A stretch of 64,000 nt of DNA from a virus, in IMG/VR virus record IMGVR_UViG_3300025127_006147, positions 62,001 through 126,000 of that record; one strand, 5' to 3'. How positions within the stretch are numbered: position 1 is the first letter of the stretch; each line of letters starts with the position of its first letter. A model generated the notes under the pieces. It was not told the origin of the DNA. It made no database searches and saw only the letters and a program-made list of their open reading frames with translations. Position numbers and translations under genes: made by a program. Positions 1 through 64,000 of the stretch are shown piece after piece.

Positions 1-2739
1 CCACAACCAGACCAATACCTTAAAGTGATTGATAGTACACAAGAAGAACAACTGTCTTTTAATATTAGTAATAATGAAAACTATTCTTCCATTGAAGAAT
101 TATTTGATATTTTTACACCCCAGATACTCGATACATTTGAGGAGTATTTTCTAAATTTTACAGAAGCTTTTAATCCAGACCCACCAGTATATTACGATAG
201 TGAAGACATTAGAAGTTTGAATTTCCAAAAAACCATTAGAGAATTTTTGAAAATAGACCAAGACAAAGTTAACGATTCTCAAAGTAATACACAACTAAGT
301 TATAATTTAGGTCAAACACAGTTAAATAAAATTAACTCTACTTTAAGAGAATTTTTGTCACACCAAACAGCTTTTAATTTCTACAACCCAAAAGATATAG
401 ATATCTTAGTATTTAAAAGTATGGCTCCCCAATCAGGAGCTACACCTTACATAACTTTTGGTCAATATAAAGGTAATTTACCCCCAGACATTTCTTTAAA
501 TGATTCCACAACCCTATATGTAAACGAGTGGAAAGAATTAAGACAACAAGTAGGTTTTTATAGTGACTCTTTATCTTCCGCTTATACATTAAATTTAATT
601 TATAACGATAGTGGAAACTATGTAACAGAATTTTTCCGTGAGTTTAATATCGACTTTAATGTCCCCAACATTAAAAACCTGAGAAAAATTATTAGAATGT
701 ATGTAACTGCTAGAATTGAAGCGGGAGCGACACAAAATATAGACAATATAGAATTTTTACAAAGAATTAAAACGGAATCTATTGAAGCGTGGGAATTTGC
801 ACAATTTGATTTTATAAATCAATTGTTTATACAACTAAAAAAAGTGTTACCACAAACAGCGGAAACAGAAATCGAAGAATTTACAAACAATTCTACTTTT
901 GAAACTGATGAAGCTAAATTAGAACAATATCAGGTATTTAAGACTCTAAACGATAAGTGGGTAAGTGGGGAAGAATTCAGTAATAAGTATTTGTTTGAGG
1001 ATTTCTTATTTTATGATGTAGCTAACAGAGATGTGGGTGATAAAGCTATAATTACTACTGATGCTATTGCCAATTTTGATAGTATTAATAACGCTAATAA
1101 AAGTTTATTAACCATTATAGGAGCTATTTTACAAGGTAACTTCTTTAACTTTATGGGTATGCCTAGTTATATTAATTTTTACGGTATGACATCACAAGGT
1201 AACACACCCATCCCTAAATTAAGTACTCAAGAAGAAGCAGACGCTATTTTTGGTACACATTTAGAGGTAGATACTCTAGACTCAGGACCTAAATTTTTAT
1301 GTCAATACGTAGGACCACCGTCAACACAATTGGGTGGTGAATTAGCTAAACAAAGTAAATATGAAAATGATTCCTTCCTTTTAGGTAGGACAGCTCAAAA
1401 TCCATTACTTTCAACCGACTATGACCCACAAAAAAATAATAAGGTAGTTGCTTTTGCGGTAGATTTTGGAATACAGAGTCAAGGGGTATTTAAAGGAATT
1501 AGTTTAGACCAGAGTGAATTTAAAAACACTTCTGAATCTTTTGCTGTTACAGAATCCATGGCACAATCAGCGAATGATAAAAGTATTTTAACACAAGGAT
1601 TAAGTTTATTTAATATCTATAAAACTAGGTCGTATACATGTAAAATAGAAGCTATGGGTAATGTGTGTATACAACCAACAATGTACTTTTCACTCAGACA
1701 CATTCCAATGTTTAGTGGACCTTACTTAATATTAGACGTTGAACATACAATACAACCTAATACTATGACTACTAGTTTTACTGGAGTTAGAGTACCATTC
1801 CATAAAATGCCTGAAATAAGTCAACTAGTAGCTAAAGTTAATCAAACGTTTTTAAACAAACTAAGAAAAAAAGTAAAAGAAGAAAAAGCAATTCAAAGAC
1901 AAGGAGGATTTGAACCAGAGAGCACTACAGAAAGTAATTCAGTTAGAGAAGGTAATTATAATTTTAGGGGTAGAGATGATGGTAAGTTAGATTATATAAT
2001 TATTCATGTTACTGCTGGACTGAAATATGGTAGTAACCCTGTAGAAAAGATTAATAAACAACATTTAAATAGGGGGTTTGCTGGAATTGGTTACCATTAC
2101 TTAATAGGTAGGGGGGCTGAAGGAGATGACAATAGTCCACAAGGAACATTATATGGTGCTAGACCCCAAAATAAAGTAGGTGCACATACTAGAGGACATA
2201 ATAGCAGGTCTGTAAGTGTTAGTATGATAGCTAATTGTGCTAAAATGGGTGTGTATGATAAATCTGAAGGAGGAGACCATCCTACCTCAACCCAAAAAGA
2301 AACACTAGAGTGGACATTATTGTGGTTATTATTTGACACTCAACTATTTAGGATGACCGATAATAAAAGTGTAACTATTAAAACTAGAGAAGAAGATGTT
2401 AAGGTTACAAATCCTACGGTATTAGATAATACGGGAGGAGTACAATCAGCTTTATGGAAAAGTGTATTGAAAGGCCACAATCAATTTGCTAATAAAAGGT
2501 GTCCGTGTTTTAGAGTAGAAAGAACCCTAAGTGATACGGGCCCTGGTAGTTTAATGAGTAAATTGAGAATTAAATTAAAAAATGCTCTAGAAAGTGGAGA
2601 ATTTAGTCCAGGTCCAGACTTTGGACAAGCGTCTATGGTCAGGTACTTCTCTAAAAGAGCTAAAGGTAAAGGTTGGGTACCGAGCCCTTGGTCTACCTCA
2701 ACAGGTCAATTCGGAGGTAGAGATTTGGCAAGCAATTAA
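1..2739 (+). CDS. Tail hub-like protein fused to an N-acetylmuramoyl-L-alanine amidase (5' end outside window)
   Basis: The frame is open from base 1, so the gene starts upstream of the window; a GTG at 25 is probably not the true start. Residues below are counted from that GTG. The C-terminal part (about 650-870) is an Amidase_2/PGRP-type amidase that cuts the peptide stem from peptidoglycan. Likely zinc ligands are H661 in an IIIHVTAG strand, H818 in KGHN, and C826 or C828 in KRCPC. The region before it (about 500-610, with RSYTCKIEAMGN, a GPYLILDVEH strand and a TTSFTGVRV strand) resembles hub proteins of the gp27/gpD type; this is a weak match by eye. A hub joined to a wall hydrolase fits a virion lysin that opens the wall during DNA entry, like gp5 of T4. 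A separate free amidase lies at 60372-60983. Amidase call strong, hub call moderate. Confidence 0.72.
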   Translation, partial: PQPDQYLKVIDSTQEEQLSFNISNNENYSSIEELFDIFTPQILDTFEEYFLNFTEAFNPDPPVYYDSEDIRSLNFQKTIREFLKIDQDKVNDSQSNTQLSYNLGQTQLNKINSTLREFLSHQTAFNFYNPKDIDILVFKSMAPQSGATPYITFGQYKGNLPPDISLNDSTTLYVNEWKELRQQVGFYSDSLSSAYTLNLIYNDSGNYVTEFFREFNIDFNVPNIKNLRKIIRMYVTARIEAGATQNIDNIEFLQRIKTESIEAWEFAQFDFINQLFIQLKKVLPQTAETEIEEFTNNSTFETDEAKLEQYQVFKTLNDKWVSGEEFSNKYLFEDFLFYDVANRDVGDKAIITTDAIANFDSINNANKSLLTIIGAILQGNFFNFMGMPSYINFYGMTSQGNTPIPKLSTQEEADAIFGTHLEVDTLDSGPKFLCQYVGPPSTQLGGELAKQSKYENDSFLLGRTAQNPLLSTDYDPQKNNKVVAFAVDFGIQSQGVFKGISLDQSEFKNTSESFAVTESMAQSANDKSILTQGLSLFNIYKTRSYTCKIEAMGNVCIQPTMYFSLRHIPMFSGPYLILDVEHTIQPNTMTTSFTGVRVPFHKMPEISQLVAKVNQTFLNKLRKKVKEEKAIQRQGGFEPESTTESNSVREGNYNFRGRDDGKLDYIIIHVTAGLKYGSNPVEKINKQHLNRGFAGIGYHYLIGRGAEGDDNSPQGTLYGARPQNKVGAHTRGHNSRSVSVSMIANCAKMGVYDKSEGGDHPTSTQKETLEWTLLWLLFDTQLFRMTDNKSVTIKTREEDVKVTNPTVLDNTGGVQSALWKSVLKGHNQFANKRCPCFRVERTLSDTGPGSLMSKLRIKLKNALESGEFSPGPDFGQASMVRYFSKRAKGKGWVPSPWSTSTGQFGGRDLASN

Positions 2740-2742
2740 CAA

Positions 2743-2758
2743 GAGATTTACTAATCTC
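2743..2758. other. Short hairpin after the tail hub gene
   Basis: GAGATT and AATCTC form a perfect 6-bp stem around the loop TACT, starting 4 nt after the stop of the hub/amidase gene. No T-run follows, so it is not a typical intrinsic terminator. It may be an mRNA 3'-end or processing structure. It ends just before the TATTTATA motif at 2763. Confidence 0.35.
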
Positions 2759-2762
2759 GTAA

Positions 2763-2770
2763 TATTTATA
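2763..2770 (+). promoter_or_regulatory. TATTTATA motif, putative late promoter
   Basis: TATTTATA continues as TATTTATAGATA and ends 17 nt before the ATG at 2788. It belongs to a recurring motif found before many operon-leading genes here. No -35 element is visible, as in T4-type late promoters. Confidence 0.4.
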
Positions 2771-2787
2771 GATAAAATAACTTTATT

Positions 2788-2994
2788 ATGAGAAATATAG
2801 AAAAAAATTTAGACAACTTTTTAGGTAACAAAAATGTTAGAACTAAAAACATCAAAGTTGAAGAAGAAGGCTTTGAAGAAGTTTGTGACACAGAAACTGG
2901 AGAGTGTAAAACAATTAAATCAAAAGACGGTTTGATTGAAAGAGTAAATAAAAAAATGATTACTGAAGACGGTAGGAATTTATTAATGGGATAA
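2788..2994 (+). CDS. Small charged protein of unknown function (68 aa)
   Basis: I do not recognise this protein. It is a short, highly charged product with no membrane segment and one small acidic motif holding two cysteines (VCDTETGEC, about residues 32-40). The ATG follows an A/T-rich leader with no Shine-Dalgarno sequence, as is usual here. It leads a two-gene unit with the acidic protein at 3009, which ends at the terminator at 3746. Its place after the tail hub gene and behind a TATTTATA motif suggests late expression and a virion or assembly role, but nothing in the sequence shows function. Confidence 0.6.
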   Translation: MRNIEKNLDNFLGNKNVRTKNIKVEEEGFEEVCDTETGECKTIKSKDGLIERVNKKMITEDGRNLLMG

Positions 2995-3008
2995 AAAAAA
3001 CTAATAAA

Positions 3009-3716
3009 ATGAGTCGTAAAAAAAATATAGAAAGTATTTTATCCGAAGAACTACAAAGATTTAATCAAATAGGTGGATATGTTGAAAATCTTCACGAACA
3101 ATTTTTAGGTTTTGCAGGTGGTAGAACTGAATTGGGTGAACAAGAGGAAGAAGAAACAGATACACCAGAAGAAGGTGGGGACGATTTAGATTTGGGTGAT
3201 ACGGATGACACTACTGAAGAAACAGGTGATGACTTAGGTGGAGATGACTTAGGTGGTGATGATTTGGGTGGTGATGATTTGGGTGATGATACTAGTGATA
3301 ACACTGAAGAAATAGATGTGACAGATATCGTTACAATGACAAAAGAAACTGGTGAAAAAACTGAAGAATTAGAAGGAACCATCGGTAAACAAAAAGACAG
3401 TATTGACTCATTAATTTCTAAATTAGATGACTTAGAAAGTAAGTTGAATAGTATGGATAACATGATGTCTAGCATTAATCAGTTAGAAGATAAAATTGAA
3501 GAATATAGACCACAAACACCACAGGAAAAATTAGAATTACGTTATTTAGATAGTGGACCATTTAACCAGTCACCTAAAAAATATTGGGAAGAAAAAAAGG
3601 GTGATTTAAAGAAACAAAAAGATAAACATGAATATGTTTTAACTTCTGATGAAGTGGACGATGTTAATGATTCAGATATTAAAAATAGTTGGGTTTACAG
3701 TCCAGAAGAAGAATAA
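3009..3716 (+). CDS. Very acidic repeat and coiled-coil protein (235 aa), possible assembly or structural protein
   Basis: The N-terminus (residues 1-35, KKNIESILSEELQRFNQIGG) is a predicted amphipathic helix. Next is an extremely acidic stretch (about 40-100) containing four tandem GDDLG pentapeptides, then a likely coiled coil (about 112-165, with heptad-like ETEELEGTIG and LISKLDDLESKLNSM), then a charged tail. I recognise no family. Highly acidic, helix-rich proteins are common among scaffold, prohead-core and internal head proteins of T4-like phages, so such a role is possible but unproved. The ATG lies 14 nt after the previous stop in an A-rich leader. The gene is the last of its transcript, ending before the terminator at 3746. 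Confidence 0.65.
   Translation: MSRKKNIESILSEELQRFNQIGGYVENLHEQFLGFAGGRTELGEQEEEETDTPEEGGDDLDLGDTDDTTEETGDDLGGDDLGGDDLGGDDLGDDTSDNTEEIDVTDIVTMTKETGEKTEELEGTIGKQKDSIDSLISKLDDLESKLNSMDNMMSSINQLEDKIEEYRPQTPQEKLELRYLDSGPFNQSPKKYWEEKKGDLKKQKDKHEYVLTSDEVDDVNDSDIKNSWVYSPEEE
3225..3284 (+). repeat. Four tandem 15-nt repeats encoding GDDLG
   Basis: Four in-frame copies of a 15-nt unit (GGTGATGACTTAGGT and close variants) encode consecutive GDDLG pentapeptides within the acidic protein. Copies 3 and 4 are identical, suggesting recent slippage or duplication; the unit keeps the frame, so copy number could vary between relatives. Confidence 0.85.
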
Positions 3717-3745
3717 AATTAACAAAACATAAATAAATAAATTTT

Positions 3746-3773
3746 GGGGAACGTCATTGACTTCCCCTTTTTT
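3746..3773 (+). terminator. Rho-independent terminator
   Basis: GGGGAA pairs with TTCCCC; the stem extends through GTC/GAC past one bulged C, with ATT as loop, and is followed by six T. It closes the transcript of the 2788-3716 genes. Its 3' arm and T-run overlap the promoter that starts the SSB gene unit. Confidence 0.8.
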
Positions 3774-3787
3774 ATGTGTTATATTTT
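3757..3787 (+). promoter_or_regulatory. Host-type promoter of the replication operon
   Basis: TTG at 3757-3759, a 20-nt spacer, and TATATTTT at 3780-3787 match the Bacteroidota housekeeping layout TTG-N19/20-TAnnTTTG except for the last base. The SSB start codon is about 40 nt downstream. The -33 element lies inside the upstream terminator hairpin. Confidence 0.6.
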
Positions 3788-3827
3788 CCCATATAAACAT
3801 TTTAATTAATTAAAAAATAAATAACAA

Positions 3828-4706
3828 ATGAGTAGTTTAGACGCAGTTTTAAAACAGTATGAACAAGGACAAGTTCAAAACAACAGTCCAAAAAATAATA
3901 TTAGTAGAGAAGACAGACTTAAAAAGTACTTCGCTACTTATTTACCTAAGGGAGAAACTGAAGGTGAAGCTAACATTAGAATTTTACCTACTAGTGATGG
4001 TAGTTCTCCTTTTAAAGAAGTTTTCTTTCATGAAGTACAAGTTGATGGTAAGTGGGTTAAATTAATGGACCCAGGTAAAAATGGTGATGGTTCACCTACT
4101 GGTGAAAGAAGTCCTTTGAATGAAGTTGAGGAGGCACTGAAACTAACTGGTAATCAAAAAGATAAAGAAATAGCTAGACAATATCGTTCTAAGAAATTTT
4201 ACATAGTTAAAGTAATTGACCGTGACGCGGAAGATGATGGTGTTAAATTCTGGAGATTTAAATGGAATTATAAAGGTGACGGAGTAATGGATAAAATTAT
4301 CCCTATCTTTCAAAAAAGAGGAGACGTTACTGACAGTAAAGAAGGTAGAGATTTAACATTAATGTTAAAATCAGTACCACTTCCTAATGGTAAAGGAAAT
4401 TACACCGTTGTCTCTATGGTATTAGCTGAAGACCCTTCACCACTATCAACAGACGAGGCGAAAGTAAAAGAATGGGTTGGTAATACTGAAACGTATAAGG
4501 ATGTTTACTCACAAAAACCAGTAGAATATTTAGAGGCTGTTGCGAGAGGAGAAACTCCAGTATGGGACACAGACCTTAAAAAGTATGTATACGGTGACTC
4601 TCAAGAAACTATAAACATGGGAGGAATAACCCCACCACAACCAACAAATAATGCTCCAGTAGACCCACAAGCTGGTCAAGAGAGTGATTCAGATTTACCA
4701 TTTTAA
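3828..4706 (+). CDS. 32: Single-stranded DNA-binding protein, T4 gp32-like
   Basis: Coats single-stranded DNA during replication, recombination and repair, and recruits partner enzymes. The protein has the gp32 layout: a basic N-terminal segment (DRLKKYFATYLPKGE, about 26-40), a core with an INxxPT-like strand (ANIRILPTSDG) and an aromatic RFKWNY strand (about 142-147), and an acidic C-terminal tail ending SDSDLPF, which resembles the partner-binding tip of bacterial SSB. At 292 aa it is close to T4 gp32 (301 aa). It has no cysteines, so the zinc-binding subdomain of T4 gp32 is missing. It is the first gene of the replication operon behind a host-type promoter, with uvsX 12 nt downstream. Confidence is good from core, tail and context. 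Confidence 0.85.
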   Translation: MSSLDAVLKQYEQGQVQNNSPKNNISREDRLKKYFATYLPKGETEGEANIRILPTSDGSSPFKEVFFHEVQVDGKWVKLMDPGKNGDGSPTGERSPLNEVEEALKLTGNQKDKEIARQYRSKKFYIVKVIDRDAEDDGVKFWRFKWNYKGDGVMDKIIPIFQKRGDVTDSKEGRDLTLMLKSVPLPNGKGNYTVVSMVLAEDPSPLSTDEAKVKEWVGNTETYKDVYSQKPVEYLEAVARGETPVWDTDLKKYVYGDSQETINMGGITPPQPTNNAPVDPQAGQESDSDLPF

Positions 4707-4718
4707 TAAAATAAAATA

Positions 4719-5714
4719 ATGGCAATAAAGAAAAAAAGTTTTAAAGATATAAAAAGTAAGTTCTCTAAAAAAGCTTCCTTCAAACCAGATAGATTTTTTG
4801 ATTTGGGGGAAGCGTTCTTAGACGCTACAGGATTACCAGGACCAGCCATGGGACATATTAACATGCTTTTGGGACATAGTGATACTGGTAAAACTACAGC
4901 TTTAGTTAAAACAGCTGTAGATGCACAGAAAAAAGGTATTTTACCTGTGTTTATTATTACAGAACAAAAGTGGGATTTTGACCACGCTAAACTTATGGGT
5001 TTAGAATGTGAAAAAGATAAAGACGGTGATTGGGACGGGTTTTTCTTATTCAATAATGGATTTGAGTATATAGAACAAATTACTGACTATATTAATGAAT
5101 TGTTAGACGCTCAAGAAAAAGGTGAATTAGAATATGATTTAGCACTTTTATGGGATTCTGTTGGTTCTGTTCCTTGTAAAATGACGTTTGATGGGAAAGG
5201 AGGTAAACAACATAACGCTAGTGTATTATCAGATAAGATAGGTATGGGAATTAATCAGAGAATTACTGGTTCTAGGAATACTAACTCTAAATATTTAAAC
5301 ACACTAGTTACAGTTAACCAACCTTGGGTTGAATTACCTGACAATCCTTTTTCGCAACCAAAAATTAAAGCTAAAGGAGGAGAATCGTTATGGTTAAATT
5401 CTACAATAGTGTTTTTATTTGGTAATCAGAAGAATGCTGGAACTTCTAAAATAACAGCAACAAAAGATAAAAGAAAAGTTAAATTTGCGACTCGTACTAA
5501 AATTTCAATTATGAAAAACCATGTTAATGGTTTAGGTTATGAGGACGGAAAAATATTAGTAACACCTCATGGTTTCCTTAAAGGAAAGGACGCTGGAGAA
5601 GAAAAAAAATCAATAGAAGGTTATAAGTCCGAAAATTCTGAATATTGGAAAGACATTATAGGTTCTGATGGTGATTATAACTTAGCAGTTGAAGAAACTG
5701 GTGAAATATTTTAA
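4719..5714 (+). CDS. uvsX: UvsX/RecA-like recombinase
   Basis: A RecA-family ATPase that forms filaments on single-stranded DNA and drives strand exchange, supporting recombination-dependent replication. Walker A is GHSDTGKTT at residues 52-60; Walker B is the LALLWDSV strand near residue 142; a conserved VTVNQPW segment lies near 201. The length (331 aa) is shorter than T4 UvsX (about 390 aa) but within the phage range. It follows the SSB gene, its functional partner, and precedes the FKBP gene by 12 nt, so the three are probably co-transcribed. The start ATG is preceded by an A-rich leader without Shine-Dalgarno sequence. Confidence 0.93.
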   Translation: MAIKKKSFKDIKSKFSKKASFKPDRFFDLGEAFLDATGLPGPAMGHINMLLGHSDTGKTTALVKTAVDAQKKGILPVFIITEQKWDFDHAKLMGLECEKDKDGDWDGFFLFNNGFEYIEQITDYINELLDAQEKGELEYDLALLWDSVGSVPCKMTFDGKGGKQHNASVLSDKIGMGINQRITGSRNTNSKYLNTLVTVNQPWVELPDNPFSQPKIKAKGGESLWLNSTIVFLFGNQKNAGTSKITATKDKRKVKFATRTKISIMKNHVNGLGYEDGKILVTPHGFLKGKDAGEEKKSIEGYKSENSEYWKDIIGSDGDYNLAVEETGEIF

Positions 5715-5726
5715 ATTAAAAAAAAA

Positions 5727-6161
5727 ATGGCAAAAGTAGAAAAAGGTAGTAAAATTAAAGTACATTATACAGGTACTAAAAACGATGGTAGTAAATTTGA
5801 TAGTTCTTATGATAGAGGACAAGTATTAGAATTTGAAGTTGGTTCTGGACAAATGATAAAAGGATTTGATGAAGGTGTCGTTGGAATGGAAGTGGGTGAA
5901 ACTAAAGACCTACATTTAAAACCCGAAGAAGCTTACGGTTTAAGAAAAGAGGAAGCTAAAACAGAAGTACCTAAAGAGGCACTTCCACCAGATTTCAACC
6001 CACAAGTAGGGGAAACCGTACAAGGTCAAACAATAGATGGAAGACCAATTTTAGCAAAAGTTAAAGAATTACAAGAAAATAAAGTAATTTTAGACTTGAA
6101 CCATCCTTTAGCGGGTGAAGAACTTAACTTTAAGGTTGAGTTAATGGAAATAGAAAAATAG
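5727..6161 (+). CDS. FKBP-type peptidyl-prolyl isomerase, SlyD-like
   Basis: Catalyses cis-trans isomerisation of proline peptide bonds and can act as a folding chaperone. The FKBP core is clear: KIKVHYTGTKNDGSKFDSS at the N-terminus, then the FEVGSGQMIKGFDEGVVGM block (about 47-65), and a final ELNFKVELMEI strand. A long insert follows EEAYG (about 72-125), with PPDFNPQVGETVQG, and corresponds to the IF chaperone domain of SlyD. The His-rich metal tail of E. coli SlyD is absent. A folding factor in a phage replication operon is unusual. It could help fold the very large virion proteins or a replisome part, or may be a captured host gene. Base composition looks like that of its neighbours. 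Confidence 0.93.
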   Translation: MAKVEKGSKIKVHYTGTKNDGSKFDSSYDRGQVLEFEVGSGQMIKGFDEGVVGMEVGETKDLHLKPEEAYGLRKEEAKTEVPKEALPPDFNPQVGETVQGQTIDGRPILAKVKELQENKVILDLNHPLAGEELNFKVELMEIEK

Positions 6162-6185
6162 TGTTTAACTTTATAATAAAACAAC

Positions 6186-7202
6186 ATGTTAAAGACATTA
6201 GTTGTCGATGGCAATAGTATATTACAGACAGGATTTCATGGTGTAAAAGATTTTTACCATAACGGTAATCATTTTGGGGCTATATTTTATTTTCTAAATA
6301 CATTAAAAAGAAATTTAGAAAAAAAATCATATGATAAGGTAGTCGTATTTTGGGATGGTAAAAAAAATTACAAATATCGTAGAGAGTTATATTCTCCATA
6401 TAAAGTAAATCGGAAAAAAAGATTAGATAAGGATAAAATTGACGACATGTTTCGTCAAAAAAATCGTATATCACAATACCTAGAAGAGTTTTTTGTAAGA
6501 CAGGGCGGGTACAATAGTTGTGAGGCAGATGACTGTATCTCATATTATTGTAGAATATCACCTAATGAGAATAAAACTATACTCACCAACGATAAAGACC
6601 TACTACAACTAGTAAATCAACAAGTAAGTGTTTTCCTAACTAGAACTGAAACCCTTGTAACACATAAGGATAAAATTAAAGTAGGTAAGTTACCTATGTC
6701 TGTTCCCGCATGTAATATTCCAATAGTTAAAATTTTATTGGGTGATAGAAGTGACAATATCAAAGGAATTATGTATTTTGGAGAAAAGTCTTTGATTAAA
6801 CACTTCCCAGAGATTGAAAAAGATGATATTTCTATAGAAGAAATATTAAATAAAGCTCGGAATAAATTAAATGAGGGTAGTAAGGATAGGGGATTAAAAA
6901 ATTTATCAGAAGGTATTTCAGCTGATGGAAGAAAAGGTAAAGAATTTTTTGAAGTTAATGAAAAAATAATTAATCTAGAAAATACATTCTTAACTGAAGA
7001 AGCTAAAAATGAAATAAATGACCTGGTAAATGAATCTCTTGACCCAGAAGGAAGAGAAAATGAAAATGTAGTACAAATGATGAAAGACGATGGGTTATTT
7101 TCTGTACTACCTAAAAAAGATGACAGTTGGACATCGTTTATACACCCATTAATTCAACTAAGAAAAAAAGAAATTAAATATTTTAAAATACAAAACAATT
7201 AA
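6186..7202 (+). CDS. rnh: RNase H / 5'-3' flap nuclease, T4 Rnh-like
   Basis: FEN/PolA-N family nuclease that removes RNA primers and 5' flaps from lagging-strand fragments. The acidic two-metal site is complete by eye: D8 (VVDGN), D57 (FWDG, followed by the basic KNYKYRREL helix), E113, D115 and D116 (EADDCIS), D136 and D138 (TNDKDLL), and D187 and D190 (LLGDRSDNIKGI, which begins the helix-hairpin-helix region). The length of 338 aa is close to T4 RNase H (305 aa). It sits between uvsX/FKBP and the helicase gene, the usual company of replication enzymes. The next gene starts 3 nt after its stop. Confidence 0.92.
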   Translation: MLKTLVVDGNSILQTGFHGVKDFYHNGNHFGAIFYFLNTLKRNLEKKSYDKVVVFWDGKKNYKYRRELYSPYKVNRKKRLDKDKIDDMFRQKNRISQYLEEFFVRQGGYNSCEADDCISYYCRISPNENKTILTNDKDLLQLVNQQVSVFLTRTETLVTHKDKIKVGKLPMSVPACNIPIVKILLGDRSDNIKGIMYFGEKSLIKHFPEIEKDDISIEEILNKARNKLNEGSKDRGLKNLSEGISADGRKGKEFFEVNEKIINLENTFLTEEAKNEINDLVNESLDPEGRENENVVQMMKDDGLFSVLPKKDDSWTSFIHPLIQLRKKEIKYFKIQNN

Positions 7203-7204
7203 AA

Positions 7205-7654
7205 ATGGAAGACAAAAAAATAACAAAGTTTGAATTTTTACTAACATTAGAAGACCACATTATCTGTCAAAGATTTTTTAACGTAAAAGGATACAAACCT
7301 AGAAATACAAAATCTCTAGATTTGTATGAATCGGTAAAATACATTCAAGAAGAGATAAATGACTCATTAAAAATGAAAGCTACCGATTATTTAAGCTCCC
7401 TCTACAACAGTTATACACATACTGTCAATTTGTCAGAACAAGACCGTGAAGAGCCGCCTCATGAATATTTCAATATCTACATAAAATTGAATAATGAGAT
7501 AGTTACACACCGAATTTTTCCAGCTTGGATATATCCAGGTAAAATAAGATATACGGTGGATATTAGACCTTTTATTGGTAAGTTTTTGAGAGAACTCAGT
7601 GACGTATTGTCAGCTGAAAAAGTTGAGCGAAAGTATCTCGAAACGGTACTTTAA
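7205..7654 (+). CDS. Unknown protein in the replication operon (149 aa)
   Basis: I do not recognise this protein. It begins with a basic, aromatic N-terminal half (KFEFLLTLEDHIICQRFF, FNVKGYKP), then a helical segment near 40-65 and a beta-rich C-terminal half (EYFNIYIKL, IRYTVDIRPFIGKFLREL). It has no membrane segment or known motif. It starts 3 nt after the rnh stop and lies just before the gp41-like helicase gene. By position it could be a helicase loader (gp59-like) or another replisome accessory protein. That is context only: T4 gp59 is longer (217 aa) and I see no sequence match. Confidence 0.6.
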   Translation: MEDKKITKFEFLLTLEDHIICQRFFNVKGYKPRNTKSLDLYESVKYIQEEINDSLKMKATDYLSSLYNSYTHTVNLSEQDREEPPHEYFNIYIKLNNEIVTHRIFPAWIYPGKIRYTVDIRPFIGKFLRELSDVLSAEKVERKYLETVL

Positions 7655-7690
7655 AAGTATTTATTAATTACCCTAAAAGATTTAAGATAG

Positions 7691-9067
7691 ATGAAAGAAA
7701 GTAAAAGTTTTGGTTACCTAGGTCACACGTTTCAAGTCAAACTTATTAACCAAATAATAACCGACAAAAAATTTGCAAATAACATCATTGAGGTGATTGA
7801 CCCTAAGTACTTCGATAACCAGTATTTTAAGTTAATCAGTCAAATGAGTAAGGAGTATTTTGAAAAATATAATACACCCCCTACGTTTGATGTTTTAGAC
7901 CAAATGACTCGACTAGAAGTATCGTCAGAGATGGCTAGAACTAATATATTTGATATGTTGGTGGAGATACGAGAGTGTGAGGTGGAGGACCATCTATGGA
8001 TACAGGAAAAAGCTTTGAAATTTTGTAAACAACAAGAGTTAAAAAAAGCTATTGTAAAAGTTAACAAAATAATCGAGAAGGGTGATTTCGAATCATATGA
8101 TAAGTGTGAAGAATACATTAGAGTAGCTACACAAATAGGTGAAGTCACGGACGGAGCTATGGATGTCTTCCAAGATTTAGATGAAGCTTTAATAGACGAT
8201 TTTAGAGACCCTATACCTTTAGGTATAAATGGTATAGATAATATTTTAGATGGTGGGTTAGCTAAAGGAGAAATTGGAGTATTTCTTGCACCTACAGGTG
8301 TTGGTAAAACTACAGTACTAACAAAAGTAGCTAATACAGCTTATAACATGGGTTTTAGTGTGTTACAAATATTTTTTGAAGACAATCCTAAAGTAATACA
8401 AAGAAAACACATAACCTGTTGGTCTGGTATTCCAGCTCAAGAACAGTCATCTAGACGTGAAGAAGTTTTAGAAAAAATTGCCCCTTACAAACAAGGAAGA
8501 GGTAAATTAATTATAGAAAAATTACCTTCAGATAGAATAACTATAAGTTCTATAAAAAATAGAATAAGAAAATTAGTAGCTGAAGGTAATAAATTTGACA
8601 TGATTGTTTTGGATTACATTGATTGTGTACTCCCAGATAAACATTTTAATGAAGTTTGGCAAGGTGAAGGTCTTGTTATGAGACAATTTGAAAGTATGTG
8701 TAATGAGTTAGATGTAGCAGGTTGGACCGCAGCACAAGGAAATAGGACTTCTATAAGTTCAGAAGTAGTAACTACTGATATGATGGGAGGTTCTATTAAA
8801 AAGGCACAAGTGGGTCACGTAATTATAACCCTAGCTAAAACTCTACAACAAAAAGAAATGGGTCTCGCAACAATTGCAATTACCAAGTCTAGAGTGGGAC
8901 AAGACGGAATAGTTTTTGAAAACTGTAAATTTGATAACGCTACGTTACAAATTGATACTGAACAATCCCAAACCCTATTGGGTCTAGAACAAGAAAGAGA
9001 AAGAAGAACTGCTGATAGGGTAAGAGCAGCTCTAGATAGAAGAAACCAACAAATAAATCAACAATAA
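7691..9067 (+). CDS. 41: Replicative DNA helicase, DnaB/gp41-like
   Basis: Hexameric helicase that unwinds DNA at the phage replication fork and works with the gp61-type primase at 48727. The N-terminal helical domain spans about 1-150. The RecA-like motor follows, with Walker A APTGVGKTT at 200-208, an aromatic/acidic FFEDNP motif near 228 and Walker B MIVLDYID near 302. The C-terminal half carries AAQGNR and TKSRVGQDG motifs typical of DnaB-like motors. The length of 458 aa matches T4 gp41 (475 aa). A TATTTATT element lies at 7659-7666 in the 36-nt gap upstream, so there may be an extra promoter here. nrdB follows after 10 nt. Confidence 0.92.
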   Translation: MKESKSFGYLGHTFQVKLINQIITDKKFANNIIEVIDPKYFDNQYFKLISQMSKEYFEKYNTPPTFDVLDQMTRLEVSSEMARTNIFDMLVEIRECEVEDHLWIQEKALKFCKQQELKKAIVKVNKIIEKGDFESYDKCEEYIRVATQIGEVTDGAMDVFQDLDEALIDDFRDPIPLGINGIDNILDGGLAKGEIGVFLAPTGVGKTTVLTKVANTAYNMGFSVLQIFFEDNPKVIQRKHITCWSGIPAQEQSSRREEVLEKIAPYKQGRGKLIIEKLPSDRITISSIKNRIRKLVAEGNKFDMIVLDYIDCVLPDKHFNEVWQGEGLVMRQFESMCNELDVAGWTAAQGNRTSISSEVVTTDMMGGSIKKAQVGHVIITLAKTLQQKEMGLATIAITKSRVGQDGIVFENCKFDNATLQIDTEQSQTLLGLEQERERRTADRVRAALDRRNQQINQQ

Positions 9068-9077
9068 AAGATATAAC

Positions 9078-10088
9078 ATGAGTAATAATAAAAATTTATT
9101 TACAGAGAGAGTAGCATATAAACCTTTTGAATATCCAGAATATTATACAGAAGGTTGGTTAAAACAAGCACAGGCATTTTGGTTACATACTGAAATTTCA
9201 ATGCAGGGTGATGTTAAAGATTGGAAAGAAAATCTTAATGAATCAGAGAAAAATTTAGTAGGTAATATCTTACTAGGTTTTGCTCAAACAGAATGTGCTG
9301 TTTCAGACTATTGGACAAATATGGTGACGGATTGGTTCCCAAAACATGAAATTAGACAAATGGCGATGATGTTTGGAAGTCAAGAAACAATCCATGCTGT
9401 TGCATACTCTTATCTTAATGAGACACTAGGTCTAGAAGACTTTGAAGCTTTTTTACATGAAGAGGCGACCGCAGATAAATTCGACTTGTTAATGAATACA
9501 AGTGCTAACTATACACATAAAGATTTATCTAATAACGCAAAGGCTAGAAAAGAAGTGGGTAGAAGTTTAGCTATATTTTCTGCTTTTGCGGAAGGGGTAA
9601 GTTTATACAGTTCGTTTGCGGTACTTTACAGTTTCCAACTCAGAAATTTACTTAAAGGTATTGGACAACAAATGAAATGGTCAGTTAGAGACGAATCATT
9701 ACATAGTAGAATGGGATGTCAATTATTTAATCACATGTGTGAAGAATACCCTGAATTAAGAGAGGAAAGTAAAGAAGACATTTATGCTGCAGCTAAATTG
9801 ATTGTGGAACTAGAAGAAAAATTTATTGATAAAATGTTCGAAATGGGTGATTTAGAAAATTTAAAATCTGATGACCTAAAAGAATTTATCAAACAAAGAA
9901 CAAATGACAAATTAAAGGAATTGGGTTACGAAGAAATATTTGTCGTTAATCAGGAAAAATCCAGTAAGTTAGACTGGTTCTATCACCTCACAGGTGGAGT
10001 GACCCATACAGACTTTTTTGCAATCAGACCTACTGATTACAGTAAAGCTGGAGAAGATGATGATTGGGACGAAGATTCCCTTTTTTAA
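9078..10088 (+). CDS. nrdB: Class I ribonucleotide reductase, small (beta) subunit
   Basis: Carries the metal cofactor and radical used by NrdA to convert ribonucleotides into deoxyribonucleotides. Candidate metal ligands and radical residues are visible: E72 (QTECAVSDYW), E103 and H106 (SQETIH), the radical tyrosine Y110 four residues after H106, a later glutamate in FAEGVSLYSSF, and glutamate and histidine in VRDESLHSRM. The C-terminus ends in a flexible acidic tail (DDDWDEDSLF) of the sort that docks onto NrdA. The length of 336 aa is normal. It lies between helicase and nrdA in one operon, supplying dNTPs for phage replication. Confidence 0.95.
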   Translation: MSNNKNLFTERVAYKPFEYPEYYTEGWLKQAQAFWLHTEISMQGDVKDWKENLNESEKNLVGNILLGFAQTECAVSDYWTNMVTDWFPKHEIRQMAMMFGSQETIHAVAYSYLNETLGLEDFEAFLHEEATADKFDLLMNTSANYTHKDLSNNAKARKEVGRSLAIFSAFAEGVSLYSSFAVLYSFQLRNLLKGIGQQMKWSVRDESLHSRMGCQLFNHMCEEYPELREESKEDIYAAAKLIVELEEKFIDKMFEMGDLENLKSDDLKEFIKQRTNDKLKELGYEEIFVVNQEKSSKLDWFYHLTGGVTHTDFFAIRPTDYSKAGEDDDWDEDSLF

Positions 10089-10110
10089 ATAATAAAATTT
10101 AATAGGAAAT

Positions 10111-11883
10111 ATGAAAAATTACGCAGAACATTTGGGCTGGGAGGTAGACGTGGACTTCCCAAGTTGGGCAAACACACACGTTTATATACAAACTATTTCT
10201 AATGGTTATTTATTACCAGGAGAGAAACCAAAAGACGCATACTGGAGGGTATGTACTACTGTAGCAAAAAGATTAGGTAAACCACAGTTAGCTACTAAAT
10301 TTTTTGATTATATATGGAAAGGATGGTTATGTTTAGCCAGTCCAGTATTAAGTAATACTGGTACTGAAAGAGGATTACCTATTAGTTGTTTCGGTATTGA
10401 TGTAGCTGATTCAATACAGGACATTGGGGCAAAAAATTTGGAAATGATGTTACTAGCTAAACACGGTGGTGGTGTAGGAATTGGTATAAATCAAATTAGA
10501 CCAGCGGGTTCAACAATTACTGATAACGGTACTAGTGATGGTGTTGTACCATTTTGTAAAATTTACGATTCCACGATTTTAGCAACTAATCAAGGTGCAG
10601 TCAGAAGAGGTGCTGCATCAGTTAATCTTAACATTGAACATAATGATTTTATGGATTGGTTAGAAATTAGAGAACCTAAAGGTGATGTTAATAGACAATC
10701 ACTTAATCTACACCAATGTGCCGTTGTTGGAGATAAATTCATGAGAAAATTAGAAGCTGGTGACAAAGAATCTAGAAAAAAATGGGCATCTTTACTTAAA
10801 AAACGTAGACAAACTGGAGAACCATATATTATGTATAGGGGTAATGTTAATAAAACTAATCCAGAATCTTACAAGAAAAATGGTCTAAAAGTTTATATGA
10901 CAAATATTTGTTCTGAAATTGTTTTACACACTGATGAAAATCACTCATTTGTTTGTTGTTTAAGTTCCCTTAATCTTGCAAGATATGATGAATGGAAAGA
11001 TACTGATTTAATTTATACCGCTACGTGGTTCTTAGACGGTGTTCTTGAAGAATTTTTACAGAAAGCAAAATATAGAAAAGGGTTTGAAAATGCTGTAAGA
11101 AGTGCTGAAAAAGGAAGAGCTTTAGGTTTGGGTGTTTTAGGATGGCATACTTTCTTACAACAAAGAGGAATACCTTTTGAAGGACTTCCAGCACAATTCG
11201 AAACACGTAGAATTTTTGGTCAAATTAAAACTGAATCAGAACAAGCTTCTAGAGATTTAGCTACCGAATATGGTGAACCATTATGGTGTGTTGGTAGTGG
11301 ATTTAGAAATAGTCACTTAAGAGCTGTAGCTCCTACAGTATCGAATAGTAAGTTAGCAGGTGGAGTAAGTTCAGGAATAGAACCCTTACCAGCAAATGTA
11401 TATACAGACCAAAGTGCTAAAGGAACTTTTATTAGAAAAAATAAAGAGTTAGAAAAGGTATTTAGAAAAATAGGTATTAACAACAAAGATACTTGGGATA
11501 AAATATTGGCAGATGGTGGTAGTGTACAAGACATTAAAGAACTAGATAATTGGGGATATGTAAATGGTAAGGTTACACATGTTGAAGAAAAAGAAAATTC
11601 ACATACAGATTTTGTGCCAGTGAAAGAAGTCTTTAAAACCTTTAAGGAAGTGAACCAACTAGAATTGGTTAGACAAGCTGGAATTAGACAACAGTATATA
11701 GACCAAGCTGTATCCCTAAACCTAGCTTTTCCTAAAGAAGCTACACCAAAGTGGTTAAACCAAGTTCACTTAGAAGCGTGGAAAATGGGTGTTAAAACAT
11801 TATATTATGTTAGAACTGAAAGTGTCCTTAGAGGTGATATAGCAGCAAGAGCTATGGAAGAGTGTGTTAGTTGTGAAGGTTAG
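10111..11883 (+). CDS. nrdA: Class I ribonucleotide reductase, large (alpha) subunit, compact form
   Basis: Catalytic subunit that reduces ribonucleoside diphosphates. Visible signatures are an N-terminal redox cysteine in LPISCFG, the active-site NICSEI motif (Cys and Glu), a second cysteine in FVCCLSSLNLA, the RALGLGVLGWH segment, SSGIEPLPANVYT, the radical-transfer tyrosine pair in KTLYYVRT, and a C-terminal cysteine pair (EECVSCEG) for re-reduction. At 590 aa it is much shorter than E. coli or T4 NrdA (about 750-760 aa). The N-terminus starts directly in the catalytic region, so the ATP-cone that normally shuts the enzyme off with dATP is missing. Loss of that brake would suit a phage needing large dNTP pools (inference). 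Confidence 0.95.
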   Translation: MKNYAEHLGWEVDVDFPSWANTHVYIQTISNGYLLPGEKPKDAYWRVCTTVAKRLGKPQLATKFFDYIWKGWLCLASPVLSNTGTERGLPISCFGIDVADSIQDIGAKNLEMMLLAKHGGGVGIGINQIRPAGSTITDNGTSDGVVPFCKIYDSTILATNQGAVRRGAASVNLNIEHNDFMDWLEIREPKGDVNRQSLNLHQCAVVGDKFMRKLEAGDKESRKKWASLLKKRRQTGEPYIMYRGNVNKTNPESYKKNGLKVYMTNICSEIVLHTDENHSFVCCLSSLNLARYDEWKDTDLIYTATWFLDGVLEEFLQKAKYRKGFENAVRSAEKGRALGLGVLGWHTFLQQRGIPFEGLPAQFETRRIFGQIKTESEQASRDLATEYGEPLWCVGSGFRNSHLRAVAPTVSNSKLAGGVSSGIEPLPANVYTDQSAKGTFIRKNKELEKVFRKIGINNKDTWDKILADGGSVQDIKELDNWGYVNGKVTHVEEKENSHTDFVPVKEVFKTFKEVNQLELVRQAGIRQQYIDQAVSLNLAFPKEATPKWLNQVHLEAWKMGVKTLYYVRTESVLRGDIAARAMEECVSCEG

Positions 11884-11894
11884 TATTTATTAGT

Positions 11895-12095
11895 ATGTGT
11901 TTAAAATTTGAAAAAGAAGATTTTTATTTAGACGACAACAATAAAATGGTGTTAACAGAAAAATACCATATAAAAAAAGGTTCTTGTTGTGGTGGTAAAT
12001 GTAAACATTGTCCATATTGCCCACCATATCAAAAATCTAACAAAGAATTAAGAGAAGATGTTCACACTGGACCTACACGGTTACAAAATTCATGA
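11895..12095 (+). CDS. DUF5522-like small Cys-rich protein
   Basis: A 66-aa protein whose central part, MVLTEKYHIKKGSCCGG followed by KCKHCPYCPPY, matches the DUF5522 family consensus as I know it (YHLKRGYCCGSGCRHCPY), a family common in Bacteroidota. Six cysteines and nearby histidines suggest metal binding; the family's function is unknown. It starts 12 nt after nrdA, and its 3' end overlaps the Smr gene by 38 nt in another frame, so the three genes are probably translated from one mRNA. A redox or metal role linked to ribonucleotide reductase is possible but is only a guess from position. It is probably a host-derived gene. A TATTTATT element at 11884-11891 lies in the short gap upstream. 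Confidence 0.82.
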   Translation: MCLKFEKEDFYLDDNNKMVLTEKYHIKKGSCCGGKCKHCPYCPPYQKSNKELREDVHTGPTRLQNS

Positions 12096-12276
12096 AACTC
12101 ATGATGTTGTAGATAGTTTTTTATATGACCATAAATTATATAATACTAAAAGAATAGAAATAATAACTGGAGACAGTAAAGTAATTAAAACCGTAGTCAC
12201 TGAAATTGCAGAGACTTACGGTTTTGAATGCAAACCCCACATCTACAATAAAGAAGTACTTACTCTTTCAGTTTAG
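12058..12276 (+). CDS. Minimal Smr-domain protein
   Basis: A 72-aa product consisting almost entirely of one Smr (small MutS-related) domain: LDLHGYKIHE at residues 4-13, a central helix, then the strand IEIITGDSK where the family usually has IHGKG, and a closing beta hairpin. Smr domains bind or nick DNA or RNA; in bacteria some cleave mRNA at stalled ribosomes. Here the catalytic-loop sequence is ITGDS rather than HGxG, so activity is uncertain. The start overlaps the preceding DUF5522 gene by 38 nt, pointing to translational coupling. It is the last gene before the structural block, whose putative promoter begins 16 nt downstream. Confidence 0.82.
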   Translation: MFTLDLHGYKIHETHDVVDSFLYDHKLYNTKRIEIITGDSKVIKTVVTEIAETYGFECKPHIYNKEVLTLSV

Positions 12277-12291
12277 ATTTATAAAACTGAA

Positions 12292-12303
12292 TATTTATAA
12301 ATA
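12292..12303 (+). promoter_or_regulatory. Palindromic TATTTATAAATA motif, putative late promoter of the baseplate block
   Basis: A perfect 12-nt palindrome containing TATTTATA, and on either strand the T4 late-promoter core TATAAATA. It ends 6 nt before the gp25 start codon. The same palindrome within AATATTTATAAATAAAA recurs before the gene at 39175. If it is a -10 element, the mRNA would be leaderless or nearly so. Confidence 0.5.
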
Positions 12304-12309
12304 AAACTC

Positions 12310-12768
12310 ATGGCAGAAAGAGAAACATTTGGTATTGATTTTCCTTTTCAGGATAGTGTTTATGGAGATTATCTAAAAATGACAGAAACTCCAGAAGATG
12401 AAATTAAAGCTAATTTAATTCATTTGTTACTAACTAGAAAAGGCAGTCGATATTTTTTGCCTGACTTTGGTACTTCTTTATACGAGTATATTTTTGAACC
12501 CTTAGACTCACCAACGTTTGCCTCAATAGAGGCAGAGATTAGAGAACAGGTTATAAAATACATACCTAATCTTAAAATTACCAATATAGACGTGACTAGT
12601 GCTTTGGACGCTGAAGAACTTCCAGGAACTGTAGTAGCGGATAATGACCCTCGTGTTTATAGGGTAGCAGGTCAAGGGACTAAAGAACATACAGCAAAAG
12701 TAAGGATAGATTTTACCATAACTAGTGATGCTTTTGATACACGAGATTTTGTAATAATTAATATATAA
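12310..12768 (+). CDS. 25: Baseplate wedge protein, gp25-like
   Basis: Wedge component conserved in contractile tails and related injection machines (T4 gp25, TssE). The diagnostic stretch is present: IKANLIHLLLTRKGSRYFLP then DFGTSLYEYIFEPLD (about 35-70), followed by a helix beginning IEAEIREQVIKYIPN. The length of 152 aa compares with 132 aa for T4 gp25. In T4 the protein binds gp6 in the wedge core, and here the gp6-like gene starts 1 nt after the stop, so pairing and order agree. It leads the long virion gene block, with a putative late promoter directly before its start. Confidence 0.92.
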   Translation: MAERETFGIDFPFQDSVYGDYLKMTETPEDEIKANLIHLLLTRKGSRYFLPDFGTSLYEYIFEPLDSPTFASIEAEIREQVIKYIPNLKITNIDVTSALDAEELPGTVVADNDPRVYRVAGQGTKEHTAKVRIDFTITSDAFDTRDFVIINI

Positions 12769-12769
12769 A

Positions 12770-14623
12770 ATGGCAAATAATAAAATATCTTACTCAGAAA
12801 GAGATTTTGTTGGTTTAAGGGGAGAGTTATTAAACTATGTTCAAGACCAATATCCAGACTTAATTCAAAACGCGAACGACGCTTCTTTATTTTCAGTTTT
12901 TTTAGATTTAAACGCGGCGGTCGCTGATAACTTACATTATCACATTGACCGTAGTTTACAAGAAACTGTTTTACAATACGCTAATCAAAGGTCTTCTTTA
13001 TTTAATATTGCTAGGACTTATGGATTGAAAATTCCTGGAACTAGACCTTCAGTATCAGTTTGTGATTTTAGTATTACTGTTCCTGTTTTACAGACTTCTG
13101 GGGGAGGAGATAAAGAAGATTTTAGGTATTTGGGCACATTAAGACGAGGTTCTCAAATAAAAGGAGCCGGACAAGTGTTTGAAAATATTCACGATATAGA
13201 TTTTTCAGTACCATTTGACTCTACTGGATTTCCAAACAGAACTAAAACTCCTAATTTTAATAATAATGGAAACATTGTAAGTTATACAATTACAAAAAGA
13301 GAGGTGGTAATAAATGGTATAACCAAAGTATTCAAGAGAGTTATAACTAGTACTGATGTGTTACCGTTTTTAAAAATATATTTACCAGAAAAAAATGTTT
13401 TAGGGGTGACAGGATTAATACAAAAAGATGGTACAAATATACAAGCGGTACCTAAAGCTACCGAGTTTTTAACTTCTCAAAATAAATGGTATGAAGTAGA
13501 TGCGTTAGCACAAGACAAAGTATTCATTGTCGATTCTAGTAAACCTTCTGATTTACCTGGTGTTAAAGTTGGTAAATGGGAAACCGCAAATCAAAGGTTT
13601 ATAACTGAGTATACACCAGAAGGTTTTTTCTATCTAACATTAGGTGGTGGTACTAGTAGTTCACAAAACTCGTTAGATGATTTTACAACACAAGGGTTTA
13701 CGATGGACTTAAGTAGATATATGAACAATTTTTCTTTAGGAAGTTCACCTAGAGCTAATACTACTTTATTTATTCAGTACAGAGTGGGTGGTGGACAATC
13801 TACTAATATAGGTCCTAACACCTTAAATAGTTTTGGTACCATAGACTTTGTTTTAAATGGACCAAACGTCAACATAAATAGGTCAGTTAATGAATCTTTA
13901 AGTGTTAATAATGTTACCGCTGCTATTGGAGGTTCTAATCAACCTACAGTAGAGGAAATTAGAAATTATATTGGTTTTAATTTTTCATCACAAAAAAGAG
14001 CTGTGACATTATCAGACTACAAAGTTTTAATTGAAACAATGCCTTCAGTTTTTGGTGCACCAGCAAAATGTGGGGTTATGGAAGTTGAAAATAAAATTAT
14101 GGTTAAGTTACTTTCATATAATACTGATGGTTCACTTACCTCTAATGTTAGTACTACTTTAATGGATAACATTAGTGAGTATTTGTCTGATTTTAGAATG
14201 TTAAATGATTATTTGACTATTGAACCCGCAGAAGTTATAGACTTGTCTTTAGAAATAGACTTATTGATTGACCCGTCATTTAATAGTGGAGCAATAATTA
14301 CAAATGTAATTAATACTACTAATGATTTCTTTGCTCCTAGAAATAGAGAAATGGGTACTGATATTTTTGTTGGTGAACTTATAAAAAATCTTGCAGCACA
14401 AGATGGGGTTAAAAACTTAATCGATTTAAGAATTTTTAATAAAGTAGGTGGAGAATATTCCAGTAATGAGGTTTCACAAAGATACTTGGATGATGAAACC
14501 AGACAGATAGAATTAATAGATGGTGTAATTTTTGCTCAACCAACCCAGTCATTCCAAGTTAAATATCCTACTAAAGATGTAATAGTTAGAGTAAAGTCTA
14601 CAAATCAAACAACTGTCTCTTAA
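12770..14623 (+). CDS. 6: Baseplate wedge protein, gp6-like
   Basis: Main wedge ring protein of contractile tails (Baseplate_J-like family). The N-terminal region ISYSERDFVGLRGELLNYVQ, then SLFSVFLDLNAAVADNLHYHID and a run ending SLFNIARTYGLKIP, is typical of gp6-type proteins. Near residue 400 the motif SQKRAVTLSDYKVLIETMPS marks the conserved J-like core, and the C-terminal part has an IDLSLEIDLLID strand. The length of 617 aa matches T4 gp6 (660 aa). It directly follows gp25, its structural partner. A 74-nt gap with a TATTTATT element separates it from the next gene. Confidence 0.88.
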   Translation: MANNKISYSERDFVGLRGELLNYVQDQYPDLIQNANDASLFSVFLDLNAAVADNLHYHIDRSLQETVLQYANQRSSLFNIARTYGLKIPGTRPSVSVCDFSITVPVLQTSGGGDKEDFRYLGTLRRGSQIKGAGQVFENIHDIDFSVPFDSTGFPNRTKTPNFNNNGNIVSYTITKREVVINGITKVFKRVITSTDVLPFLKIYLPEKNVLGVTGLIQKDGTNIQAVPKATEFLTSQNKWYEVDALAQDKVFIVDSSKPSDLPGVKVGKWETANQRFITEYTPEGFFYLTLGGGTSSSQNSLDDFTTQGFTMDLSRYMNNFSLGSSPRANTTLFIQYRVGGGQSTNIGPNTLNSFGTIDFVLNGPNVNINRSVNESLSVNNVTAAIGGSNQPTVEEIRNYIGFNFSSQKRAVTLSDYKVLIETMPSVFGAPAKCGVMEVENKIMVKLLSYNTDGSLTSNVSTTLMDNISEYLSDFRMLNDYLTIEPAEVIDLSLEIDLLIDPSFNSGAIITNVINTTNDFFAPRNREMGTDIFVGELIKNLAAQDGVKNLIDLRIFNKVGGEYSSNEVSQRYLDDETRQIELIDGVIFAQPTQSFQVKYPTKDVIVRVKSTNQTTVS

Positions 14624-14673
14624 TTAGTTTACATATTTCACTATCCTATTAAATTTGATTTTAAGGAAATAAC

Positions 14674-14681
14674 TATTTATT
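14674..14681 (+). promoter_or_regulatory. TATTTATT motif before the 1161-aa gene
   Basis: TATTTATT, continuing as TATTTATTTTATAAAG, ends 16 nt before the ATG at 14698, in one of the few gaps in the structural block. It fits the recurring motif class seen before late genes. Confidence 0.35.
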
Positions 14682-14697
14682 TTATAAAGAATCAAGT

Positions 14698-17600
14698 ATG
14701 CCTAAATCATATAGGATTAAAGCCCAACCTAACGAAGACAAAAATATATTTGTCAATTTAGAACAAGACTTTGACCAACTAGAAATATTAAGTTTAAAGA
14801 TAGTTAAGTCAGATGTCTATTCTAGAACCTGTGCAGACTACGGTGTAATAGTAGGTCGTGCACAAGCAAATGGTGGTTTCGGTATTCCTAACGCAAAAGT
14901 TTCTGTATTTATACCCATTACAGATGAAGACGCGGAAGACGAAGTAATATCTCAATTATACCCTTTTAGGCAAGTTACAGATAAAAATGAGGAAGGTTAT
15001 AGGTACAACTTACTCCCTAAAGAATCTGAAAGTTGTAATCATAATGCAACGGGTAATTTTTTCACAGCAAAAGAAGTTATAAATAATCCAGTAGTATTAG
15101 AAGTATTTGAAAAGTACTATAAGTTTACCACTAAAACCAACGAGAGTGGTGATTACATGTTGTGGGGAGTTCCTTTAGGTAACCAAACTATACATACTAG
15201 TATTGATGTTAGTGATATTGGTTGTTATTCGATGAGACCGTATCAATTTATTAGACAAGGGATAAGTCCATCAAAATTTGAAAGTTCACTAGAATTTAAA
15301 ACTTCAGAAAATTTAGACACTTTACCACAGATAGTATTACAAAATAAGGCAATACAAGTAGTTCCTTTTTGGGGTGATGAAGATTTATGTGGTGTAGGTA
15401 TAACTAGAGTAGATTTTGATTTGAGAGATTCTGGTGTAGAGATAGAACCTAGTGCTACTTTTATGGGTTCTATTATAACAGATGACGATAATAATTATGT
15501 TTCAGTAGGGGGTGTACCTGCTAAAGAACAAGGACAGTTATGTAATTTAACTACAGGTACAGGTACTATTGAAGCTGTTAGACATACAATATTAAAAGAA
15601 GAAGACGGATGTACCCCAAAACTAGAGAAATTTAATCTAGATAATGGAGGTAAATTAATTGACGGTAATGGAACTTGGGTAACTCAATTACCTATGAATT
15701 TGGATTATGTGGTGACTAATGAGTATGGCCAAAAAGTTATATCAGATGACCCTAAAGTAGGAATCGCTACCAAAGCAAAATACAGATTTAGAATTTCATT
15801 TGATGGTACAGGGGGTGAGGTAAGAAGTGGAAGATACTTGGTGCCTAATTTAAGAGAATATAGTGACGGTACTAATGCACCCAGAAATTATAGTTTTTCA
15901 GATAGTTTATTTGATTATCCTGAAGTTACTGTTCCCGCGGACATATACGGTTCTCCAGCTAATCAGTGTACGGATTATTTTTATGAGTTTTTACCCAATA
16001 GAGTTTATAGTGTAGCTAATTTTATAGATAATTATAGAAAAAATATTAATCCTGGTGGAAATAGAAGTGCCAATAGTAGGTGGAGATTTTTAGGAATTAA
16101 ATCTATAAATCCACCCGCTGAAACTAGATGTACTGATATTACTAAAGAATTTCCAGTGAATGATGCTTTTAGAGGTGGTACCACTAGATTTTCTACCGCA
16201 CAAATAACAAGACTACTACAAGTAATAACATTAACAATTGCAGCATCTCTCATAAGTTACCAATTAATAGCTCTAATAGCTCAATTTGGTCAAATGGCGT
16301 TAAGGTCAGTTACTGCGGTTAGTTTAGTAACTGTGGGTGGAGTAGCTTCTGCCTCCGTTATAGACCTTCCTGTGGGTGTTTCCATCTTAGCTAATTTTAC
16401 GGGAGATATGATAGCGGGATTTATCACAATACCTATTTTGGGTGTATTTTTATATATTCCCATGGCATGGAGTATGGTTAAAAATTTCTATGTAGTAAGA
16501 AAATTGTATAACTACCCTAACTGTGAACCATGTGCTTGTGGGTCATCATTCAAATTTGATGTATACATACTTATTAGTTTATTTATAAACGAAGAAGATA
16601 AAGTTTTACAGGAGACTATAGCTGATGACCCAGGAAGTATAAACGACTGTAATAATGAAAGATACATGTTAGGTTTTCCTAATGACAATGCATTTTATTG
16701 GACAGGAAAACAAAATAATTTTCCTAGGGGATGTTATGTTTTACAGTTTAGAGATGCGGTATTTATCGCATTTACCACCTCGATAGGTGTTTTAACAGCT
16801 GCTTCTTACGCACCATTTAATATTGGTGCGATAGGTGTGTACGTAGCAATAGGGGTAACCCTTATAAGTACATTTGTAAGTTGTTTGGATAGTGTTTATA
16901 GAATGTATCGTAGTTTAAATCAATGGAGAGTACTTGCTAATATCTACACAGCTTTATGTGAGGGGGTGTTTAATATGAAATTTAGTAATAACTGGATTAA
17001 TGGGACACTATATTTCCCTAAATTCATGGTTAAAAAAGAAAAAATAAATCAGACTGATGGAAGTGTTGGGACAGGTGATTTGGATTATGATGGTAAACTA
17101 GTAGAAGCAAAAACTGAAAATGATAACACTTATTTTTACTATAGAAGTTGTCCTTTTGGTGTTACAGGTTTTGAAACTCAGAACCTCACAAAAGACCAAG
17201 GTACGGGGTCAGCCGCTGCTCATAGAGGAATAAATTTCCCAACTACTATAGTAGATTTGGGACCTTTAGATAGTTGCATAACAGAATTATGTAGAGAATC
17301 TGATACCCCAGATGGGGAATGTATCTATGTTGATAAATTAAAACCTAGTAGTTTCCAACCCAGCAGTGAGTTGTTAGGAATGTTAGTAGAAAGAAAAATT
17401 GCTGCTATAGGAACCTACAATCAATTCGTATGGTCTGGAGTAAATAAATGGTTTGGTGCAGACGGTAAACCAGGTGCCACTTACGATAGAAATACTGGGA
17501 ATGTAAGAACAGGTAGTGATGGAGATAATACTAACCCAGGACCATATAGAAATAGGGTAATAGATGGAGATATAGCACAATTATTGGCAACTAACAATCA

Positions 17601-18183
17601 AATGGGTATTTCAGTATTTTCTACAGATTTAGCCGATAGTTATTATGGTCAAGGTACTGTATGGTTTGGACAGTATGGGGGAGGTTCTGGGTTTCCGTAT
17701 AATCCAGGTTCACAAACAGGTTACTTAGGGGCCACATTTACAAATTTCCAATTAATACCAAGAGACCCCGATTTAATAAATTGTATACAAGGAGGTAATT
17801 TTGGTATTAAAAACACACAAGTGGTCCCATATTATACTTGGAATTCCGCATCTAGTTATGGTACCTTTAATAACGATTACGATTTTTGGCCAAACTCGGT
17901 AGGAATAAAAGGATACCAACAAGGATTAGCAAATCCAGAACCTTCATCTACTAGTTCTGTAAGTTGGAGTAATCCAGCATATTATGCCGGAGATAGTTCT
18001 TCACCCCTACCAGCTTTAGGTTATTTCAGTACTATACCGACAACCCAACCCACTTCACCAGGTGGAAGTTTTAGGTTAGGTACAGGACTTTATTTTTATT
18101 TTGGTTTAAGACAAGGAGCTTCAGCGTATGAAAGATTCATAAACGAATATTTACCACCAAAAGACGATGGAAACCAATTATAA
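14698..18183 (+). CDS. Large baseplate-region protein with predicted membrane segments (1161 aa)
   Basis: Follows gp25 and gp6, the place of wedge protein gp7 in T4 (1032 aa), and its size fits; this is synteny, not a sequence match. The N-terminus (about 35-85) resembles a structural beta domain with GIPNAKVSVFIPI. Residues about 504-600 form several long hydrophobic stretches (LLQVITLTIAASLISYQLIA, VSILANFTGDMIAGF, FITIPILGVFLYIPMAW), then a Cys cluster (NCEPCACG), and a second hydrophobic pair lies at about 687-731 (FIAFTTSIGVLTAASYA, IGVYVAIGVTLISTFVS). Membrane segments inside a big virion protein are odd and could allow insertion into the host membrane during DNA entry. The C-terminal third is rich in Gly, Ser and Asn. 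The next gene overlaps its end by 17 nt. Confidence 0.65.
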   Translation: MPKSYRIKAQPNEDKNIFVNLEQDFDQLEILSLKIVKSDVYSRTCADYGVIVGRAQANGGFGIPNAKVSVFIPITDEDAEDEVISQLYPFRQVTDKNEEGYRYNLLPKESESCNHNATGNFFTAKEVINNPVVLEVFEKYYKFTTKTNESGDYMLWGVPLGNQTIHTSIDVSDIGCYSMRPYQFIRQGISPSKFESSLEFKTSENLDTLPQIVLQNKAIQVVPFWGDEDLCGVGITRVDFDLRDSGVEIEPSATFMGSIITDDDNNYVSVGGVPAKEQGQLCNLTTGTGTIEAVRHTILKEEDGCTPKLEKFNLDNGGKLIDGNGTWVTQLPMNLDYVVTNEYGQKVISDDPKVGIATKAKYRFRISFDGTGGEVRSGRYLVPNLREYSDGTNAPRNYSFSDSLFDYPEVTVPADIYGSPANQCTDYFYEFLPNRVYSVANFIDNYRKNINPGGNRSANSRWRFLGIKSINPPAETRCTDITKEFPVNDAFRGGTTRFSTAQITRLLQVITLTIAASLISYQLIALIAQFGQMALRSVTAVSLVTVGGVASASVIDLPVGVSILANFTGDMIAGFITIPILGVFLYIPMAWSMVKNFYVVRKLYNYPNCEPCACGSSFKFDVYILISLFINEEDKVLQETIADDPGSINDCNNERYMLGFPNDNAFYWTGKQNNFPRGCYVLQFRDAVFIAFTTSIGVLTAASYAPFNIGAIGVYVAIGVTLISTFVSCLDSVYRMYRSLNQWRVLANIYTALCEGVFNMKFSNNWINGTLYFPKFMVKKEKINQTDGSVGTGDLDYDGKLVEAKTENDNTYFYYRSCPFGVTGFETQNLTKDQGTGSAAAHRGINFPTTIVDLGPLDSCITELCRESDTPDGECIYVDKLKPSSFQPSSELLGMLVERKIAAIGTYNQFVWSGVNKWFGADGKPGATYDRNTGNVRTGSDGDNTNPGPYRNRVIDGDIAQLLATNNQMGISVFSTDLADSYYGQGTVWFGQYGGGSGFPYNPGSQTGYLGATFTNFQLIPRDPDLINCIQGGNFGIKNTQVVPYYTWNSASSYGTFNNDYDFWPNSVGIKGYQQGLANPEPSSTSSVSWSNPAYYAGDSSSPLPALGYFSTIPTTQPTSPGGSFRLGTGLYFYFGLRQGASAYERFINEYLPPKDDGNQL

Positions 18184-19885
18184 ATTAATACCCATAGATA
18201 AACAATATAAGGGTGCTCCATTAGTTGATACTACCCTAGATATTAATTTAGAAAATACTAATAGACATTTAATTGAGGGAGATATAACAGTTCCTTTAAA
18301 TTTAGCTGAGAGATTTAATGATGAAAGACAAAATTTTTCACTATATAGAATTTATGGTAAATTACAACCATTTATTGAAAATGCTTATTCAGGTAGAGCA
18401 GACCAGACAGTTTCTAATTTAATTTATAATATGTACTTAACTAGTTCTTATTTGAGTGCAAATACTACTAATACTACAGTTAATTTTAAAGGTTATCCAG
18501 ATTTTTCCGAATTTGATTTTATTAGAAATGATGTAGATGAATCAGTTAATGATGAAACAAACTGGAATTTATATATAACCGTACCTACAACTTGTAATGA
18601 ATTACAAGAAATGTCGTTTACCGCAGAAGAGGGTGGGTTAAGTATGTCTTTTTCAGCATATGAAGGAATACCTTATAGTATTAAAAATAAAAAAGTAGGT
18701 GGTAAAAATCTTTTAGAATTTACTTGTCCAGTACCGCATGGTCTACAAAAAGATAATTATGTAGTTTTAGATATAAAAGAACCATTTTATTCTTTTAGTA
18801 ATGGTATAACAACTTACCCAGTTTATAGTTTAGGTAATGGTAAAAGAAAAAGTGAAAAAAATGTGTTTAACCTTTATATCCCGCAAGTAGACATTGGAAG
18901 TAACCCTATTAATGACGGGACTTTAGGTGTATTTAAAAGACAGTTAAATAAAAATGATAATAAAAGTATTTCTAATTACTATGTTATAGTACATGAAATA
19001 GTAACTAATGTAGAAGACTATCAGATAACTCAATGTGGGTTTGCTGAAGGAGTGTTTAAAAGAACTGAAAAATTTCAGTCAAAACAAAATTCACCGAATA
19101 ATGAAGATAGAATTGCTGTTAAACAAGCCTATCCAACTTATGTTTATACATTTACTAAAGATATAAATGTTAAAAAATATTTAGATAATTTAAAAAGACC
19201 TTTAACTACTTTATACGTTACCACATTATTAAGAAATAATTTAGGTTACTTTGACTATCCACCAAAATATGGATGGAATTGGAATTTCCCATATTCGTTT
19301 ACTGATACCGCTACAAACGCTCAAATAGTAAAAGGTAATCCTAGTGACCTACAACCTGTTACAGGCTTGATATATACGTACCCTGGTGGGGTGCCTGGAC
19401 CTTTAAAATCTGGTCTACCCTTAGTTCCTGGAGACAAACTAAGAGGAGCTTTTACTGAGTATAACACATATGAATTAAAAGAAAGGACCATATCGGATAT
19501 AAAACATAATTTTAATTTTAATGCTCAAGTTTTTAATGGTTCAGAAGGATATACATACAAACCCCACTATCCAGTACCAATTAGAGTATATTCAGACTAT
19601 ATAGAAAGTGGGGACCCAAATAAGATAGCTAACATACCAAATTATGCGACTTATTTTGAAATAGAGAAAACTTGGAAATGGAGAGACATATATGAAATAG
19701 GTTTTGTAGAAGGTAATAATGGTGTCGATTACCCTTTCTTAAACGCGGCTCACTATCCTAGAAAAGATATTAATTTCTTTACTTCTAGAACTGTTAGAAG
19801 TACAGCCTTTAGTAGCACTGATTCTGTATCATTTAGTGGTGCAAATAATACATTAGAAAATTTTGTGATTGATGGCTGTGAATAA
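18167..19885 (+). CDS. Virion structural protein, probably baseplate or fibre connector (572 aa)
   Basis: I do not recognise a family. The protein is beta-rich, with many Asn, Tyr and Thr and few cysteines, typical of phage tail proteins. Its ATG lies 17 nt before the end of the 1161-aa gene in another frame, and its own end overlaps the following gene, so the three are translationally linked. A segment near 196-215 (FTCPVPHGLQKDNYVVLD) resembles the short beta units of baseplate or collar proteins. By order it would occupy the place of T4 gp8-gp10, which join wedge and fibres. The exact role is unknown. Confidence 0.6.
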   Translation: METNYKLIPIDKQYKGAPLVDTTLDINLENTNRHLIEGDITVPLNLAERFNDERQNFSLYRIYGKLQPFIENAYSGRADQTVSNLIYNMYLTSSYLSANTTNTTVNFKGYPDFSEFDFIRNDVDESVNDETNWNLYITVPTTCNELQEMSFTAEEGGLSMSFSAYEGIPYSIKNKKVGGKNLLEFTCPVPHGLQKDNYVVLDIKEPFYSFSNGITTYPVYSLGNGKRKSEKNVFNLYIPQVDIGSNPINDGTLGVFKRQLNKNDNKSISNYYVIVHEIVTNVEDYQITQCGFAEGVFKRTEKFQSKQNSPNNEDRIAVKQAYPTYVYTFTKDINVKKYLDNLKRPLTTLYVTTLLRNNLGYFDYPPKYGWNWNFPYSFTDTATNAQIVKGNPSDLQPVTGLIYTYPGGVPGPLKSGLPLVPGDKLRGAFTEYNTYELKERTISDIKHNFNFNAQVFNGSEGYTYKPHYPVPIRVYSDYIESGDPNKIANIPNYATYFEIEKTWKWRDIYEIGFVEGNNGVDYPFLNAAHYPRKDINFFTSRTVRSTAFSSTDSVSFSGANNTLENFVIDGCE

Positions 19886-20885
19886 AATAAAAATAAGAGT
19901 AAATCAAGTTAAAGACGGTATATATGACCGCCAAATGGTTTTTCCTTTAGGTCAAACTTATGATGAAGTAGGTAGAGAAGATTTAATTCAAACCTATGAA
20001 GATGAAACTATCGATAAATTAGTTGGAATTAAAAAAGATTATGAAGTAGCTAGGTATACTCACGCACCACTATTAAACGGAGACCCAAGCCCCAACCTCT
20101 TTTATAATTTTAATTTTGGTACTATGGTAAACTCTAACCCTAATACTTTTCTTACATTATTTCCTAATGAACCCCAGGTTAATGGGAGTTGGGGTAGTAA
20201 TCCACCATGCCCTCCTAGTTTACAAGATTACTATCCAGACAATAGTACCAATAGCATATACCAACCTTATGACCCAAATATTATAACAGATTGGTATGGA
20301 TATGATTTTCAAAATTTTATACCTGAAGAAACTTATAAAAATAATAAATCTTTTACTAAAAGTTTTTTTAAATTAGATTTATATAATAGTAGGGACAGAA
20401 AACAACAAAAACTTTTTATAAGTATAATAATAAGTCCTATAAATGGTATAAAAATATTAAGACCAACACTAAGTGTACAATGTCCAGCTGAAATACCCGA
20501 TGGTAGATATAATTGTAGACCAGAGGGTGAACAATTTTGTCCTACCCCTAATTTTAATTTAGACCCAGTAAACAATAATGAGGGTTATTTTATATACTGG
20601 TTAAAAGAAAAAACATTTTTAGATTTGGATGTGTTTTATATGAGTTGTAAATTTTATAATGCTAAAACTGGTGTGGTAACTCAAATGATTAATACCCCAC
20701 AACAAGACATAAACACCATCACAAACCAACCCTTTAGTATATCAAAAGAAAATTATTACTATTACAGAGTTGTACTAAATCAAGACAGATTTACATATAC
20801 AATATTTAGAACTTCGGATGGAGTACGTGTTGGTGAAGACGCAACCAACCCAATAAAATTTTACCAATACTTTAATTCACCTTAA
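19872..20885 (+). CDS. Virion structural protein of unknown role (337 aa)
   Basis: The likely start is the ATG at 19872; a TTG one codon upstream is in frame but unnecessary. The start overlaps the preceding gene by 14 nt. The protein opens with a basic beta strand (VNKIKIRVNQVKDGIYDRQM), has a Pro/Asn-rich middle (NPPCPPSLQDYYPDNS) and a C-terminal beta-rich half with QKLFISIIISPINGIKILRP and NYYYYRVVLNQDRFTYTIF. I recognise no family. Its position between baseplate genes and large adhesins suggests a baseplate or fibre-attachment part. The next gene begins 1 nt after its stop. Confidence 0.6.
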   Translation: MAVNKIKIRVNQVKDGIYDRQMVFPLGQTYDEVGREDLIQTYEDETIDKLVGIKKDYEVARYTHAPLLNGDPSPNLFYNFNFGTMVNSNPNTFLTLFPNEPQVNGSWGSNPPCPPSLQDYYPDNSTNSIYQPYDPNIITDWYGYDFQNFIPEETYKNNKSFTKSFFKLDLYNSRDRKQQKLFISIIISPINGIKILRPTLSVQCPAEIPDGRYNCRPEGEQFCPTPNFNLDPVNNNEGYFIYWLKEKTFLDLDVFYMSCKFYNAKTGVVTQMINTPQQDINTITNQPFSISKENYYYYRVVLNQDRFTYTIFRTSDGVRVGEDATNPIKFYQYFNSP

Positions 20886-20886
20886 A

Positions 20887-22494
20887 ATGGAAGAATATAA
20901 ATTTAAAATAAAAAGAAGATTTTATCCAGGTGAAACCGAATCACTTCCACCTAATTTACCAAAGGGTTATGTGAGTGAAACTTCATTGGGTGTACCAGAG
21001 GGGCAAAACTGTTTAAACTGTTACTTTTATAATAATGGTTATTGTGAGTATTGGAACGCTGAAATTAGAGATAATTATTGGTGTAAGAAATGGGCTGACC
21101 CACAAAGTATGGTACAAGACTTACCAGAACCACCACCTTGTATTACAGGGGTAACTGTACCTATAGTAATAACTGAAGATTTTAACGATATAGGTGTATA
21201 TACACCTTGGGACGGTTTAGTTTTACAAAGAGATGTAATTAATAATTTTATATACACTGGTAGTGGTCTTTCAGTTACAGTACAAAATACTTCAGATGTT
21301 GACTTTAAAAGGTTTTTAACTTTTGGGAATTATAGTGTTATTTGGGGAGACGGTTCGAGTGACATTTTATCACTAGGACAACCAATAGGGAATCATATTT
21401 ATTCTTCGGGTGGAGAATATAAAATAACATTAGAACAAATTAATCCTTGGGGAACTACAAGGATAAGTAAAATTATAAATTTACCATATGATGGTAATGT
21501 AACAATTAATAATCCTTATGGTACAGTAGAAATCCATCCACCTAATTTTGGTGACCCGATAGGTTGTGATACGGTCTTACAAGATTACATTTTTAGTGGA
21601 GATAGTAATCCAGACGTATATGACTTTTTTAGTTTTAATTATATTACTGTTCCATTTGAAGTGACAGGTTATACTACTACTAGTAATTTAAATTTATTTA
21701 TAGAATACGGTAACCAAGGGTTACCAAATACTGGTACATCTATAACACTTACATCAGATTTAACTGGGGAAATTTTAGAGGTAACCCCACAATATACCGC
21801 TTATACCATAAATGATATAATATATACCGATTTTAGTGGGGGCACAACTTTCTTTAATGCGCTGAGTACTGGTATAAATCCAAATAATGTAGAATGGGAA
21901 TGTTGTGATGAAACACTAAGTGACCCATGTCAATGTCCAGAAAAAGGTAATACTATACCTAAAGGACCCTACGATTCTAATACAATTTATATGGTAGGTT
22001 CTACAGTAGAATATGATGGGTGTTGTTGGTATTGTAATCCTGAATCTTTCTCGGTTTATGAATGTGACGCTCCCCCAACTTACGGAGATAAAATATGGGA
22101 ACCTTGTTTACCTTGTGTGGAAACAGCACTAAACCCAACAGGAAATCAAAGAAGAACTCTAGAAATAGAAGAGTATAACCCATCATCTACATATAAAGAA
22201 GGGGATAAAGTTTCTTTTTATGGAAATGTATATAGATTTGAAGGAACTAGAATTGTTATACCTGAAAGTGGTACGACACGTAATATTAATGGCACCTCAG
22301 GATGGATTGAACTTACTTATGTGACTACTTATTTAGATGATAATAATATACCAATAACGGAAACTGTTCCTTATCAAGATGAAAATGAAAGATTGTGGAT
22401 TGGGGGTTATACCACAAATCCAGAATTTAACGTACTTGATTGGGAAAATAAATCAAATCAATCATTACTGAAATATTCAGTATGGAGTTTATAA
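20887..22494 (+). CDS. Cys-rich virion protein with PKD-like and carbohydrate-binding-like modules (535 aa)
   Basis: Probably a surface-exposed tail protein. Near the N-terminus is a Cys cluster (NCLNCYFYNNGYCEYW). Residues about 140-185 have the PKD-domain signature WGDGSSD followed by HIYSSGGEYKITL. Two later segments (about 361-382, YDSNTIYMVGSTVEYDGCCW, and about 429-452, YNPSSTYKEGDKVSFYGNVY) match the Y..G..V.Y.G..Y pattern of CBM5/12-type chitin-binding modules. PKD and CBM5/12 modules often mediate glycan binding in secreted Bacteroidota proteins, so binding of host surface polysaccharide is plausible. Module calls are by eye. The gene lies in the uninterrupted structural block. Confidence 0.65.
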   Translation: MEEYKFKIKRRFYPGETESLPPNLPKGYVSETSLGVPEGQNCLNCYFYNNGYCEYWNAEIRDNYWCKKWADPQSMVQDLPEPPPCITGVTVPIVITEDFNDIGVYTPWDGLVLQRDVINNFIYTGSGLSVTVQNTSDVDFKRFLTFGNYSVIWGDGSSDILSLGQPIGNHIYSSGGEYKITLEQINPWGTTRISKIINLPYDGNVTINNPYGTVEIHPPNFGDPIGCDTVLQDYIFSGDSNPDVYDFFSFNYITVPFEVTGYTTTSNLNLFIEYGNQGLPNTGTSITLTSDLTGEILEVTPQYTAYTINDIIYTDFSGGTTFFNALSTGINPNNVEWECCDETLSDPCQCPEKGNTIPKGPYDSNTIYMVGSTVEYDGCCWYCNPESFSVYECDAPPTYGDKIWEPCLPCVETALNPTGNQRRTLEIEEYNPSSTYKEGDKVSFYGNVYRFEGTRIVIPESGTTRNINGTSGWIELTYVTTYLDDNNIPITETVPYQDENERLWIGGYTTNPEFNVLDWENKSNQSLLKYSVWSL

Positions 22495-22509
22495 AAAATA
22501 TTATAAAAA

Positions 22510-25245
22510 ATGGGAAGATGGCAAAACTGGGGAGGAGGTGGAGGAAGTAATCCATGTGGAGCTTACTATCCACAGGGTGGACCACTAGACAGTTTTTTGG
22601 AATCAGCTAGTGGATGTAAACCAGCTTGGTATTTAACACAATCTAACGCATTTAATCCATCAAATGTTCAATGGAATGGTAACAGAACAACCAGAGGAAA
22701 AGGTTTATGTTGTGATGTATTTAAAAGGGTTAGTGAAAACGCTTATGCGTGGGATTTTGACACTGACTATGTAATGTTTGACACAGTTGCTGCGACAGGA
22801 CAAAAATGCCCAGGGTGTTTTTATCAAGCATATGTACCCCATAAGAGTAGTTCTGAAAATACAGGTAATAACGCAAATGTAAATCATACTAGACCATGTG
22901 AAGGAAGGGGTGGTTTTGATGGAGATAAATTAACCAAATACGTTGCTAGATGGTCTGCATGTAAAGCACTTATAGAGGTGGGAATGCCAGGTAATTGTAC
23001 TATGCACAATTCATTTGGTTTAATAATGGCAGACACAGTAAATGTTACTCATGCAGGTTCCCCTAATGGTAGTTGTCTTAGTAATTGTATGCAATTAAAC
23101 GTTGACTATTTTGAAGAAAGAGTAGCTGGTGAATTTTTATCTTACGCTCAATATCCACCCAATAACTATGATGAAAAAACTGCTTATGATTGTGAAACAA
23201 AAGTACAAGACTTTGATGGAAACAGTGGGCCAACTGGTTCTAAACTAATTTGGACAGGATTTGCACCTCTTCAGTGGCAACCACAAAACACAGACCCATT
23301 TGTCCCCAATGAATCATACGGTACATACCTTCCGGCTACATTTAATAATGAATGGGGTGGATTTGTAAATAATAGTCCAGTACCTGGAGAAAATACCACT
23401 ATAACTATTGAATGGGACCCAACACAAGGGAATAACCCTACACCAGAAACTTATTCATTTAAACCCACTTTAAATGGTTCACAATATGTGGGGTATTTAC
23501 CTTTAAATGCAGGTAACAACAACTCCTGGGGGTTACTTCACCCTAACACAGGAGTACTAGGAAGTACTCTTCCTCAGGGAGATAGTGCTTTATGGGCAAG
23601 AAAAAGTGAGTGGAGAATAATGCCAGCTGGCGACCCAGCCACACCTACCACTTCATCAGATGACGCTTTTGCTTGTTGTACTTATGTGAGTTTTGGTTGT
23701 ACCGACCCCTCTTTTGGTAACTATGACCCTCAAGCTTTCCTAGACTGTAACGGTTATCCTAAAAGTAATGTTTTCCAATTAGACCCAAACGGCAACCCAT
23801 TACCCTGTGAAAATATAAATGGTGTAGTCCAACCTTGTTGGGACCCCCTAGAAGGTATGCAATGTAATAATTGTATTAATCCTGGTACTGGACAATATGA
23901 TTTAACTTGGTCAGCGTGTACTCAACAATTATATGACGCTTGTGGTGGAGATGGTTTCCTCACGCCCTCCGCTTGGAATGCTATGATACAAGAAAAGCCT
24001 AGTTCTTGGTTATATGGTGGTGCTAAACAACAAGTAGGTAATGGTGGGGGAGGTGGTTTAGCTAGATTCTGGGACAAAGATGCTAGGGAAGTTTCGGGAG
24101 GAGCATATGGTAGACCATTATGTCAATGTAATAATTCTGGTTGTATGTTACCAGGAGCATCTAACTATTCACCTTTAAATAATACAGATTGTAGTAATAA
24201 TATACCTCCTGGTGTTGGACCAAACTATGACCAATATGGTGATGTAACTTGTTGTACATTCACTAAATTTGGTTGCCCTGATAATACTTATGTCGTGCCT
24301 CCACAAAATAATTACTTTTGTAGTGTTGACTTAGATGCGGATGGTGCCCCAGACAATTTCCAATTTTGTATGGAACCAAATGGGACTCCTTGTTGGGACC
24401 CAGTAAACCAACAGTTAAACCCTAACTGTCTTAATGGTGCTGTTCCTGGAGCTAATACAATTCCACTATCTAATACCGCTGGTAATTTACCTACAGTTAA
24501 TTTGACAAATGATGGGAGTTGTGAATTAATATTAATACCTGGGTGTAAAGATGATGGTGGAAACTTAGCGGGGGGTTCTTTCGCGACACCTTTTTATCCT
24601 GGTTATTCAGCGATAAATTTTGACCCTAACGTTACAGTACACGTTCAAACTAGTTGTGAATATGTGTTTGGTTGTCCAGACCCCTTAGCACAAAATGTTA
24701 TAGATGGGTTACCAGTTTGTCAAACCGATGTTTTAACAGGAACAATATCTCAAGCGGCAAACTATTATGGGGTAACTAATGCAGACATAAGTAACAATTT
24801 AATACCAAATATAGAATGTTGTGATTATGAAATCCCTGGAACAGGTCCTGGTTGTACGGACCCTAACGCTTTAAATTACAACCCATTAGCGGATACAGAT
24901 GATGGAAGTTGTATATACAACATAGAAGGTTGCACTGACCCAGCAGCTTTAAATTTTAATCCAAGTGCAACACTAGACGATTCTTCTTGTTTATATCCAG
25001 GTGACTACCCTGTAGAGGGAAGTAACTTTCTAGATGGGAGTGAAATGGAAATATGTAGAGAACCTTTAACAAAAGAAGAGGTATTAATGAATGTTTGCCA
25101 ACCAACAGAAATACAATCAGAAGTATTTATTGAAAGAGGTAAACAATCTGTGTTTGAACCAAACCAAAGATTGGATGAGGTAAAAACAATAGGAGGTTTA
25201 AAAATATATGGGTATGGATTTTACAACATAAAAGAACAAATATAA
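22510..25245 (+). CDS. Cys-rich fibre/adhesin with GCTDP-type repeats (911 aa)
   Basis: A glycine-rich start (WQNWGGGGGSNPCG) leads into a long Cys-, Asn- and Pro-rich protein. Near the C-terminus are two tandem copies of a motif of about 25 residues, GCTDPNALNYNP...DDGSCIY and GCTDPAALNFNP...DDSSCLY (nt about 24850-24990). More degenerate copies are spaced upstream (GCTDPSFGNYDP, GCMLPGASNYSP, GCPDPLAQN). This motif is common in secreted and cell-surface proteins of marine Bacteroidota and in some virus structural proteins; its acidic DDGSC part may bind calcium. It probably forms part of a receptor-binding fibre. It sits among other adhesin genes and is preceded by a 15-nt gap with no Shine-Dalgarno sequence. 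Confidence 0.7.
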   Translation: MGRWQNWGGGGGSNPCGAYYPQGGPLDSFLESASGCKPAWYLTQSNAFNPSNVQWNGNRTTRGKGLCCDVFKRVSENAYAWDFDTDYVMFDTVAATGQKCPGCFYQAYVPHKSSSENTGNNANVNHTRPCEGRGGFDGDKLTKYVARWSACKALIEVGMPGNCTMHNSFGLIMADTVNVTHAGSPNGSCLSNCMQLNVDYFEERVAGEFLSYAQYPPNNYDEKTAYDCETKVQDFDGNSGPTGSKLIWTGFAPLQWQPQNTDPFVPNESYGTYLPATFNNEWGGFVNNSPVPGENTTITIEWDPTQGNNPTPETYSFKPTLNGSQYVGYLPLNAGNNNSWGLLHPNTGVLGSTLPQGDSALWARKSEWRIMPAGDPATPTTSSDDAFACCTYVSFGCTDPSFGNYDPQAFLDCNGYPKSNVFQLDPNGNPLPCENINGVVQPCWDPLEGMQCNNCINPGTGQYDLTWSACTQQLYDACGGDGFLTPSAWNAMIQEKPSSWLYGGAKQQVGNGGGGGLARFWDKDAREVSGGAYGRPLCQCNNSGCMLPGASNYSPLNNTDCSNNIPPGVGPNYDQYGDVTCCTFTKFGCPDNTYVVPPQNNYFCSVDLDADGAPDNFQFCMEPNGTPCWDPVNQQLNPNCLNGAVPGANTIPLSNTAGNLPTVNLTNDGSCELILIPGCKDDGGNLAGGSFATPFYPGYSAINFDPNVTVHVQTSCEYVFGCPDPLAQNVIDGLPVCQTDVLTGTISQAANYYGVTNADISNNLIPNIECCDYEIPGTGPGCTDPNALNYNPLADTDDGSCIYNIEGCTDPAALNFNPSATLDDSSCLYPGDYPVEGSNFLDGSEMEICREPLTKEEVLMNVCQPTEIQSEVFIERGKQSVFEPNQRLDEVKTIGGLKIYGYGFYNIKEQI

Positions 25246-25251
25246 TAAAAG

Positions 25252-26163
25252 ATGGCATTAGGAACATACGGAATAAAAAGATTATCAGATGTATCTCCAG
25301 AAAATGTGGAGATAATTTCATTATATACACCTAGTAGGGAATCGGCAGCTGAGACTATTATAAAAAAGTTAAATGCACAAAGTATATTAACACCTTACTA
25401 CCATAATACAGAAACTGGAGGAACACCAGATATAGAACTTTTAGGTGGGGTGTATAACTTAAAATTACCTTATAATGAGTTTAAAGATAAAGGTATATAT
25501 AACTTAATTATTAGACCATTAGAAATTAGAACTTCAATCACAGATTGTGGGGTTTTATCATCTTTACCAACAGTAAAAGGTTTAGTTTTTGACTTAAATA
25601 ATGTTCCTACAGAGTCAAGAAATAAATTTGTTAATAATGGTTTAGTAGGATATAGAGTAGAATATTTAAATAGTGATGGTACTAAAATACCTAATTTTTA
25701 TAGGATAGTTACCTCTTCATTTTTCTGTGAACCGATAACACAAAACTTAACAAATAGTAATCAAAAAGCAATTAGATATCGTTATATAAATGGTGGGAGT
25801 AATTTACTTTTCTGTACATTAACACCTACTTCAGCACCATCCAATAAACCAACAGCTTTACCATATATTGGACAACCAGCACAAAATGTTATAATAACAA
25901 ACACACATTTTAATCCTGTACACATTGAAATAGAAATGGTTGATTACGATGTTGATAGTTTAGGTATAGCACTGTACGGTAATCAAACTAAATCACTTAG
26001 TGATGGTGTATACACACTATACGATAGTAACAATAATATTTATAAACAATACAACTTATACGAAACTAGAGACCAGTTTGGACAACCACTATATGAGGTT
26101 AGACAAGATAGAGGGAATAACATAGACTTTACGAAAGCATTTAACAATATCGCACAACAGTAA
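25252..26163 (+). CDS. Virion structural protein preceding the giant adhesin (303 aa)
   Basis: I do not recognise this protein. It has a mixed alpha/beta N-terminus (KRLSDVSPENVEIISLYTP), a central beta-rich part with a few cysteines, and an acidic C-terminal end. Length and position suggest a connector between baseplate and fibres. Its stop codon overlaps the ATG of the 3043-aa gene (shared base at 26163), implying translational coupling and perhaps fixed stoichiometry or physical partnership with that giant protein. No membrane segment or enzyme motif is visible. Confidence 0.6.
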   Translation: MALGTYGIKRLSDVSPENVEIISLYTPSRESAAETIIKKLNAQSILTPYYHNTETGGTPDIELLGGVYNLKLPYNEFKDKGIYNLIIRPLEIRTSITDCGVLSSLPTVKGLVFDLNNVPTESRNKFVNNGLVGYRVEYLNSDGTKIPNFYRIVTSSFFCEPITQNLTNSNQKAIRYRYINGGSNLLFCTLTPTSAPSNKPTALPYIGQPAQNVIITNTHFNPVHIEIEMVDYDVDSLGIALYGNQTKSLSDGVYTLYDSNNNIYKQYNLYETRDQFGQPLYEVRQDRGNNIDFTKAFNNIAQQ

Positions 26164-29100
26164 TGGCTGGAATTTATAACAATAATAATAGTCCTATACC
26201 TGGTAATGGAGCTGACTTTTTTGGAGACAAATTAGTAGGTAACCAATTCGTAGACGGGTCTTCACAATTTACATTAGGTAATTTTGAAATTAAAAGTAAT
26301 GTAAATCAAAAAGATTCTAGAAGTTTTAGTTTAGGTAACTTTTCAGAACCCATATCCCTAGAAACACTTAACATTAAAAGTTCTGAAGAGGCAAAAATTT
26401 TAGCTTCGAATCGATTAGAAGTTTTTATTAATTATAGTAGAAGTAAAATCACTAATTTTACTTTATACGGTTCTTTAAGAGAACGATTAAAAGTAGCCGT
26501 TAATAATGTTATAAAACAATTTCCAGCAGCTCTTGTTTTTAAGAAAATAAGAGATTGGTCTGACTATAATAGTGGTAATACTGCTACAAATATTAGTTTT
26601 AACGCTAGTACGAATAAAACAAATATAAGTTTACACTTATATAATGTTTTTAACCCATTTAGTATTGAATATACTCAGGTAGGTAATCTTTATACTGATG
26701 AAAACATTTCCTCTTTAAGAAATTTAAGTATAGAATATAAAAAATATTCTTTATATTATAAGAATGTAGAATATCCCCTTACATTTTTAACACCAACTAC
26801 AGGTAATACTAGTATCGGAAATTTAAATATTGTGGTTGAGGGAAATCCTTTTAGTGGGGCCTCAGTGACTACAGATTCTTTTTATGTTAAACCAAACACT
26901 CTAACAACTGAAGAAGTGTTTGATAAAATGGAAGACGTGGAGAAGTATCTGGTAGAAAGAACCACCAATCCTTTATATACTGCCACATTTGACCAACCTA
27001 GAGAAACAAGTACTGGTAAAATTGTTAAATCTAGTGTGTCTGTAACTTGGCCATCTACTGATAATTGGAACTTAATAATAAACGGTGGTTTATTTGAGTC
27101 TTACCTAGCTAAATTATATGATATCGCTGACACCTACGACTCCTATAAAACAAATTTAGTTTCCAGATTTTTAACTACTGCTGCATTAAAAGAGTTTGAC
27201 ACTTATGATGAAAAAGTAGATAAAATATTAAAAATATATGGTAGAAGTTTTGATGAGATTAAAAAATATATAGATGGGTTAGCTTATATGGCAAATACCA
27301 CTTATGATGGGATAAACAATATACCTAACGAATTATTAAAGAATTTTGCACAAACTTTAGGGTGGGGCACTCCTTCCGCTATAAAAAGTGAAGGTTTCTT
27401 GGATACTATATTTAAAAGGAGTACTGCTGTTGAGTATGGGGGACTTGCACAAAATCAAACACCTACTGAACTTAACTATGAATTATATAGAAGATTATTA
27501 GCTAATACCGCTTACCTATTTAAATCTAAAGGTACAAGAAGAGGTATTGAGTTTATGTTAAGATTTGTGGGTGCACCAGAAGCACTTATAGAATTTAATG
27601 AACATGTTTATGTTGCTGGTCAACCACTAAACATGAGAGAATTTAGAAATTACGAATTAAAAATATCAGGAGGGACTTACACAGAAGAAGTTCCAGTTTT
27701 AAATACTTATTTTTCAGCTGCCACAAATAATACATTCCCAGCGGTCGTAATCACAGGATACACATTTGGTTACGAAACTATAACTAAGTCAACAAATATA
27801 ATACCTGAAGTATTACCCGTAGATAAAGACGGTTACCCGACAGTCCCAAGATATGGGGCAGATTCTTATTTCCAATCAGGAGCTGGTTGGTTTGAAGAAA
27901 CTACCGAACATCAAGGTAAAAAAGTTATAGATTATGAGAATTCTGTTTTTACTGGTAATACTCCTTTTGTTCGTACAAAACTAAATCAATTTTCTTACGG
28001 AGAACCATACTTGGAATTATATAGAAAATTCCCTGATTCTAAATTAGGATTCCCAATAGTAAGAACCGTAGATAATAAAAAATCTTGGGTAAGAAAAAAC
28101 TCATATCAACAAAGATATTTAAATTTACCAGATAGAGGTACAAATTACCAAACACAAAACGATAAATTAGTAATCAACGTTAAAAACGTTGATATATTTC
28201 TTAATATAGGGCAAGGTCTCGAATGGGATGTGTGGAATTTTTCTAAAAAGTATAGTTGTCCTTTTGGTCCTAACGCTTTAGGTTCTCCATACCCAGGAGT
28301 TGGTGGACCTGATTGGACTGAAATAATTGCAGATGCATCTAAACTTTCTTTCTTCGAATTTGCTCAAAAATTCTGGACTGTTTTAATTAACGTTAAAAAT
28401 AGACAAACTATAGACGATGGACATGCTGGAGGTTACCCAACACTTTTAAGTATATATTTAGATTATTTAAAAAGTGACCAAACCTGTGGTATACCTAGTA
28501 ACAAGTATACGTATGAAAAAATGATTGCCTATGTAGAAAACATGGGAGATTATTGGGTAAGATTATTGGAACAATTAGTTCCTTCTACAACAATTTGGCA
28601 GGGAGGTATTAAATATGAAAACTCCATATTCCATCGATACAAATACGCTTATAAACACGAACCTCTTTGTGATGATTTAGAATGTTTTGGGTCTTTTGTA
28701 CATTGTTGTTATCCTATCGCTAATGATATTTTAGTGGACGCTACCTTAGAATGTGGGGGACTCGCTTTTTCAGGTGCTACTTGGCAAAATAAAATTACTT
28801 TAGGTGGGACGGTATATACTGGTAACACTTATTATAGTAGTACAACTATTACTGATATACCTAGTACTGATATATGGTTAGATGATATGGTTGAAATACT
28901 TAGTGGTATTACCACAAATGTAACGGACCCTAATCACACCCTTTCGTATTATTTAATTAATGATAACAATACACCTACAGGTCTTCAGATAGACCAACCT
29001 AACTGTATTGTTATTCAGGGACCTTGTGGAACTGGACAAGAAGTATGTGATTGTCCTCCAGGGTACGAATATGACGCGGTAAGTGAATTATGTTTGGCAT

Positions 29101-32100
29101 ATACAGCAAGCACCACAACTACTGGTACCACTATTAATAAAGCAGCTGGAAATACTGGTTATAATCAATTTGGAGCACGGTTTTGTGTACCAGGTAGTTA
29201 CACCACTTGTGGAAGTGGAGCACCAGCCTCTAATTTTAAGGTAATTGGAGGTGCTAGTAATCCTTTTTGGGATGCTAATTCAACTAATACACAAGGTAGA
29301 TTAAATAATGTGGGGGTAAATAATGCTGATATGTTAACGAGTGACCATTTCTTTGGTTTCTCTAGATGTATAGATGTACCAGAGAAAGGAGAATATTTAT
29401 TTGCTCTCGCAGGAGATGATGAAATACGTGCAAACCTTAATGGTGTTCAGATAGTTAACAATCCGTGGAACGGAACAATGAATGCTAACAATTTTAGATA
29501 TTGGTGGGTATGGCCTGTTACTTTAAATGCGGGTCAGAATACTCTAACATTGGAAGGAGCTAACGGATTTTCGGGTGGACCTGCTTCATTTGGTTGTGAA
29601 ATTGTTGGACCTTTTGCTGAGGGTACTTTTACTGTAAATACAGATTTTGATATATTCTCCGCTCAAACTGGTATAGATACTTACACCGCTAATACTATTT
29701 TTTCTAGTCTAAACGAAGTAGGAAATACATTTAATACTCAAACTAATGTCTGTCCTTCTGGGTACACATATGATGTGTGTACTGATTCGTGTGTAAAAAC
29801 TACTGAACCTGGATGTATTACATACCCCGATGGTGAAGATGTATGGAATTTTAATAGTGGCTCTGACCCACATTGTTTTAAATCTGAAATTTGTCTTACC
29901 CTACAAACCACGCAAGTAAATCCAGTTCCTAATGGTACGGATATCTGGGCATTTTATGATACTACTTCCACTGGTGCCGATATGGCAAATGCAGCAAAAA
30001 CTTCACTAGATAGTTGGGTGTCTAGTTTAGGTAGTTCTTTTACTGGTAACACTTACCATATCCCCGTGGGTGGTGAAAGATGGTTAAGTTGGGCATCGTC
30101 ACCTATAAGTGGAGGAACTCTACCTATAACCAATACTTACGGAGCTGGTTTTAATGTTTTACCGTCAGGGATGGTAGGAAATACCGTTCCAGTTGGAGTT
30201 AGTCCAAATGTCCTCTCAATATATTTTATTGATGAAAGTAGACCCGTCTATCACGATTATCCTTCACTAAATTCATGTAATTACTATGCACCGTCAGGTA
30301 ATATTGCTACAGATTGGTTAAATCAACCAACAGTGACTTATAGTGGTGACTTTAATACTTTTATGTCAGCATTTAATGCTTACGACGACTTTAAAGGATT
30401 TATATATCCAGTAGTTAAAGACGCTAATGCAAGTAGATTACCTTTCCCATTACATGTTTATGGAGCTTTAGAAACTTCTATTGTCGCTATCAGTGATTTA
30501 ATTGAGAACCCTACAGTTACTGCGGCGGGAGGTACTTTGTCCGCAATTACTATAACCAATCCATACACTGGTTTAACAGGAACTAATAATAATACTGCTT
30601 ATACGGGACCAGGATTGAAAAACTTTGGTTTTGGTGCAAACTATACTTTAGGTACTGATAGTTGTAATGGTTTAATTTGCTCGGACCCAGGATTCCAATC
30701 ATCATGTTTAACTAGTGACGCTAGTAGATTCTTTGACGGAACCTTCCAACAGGACCTATTTGCCTTCTTACAAGGAAGTAGTGATGTCACATTAATAGAT
30801 TGTGAAATTTGTATACCTGTGTGTTATGGAGAGGGAACAGAAACCCAAGAATGGAGTAAAAGTAAACTTTATAATTATGGTGATATAGTATTATGGCAAG
30901 GACAATTATGGGTGTGGTTAGGGTTTGACAACACCTATACTAATAGACCAGACGTTTCAAAAGCTTGGTCTTTACGTGGAGCAGCAGATTGTATTCCATT
31001 TTTAGGGGGTAATGATTTTAGACCACATGATGACTGTGATGATTTTACTGTTATACCTGAAAACCCAGAAGTAACTGGTACAACAATTACCACTAATCCT
31101 GAAATATTTAAAGAATCTATATTTAATGTTGGTGGACAAGATTGTTTTGATTCCACATATAATCCTTGTGAAGAATTAACAGACCCTTGTGGGTGTTCTG
31201 CAACATTTGGACAGTTTGATGAAACTACTGTATTATTCGCAGTGGGAGATGTGGTATGTTGTCCAGGTGACCCAGATACACCACCGACTAAATGGATTAG
31301 AGTTATAGGAAGTAGTAACTGTGATAGTTTACAGTTATTTATACCAGCTCTCTGTGGGCCCACACCACCACAAAGTAAATGTTGGAGATTATGTGAACCA
31401 GAAACAGAAGGAGAAGGTGCAACTTCTGGTGGTTTTTGGGGTAAAGAAACTGTTAGAAGAAGAAGACCTTCATTAATATCAAATTCACCTACTGACCCTT
31501 GTGACCCAAGTTATGAAAATCCTACTGACCCTTGTGATTGTCAAGGTATTGGATTTAGAAATGTAGATTTAGATTTTTATTTATTGAATAGTATTGTTGG
31601 TGTTCCAGATTCTATAATGGAATTTTTTATGGAGGAAGACGCTATTGACCCAACTAACTGGACACAACCAATCAATAGTATTACCACTGACCCAAAAGTA
31701 TACAAAGCACAAATAAATGCGTGTTGTCTAGGAGATAAATTTACCCATTATTTTAGGGTGTATCATAGAACTGGTAATATACCTACAGACCCTTCACAGA
31801 TAACTTACGGTGAGTATGAAATTGATTTTGACATGAATCAGAATTGTAATATAGAATTTTACCATGTTGAAGCTGGTGATACAGTTAAAATGTTCATGCA
31901 CATCCCATCAGACACACTTACGAACAACGCTACTATTAGTATAATTGATAATCCATTACTTGGTATTCCATACCTAACCCAAAATTTAGGCGCGAGTAAC
32001 TACTTCAATAACACTAATGGTAATGGATTACAAAGTTTAACATTCCAAATAGGAAAAATAGACACCACTTCGAATATACACCAATTTTTCAAAGTAGATG

Positions 32101-35100
32101 ATAGTAACTATTTGACAGATAATGGGACAAACTCAACTAATGAAGAAACTAATGATATTTTTGATAGATATTGGGCTCTAGACCCATTTTTAGGTGGACA
32201 ACCATTATATGGTGCTTTAACTCCAATCGAATTATTAAATATAAGTGGAAACCATGGTGACAGTCCAGGATTTTTAGGTATTGGAAGTTACAGATTTAAC
32301 TGGGAAATGGAATTATCTTGTGAAGGTCAACAAACTTTAGAACTTTCATTTACACTTAACTCATTTAGTCCTTTACCTAGTGGTGGAGCTGGAAGTATAA
32401 ATAAAGAACCAGGTGCGGTTATAGGAACACCACTTCAACCAGGTGTTGGAGGAAGTGTAGGTAAAGCACCAAGTATCGGAGGAAGTAGTCAATTAATAGG
32501 AGCAGCTACAACTCAACCCGTAGTTATTAGTAAACCATCTATTCAAGTACCATTTACTAAAAATGTATGTGGAACTGACATGTCTTCACCTATTATAAAT
32601 CAAAATGAAAGTGCAAATGGTAAGGTAGAATCTATATCCCGTATTCAAACCAGTGGAAATTTAACTGATATTCCAGTAGCTAAATCATTAACTGATGTTA
32701 ATAGTGATATAAATATAAAAAACTATACAATTACTAATAGTGAAATGTACATTGTAAGTAATTTTAATCCTTTAAAAAATAATAGAGTTGTTGAATATAA
32801 CTCCCCTGTATTAAGTAGAAATTTAAAAAATGGGTTAACATATGGAACTTTCACAGAAAATGGTAGAGAAAGAGCTAAACTATCTTGGTTAGATAATTTT
32901 ACTAAAAACGGTAAAACCAAAATAAATATTGAATTTGTTAGTGACGAAAATAAAAAACGTTTCGAACAAGATTTAAAACTTAAAAATGTTGGACAAGGAG
33001 TGGAGTTTTTACCAGGTAGAAATAAAAGTAATACCACTATCACTGAAACAGTAGGTAAAACCCAATTTATAGATTTAAGAGATTGGGCAACAAGAAGTTT
33101 AGGGGATGTAAAAGACTTTTCAAATTCTAGTATAGTATACGGTAACGATGGATTATTAAAAAGATTTGAAATAGGACCTACCTTTACAACAGAAATAGCT
33201 AACTCACAATATAAAATAGGTACCGCACCAATAGGTGACCCACATACGGAGTTTATAATTTCCACTATGGGGTCACTAGAAGATTACTTATCTTATCAAA
33301 CTGGTACCACATCTAGTGCTCTTACCATTACATTGACTGGGGTAAGTACTTTATATTCTGGTTATACTAATTTAAGTGGGTACACAGATAATGAAGGGTT
33401 AAACCTTAGTCCAGATTTTGTTTTCGATTTATCTTTAAATGAAAATAACATATCCTACACTACTGGTGTACCATTTTCTGACCCTACATTCTCCGAAAGA
33501 AGAGAAGTGTCGGGAGTAATATCTAGAGACTTTAAATTACTTGGTGATGAAAGACGATTACGACCAGTAATCCCTATGAAAACTTTAAGTGAAGATAATC
33601 AATTATTCTTCCTACCACGAGAAGAAGTGTCTACATCTGGAGATTATTTCTATTATAAGGTACCTAAAACCCAAAACTATCGATTACAATATAAAAGTTG
33701 TATTTATTTTGATTATTTTGATGAAGGGTGGTGTACATATTTAGATACATTTAGAAGACAAACTAATAATCTTTTCCCTGTAAATGATTATGATTTTATA
33801 CAATTAATAAACTCTAGTATAGTGTATGTTGGTGGAGAATTAAGTGCACCATACCAATACAACGAAGGAAATATAATTAATGACGCTTATAGTAGATTGG
33901 GTGTAACAGGTACTAGTATGTCACCTATTTTTGGATATAATGCTGGGAATGGTATTAAAGATTTTAAGGTTAATGTTTACATAGAAAGACTATTATCTGG
34001 AACTACAGCAACTACAGTTATTGGAGATTACGTTATAGGTAGTAATCCTACAGACTACCCTAACGCTAATGAACACTTACTACTACCAGTCAATGATTCT
34101 GATAAGTTTACTGACCTATATCAATGTACTGGAATGACAGCGACCACTAAGGTGTTCAATAAAAAGTTTACACCGTATATTGATACAGGATGTGTACAAC
34201 TAAATAAGGATGATGAAATTAGATTAAGAATAAATATAGAGTGGGAAAACACTACAAAAAATAATACTATTGGTATTAGTAGTGGACTCACAGCTTCTAC
34301 TATAAGTCTTAAAGTAGGGACTGACTACAGTGAGTCGATACCTAAAAGACCTTGGTTCCGAGTTATAAATAAAGAATGTAATGTTCCAGAAACTACAACC
34401 TACCTTTATTGGCAAGCTAATGAAACTGGCCCAGTAAGTACTCAATTATACTCCAAAGGTGAAACAATACAACCGACACAGGGTAGTGAAGTAGGCAGAT
34501 TAGTTTTTACCGATACTAAAGATAACTTAGATTACGTGACACCAAATATAAGAGTTAATAATCTTCAAAATTTAACATATTTTGACTTACCTAACGAAAC
34601 AGATTATCAAGGAAATTTAAAATTAATTGAAACACAAAATAAAACAAATAATTGGGTACGTCAATTAGAAAATAATGAAATAAAAGACTTTAAAATAAAT
34701 TCAGGTAAAATACTTAATGTGGAAAATAATATGGAGGTTAAATGGAACGTGCCAATACCAACTAGAAATAATGTAGATAGTATTAGTTTAGATGACCCAA
34801 GATTTACTTTCCTAATAGAATCAAATGTTAAAGTTAAGGGTACTTTAAACGAATTTAAAATTTTAAATACTATTAAACCAGACTTTAAATCAGACACTAC
34901 TAAAGAAGAGATGGTAGACGTAGAAACATTAATTAATTCTAATAATATTACTTACACATCTTCAAGACCTTTAGAAGAAAGAACTATAGGCTTTGATGAT
35001 AATAGGACTATAATTAGAGAAAAGATAGTCGCGGTAGAAAGTGTGATATATGATAAGAATACCCCTACGGCTGATAAAGAAAGGACACAATATTGTAAAT

Positions 35101-35294
35101 GTGGTGATTCTTCCTTTATTCCAGTACCTTACAATAGTACTGTGGGTTGTGACCAGTGGTGTTGTGTAAATAGTTATGAAAATTCTACCTACTATCCATG
35201 TAGAGAAAAAACAATAAACCAGTGGGCAAATGGTCTTAACCTTAAAAGGGTAATAGTTCCTAACCCTACAAATGGAATAATAAGAGGATTATAA
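26163..35294 (+). CDS. Giant multidomain tail fibre/adhesin (3043 aa)
   Basis: The largest gene in the window. Residues about 320-480 look like a phage tail attachment domain (P2 gpI-like), with LGWGTPSA and YLFKSKGTRRGIEFMLRFVG. An EGF-like Cys segment (CDCPPGYEYD) lies near 965. Residues about 999-1144 resemble a PA14/GLEYA-type lectin fold (DHFFGFSRCIDVPEKGEYLF, AGDDEIRANLNG). Residues about 1257-1546 form a von Willebrand-A-like module starting DIWAFYDTTST, whose paralogue is in the gene at 41653. Residues about 1560-1600 form a CBM5/12-like segment (YNYGDIVLWQGQLWVW). Later parts include a second Cys-rich CBM-like block and long beta-rich regions ending in a Cys cluster. The protein probably binds host surface glycans or proteins. 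Module assignments are by eye; the virion fibre role is strongly supported by size and context. Confidence 0.72.
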   Translation: MAGIYNNNNSPIPGNGADFFGDKLVGNQFVDGSSQFTLGNFEIKSNVNQKDSRSFSLGNFSEPISLETLNIKSSEEAKILASNRLEVFINYSRSKITNFTLYGSLRERLKVAVNNVIKQFPAALVFKKIRDWSDYNSGNTATNISFNASTNKTNISLHLYNVFNPFSIEYTQVGNLYTDENISSLRNLSIEYKKYSLYYKNVEYPLTFLTPTTGNTSIGNLNIVVEGNPFSGASVTTDSFYVKPNTLTTEEVFDKMEDVEKYLVERTTNPLYTATFDQPRETSTGKIVKSSVSVTWPSTDNWNLIINGGLFESYLAKLYDIADTYDSYKTNLVSRFLTTAALKEFDTYDEKVDKILKIYGRSFDEIKKYIDGLAYMANTTYDGINNIPNELLKNFAQTLGWGTPSAIKSEGFLDTIFKRSTAVEYGGLAQNQTPTELNYELYRRLLANTAYLFKSKGTRRGIEFMLRFVGAPEALIEFNEHVYVAGQPLNMREFRNYELKISGGTYTEEVPVLNTYFSAATNNTFPAVVITGYTFGYETITKSTNIIPEVLPVDKDGYPTVPRYGADSYFQSGAGWFEETTEHQGKKVIDYENSVFTGNTPFVRTKLNQFSYGEPYLELYRKFPDSKLGFPIVRTVDNKKSWVRKNSYQQRYLNLPDRGTNYQTQNDKLVINVKNVDIFLNIGQGLEWDVWNFSKKYSCPFGPNALGSPYPGVGGPDWTEIIADASKLSFFEFAQKFWTVLINVKNRQTIDDGHAGGYPTLLSIYLDYLKSDQTCGIPSNKYTYEKMIAYVENMGDYWVRLLEQLVPSTTIWQGGIKYENSIFHRYKYAYKHEPLCDDLECFGSFVHCCYPIANDILVDATLECGGLAFSGATWQNKITLGGTVYTGNTYYSSTTITDIPSTDIWLDDMVEILSGITTNVTDPNHTLSYYLINDNNTPTGLQIDQPNCIVIQGPCGTGQEVCDCPPGYEYDAVSELCLAYTASTTTTGTTINKAAGNTGYNQFGARFCVPGSYTTCGSGAPASNFKVIGGASNPFWDANSTNTQGRLNNVGVNNADMLTSDHFFGFSRCIDVPEKGEYLFALAGDDEIRANLNGVQIVNNPWNGTMNANNFRYWWVWPVTLNAGQNTLTLEGANGFSGGPASFGCEIVGPFAEGTFTVNTDFDIFSAQTGIDTYTANTIFSSLNEVGNTFNTQTNVCPSGYTYDVCTDSCVKTTEPGCITYPDGEDVWNFNSGSDPHCFKSEICLTLQTTQVNPVPNGTDIWAFYDTTSTGADMANAAKTSLDSWVSSLGSSFTGNTYHIPVGGERWLSWASSPISGGTLPITNTYGAGFNVLPSGMVGNTVPVGVSPNVLSIYFIDESRPVYHDYPSLNSCNYYAPSGNIATDWLNQPTVTYSGDFNTFMSAFNAYDDFKGFIYPVVKDANASRLPFPLHVYGALETSIVAISDLIENPTVTAAGGTLSAITITNPYTGLTGTNNNTAYTGPGLKNFGFGANYTLGTDSCNGLICSDPGFQSSCLTSDASRFFDGTFQQDLFAFLQGSSDVTLIDCEICIPVCYGEGTETQEWSKSKLYNYGDIVLWQGQLWVWLGFDNTYTNRPDVSKAWSLRGAADCIPFLGGNDFRPHDDCDDFTVIPENPEVTGTTITTNPEIFKESIFNVGGQDCFDSTYNPCEELTDPCGCSATFGQFDETTVLFAVGDVVCCPGDPDTPPTKWIRVIGSSNCDSLQLFIPALCGPTPPQSKCWRLCEPETEGEGATSGGFWGKETVRRRRPSLISNSPTDPCDPSYENPTDPCDCQGIGFRNVDLDFYLLNSIVGVPDSIMEFFMEEDAIDPTNWTQPINSITTDPKVYKAQINACCLGDKFTHYFRVYHRTGNIPTDPSQITYGEYEIDFDMNQNCNIEFYHVEAGDTVKMFMHIPSDTLTNNATISIIDNPLLGIPYLTQNLGASNYFNNTNGNGLQSLTFQIGKIDTTSNIHQFFKVDDSNYLTDNGTNSTNEETNDIFDRYWALDPFLGGQPLYGALTPIELLNISGNHGDSPGFLGIGSYRFNWEMELSCEGQQTLELSFTLNSFSPLPSGGAGSINKEPGAVIGTPLQPGVGGSVGKAPSIGGSSQLIGAATTQPVVISKPSIQVPFTKNVCGTDMSSPIINQNESANGKVESISRIQTSGNLTDIPVAKSLTDVNSDINIKNYTITNSEMYIVSNFNPLKNNRVVEYNSPVLSRNLKNGLTYGTFTENGRERAKLSWLDNFTKNGKTKINIEFVSDENKKRFEQDLKLKNVGQGVEFLPGRNKSNTTITETVGKTQFIDLRDWATRSLGDVKDFSNSSIVYGNDGLLKRFEIGPTFTTEIANSQYKIGTAPIGDPHTEFIISTMGSLEDYLSYQTGTTSSALTITLTGVSTLYSGYTNLSGYTDNEGLNLSPDFVFDLSLNENNISYTTGVPFSDPTFSERREVSGVISRDFKLLGDERRLRPVIPMKTLSEDNQLFFLPREEVSTSGDYFYYKVPKTQNYRLQYKSCIYFDYFDEGWCTYLDTFRRQTNNLFPVNDYDFIQLINSSIVYVGGELSAPYQYNEGNIINDAYSRLGVTGTSMSPIFGYNAGNGIKDFKVNVYIERLLSGTTATTVIGDYVIGSNPTDYPNANEHLLLPVNDSDKFTDLYQCTGMTATTKVFNKKFTPYIDTGCVQLNKDDEIRLRINIEWENTTKNNTIGISSGLTASTISLKVGTDYSESIPKRPWFRVINKECNVPETTTYLYWQANETGPVSTQLYSKGETIQPTQGSEVGRLVFTDTKDNLDYVTPNIRVNNLQNLTYFDLPNETDYQGNLKLIETQNKTNNWVRQLENNEIKDFKINSGKILNVENNMEVKWNVPIPTRNNVDSISLDDPRFTFLIESNVKVKGTLNEFKILNTIKPDFKSDTTKEEMVDVETLINSNNITYTSSRPLEERTIGFDDNRTIIREKIVAVESVIYDKNTPTADKERTQYCKCGDSSFIPVPYNSTVGCDQWCCVNSYENSTYYPCREKTINQWANGLNLKRVIVPNPTNGIIRGL

Positions 35295-35295
35295 A

Positions 35296-38200
35296 ATGGC
35301 TACTTATTTTACTGACCAGTTTGAGTTGAAGGAATGTGGAAGTTCAGCTAACCCATTTTTAGTTAGTTGGGACCAAACCAACTCTATTTTTAATTGTAGT
35401 GGGACTTTAAATAATATTACAATATCGGGAGGAACTCCCCCATATAAATTTCAATTAAGATACCCAGACGGTACAATTAGTAGTAATAGTACTAATTTAA
35501 CAAATTTGTGTGCGGGTCAATATACCGCTTTAACAACCGATTCTCTATTTTCTTCTACCACTAGTTTTATTACTATCCAAGACGGCACTACTGGAACATT
35601 AACAGCTTCACTAACTGATGACAGTTGTACTACTAACATAAACCAATTTTGTAAAATAGAGGTGACTAATTTTGTTCACCCGAACTCTCAAACTTTTACA
35701 TATCTTTTATATAAAGATAATAATTTATATGATACGTACCAGGGATTAACTGGAGATGAAGCTCACGTATTTTCTAACTTACCTCACGGTAGTTATACCC
35801 TAACTGCTTATGATGGTAATAGTACATCACAAACTAGCCAAAAAACAGAATTATGTACATGTTTAGATGGTTACACTTTAGATTCATCTGTGGGGTATGG
35901 AAAAGTAGTAAATACTTACACTGGTTTATCAGCTAATCATATAGTAAGAGATTTTAGACGTTACAACCTATATAATAGATATTTTGTTAATTTCGCTAAA
36001 ACTGGTGGAGGACCACCTTTTACTGGTTGGGGTCCAAAAAATTTACCTCCATTTAACACAGTTCCTCATCCTCTAGTTTTTGATAGTGGAGTTAACTATG
36101 ATGGTAATATAAAGGTAGACGACCCATATGTCTGGTTATACACTGGAGAAACTTCTACCAGACAAACGGAAAACACAGTAGATTGGTATTTAGGTACTTA
36201 TGCTTTAGATATGGTAGACGGTGATAATGTAGGCCCTGCTGGTTATACTACAGAGGCAGATGTAGGTAAATTCTATTATAATACTATAATAAATAAATTC
36301 GTTTATAGAAATAGAGTGGGTACCACTAATAATAGTTGGTATACAATTAATTCTACAGCTAATAGAGGGCAAAACGTTTATCCCATCGCTACTCCTGGTG
36401 CTATTTTTCCTATAATTACAGGTTCTACCACATATGACAGTATTAGTGTACCCGCGACTACATACATGGGTTATACTGTAACAGGAGCAACTAATGATGT
36501 GGTACAGTGGAATACGTTAGCTTCAGGAACCGACGCTCTAGAAATAGATACAAATACTAATATACCACTTTTCTTAGTGAGTCCTTGTAAATACTTAAAT
36601 TATGTTCATGAAGTTTCATTAGGTTCAAACGATAATGACGATGACAGCATTGGGTTAGTGTTAGCGACTTTTATAGATACTAACGGTTTATACGGACCTA
36701 AAGGTATACCCCACCAACTCACATTTAATTTTAATAATGCAAGTTTATTTGGTGATAACGTAACAGTTAATTATAATGCACATGGAAATTCCGCTTACGC
36801 TTTTTCAGATAAAAATAGACGTACTGTAGATTGTGGTTATGGTAGTATAACTGGATGTAGTACTAATGGGGGTGTTACACCTATAACTGGAATTAGTACT
36901 ACTATAATAAGTAATAATTATGATAAATCACCTTTTAATTCTAATAATTATAACGTACAAGGCACTACGCGTGTAAGAGTAGAACGTTCAGGATTCCTAG
37001 GTGAAAACTTTAACATCAAAATAACTGATTTGATGAGGGATACGGATGTCGGTACTCAAAAACCTTACAATAGTGATTATGAAATTGATTTTAATATCTT
37101 AGATAAGAGTACTTGGGTTGGAAATAATAGAAAAGCAGCATATTATGCGGAGGAAAAAGACTTATATAAATTTTTAGGTTCACAAAGTATCGGATATTTC
37201 CAAGGTTCACAAGAAAATTCAATTTTCTATAACATAAGTTTTACAGGTACACAAAGTAATTATAATTTTACTTCCCTTTTATTTGGTGGTAGTGATTCCA
37301 TAAATTTTGAATTAGGTAATGCAGATTTAGATGGTGTTAACATGTCTACTAGTCAAGCACTTAACTTTTATAATTCATTGGGTGCTGGTGGTGAAGTAGG
37401 TAACCCTACTATCCCGAAAGTAACACCAATCCCAACAGTTTTAATGCAGACCACTCAAATACCAATAATGGAGACTACTGGAGGAACAAAAATATCTGCA
37501 TCTACAGAAGATTATATAATTTATAGTGAAATAGAAGTAGAACCAGGTAAAGAAGAACCATGTGTCGAATTTAATTTTACGTGGACAAAAAATACCACTG
37601 ACCTTTTAAGTGGTAATATGGTACCTTACTATTCTTTACATCCTTATGTACCGGAAGAAAGAGCATTTAATAAAGGTGCTTCTATGACTAGAATATTTGA
37701 CAACCCACAAGGTCGAAAAACTATAACAACTAATAACAATCAAGTAATTGGAGAAGGGTTAGAAGCTAGTGATTGTATTAAATTAAGTGAAATAGGTGCT
37801 GGGTCAGAATTCTTAATTAAACCAAACTATGTTTTTAAAGATAAGTTAAAAAATATAAAAAATACTCCTTGTAATATTATTGCCGAATCCTTAACTGGAA
37901 CTACTACTGGTATCACCCAAACAGAAAAATGGTACGATACTTTTGACCCAAATCCAGATTTTAAAATAGTTGGAAATAATGATTCCACTGGAATATTTAG
38001 TTGGGAAACCGATGGGGAAGTTAATACTAGACAATATGGTTTGTATGATAGTACTACAGATTTTTACTTTTTAGTTAAACCACCAAAACCAGAAATTAAT
38101 TTAGAAACTAACGACATCTTATATGGAATTAACAACAGTTGTGGAAAATTAGCTTCACAACAAATAGTAGTTTCCACAGCATCTGGAACTACAGGCACTA

Positions 38201-39132
38201 CCCTTTCACCTTTAGTATTTTCTGGACAACCTTATACTGTCACTCTAGATTTTCCTGCTGCGGGACCATTACAGGTAACTTTAAATGGTTTAACATTATT
38301 TGCTTCAGCAGAATCAGATTTATCAGATGGTGGTGATTATTATTTTGATGGCACTAGTCAAATTAAATTTAGACCAGATACAATACAGGGAGACGATTTA
38401 ATAAATATCATATACGTTCCAGGTACCTTTGAAAGGTCTTATTATTACGATAGTTATATTGTCCCATCTTCAGTTCCTAACGTTAGTGGAGGGACAGATG
38501 TGTCAGGTAATACCCTCTACACTAATGGGTATTACTATTTCTTTAAAACCACACATACACCAATAGGTGACGTAGGCATAACTTTAAATGGTACAGTTCT
38601 TTCCCCTAATGATGATTATAAATTAATAGATAACAATATAATCCAATTTACGGGAATTCAATATCCTGACGGGCTAACAGAGAATGATATTATAGGACAG
38701 TTCTATTTTACCAAGTTTAATTTATTGGGAGCTGCAGGAACTAAAAATCCAAAAATAAATCTTATAGTTGCACCATCCACATACTACACCTATGAAATAT
38801 TATTGATAGTTAGAGATGAATTAAACACTATAGTTTATACACAAACAGAAATGTGTGAACCCAATGAATATAAAGACATTACAGCTTTAACAAATGCACA
38901 AAACCAGGACCAACTATATGAAGGAGTTGAAAAAACATTTACTGTAAGTGTTCCAGAACCAGGTACATACACTTATAGTTTTGTAACAACCACAATTTAC
39001 ACACTAATAAATGGTGACACTATAAGTGACAGTAGTGTGTCAGAAAGTTACAGTTTTTCTATTAGTGCCGCTATATTTTATGAAGTAGAGGGAGACAATA
39101 CAATAAACATAACACCAAGTAGTACATATTAA
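35296..39132 (+). CDS. Fibre/adhesin with an SprB-like repeat (1278 aa)
   Basis: Residues about 31-86 match the SprB repeat of Bacteroidota adhesins: ITISGGTPPYKFQLRYPDG, then LTNLCAGQYTALTTDS, corresponding to the usual SGGTPPY...LxAGxYTVxVTD pattern. SprB itself is the gliding-motility adhesin of flavobacteria. The rest is a long beta-rich chain with Thr/Ser/Asn-rich modules and few cysteines; a late region (about 1170-1250) has an FTVSVPEPGTYTYSFVTTT immunoglobulin-like beta unit. The gene starts 1 nt after the giant adhesin stop, and its end is followed by a 42-nt gap with the putative late promoter at 39154. It probably forms part of the adsorption apparatus. Confidence 0.7.
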   Translation: MATYFTDQFELKECGSSANPFLVSWDQTNSIFNCSGTLNNITISGGTPPYKFQLRYPDGTISSNSTNLTNLCAGQYTALTTDSLFSSTTSFITIQDGTTGTLTASLTDDSCTTNINQFCKIEVTNFVHPNSQTFTYLLYKDNNLYDTYQGLTGDEAHVFSNLPHGSYTLTAYDGNSTSQTSQKTELCTCLDGYTLDSSVGYGKVVNTYTGLSANHIVRDFRRYNLYNRYFVNFAKTGGGPPFTGWGPKNLPPFNTVPHPLVFDSGVNYDGNIKVDDPYVWLYTGETSTRQTENTVDWYLGTYALDMVDGDNVGPAGYTTEADVGKFYYNTIINKFVYRNRVGTTNNSWYTINSTANRGQNVYPIATPGAIFPIITGSTTYDSISVPATTYMGYTVTGATNDVVQWNTLASGTDALEIDTNTNIPLFLVSPCKYLNYVHEVSLGSNDNDDDSIGLVLATFIDTNGLYGPKGIPHQLTFNFNNASLFGDNVTVNYNAHGNSAYAFSDKNRRTVDCGYGSITGCSTNGGVTPITGISTTIISNNYDKSPFNSNNYNVQGTTRVRVERSGFLGENFNIKITDLMRDTDVGTQKPYNSDYEIDFNILDKSTWVGNNRKAAYYAEEKDLYKFLGSQSIGYFQGSQENSIFYNISFTGTQSNYNFTSLLFGGSDSINFELGNADLDGVNMSTSQALNFYNSLGAGGEVGNPTIPKVTPIPTVLMQTTQIPIMETTGGTKISASTEDYIIYSEIEVEPGKEEPCVEFNFTWTKNTTDLLSGNMVPYYSLHPYVPEERAFNKGASMTRIFDNPQGRKTITTNNNQVIGEGLEASDCIKLSEIGAGSEFLIKPNYVFKDKLKNIKNTPCNIIAESLTGTTTGITQTEKWYDTFDPNPDFKIVGNNDSTGIFSWETDGEVNTRQYGLYDSTTDFYFLVKPPKPEINLETNDILYGINNSCGKLASQQIVVSTASGTTGTTLSPLVFSGQPYTVTLDFPAAGPLQVTLNGLTLFASAESDLSDGGDYYFDGTSQIKFRPDTIQGDDLINIIYVPGTFERSYYYDSYIVPSSVPNVSGGTDVSGNTLYTNGYYYFFKTTHTPIGDVGITLNGTVLSPNDDYKLIDNNIIQFTGIQYPDGLTENDIIGQFYFTKFNLLGAAGTKNPKINLIVAPSTYYTYEILLIVRDELNTIVYTQTEMCEPNEYKDITALTNAQNQDQLYEGVEKTFTVSVPEPGTYTYSFVTTTIYTLINGDTISDSSVSESYSFSISAAIFYEVEGDNTINITPSSTY

Positions 39133-39153
39133 CATTAAAACTACTAACATTAA

Positions 39154-39165
39154 TATTTATAAATA
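39154..39165 (+). promoter_or_regulatory. Palindromic TATTTATAAATA motif, putative late promoter of the fibre set
   Basis: This is the second perfect copy of the 12-nt palindrome seen at 12292, again inside AATATTTATAAATAAAA, ending 9 nt before the ATG at 39175. A direct repeat TAACATTAA occurs just upstream at 39130-39138 and 39145-39153. Confidence 0.5.
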
Positions 39166-39174
39166 AAAAAAACA

Positions 39175-41640
39175 ATGGGAACAGGATACATATCAAAAAC
39201 AGGAAGCAGTGGTCTAATATCGGTAAGACTTACTGACGCCGGAAGAAAAAAATTATCACAAGGTCAATTAGCTTTGACCAAATTCCAATTAGGGGATAGT
39301 GAGTTTTGTTACAACTGTTATACACAAGTACTAACACAAAGTAATGGAATTTTTATTATTGAACCTAAATGGAATTCACAAAACATTTCTAATATATCGT
39401 ATGAATTAAATAAAATGAACGTCAAATATCCGATTCCGTTATCTGATGTTAGTTCAGCACAAACTTATGGTGTATTACAACCCCAACCTACCGAGAATCC
39501 TGTTTTTAATACTGCTAGACCTAGAGGTTTCTTTTCAGGTAATACCTCCACATCTTATTCTGCGATAACTACTTCTGAATATGTATATGGTGCTAACTGG
39601 TGTGTACCATTTAGTGGTTTAACTGGAGGTAGTCAAATGTTAATTGTGAGTGGAGCTTGTAATTCCATTAATTACACTCCAACCGTAGGTGATTTAATTA
39701 TGGTGCAGTATTTTGGTCCGTACCAAGATACAGTTGCGGACTGTAATGAAAGTCATTTAAATATACCTCAAAATAATCCAGTCCCTTATCTATTTTATAA
39801 TGTGGTATCTGCAACCACAAATACTTCAGGTGTTCCTGTTATTACAAGTGCTAATACAGGTACTACAGTTTTCGTTAATGTAGATAGAAATATACCTGAT
39901 TTTACTATGTATAGTACTAATGGTTTATGTGCTAAAATATTAATTTATCCTAAGGGTAATATGTTAAATTTCTATGGTGCTGACACACCAATACCTTACT
40001 GGTCACCAGGTTCACTTTCATTTGATAATAACTGTGATGTCTCAGTTAAAGATGTAAATGTTTGGAACATGAATATAAACTGGACCCAATATTACGATAA
40101 TAATTTAAATTGGGGAACTGTAGCGGGGACTAATAATAATACTTATGAAGATGTTAACGAATACGGCTCAAGTGGATATTGTGGTACTAAAGAATACTTA
40201 GGTTATAATAATTTTGAGGGACAATTTGATAGTACTAACATGCCTGATTACTACGGGTCCATTCCTGTTTTAGGATATAGTCCACAATTTTCTGGAACCT
40301 ATGTTAGAGATTCATTTGGTAATGTTAGAAGTATAGTCCCAGAGGACCAAAGATGTATAGCTGTTCTCCATTATACTAATGAAACTATATCTAACTTCTA
40401 TGGTGAAAAATTTGCCTTAATGAGAACAGGAGAAGGTGGAGCTAATGGAGTGGGTGAAATGCAAAACTTTAAAATACACATGCCTACGTTAATGTGGCAT
40501 AAGAAAAAAGGAGGAAATAGTGGTTCTGGTACTGGTACTGGTTTAGGTGACGAATGTACTATAGGACAAACTTTTTATGTACAACCTCCAGGATATGAAA
40601 ATGTGGCTCAAGTAGAATATATAGCCTCGACAGTAAATCCAGATATGAATGAACCAGGTATAAGATATTACCATTTATGGGATGACAACTTAGCCGCTAC
40701 TTCTGGTACTACCGCAGTACCTAATAGGGTGGGTAAAGTATTCCCTGATTTACAAATGATAACCATTGACGACCAAGAGTTGGTTGCGTCTATGAGTTAT
40801 AAGTCTAACAGAAATTGGACTCTACCAATGCCTAAATTGGAATTGATTCCTGAAAATACAGCTAATTGTATTACACCACCTTCTTGTACTGGAGGTTTCT
40901 TTAGTAGTGGAGGAGGAGTCTCAATACCTAATAGTGAACAAGTGTGGATTAGTTATTTATTAGAAAGTACTTCAGGGTACACTACTGGTCTTCACTGTAA
41001 CTATTACCCATATATTGTAGGTGATACTACCACTGGAGCAAAAGATGTTTCAATTCAGTTTGGTAGTGAATTCCCATTTTTAAGAGAGTACGATAATGAA
41101 TTATGTATACCGTTCTCAGGTTCTGGTATCCAAGTAGATAAATTCCACGTACTTTACCAAAAAACCGATTTAGGTGCTCCACCTGACCCATCTTTATGGT
41201 CTAAAATTGACATGACTTCTAGTATAGTTGGGCATACGGTAGGGCAACCTATTAGGGCGACTGGTCTAACCTCAACAGCGTTCTATTTAACTTGTGATAC
41301 ATTATTAAGTGCTAGTACATACAACTTACACGATTACATTAATATACCGTTAAATAATGGACAAGAACCTAATAGTTTACAATTTGGTGACGAATACTTC
41401 TTCTATGGTAATTTAGAAAGTGACATAATGGCTACGATATATGAAATGAGATATGGAATTACTTTAGCACCAGGACAATTTACGACATCCTTAAATCCAA
41501 GTTGGGATAGTAATAATTTAGTAAGAATAACAGAAATTGGTTTATATGACAATACTAGTGATTTAATGGCAATCGCAAAACTTAAAAATCCAACTTTAAG
41601 AACAGGTGCTCAAACATTCCAGATAAAAATAGATTTTTAA
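39175..41640 (+). CDS. Tail fibre family protein 1 (821 aa)
   Basis: The N-terminus (about 11-45, LISVRLTDAGRKKLSQGQLA then LTKFQLGDSEF) is shared with the genes at 41653 and 44807 and probably anchors each fibre at a common site. The C-terminus (EIGLYDNTSDLMAIAKLKNP then FQIKIDF) is shared with the gene at 47004 and resembles the ends of phage tail-collar fibre proteins. In between is a beta-rich, Tyr/Asn/Thr-rich shaft with a Gly-rich linker near 450 (GNSGSGTGTGLG). No catalytic motif is visible. It leads the fibre cluster behind the putative late promoter at 39154, and the next gene starts 12 nt after its stop. Confidence 0.7.
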   Translation: MGTGYISKTGSSGLISVRLTDAGRKKLSQGQLALTKFQLGDSEFCYNCYTQVLTQSNGIFIIEPKWNSQNISNISYELNKMNVKYPIPLSDVSSAQTYGVLQPQPTENPVFNTARPRGFFSGNTSTSYSAITTSEYVYGANWCVPFSGLTGGSQMLIVSGACNSINYTPTVGDLIMVQYFGPYQDTVADCNESHLNIPQNNPVPYLFYNVVSATTNTSGVPVITSANTGTTVFVNVDRNIPDFTMYSTNGLCAKILIYPKGNMLNFYGADTPIPYWSPGSLSFDNNCDVSVKDVNVWNMNINWTQYYDNNLNWGTVAGTNNNTYEDVNEYGSSGYCGTKEYLGYNNFEGQFDSTNMPDYYGSIPVLGYSPQFSGTYVRDSFGNVRSIVPEDQRCIAVLHYTNETISNFYGEKFALMRTGEGGANGVGEMQNFKIHMPTLMWHKKKGGNSGSGTGTGLGDECTIGQTFYVQPPGYENVAQVEYIASTVNPDMNEPGIRYYHLWDDNLAATSGTTAVPNRVGKVFPDLQMITIDDQELVASMSYKSNRNWTLPMPKLELIPENTANCITPPSCTGGFFSSGGGVSIPNSEQVWISYLLESTSGYTTGLHCNYYPYIVGDTTTGAKDVSIQFGSEFPFLREYDNELCIPFSGSGIQVDKFHVLYQKTDLGAPPDPSLWSKIDMTSSIVGHTVGQPIRATGLTSTAFYLTCDTLLSASTYNLHDYINIPLNNGQEPNSLQFGDEYFFYGNLESDIMATIYEMRYGITLAPGQFTTSLNPSWDSNNLVRITEIGLYDNTSDLMAIAKLKNPTLRTGAQTFQIKIDF

Positions 41641-41652
41641 AAAATATAATTG

Positions 41653-44600
41653 ATGGGGTTTTTAGGAAATCTAGATAAAATAAACACTCTTGAAATGTTC
41701 CTTACCGATAAGGGAAAGGAACTAATGCTAAAAGAAAATGGTTTAGGTCTTTACGATTTAATTTCCAGATTTAGTTTAGATGATGCTGATTATGATTATA
41801 GAAGGACAAGTAATGTTTGGGTAGACGGAATATCACCTGTTCCAGACGGAAGTTTACTTCCCTTTGGTACTACTCAGGGTCTTACTAATAATAGTGGTGG
41901 TCCAGTGTGGTTTGATGATTTAAGTGTTAATAACCCATGTAGGTCTTGTGATGGTACTGATTGTGCACCCTTATCAGGTGATTGTTGGTATGATATGCCA
42001 GATGTTAGAGGTGATAGGGGTACTAAAATAATTAGTTGTTTTTCAGAGACTGGTCAAACACAAGGAGTCAAAGCTTGTACTAATATATATGCATTTTACG
42101 ATGTCACTTCCGTATCAAGAACTGATGCAGACGCAGCTAAATCAGGTCTAGAATCTTGGTTTAGTACAGTAAGTTCAACTACAGCTAATTACGTAGGTAA
42201 ACTATTTCATATTGCCGTATTTGGTGAAAGATGGATAAATACAAGTTGGTATCCATGGAATGGAAAATTAGATGCTTGGGAATGGACACCGTGTGGCAAT
42301 GGTGAACCTGGTTCACCTTTAGGGTATGCTTGTGGTGGTAATAGTTCTACTTTCTTAGGACAAGTTTCTGGACCTTTTGACACTACTGGAGAATACCCTC
42401 TCTACCCAGACCCTATAACTGGTTTATATTTACAAGCAGATAATGGTACCAATTCCGGTGTCGGTACTGGGAATTGGAGTGGATTTAACGTATTACCTCC
42501 TAATGCTAGTGTTAGTAATTACGGTAATGGTACTGGTGGAATAGCAGAATTTTGGACTACTGGATGTACTTTAGTAAATGAACGTGCTAAGATGTATGAC
42601 TATAACCCTCAGTCTGTAGATGTTCTTTTTGATGTGGGTATGACAGCTTATACAAATGATGCTTCCGGTATAGTTTTTGCTACAACTGCTTTTACAGGTA
42701 CTCTTTTTAGTGGTTACACACCTAATGATTTTACTATAACTACTGGAGGAGGACTTCCTCCCGCTACTTCAAGTAATACCTTATTTGGTCAATTACCTAT
42801 AAATTTATGTGAGGATAATTGTTGTCCTGATAAAGATTATACGGGACCTGGACTCTTTGGGTGTCAAGAATGTAACCCATTTGATAACACAATTACTAGT
42901 GGAAGAATTTATAAATACTCTAATAAAGCACAAAAATGGACAAGTATAGTTACAGGTGCCACACCTTATACTGCAGGTACAACAGATTTAATTTTAACAC
43001 AAAGTACAGCTGATTGTGTTAAGTATCGAGGAATGGACCGTAATGTCTTGGTGGTTGATGTATTTGATGAAACCCAAGGTGGGGAAGACCAGGCTAATTC
43101 TAGTGCAAGAATGGCTGGTATATTACCTTTAGGAAGTAAACAATATTATAACGGTACAGATGGTAACGCGGCTAATTTAAACACTACTGTGTTGGGAGAC
43201 CTTGGCGGCGAAAATGCTGCCACTTGGGGTATAAATGATAATACTGGATATCATGGAAAAGGTACTACAGGTCAACCCCCAACCCTAACAGATAACTGGG
43301 GTATATACCTTCCAGGTAATCAAATTCAGGCGAGACAACAACAACCAACAGAAGATTGGAAATATTCTCAAGATTTATTTTTAAAGACACACGGATTATA
43401 TGAAAACTTTCAAGGATTTATCTACCCTGTAATACCTTTAACTTCAGGACCTACTGCTACTAGTTCTAAAATGGTTTTCCCACTTCACTTATACGGTGCT
43501 TTATATGGGGAAGTTGTACCAGTTGCTGAGTTTGAAGATAACCCTACCGTAGTAGCAATGGGTGGTACCTTATCTGCCTGTACTATTACTAATGATTACG
43601 ATGTGTTAATACCTGTTACTTATGACCCTAGTGGTGTAGTAGTAAGTACACAAAATACAGAGTACAATTGGGAACCTTTTAATTCAGCACAATTTACATC
43701 AGCTGAAGCCATAACTCCCCTATTCCCATATACAAAAGGAATGAGAAACTTTGGTTGGGATTTCAACCCAACAGTAGGTTGTTCATCACTACCTTGTAAT
43801 GTGGGTGATATATTTAGTGGAGGAACCTTCCAAAATGACCTAAACAGTTTCATTACTGGGTCAAGTTTCTTTATAACTACAATTTTAACTGCTTGTACTG
43901 AGTGCCAATGTTTACCAGCGGTTTTCATTAATAAAAAAGGTCCTATTGAAGTGGTTGATGATGGGTGTCCTTGTCCTGATGGTACCATTAGTCAAGCGTG
44001 TTGTGATGGTGGACCAGGTGGACCTGACCCAGACCCAGACCCAGATAATCCTATAACACAAGGGATATGTGGACCATTACCATCTTCCCCTACTCATGGT
44101 GGAGGAGCTTCCCAAATTATAGGACAATCAGGTGTAAGTACCTTACCACCTAAGGAACCAATAGATGATACCTATGTACCTAAATCATATACCAATTTTA
44201 GAAGTGGTATTGAAGATTCTAATACTGGTATTGGAGCAAATCTACCACCACTAAAAACAACTTCTACTTTCCATAACTATAGTTCTTTTTATACGGTAGA
44301 TTTTAACATTAACTTACAACAGTATTATGAAAAAGATAAATTAAAATGGGATGTAGAATTTGAGAGTACTTCACGATATGGAGACTATTTAATACAAGAA
44401 GGTGACGGGTCTAAATTTTATTGGATTGTAAGTTCAGGTTATAAAACATCTAAATTGAATCCAAAAGAAACAAAAGCATGTATTAGTCCAACGATAGCTA
44501 CAATTAACTTGAATAAAAGAAATACACAAGGGATTAATATAGCTTATTTAAGAGGTTATTGGAACGAATCTCAAATGGATAATTACACTAGTATTGACAC

Positions 44601-44751
44601 CACTTATGATGTAGTTGATGACGACCCAGTAAAGAAATATGAATTTTGTGTGACAATGGTTTACACGTATAGAAGTAAATTACTTAAAAAGACTAAAAGG
44701 TTTAGTGTTACTGGTAATCAGTATGGGTACAAATTAAATGTTAAGACATAA
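41653..44751 (+). CDS. Tail fibre family protein 2 with a von Willebrand-A-like module (1032 aa)
   Basis: The start is most likely the ATG at 41653; an in-frame TTG lies one codon before it. Residues about 15-50 (MFLTDKGKELMLKENGLGL, FSLDDADYDYR) belong to the N-terminal domain shared with the neighbouring fibre genes. Residues about 144-754 hold a module beginning NIYAFYDVTSVS, with ending blocks GFIYPV, FPLHLYGALYG, NPTVVAMGGTLSACTITN and GGTFQNDLNSFITGSS that all recur in the 3043-aa adhesin, but here the module carries a large insert. A Pro/Asp linker DPDPDPDNP near 795 separates the C-terminal part, which has short Cys clusters and a final beta domain. Host-surface binding is likely. The metal-site reading of DVTS as MIDAS-like is tentative. 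Confidence 0.68.
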   Translation: MGFLGNLDKINTLEMFLTDKGKELMLKENGLGLYDLISRFSLDDADYDYRRTSNVWVDGISPVPDGSLLPFGTTQGLTNNSGGPVWFDDLSVNNPCRSCDGTDCAPLSGDCWYDMPDVRGDRGTKIISCFSETGQTQGVKACTNIYAFYDVTSVSRTDADAAKSGLESWFSTVSSTTANYVGKLFHIAVFGERWINTSWYPWNGKLDAWEWTPCGNGEPGSPLGYACGGNSSTFLGQVSGPFDTTGEYPLYPDPITGLYLQADNGTNSGVGTGNWSGFNVLPPNASVSNYGNGTGGIAEFWTTGCTLVNERAKMYDYNPQSVDVLFDVGMTAYTNDASGIVFATTAFTGTLFSGYTPNDFTITTGGGLPPATSSNTLFGQLPINLCEDNCCPDKDYTGPGLFGCQECNPFDNTITSGRIYKYSNKAQKWTSIVTGATPYTAGTTDLILTQSTADCVKYRGMDRNVLVVDVFDETQGGEDQANSSARMAGILPLGSKQYYNGTDGNAANLNTTVLGDLGGENAATWGINDNTGYHGKGTTGQPPTLTDNWGIYLPGNQIQARQQQPTEDWKYSQDLFLKTHGLYENFQGFIYPVIPLTSGPTATSSKMVFPLHLYGALYGEVVPVAEFEDNPTVVAMGGTLSACTITNDYDVLIPVTYDPSGVVVSTQNTEYNWEPFNSAQFTSAEAITPLFPYTKGMRNFGWDFNPTVGCSSLPCNVGDIFSGGTFQNDLNSFITGSSFFITTILTACTECQCLPAVFINKKGPIEVVDDGCPCPDGTISQACCDGGPGGPDPDPDPDNPITQGICGPLPSSPTHGGGASQIIGQSGVSTLPPKEPIDDTYVPKSYTNFRSGIEDSNTGIGANLPPLKTTSTFHNYSSFYTVDFNINLQQYYEKDKLKWDVEFESTSRYGDYLIQEGDGSKFYWIVSSGYKTSKLNPKETKACISPTIATINLNKRNTQGINIAYLRGYWNESQMDNYTSIDTTYDVVDDDPVKKYEFCVTMVYTYRSKLLKKTKRFSVTGNQYGYKLNVKT

Positions 44752-44806
44752 TGGTTTACATTCAAGAAATAAAAATTAAGATAATTATATAATAAGAAAC
44801 AATAAA

Positions 44807-46480
44807 ATGGGATATATAACAAGTGCAACTACAGAGTATTTAGACCTCCATATGACGGAAAGAGGTAGAAAATTTCTTTTACAAGGAAGTTTAGCTGACC
44901 AAATAGTTAAATTTGCTTTAGGAGATACTGATAAAGACTACCGTAATTCCTTAAATTTATCATCTGGTTTTGTTCCAGATGTTACTGGTAATCATAATAA
45001 CTGTATTTTTGGTGTGAATGATGGTTATGATATTAGAAATAAAATAACTTATGTTGAAGGTGGCACCTCATTAAGTAACCAACAAATGTTATCTAAAATG
45101 ATGATTAGTTACACTGACCCAGATACTAACACACCTGTTTGGGGTAGTAGAGTTACGACCAATTTATATATACATGATTTATTAACGGCTTTTAGAGTCG
45201 CTGCTTTTTCCGAAATAGGTAGTCATTCATGGACAAATTTAACCAAAACAGATTTTACTGGTTATTTTGACACAATATATCAACCATCAGGTAAAGCCTG
45301 GTCTTTAAATATTGGTGGACTTTTTGACGCTATGGAAAATAAAGGGAGAGGTGTGGGATTAAAAATATCTGACAAATTTTTTACACAAGAAAAAAATTCA
45401 TACAACCCTTCTAATAACCAAATAAAATTAGTTGGTGAAACTGCAAGATTATTCCCTATATTTTTTGGTGGAGCTTATGTAACTTCAGAAAATCAAGAGG
45501 TAACTGAAAAAGGAGCGCAAAGAGGATTAAGAAGAAAAGCCACTACCATTTCATCTCCTTTTGCTTTAACTAATAATACTTTTAAAAATATTAAAAACCA
45601 AGCATTCGTAGGTTCAGGTGAAATGACATTAAGTTTAGGGTCTTACATGGATTATGGATATATGTTTGGACAACTTGTAGAAAATGTAAATAATTACCCG
45701 TCTTATGGTTTCTATAATGAGATAGGTGGTATGTATAATATATTTGATGTTCACAATCCTAGTTTTAATAGTAGGTTTGAACAAGGTAAAGGTGAGAGTT
45801 TAAAAACTTTAGTCCCTATGGGTAGAGCAATTTTACCATTTAATCCTACAAGTAACGCTTATTTCCCTTTACAAACCAATCAAATTAATAGTAATAATAC
45901 AACAAACTTTAAATCAGAGTCTGGAACAGCGGTAGGTAGAAATTTATCAGATAGTACTGCACCACTTAATACTTTAAGTAAGTTTTTATCTGGTACAGCT
46001 CTTTACACTATAAAGGACGAAGCGAGAACGTATGATAAAGTTTTTGTACCTAACACACCGTCTGGAAAATTAAGAGAACCTAAAACTGGTTTATCATTAT
46101 TAGTTGAACATATGATAAATTTCTTTGATGCTTTAACTGTTGACCCAGCTACAACTAATTTTATCACGACTACAGGAACTGGTTTAGAAAAAGAATATAA
46201 TTTACCTTTTACTTTTGAAATATGTAATAATGACAATTCACAAGTTTCCTCAGCAGTTCTAACTGTAAATGTTAACTTTAGTTTAAAAGCTTTATTTGAA
46301 AACTTTACATACTTAGAAGCTACAGCTGATTCACCTTTCCAAATATTAGTATGGGATGATAGTAAAAAAGAAAATAAATTCTTTGGAGCAGGTGCAGCAG
46401 CAGGAGATTATACCATAAACCCACTAGCGTCTACTACTCCAGGTGGTTACGCTATATTTAATAGTAGTTCAATAACATAA
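44807..46480 (+). CDS. Tail fibre family protein 3 (557 aa)
   Basis: Starts with the shared fibre-attachment domain: YLDLHMTERGRKFLLQGSL, then IVKFALGDTDKDYRN (about 10-48). The rest is a mixed, beta-rich protein almost free of cysteines, unlike its large neighbours, with an aromatic middle and a C-terminal beta region (AVLTVNVNFSLKALFENFTY). I recognise no known fold. Its ATG follows a 55-nt A/T-rich gap without a clear promoter. The stop is followed after 1 nt by the 164-aa gene. It is probably another fibre or a fibre-associated collar protein. Confidence 0.65.
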   Translation: MGYITSATTEYLDLHMTERGRKFLLQGSLADQIVKFALGDTDKDYRNSLNLSSGFVPDVTGNHNNCIFGVNDGYDIRNKITYVEGGTSLSNQQMLSKMMISYTDPDTNTPVWGSRVTTNLYIHDLLTAFRVAAFSEIGSHSWTNLTKTDFTGYFDTIYQPSGKAWSLNIGGLFDAMENKGRGVGLKISDKFFTQEKNSYNPSNNQIKLVGETARLFPIFFGGAYVTSENQEVTEKGAQRGLRRKATTISSPFALTNNTFKNIKNQAFVGSGEMTLSLGSYMDYGYMFGQLVENVNNYPSYGFYNEIGGMYNIFDVHNPSFNSRFEQGKGESLKTLVPMGRAILPFNPTSNAYFPLQTNQINSNNTTNFKSESGTAVGRNLSDSTAPLNTLSKFLSGTALYTIKDEARTYDKVFVPNTPSGKLREPKTGLSLLVEHMINFFDALTVDPATTNFITTTGTGLEKEYNLPFTFEICNNDNSQVSSAVLTVNVNFSLKALFENFTYLEATADSPFQILVWDDSKKENKFFGAGAAAGDYTINPLASTTPGGYAIFNSSSIT

Positions 46481-46481
46481 A

Positions 46482-46976
46482 ATGGCAACAACTAAAACAA
46501 TAATAGATACTTTTATAAGTCAGTTTGGTAGTACACCAAACGGAGTTACTCCAGTACGGTACGGTGCAGGAACTAGTTATTCAGATAACTCTAACAGTAT
46601 AGATGGTAGAGTTTCGGGTAATAATAATAACACTACTGGTGAAGTAGAAGGTTCTAATTATGTTAGAACTTTATTTATATCAGTGGAAAACCAAACAGGA
46701 GATGAGGTAAATGGTGGTGTTAACTTAATTGCTTACACCCCCGCAGTAAAATATCAAAGTAACATTAACGGGATAACTGACCCTAGGTTATGTCTTAAAC
46801 TAGATTTTGAAGGAGCACAGTTTTTAACTTTGTCAAAAGATGGACAAACCTTAACACCATTAAGAAGAGGGGCAGCAGCCAATCAAACACCAACAGCTAG
46901 GTCTACTAGTAGTGGAACAATGAGTAGTGGGATGTCAGGTGGTGGTTCCGGTGGAAGTTCTGGAGGTGGGTATTAA
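46482..46976 (+). CDS. Small virion protein with Gly/Ser-rich tail (164 aa)
   Basis: I do not recognise a family. Residues 1-130 are a compact beta-rich domain (YVRTLFISVENQTGDEVNGG, LCLKLDFEGAQFLTLSKDG); the last 35 residues are a flexible Thr/Ser/Gly tail (SGTMSSGMSGGGSGGSSGGG) that would be disordered or mediate assembly. It lies between two fibre genes and starts 1 nt after the previous stop, so it is probably co-translated and may be a fibre tip, chaperone or joint. That role is inferred only from position. Confidence 0.6.
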   Translation: MATTKTIIDTFISQFGSTPNGVTPVRYGAGTSYSDNSNSIDGRVSGNNNNTTGEVEGSNYVRTLFISVENQTGDEVNGGVNLIAYTPAVKYQSNINGITDPRLCLKLDFEGAQFLTLSKDGQTLTPLRRGAAANQTPTARSTSSGTMSSGMSGGGSGGSSGGGY

Positions 46977-47003
46977 TATAAAATTATAAAAAAATAGATA
47001 AAA

Positions 47004-48098
47004 ATGGATTTTAAACCAGTATCAAGTAAAACAGTAGACAGTGAAATAGTACCATTTGGTACCTTGAATCCAAACTTTAATGGATATAATGAAGTATTGG
47101 GTAATAACTTAAAAATGACAGTAGCTCAGAGAAATCCTAATAATGGAAGACCTTTCTCTAATTTATACTCTTCATTTAATTTACCCGCAGCTAACTTTGT
47201 TGTTAATTCTTGGGACATAGAATGGAACTCTAACGCTTTGGAAAATATTGAGAATGATAATAATGTCGTAGTTATAGAAATACCTAAAAATACTTATGGT
47301 GAATTAATAGATGGTCGTACTATTAAATTAACATTACCATATATTACTGGTGGTACATTTGATTGTTATAGTTCATATTACCTATCTTACAACGCATCTA
47401 GTGACCCTAGTCAAGAAGCCGAGTATTTTGGACATACTTCCGCGTTAAATTTAGGTTATGCCAATCCAGATGTAGAAACACCTAGCACTAACGTAGCATT
47501 TTTATTCTCTGATAAATTTCGTGCACCAGCAGGAGGAGGAAGTTGGTCAGACGGTTATACTACATCATCCCCACCAGCAGGATATCCAGACGCAACTACG
47601 TTTTTTAGTTTTAGTCAAGATAAAAAGGTAGCTTTAAGTTCGTCAGGTGCTACGACGGGGTTAGACCAACCTATAGGGATATGTTATTTGGATAAAGGAT
47701 TTATAGTACTTACAGACTCAGCAGCTACTCAAAGTATTAACTGGTCTGCATCAACTGCGGGTACAGGTTACACGTACAGTGCATTAACCCAAGTTAGTTT
47801 TTCAACAGATTCTTCTGTTACTTTTTATAGTTTTGAAAAACAATGGGTTTTGAATGTATTGTGTGAAGCGGGACCTCAAGAATTCGGCGTTACAAAGAAT
47901 CCTACAGCTGCGGATTTAAATCCTACTGTTAATGCGGATGGTGAGTATGAATTATTTTCTGTTAACAAACCTGTTTACATTAGTGAAGTTGGGTTGTATG
48001 ATACTAATGGGGATATGTTAGCGATAGCTAAACCCGATAAACCAGTAGAAAAGTATTATAATAACCCAACCTACTTTAATTTGAAATTTAGATTTTAA
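47004..48098 (+). CDS. Tail fibre family protein sharing its C-terminal domain with the 821-aa fibre (364 aa)
   Basis: The C-terminus (YISEVGLYDTNGDMLAIAKP, then FNLKFRF) is paralogous to the end of the protein at 39175 (EIGLYDNTSDLMAIAK, FQIKIDF). This motif is typical of tail-collar and fibre proteins. The N-terminal part does not carry the LTxxGRKxL domain of the other three fibres; it starts VDSEIVPFGTLNPNFNGYN and has a beta-rich Ser/Gly/Tyr-rich shaft. It is the last gene of the structural block, and the RuvC-like gene begins directly after its stop (TAA then ATG). Confidence 0.68.
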   Translation: MDFKPVSSKTVDSEIVPFGTLNPNFNGYNEVLGNNLKMTVAQRNPNNGRPFSNLYSSFNLPAANFVVNSWDIEWNSNALENIENDNNVVVIEIPKNTYGELIDGRTIKLTLPYITGGTFDCYSSYYLSYNASSDPSQEAEYFGHTSALNLGYANPDVETPSTNVAFLFSDKFRAPAGGGSWSDGYTTSSPPAGYPDATTFFSFSQDKKVALSSSGATTGLDQPIGICYLDKGFIVLTDSAATQSINWSASTAGTGYTYSALTQVSFSTDSSVTFYSFEKQWVLNVLCEAGPQEFGVTKNPTAADLNPTVNADGEYELFSVNKPVYISEVGLYDTNGDMLAIAKPDKPVEKYYNNPTYFNLKFRF

Positions 48099-48692
48099 AT
48101 GGCATTAAAGAAAGAACCTAAAATTTTAGGATTAGATATCTCAACCAAGACAATAGGTTGGGCATTATTCGGAATTAATTCTAAAAATTTATTAGAGTTA
48201 ACTCATTTTTCACCTAGAGTTAGTCCTAGACCAGAAGATAAGATAGAAGAATTATTAAAAAAATCTGTAGCTTTTGAAGAAAGATTAAAGGAAGTTAAAG
48301 ATTATAATATTATTAAAGTAGTAATAGAAGAACCTCTACTTACGTCTAATAACATTTATACTGTAGGCTCACTCCTCAGATATAACTCTATGATAGTTAA
48401 AACAGTATATGATGTACTAGGTATTGTTCCCAATTTTATCTCCACATACAATTCTAGAAAATTTGCTCACCCAACGTTATACAATTATAATGATAAAGGT
48501 AAAAAGGTTTTATTCGGTGGTTACCCAAAAGGATGTGATAAAAAACACATTGTATGGGACCTAGTTAAAAAAGCTGAACCACAAATCACATGGCCTCATG
48601 CAAGAACAGGTAATCTCAAAAAAGAGTGTTATGATATGTCCGATGCGTATACTTGTGTTAAAGGATATATGACTCAAAACGAAATCTGGTAA
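48099..48692 (+). CDS. RuvC-like RNase H-fold nuclease
   Basis: Probably resolves or trims branched DNA before packaging or during recombination. The RNase H-fold active site is visible: first strand ILGLDISTKTIGWALF with D13, a glutamate on the second strand (VVIEEPLL, near residue 76), and a C-terminal DMSDAYTC helix with acidic residues near 180. This is the layout of RuvC-type Holliday junction resolvases and their phage relatives; T4 itself uses an unrelated resolvase (gp49). The length of 197 aa fits RuvC (about 170-190 aa). The gene abuts the last fibre gene and precedes the primase promoter. Confidence 0.82.
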   Translation: MALKKEPKILGLDISTKTIGWALFGINSKNLLELTHFSPRVSPRPEDKIEELLKKSVAFEERLKEVKDYNIIKVVIEEPLLTSNNIYTVGSLLRYNSMIVKTVYDVLGIVPNFISTYNSRKFAHPTLYNYNDKGKKVLFGGYPKGCDKKHIVWDLVKKAEPQITWPHARTGNLKKECYDMSDAYTCVKGYMTQNEIW

Positions 48693-48722
48693 TTGACATT
48701 TCATTTGTAAATGTTATATTTA
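48693..48722 (+). promoter_or_regulatory. Host-type promoter of the primase operon
   Basis: TTG at 48693-48695, a 19-nt spacer and TATATTTA at 48715-48722, immediately after the RuvC-like stop. The start codon at 48727 is only 4 nt past the -7 box, so the transcript may be leaderless. The spacer contains the inverted repeat ACATTT...AAATGT (48696-48701 and 48709-48714), a possible repressor site. Confidence 0.6.
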
Positions 48723-48726
48723 ACAG

Positions 48727-49650
48727 ATGGAAGATTATAATCTCATATTAGAAATTTTAGAAGATATTTTAGGTGATTCTCATAGACATCATCCTGGAAA
48801 AGGACAAATCGCATTTGATTGTCCAGTCTGTTCCTATGATATAAAAGGATTAGATTGTGGGGACGGTAAAGGGAATCTGGAAGTAAATTATCAAATGGGA
48901 GTATATAAATGTTGGTCATGTGCTGAAACTCATTATACAAAAGGCAGATTAGGTAAATTAATTAAAAAATGGGGGACCCCTACACACCTAAGAGATTTTG
49001 AATTACTAAGTCCAGAAGATTTTCACTATAAAAACACCAAGTATAATAGTAGGTTAAAATTACCTGTAGGTTACTCCCAACTCACCGAAGTATCTCCACA
49101 TGATTTAAATGCTAAACAAGTTTGGAACTATCTGCGAAAAAGAAACATTAGTAAAGAAATTGTTGAAAAATATAAAATTGGATTTACTACAGAAGGAGAG
49201 TATAAATTTAGAATAATAGTACCCTCTTATAACACTAAAGACGAACTTCAGTTTTTTATAGCTAGAAGTTATGTTAATAGTAAATTAAAATATAAGAATC
49301 CTGAACAAGAAAAAAGTAACTTAATATTTAACGAAGGACATATTGATTGGAATAAAGACATTTATTTAGTAGAAGGTGTATTTGATATGTTTTTTGTTGA
49401 AAACAGTATACCTTTATTAGGTAAGGTAGTTTCAGACAATTTATGGCAAAGATTATATGAGGAGTCTAAAGCGAATATTATAATTTGTTTAGATGGTGAC
49501 GCATGGGACGATGCAGTAAGACTTTATGAAAAAATAAATGGAGGAAAACTAAGAGGTAGGATAAAGATAGTTAAACTACCAGATAATAGGGATATCGCTG
49601 ATTTAAAAGGTGAGATTGACCCTGAAAATATATTAGAATTACATAAATAA
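48727..49650 (+). CDS. 61: DNA primase, gp61/DnaG-like
   Basis: Makes RNA primers for lagging-strand synthesis together with the gp41-like helicase at 7691. The N-terminal zinc module has C32 and C35 (CPVC), another cysteine at 44, C62 and C65 (KCWSC) and H69. The Toprim catalytic part follows, with DIYLVEGVFDMFF (conserved glutamate) and the acidic IIICLDGDAWDDA segment near 255. A later DIADL motif (PDNRDIADLKG) is also typical. The length of 307 aa is close to T4 gp61 (342 aa). Its own host-type promoter begins in the 34-nt gap upstream. Its stop overlaps the start of the RecB-like nuclease gene. Confidence 0.92.
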   Translation: MEDYNLILEILEDILGDSHRHHPGKGQIAFDCPVCSYDIKGLDCGDGKGNLEVNYQMGVYKCWSCAETHYTKGRLGKLIKKWGTPTHLRDFELLSPEDFHYKNTKYNSRLKLPVGYSQLTEVSPHDLNAKQVWNYLRKRNISKEIVEKYKIGFTTEGEYKFRIIVPSYNTKDELQFFIARSYVNSKLKYKNPEQEKSNLIFNEGHIDWNKDIYLVEGVFDMFFVENSIPLLGKVVSDNLWQRLYEESKANIIICLDGDAWDDAVRLYEKINGGKLRGRIKIVKLPDNRDIADLKGEIDPENILELHK

Positions 49651-50426
49651 TGGATATAAGTGTAGAATTAAGTGTTTTCAATAACATAAAATATTTTGAC
49701 AAACCTCACAAATATTATATAGATGGTGAGGAGATGAATTCCGTTACACGAGTAATAGGAATGTTCAAACAAAAGTTTGATAGTGATTACTGGTCTGAAA
49801 AAAAGGCAAAAGAAAGAGGAATAAGTAAAGATGAAGTATTAGCTGAATGGAAATATAAAGCAGATTACTCTTGTGAAAAAGGTACTTTGTTTCATGAGTA
49901 CGCAGAAAATTATTTAAATAACAAAGTATTTCCATATGATAATACCCGCATTAAAAAATTATTGGGTGAGGGTGAGGAAGACGTTAAAAAAGATTTTGAT
50001 AAAATCAAAGATATGTTCCATAAGTTTTATGATGATTGTTATGGGAAACTTATACCCATTAAATCAGAGGTTATTGTAGGAGATGAAGGATTTAAAATAT
50101 GTGGAATGGTTGACCAGTTATTTTGGAATAATAAAGCGGATGAATTACAGATTTGGGATTGGAAAACTAATAAAGAGATTAAAAGAAATAATAGGTGGCA
50201 ACAATTTAAAGACCCAATATCACATTTAGATGTTTGTGAATTCAACACATACTCATTACAATTATCTTTATATAAATATTTGATAGAAAAAAATACTAAC
50301 TTAAAACTAGGGGATTCATATATTGTATGGTTTAATGAAAAGAATGAAACATACGAACCTATTAAGTGTAGAGATTATAGAGAAGAAGTTGTATCATTAA
50401 TAGAAGAATTTAATAAAACATTATGA
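49650..50426 (+). CDS. PD-(D/E)XK nuclease, RecB/Cas4-like
   Basis: Metal-dependent DNA nuclease of the RecB-type superfamily. Motifs visible are H82 in GTLFHEYAENYL, a possible E140, D155 in CGMVDQLF, D170 and K172 in IWDWKTNKE, and the following YSLQLSLYKYLIE helix (the QxxxY motif). No cysteine cluster for an Fe-S centre is seen, unlike Cas4. It overlaps the primase gene by 1 nt and the gp47 gene by 4 nt, so it is tightly coupled to a primase-gp47-gp46 set. It probably takes part in DNA end processing or host DNA degradation. T4 has no gene in this place. Confidence 0.85.
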   Translation: MDISVELSVFNNIKYFDKPHKYYIDGEEMNSVTRVIGMFKQKFDSDYWSEKKAKERGISKDEVLAEWKYKADYSCEKGTLFHEYAENYLNNKVFPYDNTRIKKLLGEGEEDVKKDFDKIKDMFHKFYDDCYGKLIPIKSEVIVGDEGFKICGMVDQLFWNNKADELQIWDWKTNKEIKRNNRWQQFKDPISHLDVCEFNTYSLQLSLYKYLIEKNTNLKLGDSYIVWFNEKNETYEPIKCRDYREEVVSLIEEFNKTL

Positions 50427-51205
50427 TTGAAAAAATAATACATTTTTCTGACCTACATATAAAACTATATAAAGACCACCAACAATATCAAGAAATACTC
50501 TCTAGATGTTTTAAAGAGTGGGCGGAGTTAAAACCAGATAGAATAGTTTTTACAGGTGACCTAGTACACTCTAAAAATCAAATGACACCAGAATTAATTA
50601 ATATGGTAACGTGGGTACTTTCTCAATGTAGTGTAATATGTCCCACAATAATTTTAATCGGTAATCATGATTTTCTTGAAAATAATTTAGATAGGGTAGA
50701 CGCTATTTCACCTATTATCAATACTATGGATAATCCAGATATCATGTATTTTAAGACTCCAGGGGTAGAAGAAGATGAAAATATAAATTGGATTATATAC
50801 TCCCTTATGGACCACAACAAAAGACCAGATTTTACTCCAGAACCAGATAAAACAAATATAGGTTTATTTCATGGACCCATACAAGGGTTAGTTACAGATA
50901 TGGGATTTGCTTTTGATGATGGTTACAACACTAATGAGTTTAGAGGGTGTGACTTAGTATTAGCTGGAGACATACATAAACATCAAATACTGGACATACC
51001 TAATGGTAAAAAAGCATATATGGTGGGGTCCTTAATCCAACAAAATTTTGGTGAAAATGTACGTAAACATGGTTACGGGATTTATAATGTCAAAGAAGAC
51101 GAGTACAAATTTGTTGAAGTAAGTAATTCATCACCATATTTAAATTTTAAAATAAAAGATATAACTGATATTGAAAATGGAAAAGAAAAACTCACCAACT
51201 TCTAG
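50423..51205 (+). CDS. 47: Recombination endonuclease subunit gp47 (SbcD/Mre11-like)
   Basis: Metallophosphoesterase subunit that, with gp46, resects DNA ends to start recombination-dependent replication. All phosphoesterase motifs are present: FSDLHIK with D10 and H12, FTGDLVH, LIGNHDF, a later LFHGP histidine, and LAGDIHKHQ. The protein has 260 aa compared with 339 aa for T4 gp47, so the C-terminal capping/coiled-coil binding part is short. It overlaps the nuclease gene by 4 nt. Its 3' end overlaps the coiled-coil gene, and gp46 lies two genes downstream. Confidence 0.92.
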   Translation: MIEKIIHFSDLHIKLYKDHQQYQEILSRCFKEWAELKPDRIVFTGDLVHSKNQMTPELINMVTWVLSQCSVICPTIILIGNHDFLENNLDRVDAISPIINTMDNPDIMYFKTPGVEEDENINWIIYSLMDHNKRPDFTPEPDKTNIGLFHGPIQGLVTDMGFAFDDGYNTNEFRGCDLVLAGDIHKHQILDIPNGKKAYMVGSLIQQNFGENVRKHGYGIYNVKEDEYKFVEVSNSSPYLNFKIKDITDIENGKEKLTNF

Positions 51206-51731
51206 TATTCCAAAAGACTTATTAAAAGAAATAGAAATGTTTTGTGACTTAAACAAAATAGATAACCCTAATCAGTTTTTACTTGGGTGTTTAAAAGGAG
51301 GTTTTGCGATTGAAAAATTTGGAAGGACACCCATAAAAGCAGGTAAAGAAATTGTAGAAAAAGAAGTAGAAAAAGAAGTTATTAAAGAGGTCGAAAAAAT
51401 AGTAGAAGTAGAGAAAGAAGTAATTAAAGAAGTACCAGTAGAAGTGGAAAAAATAGTAACTAAAACTGAATACATTACTGACGATACTGAAATTAATAAT
51501 CTTCTTACTAAGATAAATAAATTAGAAGAGGAATTAAAAGTAAAACCCAAGGAGGTTACAATAAAAGTAGAAGACAAAACGCAGATAAACACTTTACAAA
51601 ACGAAATAAAAACCTTAAAAAATAAAGTAGAAGAATACGAGGATGTATTAAATCATTTTAGACGATTTAGTGGTAGTAAAGCCACACATCTCAAATCTTC
51701 TAGATTAGACGATAACTTATATAAAGATTAA
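51177..51731 (+). CDS. Coiled-coil protein between gp47 and gp46 (184 aa)
   Basis: Start chosen at the ATG at 51177, which overlaps the gp47 end; a TTG two codons upstream is in frame but less likely. After a short helical N-terminal domain (DLLKEIEMFCDLNKI, about 15-29) there is a long tract of alternating Val/Glu/Lys (EKEVEKEVIKEVEKIVEVEK, about 60-100) and two further heptad-rich segments, so most of the chain should form a coiled coil. I know no family match. Its insertion between gp47 and gp46 suggests a partner of the nuclease complex, but this is context only. The repetitive Val/Glu/Lys codons look like expansion by slippage. Confidence 0.7.
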   Translation: MEKKNSPTSSIPKDLLKEIEMFCDLNKIDNPNQFLLGCLKGGFAIEKFGRTPIKAGKEIVEKEVEKEVIKEVEKIVEVEKEVIKEVPVEVEKIVTKTEYITDDTEINNLLTKINKLEEELKVKPKEVTIKVEDKTQINTLQNEIKTLKNKVEEYEDVLNHFRRFSGSKATHLKSSRLDDNLYKD

Positions 51732-51735
51732 AAAA

Positions 51736-52053
51736 ATGGAATTATTAATTTGGCTATTAGCAGCTTACGGCATGTCCCAGATATTAGTATATGGGAGTAT
51801 TTTTGACACACCAAGAGAGTGGATAACTAAAAAATCTAAATTCTTTGGGGACTTACTAGGATGTATGATGTGTACCTCTACTTGGGTAGGGTTCTTTTTC
51901 TCCTTAGTACTTTGGTCACCTACACTACAGTTTGATTTATGTGTACCTTACACTAACATATTCTTTGATGGTATGTTGGCTAGTGGAGGTGTGTGGGCAA
52001 TCAATGCTATAGTAGAGTGGTTTGAACAAAATCGTCCAGAAAAAGAAGACTAG
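51736..52053 (+). CDS. Small membrane protein, DUF1360-like
   Basis: A 105-aa protein with two to three hydrophobic segments: LLIWLLAAYGMSQILVYG at the N-terminus, WVGFFFSLVLW in the middle, and MLASGGVWAINAIVEW at the end. Between them is GDLLGCMMCTSTWVGFFF, which matches the CxxC-xxxW-xG pattern of DUF1360 proteins. That family's function is unknown. It lies between the coiled-coil gene and gp46 with a 4-nt gap to each neighbour, so it belongs to the same transcript. A membrane protein in a DNA-repair operon is unexpected; it might anchor the complex or be a superinfection or host-takeover factor (speculative). Confidence 0.7.
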   Translation: MELLIWLLAAYGMSQILVYGSIFDTPREWITKKSKFFGDLLGCMMCTSTWVGFFFSLVLWSPTLQFDLCVPYTNIFFDGMLASGGVWAINAIVEWFEQNRPEKED

Positions 52054-52057
52054 TATT

Positions 52058-54379
52058 ATGGTGAATAAAGAGGAATTAGTTAATCCTTTTATAAAGGTAA
52101 TATGGGAAGACACCCCAGAAAACTTTACGCAAGAAAAAATTAAAAGACTAAAGAGTTACTTTAAGAAAAAGTACAATTCTGATAGAGTTAATGTTCTTAC
52201 TAGGGTAACAGGTATAAATGCACCTAATAGTCCTCAGGAAGTCACAGAAAACGTCATAGATAAAGAATATCAAAAGAAGTTAGTAAAAGAATTCTTAAAA
52301 GAACAAGATGTCACTATAGATTGGGATAAATTTGTTAGATTAGATAATAGAGTAGAATCCAATATCCAAGAAGAAGATAATACAGCAAATAAAAAATGGT
52401 TTGTAAAGTGGATTGAATTTAGTAATTTTTTATCTTTCGGTGAAGATAATAAAATAGATTTTACTAGATATCCTGGTATTACAGCAATTGATTCTAACCC
52501 AGCTAATTTTGGAGGTAAAACCACACTTACAGTAGACCTGTTATTATTTTTATTTTTTAATGTCACAACTAAGTCATCAAAAGCTATAGAAGTCTTTAAT
52601 AGATTCACAGATAAAAATAGAGTTTTAGTTTGTGGAGAAGTAGAAATAGATGGTGACAGTTTTATTATTGAAAGAGGAGTTATTAGAAGACTTACAAAAA
52701 AAGGTGACTGGTCAGTAAGGACTGAATTAAATTTAAGTAAAAGATTAAGTGATGGGTCCCTACAAAACTTACAAGGAGAACAACGAAGAGAAACCGAAGA
52801 GTTTCTGAAAAACTCTATTGGGACTATGGATGACTTTCTACTCACTATTCTCACAACAGCAAACAACCTAGAAAATTTACTAGAAGCTAAACCTACCCAA
52901 AGAGGACAGATACTTACAAGATTCATTGGTTTAGAAAAATTAAAAAAGAAAGAAGAAAACTGTAAAGAAATTTATTCTGAGTGGAGTAAAAAAATTATAT
53001 CTAATCATTATAATATTAATGATTTAACTACAGACATTGATAATTTAAAAGAAGAGATTAAAGATTTAAAAAATGAGAATAAAAAATCTAGTGAAAAAAT
53101 AAAAACTCTAGATGAAAGAAACAAAGCTGGTGTTGAATATAAAGAGAAGTTAATATCTTCACAACACAACGATATAAATCCTGACCTAGTAAAAGTAAAT
53201 CCAGAAACTTTACAAGAAGAAATAGATAAAGTGGTAGAGGAGAGTAATAAATTACAAGATAAATTAAATTTAGTTAATCTGGTAAAACCTAAAGACACTT
53301 ATAATGAAGAAGAACACAAACTTTTAATTAAAGAAAATAAAACTTTAACTAGTAATGATTTAGAAATTAAATCGGATATAAAAAATATAACCAAATTAAT
53401 TAAAAATTTAGAAGAGGGTGAAATATGTTCTTTATGTAAACAACCTTTAAAAGATGTTGACCACACTCAAGAAATTAAGGATAATCAAGAAAAACTTAAA
53501 AAGTTTAATAATAACTTAATTAAGTTAACAGAGAAATTAGAAAATAGTGAAAAAGTTATTAGTGAACATGAAACGGTTAAAAATAGTTGGGAGGAGTATG
53601 ATAAAGAATCTTTAAAAAAGATAAAGGTAGAATTAGATATTAAAGAAAATCAGATAACCTTAAAAGAAAAAACTTTATTACTTAAAGATTGGGAAAGTAA
53701 CAAAAATAAATTAGAAGAAAATAGAGATATAGAAAAGAAATTGGTTTCTGCTAGAACTTTAATAGAAACTCTTGTAGCAGAAAGAGACCAGTTGAAAAGT
53801 CAAATAACTTCTAATACTTCCACTATAACACAGAAAGAAGAAGAGATAGTTGATAAGACCACTAAAATTAGTGAAATTAAAAAAGAAGAAGAGGTAGATA
53901 AGATATTTAAATCTTACCTAATTGCATATGGTAAAAACGGAATATCTAAATTAATTTTAAAGAACACCATACCATACCTCAACAGTGAACTAAATAGACT
54001 TCTTTCAGATAGTTGTGAATTTACCTTACAACTTAGAATTAATGATAGAAACGAATTAGAGTTTTGGATGGTAGATAATGGGACGGGTGTAGAAAAATTA
54101 ATGTCTACAGGTAGTGGATATGAAAAGACTATAGCTTCACTTGCATTACGTGCTGTATTATCTAAAGTATGTGCGTTACCTAAACCCAACATAGTTTGTT
54201 TTGATGAAGCTTTTGGTAAGGTGAGTGATGAGAACTTAGAATTGGTTGGTAGGTTCTTTACAAAGATTAAAGATTACTTTGAAAGAATATTTGTAATCTC
54301 TCATAATCCCCTGGTCAAAGAATGGTGTGACCAGACAATTACAGTAAAAAAAGACAATAACGTTTCTAAGATAATGTAA
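52058..54379 (+). CDS. 46: Recombination endonuclease subunit gp46 (SbcC/Rad50-like) with N-terminal extension
   Basis: ATPase partner of gp47. The start is taken as the ATG at 52058 (773 aa), 4 nt after the previous stop; an in-frame TTG further upstream lies inside that gene. The ABC head starts near residue 113 (WFVKWIEFSNFLSFGE). A P-loop at about 147-156, NPANFGGKTT, has P where gp46/Rad50 proteins have the first G of GxNGxGKS. Long coiled-coil arms flank a zinc hook CSLC (ICSLCKQPL), then the signature MSTGSGYEKTIASLAL and Walker B NIVCFDEAFG. The first 112 residues precede the normal Rad50 start and are of unknown function (PFIKVIWEDTPENFTQEKIK). T4 gp46 has 560 aa and lacks this extension. 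Confidence 0.9.
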   Translation: MVNKEELVNPFIKVIWEDTPENFTQEKIKRLKSYFKKKYNSDRVNVLTRVTGINAPNSPQEVTENVIDKEYQKKLVKEFLKEQDVTIDWDKFVRLDNRVESNIQEEDNTANKKWFVKWIEFSNFLSFGEDNKIDFTRYPGITAIDSNPANFGGKTTLTVDLLLFLFFNVTTKSSKAIEVFNRFTDKNRVLVCGEVEIDGDSFIIERGVIRRLTKKGDWSVRTELNLSKRLSDGSLQNLQGEQRRETEEFLKNSIGTMDDFLLTILTTANNLENLLEAKPTQRGQILTRFIGLEKLKKKEENCKEIYSEWSKKIISNHYNINDLTTDIDNLKEEIKDLKNENKKSSEKIKTLDERNKAGVEYKEKLISSQHNDINPDLVKVNPETLQEEIDKVVEESNKLQDKLNLVNLVKPKDTYNEEEHKLLIKENKTLTSNDLEIKSDIKNITKLIKNLEEGEICSLCKQPLKDVDHTQEIKDNQEKLKKFNNNLIKLTEKLENSEKVISEHETVKNSWEEYDKESLKKIKVELDIKENQITLKEKTLLLKDWESNKNKLEENRDIEKKLVSARTLIETLVAERDQLKSQITSNTSTITQKEEEIVDKTTKISEIKKEEEVDKIFKSYLIAYGKNGISKLILKNTIPYLNSELNRLLSDSCEFTLQLRINDRNELEFWMVDNGTGVEKLMSTGSGYEKTIASLALRAVLSKVCALPKPNIVCFDEAFGKVSDENLELVGRFFTKIKDYFERIFVISHNPLVKEWCDQTITVKKDNNVSKIM

Positions 54380-54387
54380 AATTAATT

Positions 54388-54417
54388 TTGTAGTTTCAAT
54401 AATATTCCTTATATTTG
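54388..54417 (+). promoter_or_regulatory. Host-type promoter before the predicted protease gene
   Basis: TTG at 54388-54390, a 19-nt spacer and TATATTTG at 54410-54417: the best match in the window to the Bacteroidota TTG-N19-TAnnTTTG consensus. The start codon at 54438 follows after a 20-nt leader. Confidence 0.72.
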
Positions 54418-54437
54418 TAGTATACAAAAAGAGAAAT

Positions 54438-54977
54438 ATGAACATCATCGAAACCACCACAAGAAAAGATTATTACGGAAGAAACATTACAACAAAAAAA
54501 ATCAAAGATGGTTTTTTTAAAGACTCTAATGTTATTTCTACATCACAAAGTGATTTGGCAAAATCAGAAAAAAATGATTGTGTGGTAAGAGCATTCATGA
54601 TGGCTTTAGATTTACCATACGACAAAGCACATAAGTTTGTTGAAACTAAACTTAAACGTCAACCACGTAAAGGAACTTACACTCGTTGTTTCATTAAAAA
54701 CATTTTGGGGCGACAAAAGAATGGTTATAAAATGAGACTAATGGGTTTCCACCCTAAGTACCAACGAAAGGGAGAGAAAAAATTGGTTAACCCTAAGTAT
54801 AAGAAAGAAACTGGTTACACTGTAAAGTCATTTATGGAACAACACCCTACAGGACGTTACTTTATGATTGTCAGAGGACATGCGGTAGCGTTGGTAGATG
54901 GAGTTCTTTATGGGAATTCTTGTGAACAGTATGACGGATTTCGTCGACCAGTAAGATATGTTATTGAGTGTAAATAA
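54438..54977 (+). CDS. Predicted papain-like (C39-type) cysteine protease
   Basis: A 179-aa protein with the arrangement of small papain-fold peptidases: C48 in KNDCVVRAFMMALDLPYDKA, H148 in GRYFMIVRGHAVALVDG, and an acidic or amide residue after it (D154 or N160 in LVDGVLYGNS). This Cys-His order matches C39/NlpC-like enzymes found in phages and bacterial exporters. The middle (about 65-130) is strongly basic. A single gene with its own strong host-type promoter, directly opposite the minus-strand genes (stops adjoin with no gap), suggests expression early in infection. It could act in host takeover or phage protein maturation. The substrate is unknown. Confidence 0.68.
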   Translation: MNIIETTTRKDYYGRNITTKKIKDGFFKDSNVISTSQSDLAKSEKNDCVVRAFMMALDLPYDKAHKFVETKLKRQPRKGTYTRCFIKNILGRQKNGYKMRLMGFHPKYQRKGEKKLVNPKYKKETGYTVKSFMEQHPTGRYFMIVRGHAVALVDGVLYGNSCEQYDGFRRPVRYVIECK

Positions 54978-55334
54978 TTAGAAGTCCATATTATCGAATG
55001 GTTCCATAAGATTACCACGATTCTTAAATCCTACACCACCCACATAAGTTTCCATGTTGTTCATTTTTCTTCTTTCGTAGTTTAGAACTGCTAAAGCTAA
55101 CTTCCTATCATATTCCTTATCATCTGTTTCAGGGACTACACCATCATAATAGATGGAACCTCTAAAACTTCTACCAGGACCACGAAAATCCATTATCTCA
55201 TTATAATCAGAATCAGACAATTCAAATTCAACATCATCTACAGGAAGTCTGTTATCCATTTCTTCATCTTGTTCGTTAATTACTTTGTTTAAAGCTTTCT
55301 TAATATCTCTTTCAGTAATTCTAATTTTACTCAT
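54978..55334 (-). CDS. LTExD-motif protein, short form (118 aa)
   Basis: I do not recognise a family. The frame is open further upstream, but the ATG at 55334 gives a start that follows a TATTTATA motif, so I choose it. The N-terminus KIRITERDIKKALNKVINE is an amphipathic helix closely similar to IKLTEADLYKIVDRVLKEN near the C-terminus of the 769-aa protein on the same strand. The rest is acidic with a glycine/arginine patch (FRGPGRSFRGSIYYDG) and ends NMEPFDNMDF-like. Its stop abuts that of the protease gene. The shared helix may act as a targeting or cleavage signal for virion or prohead entry (inference). Confidence 0.62.
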   Translation of the reverse strand: MSKIRITERDIKKALNKVINEQDEEMDNRLPVDDVEFELSDSDYNEIMDFRGPGRSFRGSIYYDGVVPETDDKEYDRKLALAVLNYERRKMNNMETYVGGVGFKNRGNLMEPFDNMDF

Positions 55335-55348
55335 GGTATTCTTTTTAA

Positions 55349-55356
55349 TATAAATA
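55349..55356 (-). promoter_or_regulatory. TATTTATA motif, putative late promoter (minus strand)
   Basis: On the minus strand TATTTATA ends 14 nt before the ATG at 55334, between the upstream terminator and the start codon. No TTG lies at the expected -33 distance, so this looks like the late-type motif rather than a host-type promoter. Confidence 0.4.
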
Positions 55357-55371
55357 TAAACAAGGTTAAAT

Positions 55372-55400
55372 AAAAAAAGGGAATCTTTCAATCCCCTTTT
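55372..55400 (-). terminator. Rho-independent terminator of the 769-aa gene unit
   Basis: On the minus strand AAGGGGAT pairs with ATTCCCTT (one G-T pair) around the loop TGAAAG and is followed by a run of T. It lies downstream of the Cys-rich peptide gene. The plus strand has a shorter T-run after the same stem, so it may work in both directions. Confidence 0.75.
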
Positions 55401-55417
55401 AATTAATTATTTAGTTT

Positions 55418-55480
55418 TTAACAATTGCAACAAGTACATTCACATTTGGTAGTACAGTTACATTCTTTACAATCACACAT
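55418..55480 (-). CDS. Metallothionein-like micropeptide (20 aa, 9 Cys)
   Basis: A complete reading frame of 20 codons from ATG to TAA: MCDCKECNCTTKCECTCCNC. Nine cysteines at positions 2, 4, 7, 9, 13, 15, 17, 18 and 20 form CxC, CxC, CxCxCC and CxC patterns typical of metal-thiolate clusters. It starts 10 nt after the stop of the 769-aa gene on the same strand, and its stop is followed by the terminator at 55372-55400, so it sits as the last cistron of that unit. It is too short for normal gene calling. The spacing, complete frame and Cys pattern argue for a real product; expression is not shown. Possible roles are metal binding or redox buffering, perhaps packaged with the virion. Confidence 0.55.
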   Translation of the reverse strand: MCDCKECNCTTKCECTCCNC

Positions 55481-55490
55481 AATAGTTTTT

Positions 55491-57800
55491 TTATTTACTA
55501 GCGTGATATCCAGCTAAAATTTCTTCACAGTCTTTTTTAGAAGAACATTTTTTAAAAATACCACCTTTTTTATTATTCATTATAACCCACTGGCCGTCTT
55601 TTTTTTTGATACATCCAGAACCTCCTTCAGATTCTGCACATCCTTTACCTTCTTTATTTTCCTTAAGAACTCTGTCTACGATTTTGTAAAGGTCAGCTTC
55701 TGTAAGTTTGATTACATTTTTATTAGATTTTTTAGAAATAGATTTTCTTCTAGGTTTTCTAGACTCAGATAATTCTTCTCTTTCGTCTTTTTCTAAATCT
55801 CCTACTAGTTTAAGTAATTCTGCTCTACTCATGTCTTTTACATTACCTCTAAATCCTCTGGAAAGGTCTTGAACAGGTGCGGAGTATTTTCCAGTTTCTG
55901 CACCTCCGAAAGGATTGTAAGCTTGTGAAGAAGTACCAAATTTTAATCCACCTTTACTGAAACCTCTTCTTCCGAAAGAAGGAGATGTATAAGAACCTCT
56001 AGCTCTCTCACTTCCTTTTTTACTTGTTGGAGCTTTTGTGGGAGTAGCACTCTTTCCAGAACTTTTACCAAATCCCTTAGGTATTAAACCACCGAAGTTA
56101 AATAAAACATATGCACCTTCAACACCAGATAGAGCAATAGTCTTAAATTTAAACGAACTAATTATACCTTCATCCATTTCATTTTCTTTAAATGCAGCTC
56201 TCATTCCCTTATCAAATGCTTTAGCGTCTGGACCTCCTTTAACTAAAGCTAATTGATATTCTCCAGAATTTACTAGTTCATACTCAAAGTCTACACCATC
56301 TATGGTAGCTTTTTCCACACTTCCAGGTTTTAAGTTGTAGGTAGACTTACCAACAGTAATATTTAAATCTGTACTAAAACCAGTTTCTTTGTTCATTTTA
56401 TGTGGACCTAATGATATACCTGGTTCATTAAGATTTGTATCTTGTGTCATAGTACCACCACCTTCACCGAATTCTGGTTTACCTTTTCCACCACCCATTT
56501 CTGTCGAAATCATGTCGTTAAATAGCATGTCAGGTGTAGTACCTGGATAATTACCATCTTTAGGTGCCCCTGCAGTCATAGTTAAAAATACAAATCTAGT
56601 AGTTCCTAATTCTTTGTTAGCTCCCATATTTACCTGTGAAACTTCGAATCCAGGATTCATCGCAGTTGCTACCTTCACATAAGTGGCAACATTATCAGAT
56701 GGTACTGCTAATAAACTAAATGGCCCAAAACTATATAGTGCCATTGGAAATCCTGCTAACTTATTACCTGCTGTGTATCCCTCTGGTTCTTGTCCATTAA
56801 GTTGAAGAGCAAGTTCACCATTTCTAAATGTTACATTCATAGGTGCAACCACTCCAGGAACAAGAGTTTTAGGTAAACCAGACTGTTTAGCAGAAACAGT
56901 CATTGTAGCACCTGGTGCAAATGCAGTGGTATTCGTAAATCCTTTAGCACTTTTCTTTCCTCCTCCTGGTGGTTCTTCTTCTCCACCTTTTTCTTTTTCT
57001 CCACCAGACTCTTCACCGCCTCCTTTTTCTCCACCAGACTCTTCACCGCCTCCTTTTTCTCCACCAGATTCTTCTCCGCCGCCTTCGCCGCCTCCTTCTT
57101 CTCCGCCGCCTTCGCCGCCTCCTTCACCTCCACCTTCTTTTTCTTGTTCGGTGAGTAATTTAACGTCTTCATACGACATTCCTTCTTCAAACATAATCAT
57201 TTGTTTGATTCGGTCTATTTGTTCTTGAATAGTAGTTTTCATAGTATTTTCATTTTCTTTATAAATATGTTTATATTCTTCTTTTACAGTATAAATATCA
57301 TTATTACTTGCAGTGGGTGCAGTGTAGTTGTCTAATTCAGGATTTCCTTTAGCTAATCCCACCAGATGACCAGCATTTTTTTGGTCTATATCTATATCTC
57401 CAAACACATCATAATTGTCACTATCGGTGTTGTTATTTTTAGTGTGGGACACTTTATTTTCTGGGTGAGTAACACCATGAATCTCAACATGGTCATCTCC
57501 TTTATGTTCATCGTCAGGATTTAAATAGTCTGGTTCAGGATGTAGTGGTCGTTTATTGGTTTCCTCATCGTTAAAATTATTACTATCAAACCAAGCAGTA
57601 CCTTCAAATGAAGGATTATCATTTTTTAATCTTGAAGGTCCCTTATCTATTCCTTCTTCTGGCCATCCCGAGGAAGGGTCCATTTCAGGAGTATTTGTTG
57701 GATGTATTCTATCTTTAGTGAAATCATTCTTTTTTACACCTTTTTTAATAGTCATTTTAGAATCATCTAGAGCCTCATTAAATCTATATGTAATTTTCAT
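55491..57800 (-). CDS. Large minus-strand protein with Gly/Glu repeats and LTExD motif (769 aa), possible virion or assembly protein
   Basis: I do not recognise a family. Residues 1-186 are Asn/Asp-rich and hydrophilic. At M187 a new start-like sequence, MKTTIQEQIDRIKQMIMFEE, begins behind a TATTTATA motif, so a second product from an internal start is possible. Residues about 215-280 are a Gly/Glu/Ser/Lys repeat tract. Residues about 285-570 form a beta-rich domain (GATMTVSAKQSGLP, RFVFLTMTAGAPKDGNYPG). A Gly/Ser/Arg/Lys-rich linker follows. The C-terminal region carries IKLTEADLYKIVDRVLKEN (about 697-715) and then a small Cys module (GCAESEGGSGC, KKCSSKKDCEE). The first gene of a minus-strand unit that ends at the terminator near 55372. 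Probably a late virion-associated protein (inference). Confidence 0.6.
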   Translation of the reverse strand: MKITYRFNEALDDSKMTIKKGVKKNDFTKDRIHPTNTPEMDPSSGWPEEGIDKGPSRLKNDNPSFEGTAWFDSNNFNDEETNKRPLHPEPDYLNPDDEHKGDDHVEIHGVTHPENKVSHTKNNNTDSDNYDVFGDIDIDQKNAGHLVGLAKGNPELDNYTAPTASNNDIYTVKEEYKHIYKENENTMKTTIQEQIDRIKQMIMFEEGMSYEDVKLLTEQEKEGGGEGGGEGGGEEGGGEGGGEESGGEKGGGEESGGEKGGGEESGGEKEKGGEEEPPGGGKKSAKGFTNTTAFAPGATMTVSAKQSGLPKTLVPGVVAPMNVTFRNGELALQLNGQEPEGYTAGNKLAGFPMALYSFGPFSLLAVPSDNVATYVKVATAMNPGFEVSQVNMGANKELGTTRFVFLTMTAGAPKDGNYPGTTPDMLFNDMISTEMGGGKGKPEFGEGGGTMTQDTNLNEPGISLGPHKMNKETGFSTDLNITVGKSTYNLKPGSVEKATIDGVDFEYELVNSGEYQLALVKGGPDAKAFDKGMRAAFKENEMDEGIISSFKFKTIALSGVEGAYVLFNFGGLIPKGFGKSSGKSATPTKAPTSKKGSERARGSYTSPSFGRRGFSKGGLKFGTSSQAYNPFGGAETGKYSAPVQDLSRGFRGNVKDMSRAELLKLVGDLEKDEREELSESRKPRRKSISKKSNKNVIKLTEADLYKIVDRVLKENKEGKGCAESEGGSGCIKKKDGQWVIMNNKKGGIFKKCSSKKDCEEILAGYHASK
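57001..57130 (-). repeat. Degenerate 30-nt tandem repeats, Gly/Glu/Ser/Lys coding
   Basis: Two exact 30-nt copies (57001-57030 and 57031-57060) encode GGGEESGGEK, followed by diverged, more GC-rich copies (GCCGCC runs) encoding GGGE-type units. The local GC is far above the surrounding sequence. Copy number keeps the frame, so length variation is tolerated. Confidence 0.85.
57260..57267 (-). promoter_or_regulatory. TATTTATA motif before an internal in-frame ATG
   Basis: On the minus strand TATTTATA ends 17 nt before the in-frame ATG at 57242, inside the 769-aa gene. The spacing is like that before other gene starts here, suggesting that a separate 583-aa product could be made. No other evidence. 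Confidence 0.3.
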
Positions 57801-57808
57801 CAGTTATT

Positions 57809-57839
57809 TTGTTTTATTAAATAAATATTACTATATTTG
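57809..57839 (+). promoter_or_regulatory. Host-type promoter of the 184-aa gene and sigma factor
   Basis: TTG at 57809-57811, a 20-nt spacer and TATATTTG at 57832-57839, exact at the -7 box. The ATG at 57861 follows after 21 nt. The -7 box overlaps an in-frame TTG at 57837, so that codon is unlikely to be the start. A TATTTATA copy at 57850 lies within the leader. Confidence 0.7.
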
Positions 57840-57860
57840 TTAAATAAAATATTTATAGAT

Positions 57861-58415
57861 ATGAAGAGAAAGAAAAATTATTTTTTATTTATTGTTGGAA
57901 ACTTTACAGACCCATCTACCGTACATAATAATATTACTGATACCATTCACACTTTAACTATGTTATTAAATGAAAGTACTCTAAGATACATTCATCATGA
58001 TAATTTAATGGTGTGTCATTTTCAAAGTGTAGATACCCTAGAAGAGATAGATTGGATGTTAAGTAATACATTTAATGAAAATATTATAGCTTATTTCTTA
58101 ATTCCAAAGCCTAGACAAATGGGAGTAAGACTAGAAAAAGATTTAGAAAAACATCTAACAGATTTAAAATCTAAACCTAATACGGACCAACCTAAAATTG
58201 ACGAGAATATAGGTATAGGATTTAAACATATTGGTGAGATATTCACTTCAATGAAAGAAGACATGGATATTATATTTAAAATGCCTAATAATAAATCTGA
58301 ACTTCCTACAGTTACTTATAATGTCGATGAAATATTAGATAAAATAAATGAAAAAGGAATTAACTCCTTAACTATTGAAGAAAAAGAATTTCTAGACGAA
58401 CAAAGTAAAAAATGA
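57861..58415 (+). CDS. Unknown protein with DUF6576-like C-terminal tail (184 aa)
   Basis: Start chosen at the ATG at 57861; a TTG upstream would overlap the -7 box. The N-terminal domain (about 1-90) is alpha/beta with FLFIVGNFTD and ENIIAYFLIPKP strands. After a charged linker the C-terminus YNVDEILDKINEKGINSLTI then EEKEFLDEQSKK matches the short DUF6576 helix found at the end of many Bacteroidota rhomboid-type proteins. No protease or membrane part is present, so only that tail has been kept. Its function is unknown. It is the first gene in front of the sigma factor and is read from a host-type promoter. Confidence 0.7.
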   Translation: MKRKKNYFLFIVGNFTDPSTVHNNITDTIHTLTMLLNESTLRYIHHDNLMVCHFQSVDTLEEIDWMLSNTFNENIIAYFLIPKPRQMGVRLEKDLEKHLTDLKSKPNTDQPKIDENIGIGFKHIGEIFTSMKEDMDIIFKMPNNKSELPTVTYNVDEILDKINEKGINSLTIEEKEFLDEQSKK

Positions 58416-58439
58416 CAGTATAACTGACAAAATGTCAGT
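58413..58439. promoter_or_regulatory. Overlapping inverted repeats between the 184-aa gene and the sigma gene
   Basis: TGACAGT, ATA, ACTGACA, AAA, TGTCAGT in a row. The last two arms form a perfect 7-bp hairpin with an AAA loop; the first two pair with one mismatch, so alternative structures compete. No T-run follows, so it is not a standard terminator. It may be an operator or mRNA regulatory structure controlling the sigma gene 50 nt downstream. Confidence 0.45.
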
Positions 58440-58489
58440 AAAAATACTATGGTATACAAATTGATTATTAACCTTATTAAATTATATAA

Positions 58490-59284
58490 ATGAAAAAAAC
58501 AGGACCCTTCATCAACCAAGAAGAAATTTCTCACTACTTAAAAGACGTGAGGAAAATAGACGTACTTACAGTTAATAGAGAAAAAATGTTAGCTAAAATA
58601 ATGTTGAACGACCCCACCCCAGAACAAAAAGAACAAATAGAAAAAGAATTAATGTTAGGTAATTTAAGATTTGTTATTAGTGTTGCAAGAGACTACCAAA
58701 ATCAAGGGGTAGATTTACCAGATTTAATAGCCGAAGGAAATCACGGACTTCTAAAGGCTATTAGAAATTTTGATTGGAGTAAAGGAAATAGATTTATTTC
58801 ATACGCGGTATGGTGGGTGAAACAATCAATATTTCAATGTCTTAATGAACACGCAAGAACCATTCGTCTCCCAGCTAATGTAGTACAAGAGGTACAAAAA
58901 GCTAAAAAAATGAGTGAAAAGGAAAATTATGTGATGGATAGTAAACTACAAAATTTGCCTTATACCACCAACTTAGATAGACCTATAAATGAAGAAGGTG
59001 ATACACTAGTTACAATAATAGAAAATGAAAATGCTCAAAACCCTGAAGATATATTTGATACTGACGAACAGTTAAAAGTAGAACTTAGAAAAATAATGAC
59101 AGTATTAGATGATAGGGAGATGAGAATTGTTGGAGACTATTTTGGTCTGACTGGTACACCTAGAACATTATCGGACATCGGTGATGATTTTAACCTAACT
59201 AAAGAAAGAGTTAGACAAATTAAAGAAAAAGCATTACGTAAATTACGTAATGAGAGTAGAGAACTTCTAGATTATATACTGTAA
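58490..59284 (+). CDS. RpoD-like sigma-70 factor
   Basis: Directs RNA polymerase to chosen promoters. Region 1.2 is visible near 10-45 (QEEISHYLKDVRKIDVLTV). Region 2 is clear: NLRFVISVARDYQNQGVDLP, DLIAEGNHGLLKAIRNFDW and FISYAVWWVKQSIFQ, followed by EHARTIRLPANV. Region 4 is also clear: LSDIGDDFNLTKERVRQIKE and KALRKLRNESRELL, a helix-turn-helix binding the -35 or -33 element. Region 3 is reduced. It is 264 aa, close in sequence to the single primary sigma of Bacteroidota, and much more host-like than T4 gp55, which lacks region 4. It probably recodes host polymerase for phage late promoters. The 74-nt gap upstream has an inverted repeat. Confidence 0.93.
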   Translation: MKKTGPFINQEEISHYLKDVRKIDVLTVNREKMLAKIMLNDPTPEQKEQIEKELMLGNLRFVISVARDYQNQGVDLPDLIAEGNHGLLKAIRNFDWSKGNRFISYAVWWVKQSIFQCLNEHARTIRLPANVVQEVQKAKKMSEKENYVMDSKLQNLPYTTNLDRPINEEGDTLVTIIENENAQNPEDIFDTDEQLKVELRKIMTVLDDREMRIVGDYFGLTGTPRTLSDIGDDFNLTKERVRQIKEKALRKLRNESRELLDYIL

Positions 59285-59288
59285 TTTA

Positions 59289-59296
59289 TATTTATA
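59289..59296 (+). promoter_or_regulatory. TATTTATA motif before the lysis-region membrane protein
   Basis: TATTTATA within TTTATATTTATATTATATAATG, 18 nt before the ATG at 59315, in the 30-nt gap after the sigma gene. Member of the recurring late-type motif class. Confidence 0.4.
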
Positions 59297-59314
59297 TTAT
59301 ATAATGTATGAATT

Positions 59315-60394
59315 ATGAGAGAAAAAATATTTCCTTTTCTAATAGCTTTATCCGCTCTTAGTGTTTCTGCATCCGCAGCTTTTTATTCCGTTTTTGGGTT
59401 GAGTAAATTATTTGCAGGAGCTTCCACCCAGGTAATGGTCATGGCGGGGTCACTAGAGTTCGCAAAGTTAGTATCAGCTTCTTTACTGTACCAATATTGG
59501 AGAACAATAAATAAATGGTTACGATTTTACTTATCTGTCGCAGTATTTGTTCTAATAGTGATAACCAGTGGTGGGATATACGGATTTCTTTCAGGAGCAT
59601 ATCAAGAAACTGCAACTAAGTCAGAATTATTAGATAAAGGATTAAAAGTAGTAGAACTAAAACAAACTAGATTTGAAGAACAAAAAACTGATTTAACATT
59701 AGAAAAATCACAAATAAATCAAAGTATTACCGATTTAAGAACCTCATTATCTAATCCAGCACAAGTACAATATGTAGATAGAGCTTCTGGACAATTAATA
59801 ACTACCACTTCTAGTTCTGCAAGAAGAGCACTAGAGAAGGAATTAAAAAATACAATAAGTGAACGTGATACCCTAAATGTTAGATTAGAAGCTGTACAAG
59901 ATTCATTACTCAAATTAGATAAAGAAATACTTAATTTAGAAATATCAAATGAAGACCAAAGAGAACTAGGCCCACTTAAGTATTTGGCAGAAGTCACAGG
60001 GTACCCCATGAATAAAGTAGTTAATTGGTTTTTACTACTTATTATATTTGTATTTGACCCCTTGGCTATAGCAATGGTTATAGCTGCGAATTTCGCGTTT
60101 TCAAAAACCCGTAAAAAAGAAAAAGAAGTTCCATCACCCCACTATTCACCCCAACCTACCATTCCTAGAGAAGTTATAATGCAAGAATTAGATGAAGAAA
60201 AAATAAATGAAGTAAGTACGATGGTGGGTAAAGAAGAAAAAAAATTACAACCCATAAAACCTTCTGAAGAAGACTTGAAAAAATTAGAACAAGTGTTAGG
60301 TTTAGATAAAAATGAAGATGTGATAGAAGACATTGAAAAGAATAAAAAAACACTAACTTACCGAAAAAGAGGTGGAAACAACGATAACACATAA
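59315..60394 (+). CDS. Multi-pass membrane coiled-coil protein, lysis or membrane-remodelling candidate (359 aa)
   Basis: Three N-terminal hydrophobic segments (about 6-33, 36-62 and 69-95, e.g. FPFLIALSALSVSASAAFYS and LRFYLSVAVFVLIVITSGG), a long heptad-rich region (about 105-215, QTRFEEQKTDLTLEKSQINQ), then another membrane segment (about 233-262, VVNWFLLLIIFVFDPLAIAM) and a hydrophilic C-terminal tail. I do not recognise a family. Its 3' end overlaps the endolysin gene by 23 nt. Membrane protein, amidase and two small membrane proteins in a row look like a lysis module, so it could be a holin or a holin regulator. It is much larger than usual holins, so a role in membrane organisation is equally possible. 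Confidence 0.6.
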   Translation: MREKIFPFLIALSALSVSASAAFYSVFGLSKLFAGASTQVMVMAGSLEFAKLVSASLLYQYWRTINKWLRFYLSVAVFVLIVITSGGIYGFLSGAYQETATKSELLDKGLKVVELKQTRFEEQKTDLTLEKSQINQSITDLRTSLSNPAQVQYVDRASGQLITTTSSSARRALEKELKNTISERDTLNVRLEAVQDSLLKLDKEILNLEISNEDQRELGPLKYLAEVTGYPMNKVVNWFLLLIIFVFDPLAIAMVIAANFAFSKTRKKEKEVPSPHYSPQPTIPREVIMQELDEEKINEVSTMVGKEEKKLQPIKPSEEDLKKLEQVLGLDKNEDVIEDIEKNKKTLTYRKRGGNNDNT

Positions 60395-60983
60395 AAAAAA
60401 TTTATTTCATTATAAAAAACAATTTAATAAAACACAGATTATATTGTGTCATACTTCTAGACCTATATCATATTTTAATAATTCTTTAAAATATAGATTA
60501 GGAGGTGAATACAGTAGAATACCAACTTATACCATATCTAAAACTGGTAAAATAATAGAAAACTTTGATTCTAAATATTGTTCAGATTTTTTTGGGGTAG
60601 AAGAAATAGATAAATTTTCTATAACCATATGTTTAGAAAATCTGGGTTGGTTAAAATATAATACTTTAAATAATAAGTACGTCAACTGGATTGGTGATAT
60701 TTATAAAGGAGAAGTGTATCAAAAAAGATGGAGAGATAAGACTTTTTGGTCTAACTACCCTGATAAACAATTAAGAGCATGTGCAAAGTTAATAGTAAAA
60801 ATATGTTCTGAACATGATATACCTCTTGAAATGGTTGGACATAATGTAAAAATTGACGGAGTATTAAGTTTTTCAGGTGTAACAGCTAGAAGTAATTATA
60901 GTGAATACTGGACAGACTTGAGTCCTTCCTTTGATTTTAAAAAATTAAAAACATATATCGATGAAGAAGATGAACTACAATAA
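60372..60983 (+). CDS. Endolysin, N-acetylmuramoyl-L-alanine amidase-like
   Basis: Free lytic enzyme that should cut peptidoglycan at the end of infection. Amidase_2 layout: H27 in TQIILCHTSRP, YTISKTGKIIENFD strand pair, H157 in VGHNVKID and a third ligand position in the YWTDLSPSFDF stretch (D182), where family members have C or D in KxDPGxxFDW. It is 203 aa, near T7 lysozyme (151 aa) with an added loop (about 95-125). The only start codon available is a GTG at 60372, overlapping the preceding gene; no ATG lies before H27. The next gene's ATG at 60961 overlaps its end. The zinc ligands differ slightly from the classical set, so activity should be tested. Confidence 0.72.
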   Translation: METTITHKKNLFHYKKQFNKTQIILCHTSRPISYFNNSLKYRLGGEYSRIPTYTISKTGKIIENFDSKYCSDFFGVEEIDKFSITICLENLGWLKYNTLNNKYVNWIGDIYKGEVYQKRWRDKTFWSNYPDKQLRACAKLIVKICSEHDIPLEMVGHNVKIDGVLSFSGVTARSNYSEYWTDLSPSFDFKKLKTYIDEEDELQ

Positions 60984-61587
60984 AAAAATAGTAAACGGAA
61001 ATTTCGTAGACCAAAAATACGATGACATGAAAAGCATGTTAGATAGGGTGCGTCTTTTAAATGAACAAGTTGAGGGTGAAGTAGAAACAGCAACTCAGGA
61101 TGAAGATGAACCTAGGGAGAGACCTACAGTTGAAGAAGAATTAACAAAAGAGTATACTGTAAGTGGAGGTAAAATTATAGTACACGGTGCTTCAGAACAA
61201 GACTTAGTATTAACTGATGAAGAACAATCATCATTTCAAGAAACTATGGAACAATTTGCTGAAGAAGTATCTGATATGGCACAATTTCACCCCTTAAACA
61301 TTTACAAAAATAATGTAGAGTGGTCTGGTGACTTATTAAGATTTGATGTAAGGTTTTACTACTCTATAGCTGAGGTAGAAGGAACTTATATTGGGAACGC
61401 AAATATGATTAAAGTAGATAATAAATTTATGGAAGTATTAGGAAAGGTTAAAAATTTTTATAATACTTTCGAATCTAAATGGGCTAAAGTTTTAGCAGAC
61501 AGAAGAACAACAGAAGTAGAAAAAGAAGAAGGTTTGGGTGACGATGAACTTGCAGTCGATGTAGAAATGGATAGTGGAATAGAATAA
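60961..61587 (+). CDS. Acidic protein of unknown function after the endolysin (208 aa)
   Basis: I do not recognise a family. The first 80 residues are very acidic (EVETATQDEDEPRERPTVEE), followed by an alpha/beta part (about 95-165) with ENMEQF-like helices and the strands LLRFDVRFYYSIAEVEGTYI, then another acidic C-terminus (EVEKEEGLGDDELAVDVEM). There is no membrane segment. The ATG overlaps the endolysin gene by 23 nt, so they are co-translated. Position suggests a lysis-region or late assembly function, but nothing in the sequence confirms it. Confidence 0.55.
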   Translation: MKKMNYNKKIVNGNFVDQKYDDMKSMLDRVRLLNEQVEGEVETATQDEDEPRERPTVEEELTKEYTVSGGKIIVHGASEQDLVLTDEEQSSFQETMEQFAEEVSDMAQFHPLNIYKNNVEWSGDLLRFDVRFYYSIAEVEGTYIGNANMIKVDNKFMEVLGKVKNFYNTFESKWAKVLADRRTTEVEKEEGLGDDELAVDVEMDSGIE

Positions 61588-61589
61588 TT

Positions 61590-61901
61590 ATGAAAGAATT
61601 TTTTAAAAAAACTTGGAAATATATTTTAGGATTTATAGGATTCTTTGTTGGACTAGTATGGTTTTTAAATTCTAATTCTAATCGTAAAGTTAGAAAAATC
61701 AAAGACCAAATCAAAGATAATGAAGGCGATACTAAAGTAATTAAAAAAGAAATCGAACATACAGTTAAGACTAAAGAACAGATAAAGAAAAATATTAAGT
61801 CTACTGATAAAAAATTAAAAGAGGTTAACAGTAAAAAACCAACAGTTAAACGTAAAACTGGTAAACAAGCTGCGGAAGACCTTAAAAAAAGATTAAAATA
61901 A
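61590..61901 (+). CDS. Small membrane-anchored coiled-coil protein (103 aa)
   Basis: One N-terminal membrane segment (YILGFIGFFVGLVWFL, about 11-26) is followed by a strongly charged helical part with a Lys/Glu-rich coiled coil (about 34-85, KVIKKEIEHTVKTKEQIKKN) and a basic tail. The layout resembles an inner-membrane spanin or holin accessory protein, which links inner and outer membranes during lysis in Gram-negative hosts, but there is no sequence signature. It starts 2 nt after the previous stop and is followed at once by another membrane protein, so the pair could be Rz/Rz1-like partners. Confidence 0.58.
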   Translation: MKEFFKKTWKYILGFIGFFVGLVWFLNSNSNRKVRKIKDQIKDNEGDTKVIKKEIEHTVKTKEQIKKNIKSTDKKLKEVNSKKPTVKRKTGKQAAEDLKKRLK

Positions 61902-62327
61902 ATGAAGGTACATTCTAGAACTTGTGTTAAGTTACTTATAGGGTATCTTGTAATATTAATTTTATTAATTATATCTGGAGGTGAATTAAAAGCTCAAACT
62001 ACTGATACATCTTTTACTTTCAGTGAAGAACAAGTTATAAAATTAGACTCCATTATACAGTCCCAAGAACAAACTATAGAAATACAACGTGAGAAGATAG
62101 TAATATTAGAATCACAATTATATAACTATAAACTATTACATAGACAGGATAGTCTTCACATAAGTCTATTAAATCAAAATGTTAGTCTATTAGATGATAG
62201 AATTAATCTTTACATAGATTTAAATAAAGAGTTAAGACCAAAGTGGTATAACAAACCTATTGTACATTTTTTCCTTGGTGCTGCCACTATAACCACTAGT
62301 GCTGTAGTTCTCAATTTAATTCAGTAA
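61902..62327 (+). CDS. Membrane coiled-coil protein with N- and C-terminal hydrophobic segments (141 aa)
   Basis: The N-terminus has a hydrophobic segment (LLIGYLVILILLIISGG, about 11-27) ending in a possible signal peptidase I site (LKAQ), a coiled-coil middle (about 40-110, ESQLYNYKLLHRQDSLHISL) and a C-terminal membrane segment (IVHFFLGAATITTSAVVL, about 119-137). No lipobox cysteine is visible, so it is not a standard outer-membrane spanin. With the preceding gene it makes a small membrane pair after the endolysin, suggesting a lysis role. A single-protein spanin would need a lipid-anchored N-terminus, which is absent. The ATG lies directly after the previous stop. Confidence 0.58.
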   Translation: MKVHSRTCVKLLIGYLVILILLIISGGELKAQTTDTSFTFSEEQVIKLDSIIQSQEQTIEIQREKIVILESQLYNYKLLHRQDSLHISLLNQNVSLLDDRINLYIDLNKELRPKWYNKPIVHFFLGAATITTSAVVLNLIQ

Positions 62328-62341
62328 TAATCCTTAGTTTC

Positions 62342-62370
62342 AAAGTATTTATATAATATACTTTATATAA
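62342..62370 (+). promoter_or_regulatory. AT-rich promoter region with inverted and direct repeats before the 85-aa gene
   Basis: AAAGTAT (62342-62348) and ATACTTT (62358-62364) are an inverted pair, and TTTATATAA occurs twice (62348-62356 and 62362-62370) with a 14-nt period directly before the ATG. It includes the TATTTATA motif at 62346-62353, as found before other late-type genes. It may also bind a regulator. Confidence 0.45.
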
Positions 62371-62628
62371 ATGGCACTTACCAATACAGATAAAAAAGAA
62401 ATAGAAAGAATAGCACGTAAAGAAATCAAAGATTTTCTTAAGACCGCGTCGTTTGAAAAAGACGTTATAGACGTTGTAGATTCCCAACTCAAAAGAAAGA
62501 ATACTAAACTTTCAAAAACACATCGTGCTGAAGTAGTTGACGTAAGCACTAAAGTATTAATAGAACTTTATAAAACATTCTGGTTAAGAAGAAATTTCTG
62601 GGACAGTCAAATTAAAAACGTTAAGTAA
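62371..62628 (+). CDS. Small helical basic protein (85 aa)
   Basis: I do not recognise a family. The sequence is highly charged and mostly helical (ALTNTDKKEIERIARKEIKD, VIDVVDSQLKRKNTKLSKTH, VDVSTKVLIELYKTFWLRR), with no membrane segment and no cysteine. It could be a three-helix nucleic-acid-binding or assembly protein. It leads the final gene group behind a repeat-rich promoter region and is followed after 2 nt by the 255-aa gene, with which it is co-transcribed. Confidence 0.58.
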   Translation: MALTNTDKKEIERIARKEIKDFLKTASFEKDVIDVVDSQLKRKNTKLSKTHRAEVVDVSTKVLIELYKTFWLRRNFWDSQIKNVK

Positions 62629-62630
62629 AT

Positions 62631-63398
62631 ATGAATGCATTAGACCAACATGAAAAAAATATGAAAAGAATGATTAACAATGTTAGTCAAGAACTAGGAC
62701 CTAGAAAGGGAATTGAAGCCGTTAAGTCAAGAGACGAACTTATGAAAGTAGCTGAAATTGGTGAAGAGATTAACAAAGAGGAAGAAATGGATGAAGTGAC
62801 TAGTGCTGGTTCCGCTGGAGCTTTTGTAGCTCCTATGGGTTGGAATAATGATACTGGTATGAGTAAACCTCAAAACGAAGAAGAACTGGATGAGATGACA
62901 GGAAGTGCTTCAGCAGGTGCTTACTCCCAACCAGCTATATGGGCAAAAAATAGAAAAAATTGGAGAGCTGTTAGTGACCCCAACTTCCCTAAGTATGGGG
63001 GACCAGGAGCTAAATATGTTAGAGTAAAAGAAAAATGTAGAAAGTTCCCGTATTGTAATCAAGGAGATATAAACGCTTTAGAATTTTACGAAGATAAAAA
63101 TTTACAAGAAGCAATTAAAGTGGTTTCTAAAAAAACTAATAAGTCAGAAAATTATATAAAAAATATAATTCTACAAGAAATGGAAAGCATGTTTAAAAAA
63201 GACATGAAAAAATACCAGACAGAAAAAATGAAACCTTATAAAAAGAAAAAGAGTAAATACACCAAACAAGAAGTAGAAGAAATGATTAGAAGAGGTTTTT
63301 ACCACTCTCCTATCACATCATTGGTGGGTAACTTTAAAATGAATAAACCTATAGGTCAAATTTATTCTATGAAAGGTAATAAACCTAAGTACGAATAG
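62631..63398 (+). CDS. Protein with duplicated DEVTSAGSAGA motif (255 aa)
   Basis: I do not recognise a family. A 20-residue unit occurs twice, at about 52-71 (EMDEVTSAGSAGAFVAPMG) and 85-104 (ELDEMTGSASAGAYSQPAIW), joined by a short linker. The following part has a YVRVKEKCRKFPYCNQGDIN segment with two cysteines, a helical region (about 155-185) and a very basic stretch (KKKKSKYTKQEVEEMIRRG) near 215-235. Similar E-T-S/G-A-S-A-G-A-Y units recur in proteins of marine and gut phages as I remember, but I cannot confirm this. The duplicated motif may be a cleavage or packaging signal. Late expression is likely from its operon. Confidence 0.58.
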   Translation: MNALDQHEKNMKRMINNVSQELGPRKGIEAVKSRDELMKVAEIGEEINKEEEMDEVTSAGSAGAFVAPMGWNNDTGMSKPQNEEELDEMTGSASAGAYSQPAIWAKNRKNWRAVSDPNFPKYGGPGAKYVRVKEKCRKFPYCNQGDINALEFYEDKNLQEAIKVVSKKTNKSENYIKNIILQEMESMFKKDMKKYQTEKMKPYKKKKSKYTKQEVEEMIRRGFYHSPITSLVGNFKMNKPIGQIYSMKGNKPKYE

Positions 63399-63409
63399 GA
63401 CCGAAGATA

Positions 63410-63417
63410 TATTTATA
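63410..63417 (+). promoter_or_regulatory. TATTTATA motif before the last gene
   Basis: TATTTATA within TATATTTATATATTATAAAA, ending 19 nt before the ATG at 63437 in a 38-nt gap. Same late-type class as the other AT motifs. Confidence 0.4.
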
Positions 63418-63436
63418 TATTATAAAAGAAAAAATT

Positions 63437-64000
63437 ATGTCTAATATTAAAGTAAACAAAAAATTGAAAACTACCATTCAAGATATATTCGAGAGTGAAT
63501 TAAAACCTATGGTTCAAAAAGAAATGTTAAAAAAGAAACTTAAAAAACAAATTAAAGAAGCAAAGGACACCTATAATTTTCCTGGTTATGTTATAACTAA
63601 TCAGGCATTAAAAGATTCTGCTAAACAGAATACTGATGCTATGGATATGGTGTCAGATAAAATTAAAAAATATTTAGACTTTAAAAATAATTCTAATCCA
63701 GAATTTCCACATCAGAATAATTCTAAAACGGACTATCAGTCACCAATGTATAGAAATAGTACAGAAGAAGAAGAATATATTGAAGATTGGAGAGGTATGG
63801 GACTAAATAATATCCAATATCAAAATAAACCTAACAAACAGTTTGAAGACCAGGTAAACGACTATATTGATGGTTCTATTAGAACTGGTAATAATACAGG
63901 TAAAGATAGTAGTGGTCAACAAGTGGGTAACGTAGTACCTTCTAACCTTGGTAAAAATATTAAAAAACAAACTCAAAGAAAATACAAAAAACTTCAAAGT
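63437..64000 (+). CDS. Unknown helical protein, runs off the window
   Basis: The frame opens at the ATG at 63437 and stays open for 188 codons to the last base, so the gene is cut by the window edge. The N-terminus is Lys-rich and helical (KLKTTIQDIFESELKPMVQK, then EMLKKKLKKQIKEAKDTYNF). It then becomes Asn/Asp/Gln-rich and hydrophilic (KNNSNPEFPHQNNSKTDYQS; GNNTGKDSSGQQVGN), like the first part of the 769-aa minus-strand protein. LKTTIQDIF also resembles the internal MKTTIQEQI start of that protein. No known domain can be named from the part seen. It follows a TATTTATA motif, so late expression is likely. Confidence 0.6.
   Translation, partial: MSNIKVNKKLKTTIQDIFESELKPMVQKEMLKKKLKKQIKEAKDTYNFPGYVITNQALKDSAKQNTDAMDMVSDKIKKYLDFKNNSNPEFPHQNNSKTDYQSPMYRNSTEEEEYIEDWRGMGLNNIQYQNKPNKQFEDQVNDYIDGSIRTGNNTGKDSSGQQVGNVVPSNLGKNIKKQTQRKYKKLQS

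Follow-up and report, generated by a model that had tools for sequence, protein, structure and literature searches.

A 20-residue peptide with nine cysteines (MCDCKECNCTTKCECTCCNC), encoded in a virus genome, belongs to a family of very short genes that is, with near certainty, a real coding family, and its sequence make-up makes it likely that the product is a minimal metallothionein-like microprotein, whose nine thiolates would serve in a metal-thiolate function. We also lean towards the broader reading of an undescribed mobile phage family that would comprise the smallest metallothioneins known to be genetically encoded, of 19-23 residues with one M3Cys9 cluster each, and control metal and thiol chemistry during infection, with Bacteroidota-type phages, phages that use Shine-Dalgarno (SD) sequences and a few Cytophagales as carriers.

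The window, that is, the whole stretch of 64,000 nucleotides analyzed here, corresponds to positions 62001-126000 of a 194,481-base IMG/VR virus record, and the coordinates of its relevant features are given in Table 1. The complete ATG-to-stop frame (ATG TGT GAT TGT AAA GAA TGT AAC TGT ACT ACC AAA TGT GAA TGT ACT TGT TGC AAT TGT TAA) is real and lies, as the sequence-only reading had placed it, shortly after a 769-aa gene and ahead of a terminator, in a minus-strand unit amid plus-strand tail, recombination, and replication genes; no such Cys frame exists on the plus strand of the same 63 positions. An SD-like motif precedes only 2 of 42 window genes, and the spacer before the peptide lacks one, as in the other 40; hence, the missing motif is no argument against translation. 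The 769-aa protein, for which no family match was obtained in Pfam, PHROGs or NCBIfam, ends in a Cys4 module (KGCAESEGGSGCIKK...KKCSSKKDCEEIL) that recurs in the proteins encoded upstream of the peptide in L036 and L051. The tail region encodes a 911-aa protein with CTDP-type repeats and 46 Cys (5%), an unusually high content for a virion-region protein.

Table 1. Position of the nine-Cys frame and of associated features in the window.
Feature	Position	Strand	Basis or placement
CDS of the 20-aa nine-Cys peptide MCDCKECNCTTKCECTCCNC	55480..55418	minus	direct sequence
Start and stop of the nine-Cys frame	ATG at 55480, TAA at 55420-55418	minus	direct sequence
10-nt spacer AAAAACTATT, A/T-rich, without Shine-Dalgarno	55481..55490	minus	between 769-aa stop and peptide ATG
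769-aa gene directly upstream of the peptide, same unit	55491..57800	minus	stop 10 nt before peptide ATG
Intrinsic-terminator-like hairpin AAAAGGGGATTGAAAGATTCCCTTTT, then T-run	55375..55400	minus	17 nt past peptide stop
118-aa gene past the terminator, same strand	54978..55334	minus	conserved in L058, L051
Gene of the 911-aa tail-region protein	22510..25245	plus	

Exactly one ORF of the real window reaches the Cys density of the peptide, namely the nine-Cys frame itself, and 300 first-order Markov copies of the 64-kb window yielded neither an ORF of up to 40 aa with at least nine Cys nor an ORF of at least 15 aa with at least 40% Cys. When the entire 194,481-base record was scanned for half-motifs at the level of letters, the two halves of the peptide and one further, isolated half-motif were recovered.

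The size of the family was estimated from three IMG/VR scans. The first, of 2.9 million viral contigs, was queried with the Cys spacing plus an ATG while the stop was left free; it returned 55 loci, and a stop directly follows the last cysteine in all of them (55/55), at a place where a random codon would be a stop roughly once in 15-20. Two further scans demanded the stop and left the start free, and returned many simple-repeat matches; among the matches listed, the non-repetitive exact nine-Cys frames had an ATG within six codons, with the exception of L182, at a contig end, and L320. The latter, on the reverse strand in a 13 kb locus of a 158-kb contig, encodes a 36-aa, 14-Cys version (MRNRQNCNCENCKCQKACNCMKCNCSKSCDCACCDC) that looks as if a CxC unit had been duplicated. 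Altogether, at least 102 distinct proteins, at least 111 distinct DNA versions and at least 184 loci, some of which overlap on one contig, were collected. All 102 listed proteins share the form M-x(0-3)-C-x-C-xx-C-x-C-xx(x)-C-x-C-x-C-C-x-C-stop and measure 19-23 residues, and CxC occurs three times with a CCxC end in 102/102, in line with the small size and high cysteine content of metallothioneins. Their non-Cys filler consists to 89% of N/S/K/T/D/G/E, although no scan pattern demanded it, and contains no L, F, Y, or W and 0.1% H, matching the low aromatic and histidine content by which metallothioneins are recognized.

Conservation was followed at close and at wider range. The window peptide is identical over 63/63 nt in four relatives (L047, L054, L058, and L059); against L058, identity is 62% over the final 190 nt of the upstream gene, 82% in the downstream gene, and 95% in the region +63..+140, with the terminator hairpin. 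Local recombination could add to this contrast between peptide and flanks in the comparison with L058. For a recruitment of loci unbiased by cysteines, two neighbor genes were used, encoding a FAD-dependent oxidoreductase and a small protein starting with MAKD; of the loci thus gathered, 44 (30 through FAD, 14 through MAKD) carry the peptide, with all nine Cys kept. At the neighbor-recruited slots, no decayed copies retaining six to eight in-register Cys were seen; the one exception, L226, carries a rearranged nine-Cys peptide (MCKCKNCKCEECNNCNCCDC). Across 312 pairs of this set, pN was 0.185 and pS 0.607, for a dN/dS of 0.17, in which the Cys columns are conditioned on the nine-Cys pattern, so that the absence of decayed copies at the recruited slots serves as the check on this value. 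In the same set, TGT and TGC are swapped freely at the Cys codons, and the non-Cys columns are weakly constrained (dN/dS 0.72). As judged from these alignments, the frame evolves as protein-coding sequence with nine cysteines in fixed spacing; the check proposed by the sequence-only reading, a conserved frame and conserved Cys with synonymous change elsewhere, was thus run and passed across about 100 relatives.

The peptide gene is a self-contained cistron across many phage contexts, with or without SD usage (2/46 genes in window-like phages, 11/150 in FAD-context phages, and 77/110 in MAKD-context phages). The tie to the 769-aa gene that had been proposed did not hold: neighbors with a Cys4 C-terminal module are found in the window, L051 and L036, and other copies adjoin holin-like (L027, L298), peptidase-like (L003), tail-region (L037, L040), nuclease-like (L302, L305), nucleotidyltransferase-like (L392), glycosyltransferase-like (L355), internal-protein, or FAD-dependent oxidoreductase genes. 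These labels are our reading of the sequences rather than family matches, except for the FAD-dependent oxidoreductase, since distant Campylobacter phage relatives are annotated so. The tie to a terminator did not hold either: about half of the listed copies (62/115, vs. 43/300 control stops) are followed by one within 200 nt of the stop, and the remaining 53/115 are not placed as an attenuator leader would be. In MAKD and tail contexts, the peptide is an internal cistron with its own ribosome-binding site (RBS), and, in the comparison of L227 with L229 and L231, relatives that have and that lack the peptide are set apart by a clean insertion of the frame together with an RBS. No partner gene is constant across contexts, and, in the contexts read, no downstream gene was recognizably a sulfur or cysteine gene.

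Relatives without the nine-Cys peptide (L159, L181, L184, L232, L235, and L237-L239) carry different small Cys-rich peptides in its place or close by. In L159, L181, and L184, the slot that the nine-Cys peptide occupies in relatives, some 220 nt ahead of the FAD gene, holds another Cys-rich frame (MKEKICxxICKITFNKVCxGWCxxKCCS, 6 Cys, ~28 aa). Other small Cys-rich frames with their own RBS are found at L238:4617-4698 and L239:4615-4681, and upstream of MAKD in L232, L233, L235, and L237; in this MAKD phage group they read MIYACDNPNCECENCQCENCQCENCNC, MKNVCDNPNCECENCTCENCNC, MKKCDCCDCNCC, MRDCECMCCGDGCICDSCC, and MKTNCKCDCGCECGCCN. Moreover, proteins near the peptide (the C-terminal part of the 769-aa protein, and L036, L048, L051, L017, and L024) show recurrent motifs like MKKIRISESELIDLIEKLVKEN or MDNFDLKKYLAEGRLLKEE, which we take to resemble prohead-targeting signals, and several of them carry the Cys4 C-terminal module (GKGCAESEGGSGCIKK...).

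A candidate new structured RNA was also observed ahead of the gene for the FAD-dependent oxidoreductase in these phages (74 distinct sequences, among them L024:2560-2660). Its 5-bp stem is paired in 74/74 sequences, in 17 stem versions, and encloses the loop ATTCATAGC; 21-27 nt after the loop, CTGTGGC forms the 5' arm of a terminator hairpin; this heptamer could also form a pseudoknot with the loop, and a conserved TTCGTATATT follows. In Rfam, no family was reached at the gathering threshold, and the best weak match was a terminator. This pseudoknot-terminator element occurs with or without the peptide.

Among cultured phages, tblastn with the peptide gave no match, a result weakened by the low-complexity filter, and no relatives were found of the 118-aa gene (queried in its 137-aa TTG-start form), the 769-aa gene, or the MAKD neighbor. 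The closest cultured relatives are Flavobacterium 'immuto' phages (recombinase 44%; terminase 57% for a FAD-context phage), which points to Bacteroidota as the likely host group of the window phage. A half-motif scan of the immuto phages gave 11 letter-level matches, all on the reverse strand. With the 769-aa protein as query, the match in L002 was limited to the C-terminal module, and no peptide follows there. In cellular genomes (one per species, 84,980 species, M-C form of the pattern) 13 matches were obtained, one of them real: MCECDKCECTESCDCKCCDC, which lies among ordinary chromosomal genes on a contig from Cytophagales (L250/L291). The other 12 were rejected, being Cys runs of simple-repeat or low-complexity type, or frames of a different make-up. 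When the start was left free in 390 Cytophagales-order genomes, MNPCNCTNCDCETTCSCDCCNC was found in a second chromosome (L278/L290), with an arginyltransferase-like gene next to it and sugar-phosphate dehydrogenase-like genes at a distance of 6-8 kb; a slightly narrower pattern gave 0/296 in Flavobacteriales-order genomes. From these two chromosomes and the null result in Flavobacteriales, phages are the main carriers of the gene within the collections searched and its cellular copies are rare, so that the description as a phage gene stands in the main, but not as strictly phage-only. For so short a sequence, the cellular copies may have an independent origin.

The CxC/CC spacing, already remarked upon in the sequence-only reading and borne out here, the polar filler and the lack of aromatics are the hallmark make-up of metallothioneins, and on this the metallothionein-like reading is built. 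Each peptide would probably hold one M3Cys9-type cluster. In the mechanism that we propose, the peptide would wrap this single metal cluster, with Cu(I) as the alternative metal. With lower confidence, it would be made from phage transcription units, often as the last cistron, and would act as a buffer of metal and/or of thiol redox during the dismantling of the host metalloproteome, with the outcome that phage assembly would be protected or zinc supplied to phage proteins. The make-up is equally compatible with metal buffering, with a supply of zinc to phage proteins, and with protection from copper or oxidants, and the choice of any one specific role is tentative.

Other explanations were weighed against this one. 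Since the frame is very short, has no Shine-Dalgarno and no database match, it might be taken for a chance frame of an intergenic region; the probability of this is negligible, given that no comparable ORF arose in the 300 Markov windows and that start, stop, and Cys spacing are conserved in about 100 distinct relatives, which refutes it, along with the dN/dS of 0.17 and the absence of decayed copies. A read-through tail of the 769-aa gene was ruled out, because the upstream genes are unrelated in other relatives, and so was conservation of RNA only, because third bases are free at the Cys codons. The terminator made us weigh seriously a regulatory leader, in which Cys codons would sense the cysteine supply during translation and control the terminator and the next gene. 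Both the window and the FAD-gene context show the order frame, terminator, same-strand gene, and poly-Cys short ORFs of mycobacteria are known as cysteine-responsive attenuators (PMC9031893). Nevertheless, the position as an internal cistron with its own RBS, the copies without a terminator and the conservation at protein level, seen in the exact spacing of the Cys, the polar filler and the freely swapped TGT/TGC, speak against such a leader, as do the occurrence of the pseudoknot-terminator element with or without the peptide and the lack of any recognizable sulfur or cysteine gene downstream, and we regard it as very unlikely.

Two further readings keep the protein and change its task. A thiol redox buffer or cysteine/sulfur store would need no bound metal, and would fit a peptide that is 45% Cys with no other conserved residue, as well as the Cys-rich tail-region proteins of the window, such as the 911-aa protein; but the strict CxC/CC spacing in more than 100 proteins is superfluous for a store and required by metal-thiolate clusters, which leaves this reading unlikely. 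Alternatively, a small accessory factor could bind zinc or a Cys-rich target and act on a host or phage protein, as an inhibitor, a metallochaperone, or an anti-defense factor. The gene is mobile, present or absent between relatives and placed in variable slots, as accessory and anti-defense genes often are; however, almost no conserved surface exists beyond the Cys, as the dN/dS of the other columns indicates, and no partner gene is constant, so we hold such a factor to be quite unlikely. The metallothionein-like microprotein thus remains our preferred reading.

The peptide matched nothing in Pfam or NCBIfam up to E 10, and is thus not filed in any named family, nor in PHROGs up to E 1. ORFs so short are dropped by gene callers, as had been foreseen, and by annotation cut-offs, which would explain why the peptide has been overlooked. 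The further remark that no described phage gene of this type was known agrees with our text search, in which no publication on metallothioneins of viruses or phages came up within the literature searched. Neither metallothioneins nor metals are mentioned in a 2024 review of small proteins of phages (PMC11323111), and a small-protein catalogue reaching down to 9 aa (PMC11364881) may include these peptides uncommented. If our reading is true, phages bring their own metal-buffering protein, cut down to about one cluster, which would bear on whether metal supply is contested in phage infection, provide a lead into why many unrelated phage lineages retain the peptide, and offer a natural minimal scaffold for metal-thiolate chemistry.

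To our knowledge, no metallothionein is as small as 20 residues, which speaks against the preferred reading, as do the weak constraint on the non-Cys columns and the lack of a match among cultured phages, a negative that the low-complexity filter weakens. The fungal copper metallothionein of the Neurospora crassa type has about 25 residues, seven Cys, CxC motifs and a single cluster; its size is comparable and its Cys spacing differs. The beta-domain of mammalian metallothionein uses nine Cys for a Zn3Cys9 cluster (PMC10243857); this is the ligand number of the phage peptide, whose capacity would accordingly be about three Zn(II), or several Cu(I), per molecule. Both combine nine Cys and CxC motifs with polar filler, and neither contains an aromatic residue, whereas the phage peptide has ~20 residues in all, its own spacing (CxC-xx-CxC-xxx-CxC-x-CC-x-C) and no alpha-domain, and the likeness is one of sequence make-up, with no significant sequence match. 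A profile of 31 members reached a single PDB chain, 2kak, a plant Ec metallothionein domain, at E 2.8, which is far from significant and no evidence of homology; the two have in common a C-x-C-G-xx-C-x-C-xx-C-x-C stretch, whereas the plant domain belongs to another host kingdom, has another length, and lacks the CC-x-C end. In this context, the peptide would work like a metallothionein if metal is bound, and is no demonstrated member of a named metallothionein family. The mycobacterial poly-Cys leaders are likewise very short Cys-rich ORFs in operons (PMC9031893), but they precede the genes that they regulate and their Cys codons are contiguous, whereas the phage peptide keeps its spacing and its type of filler and mostly stands as an internal or the last cistron.
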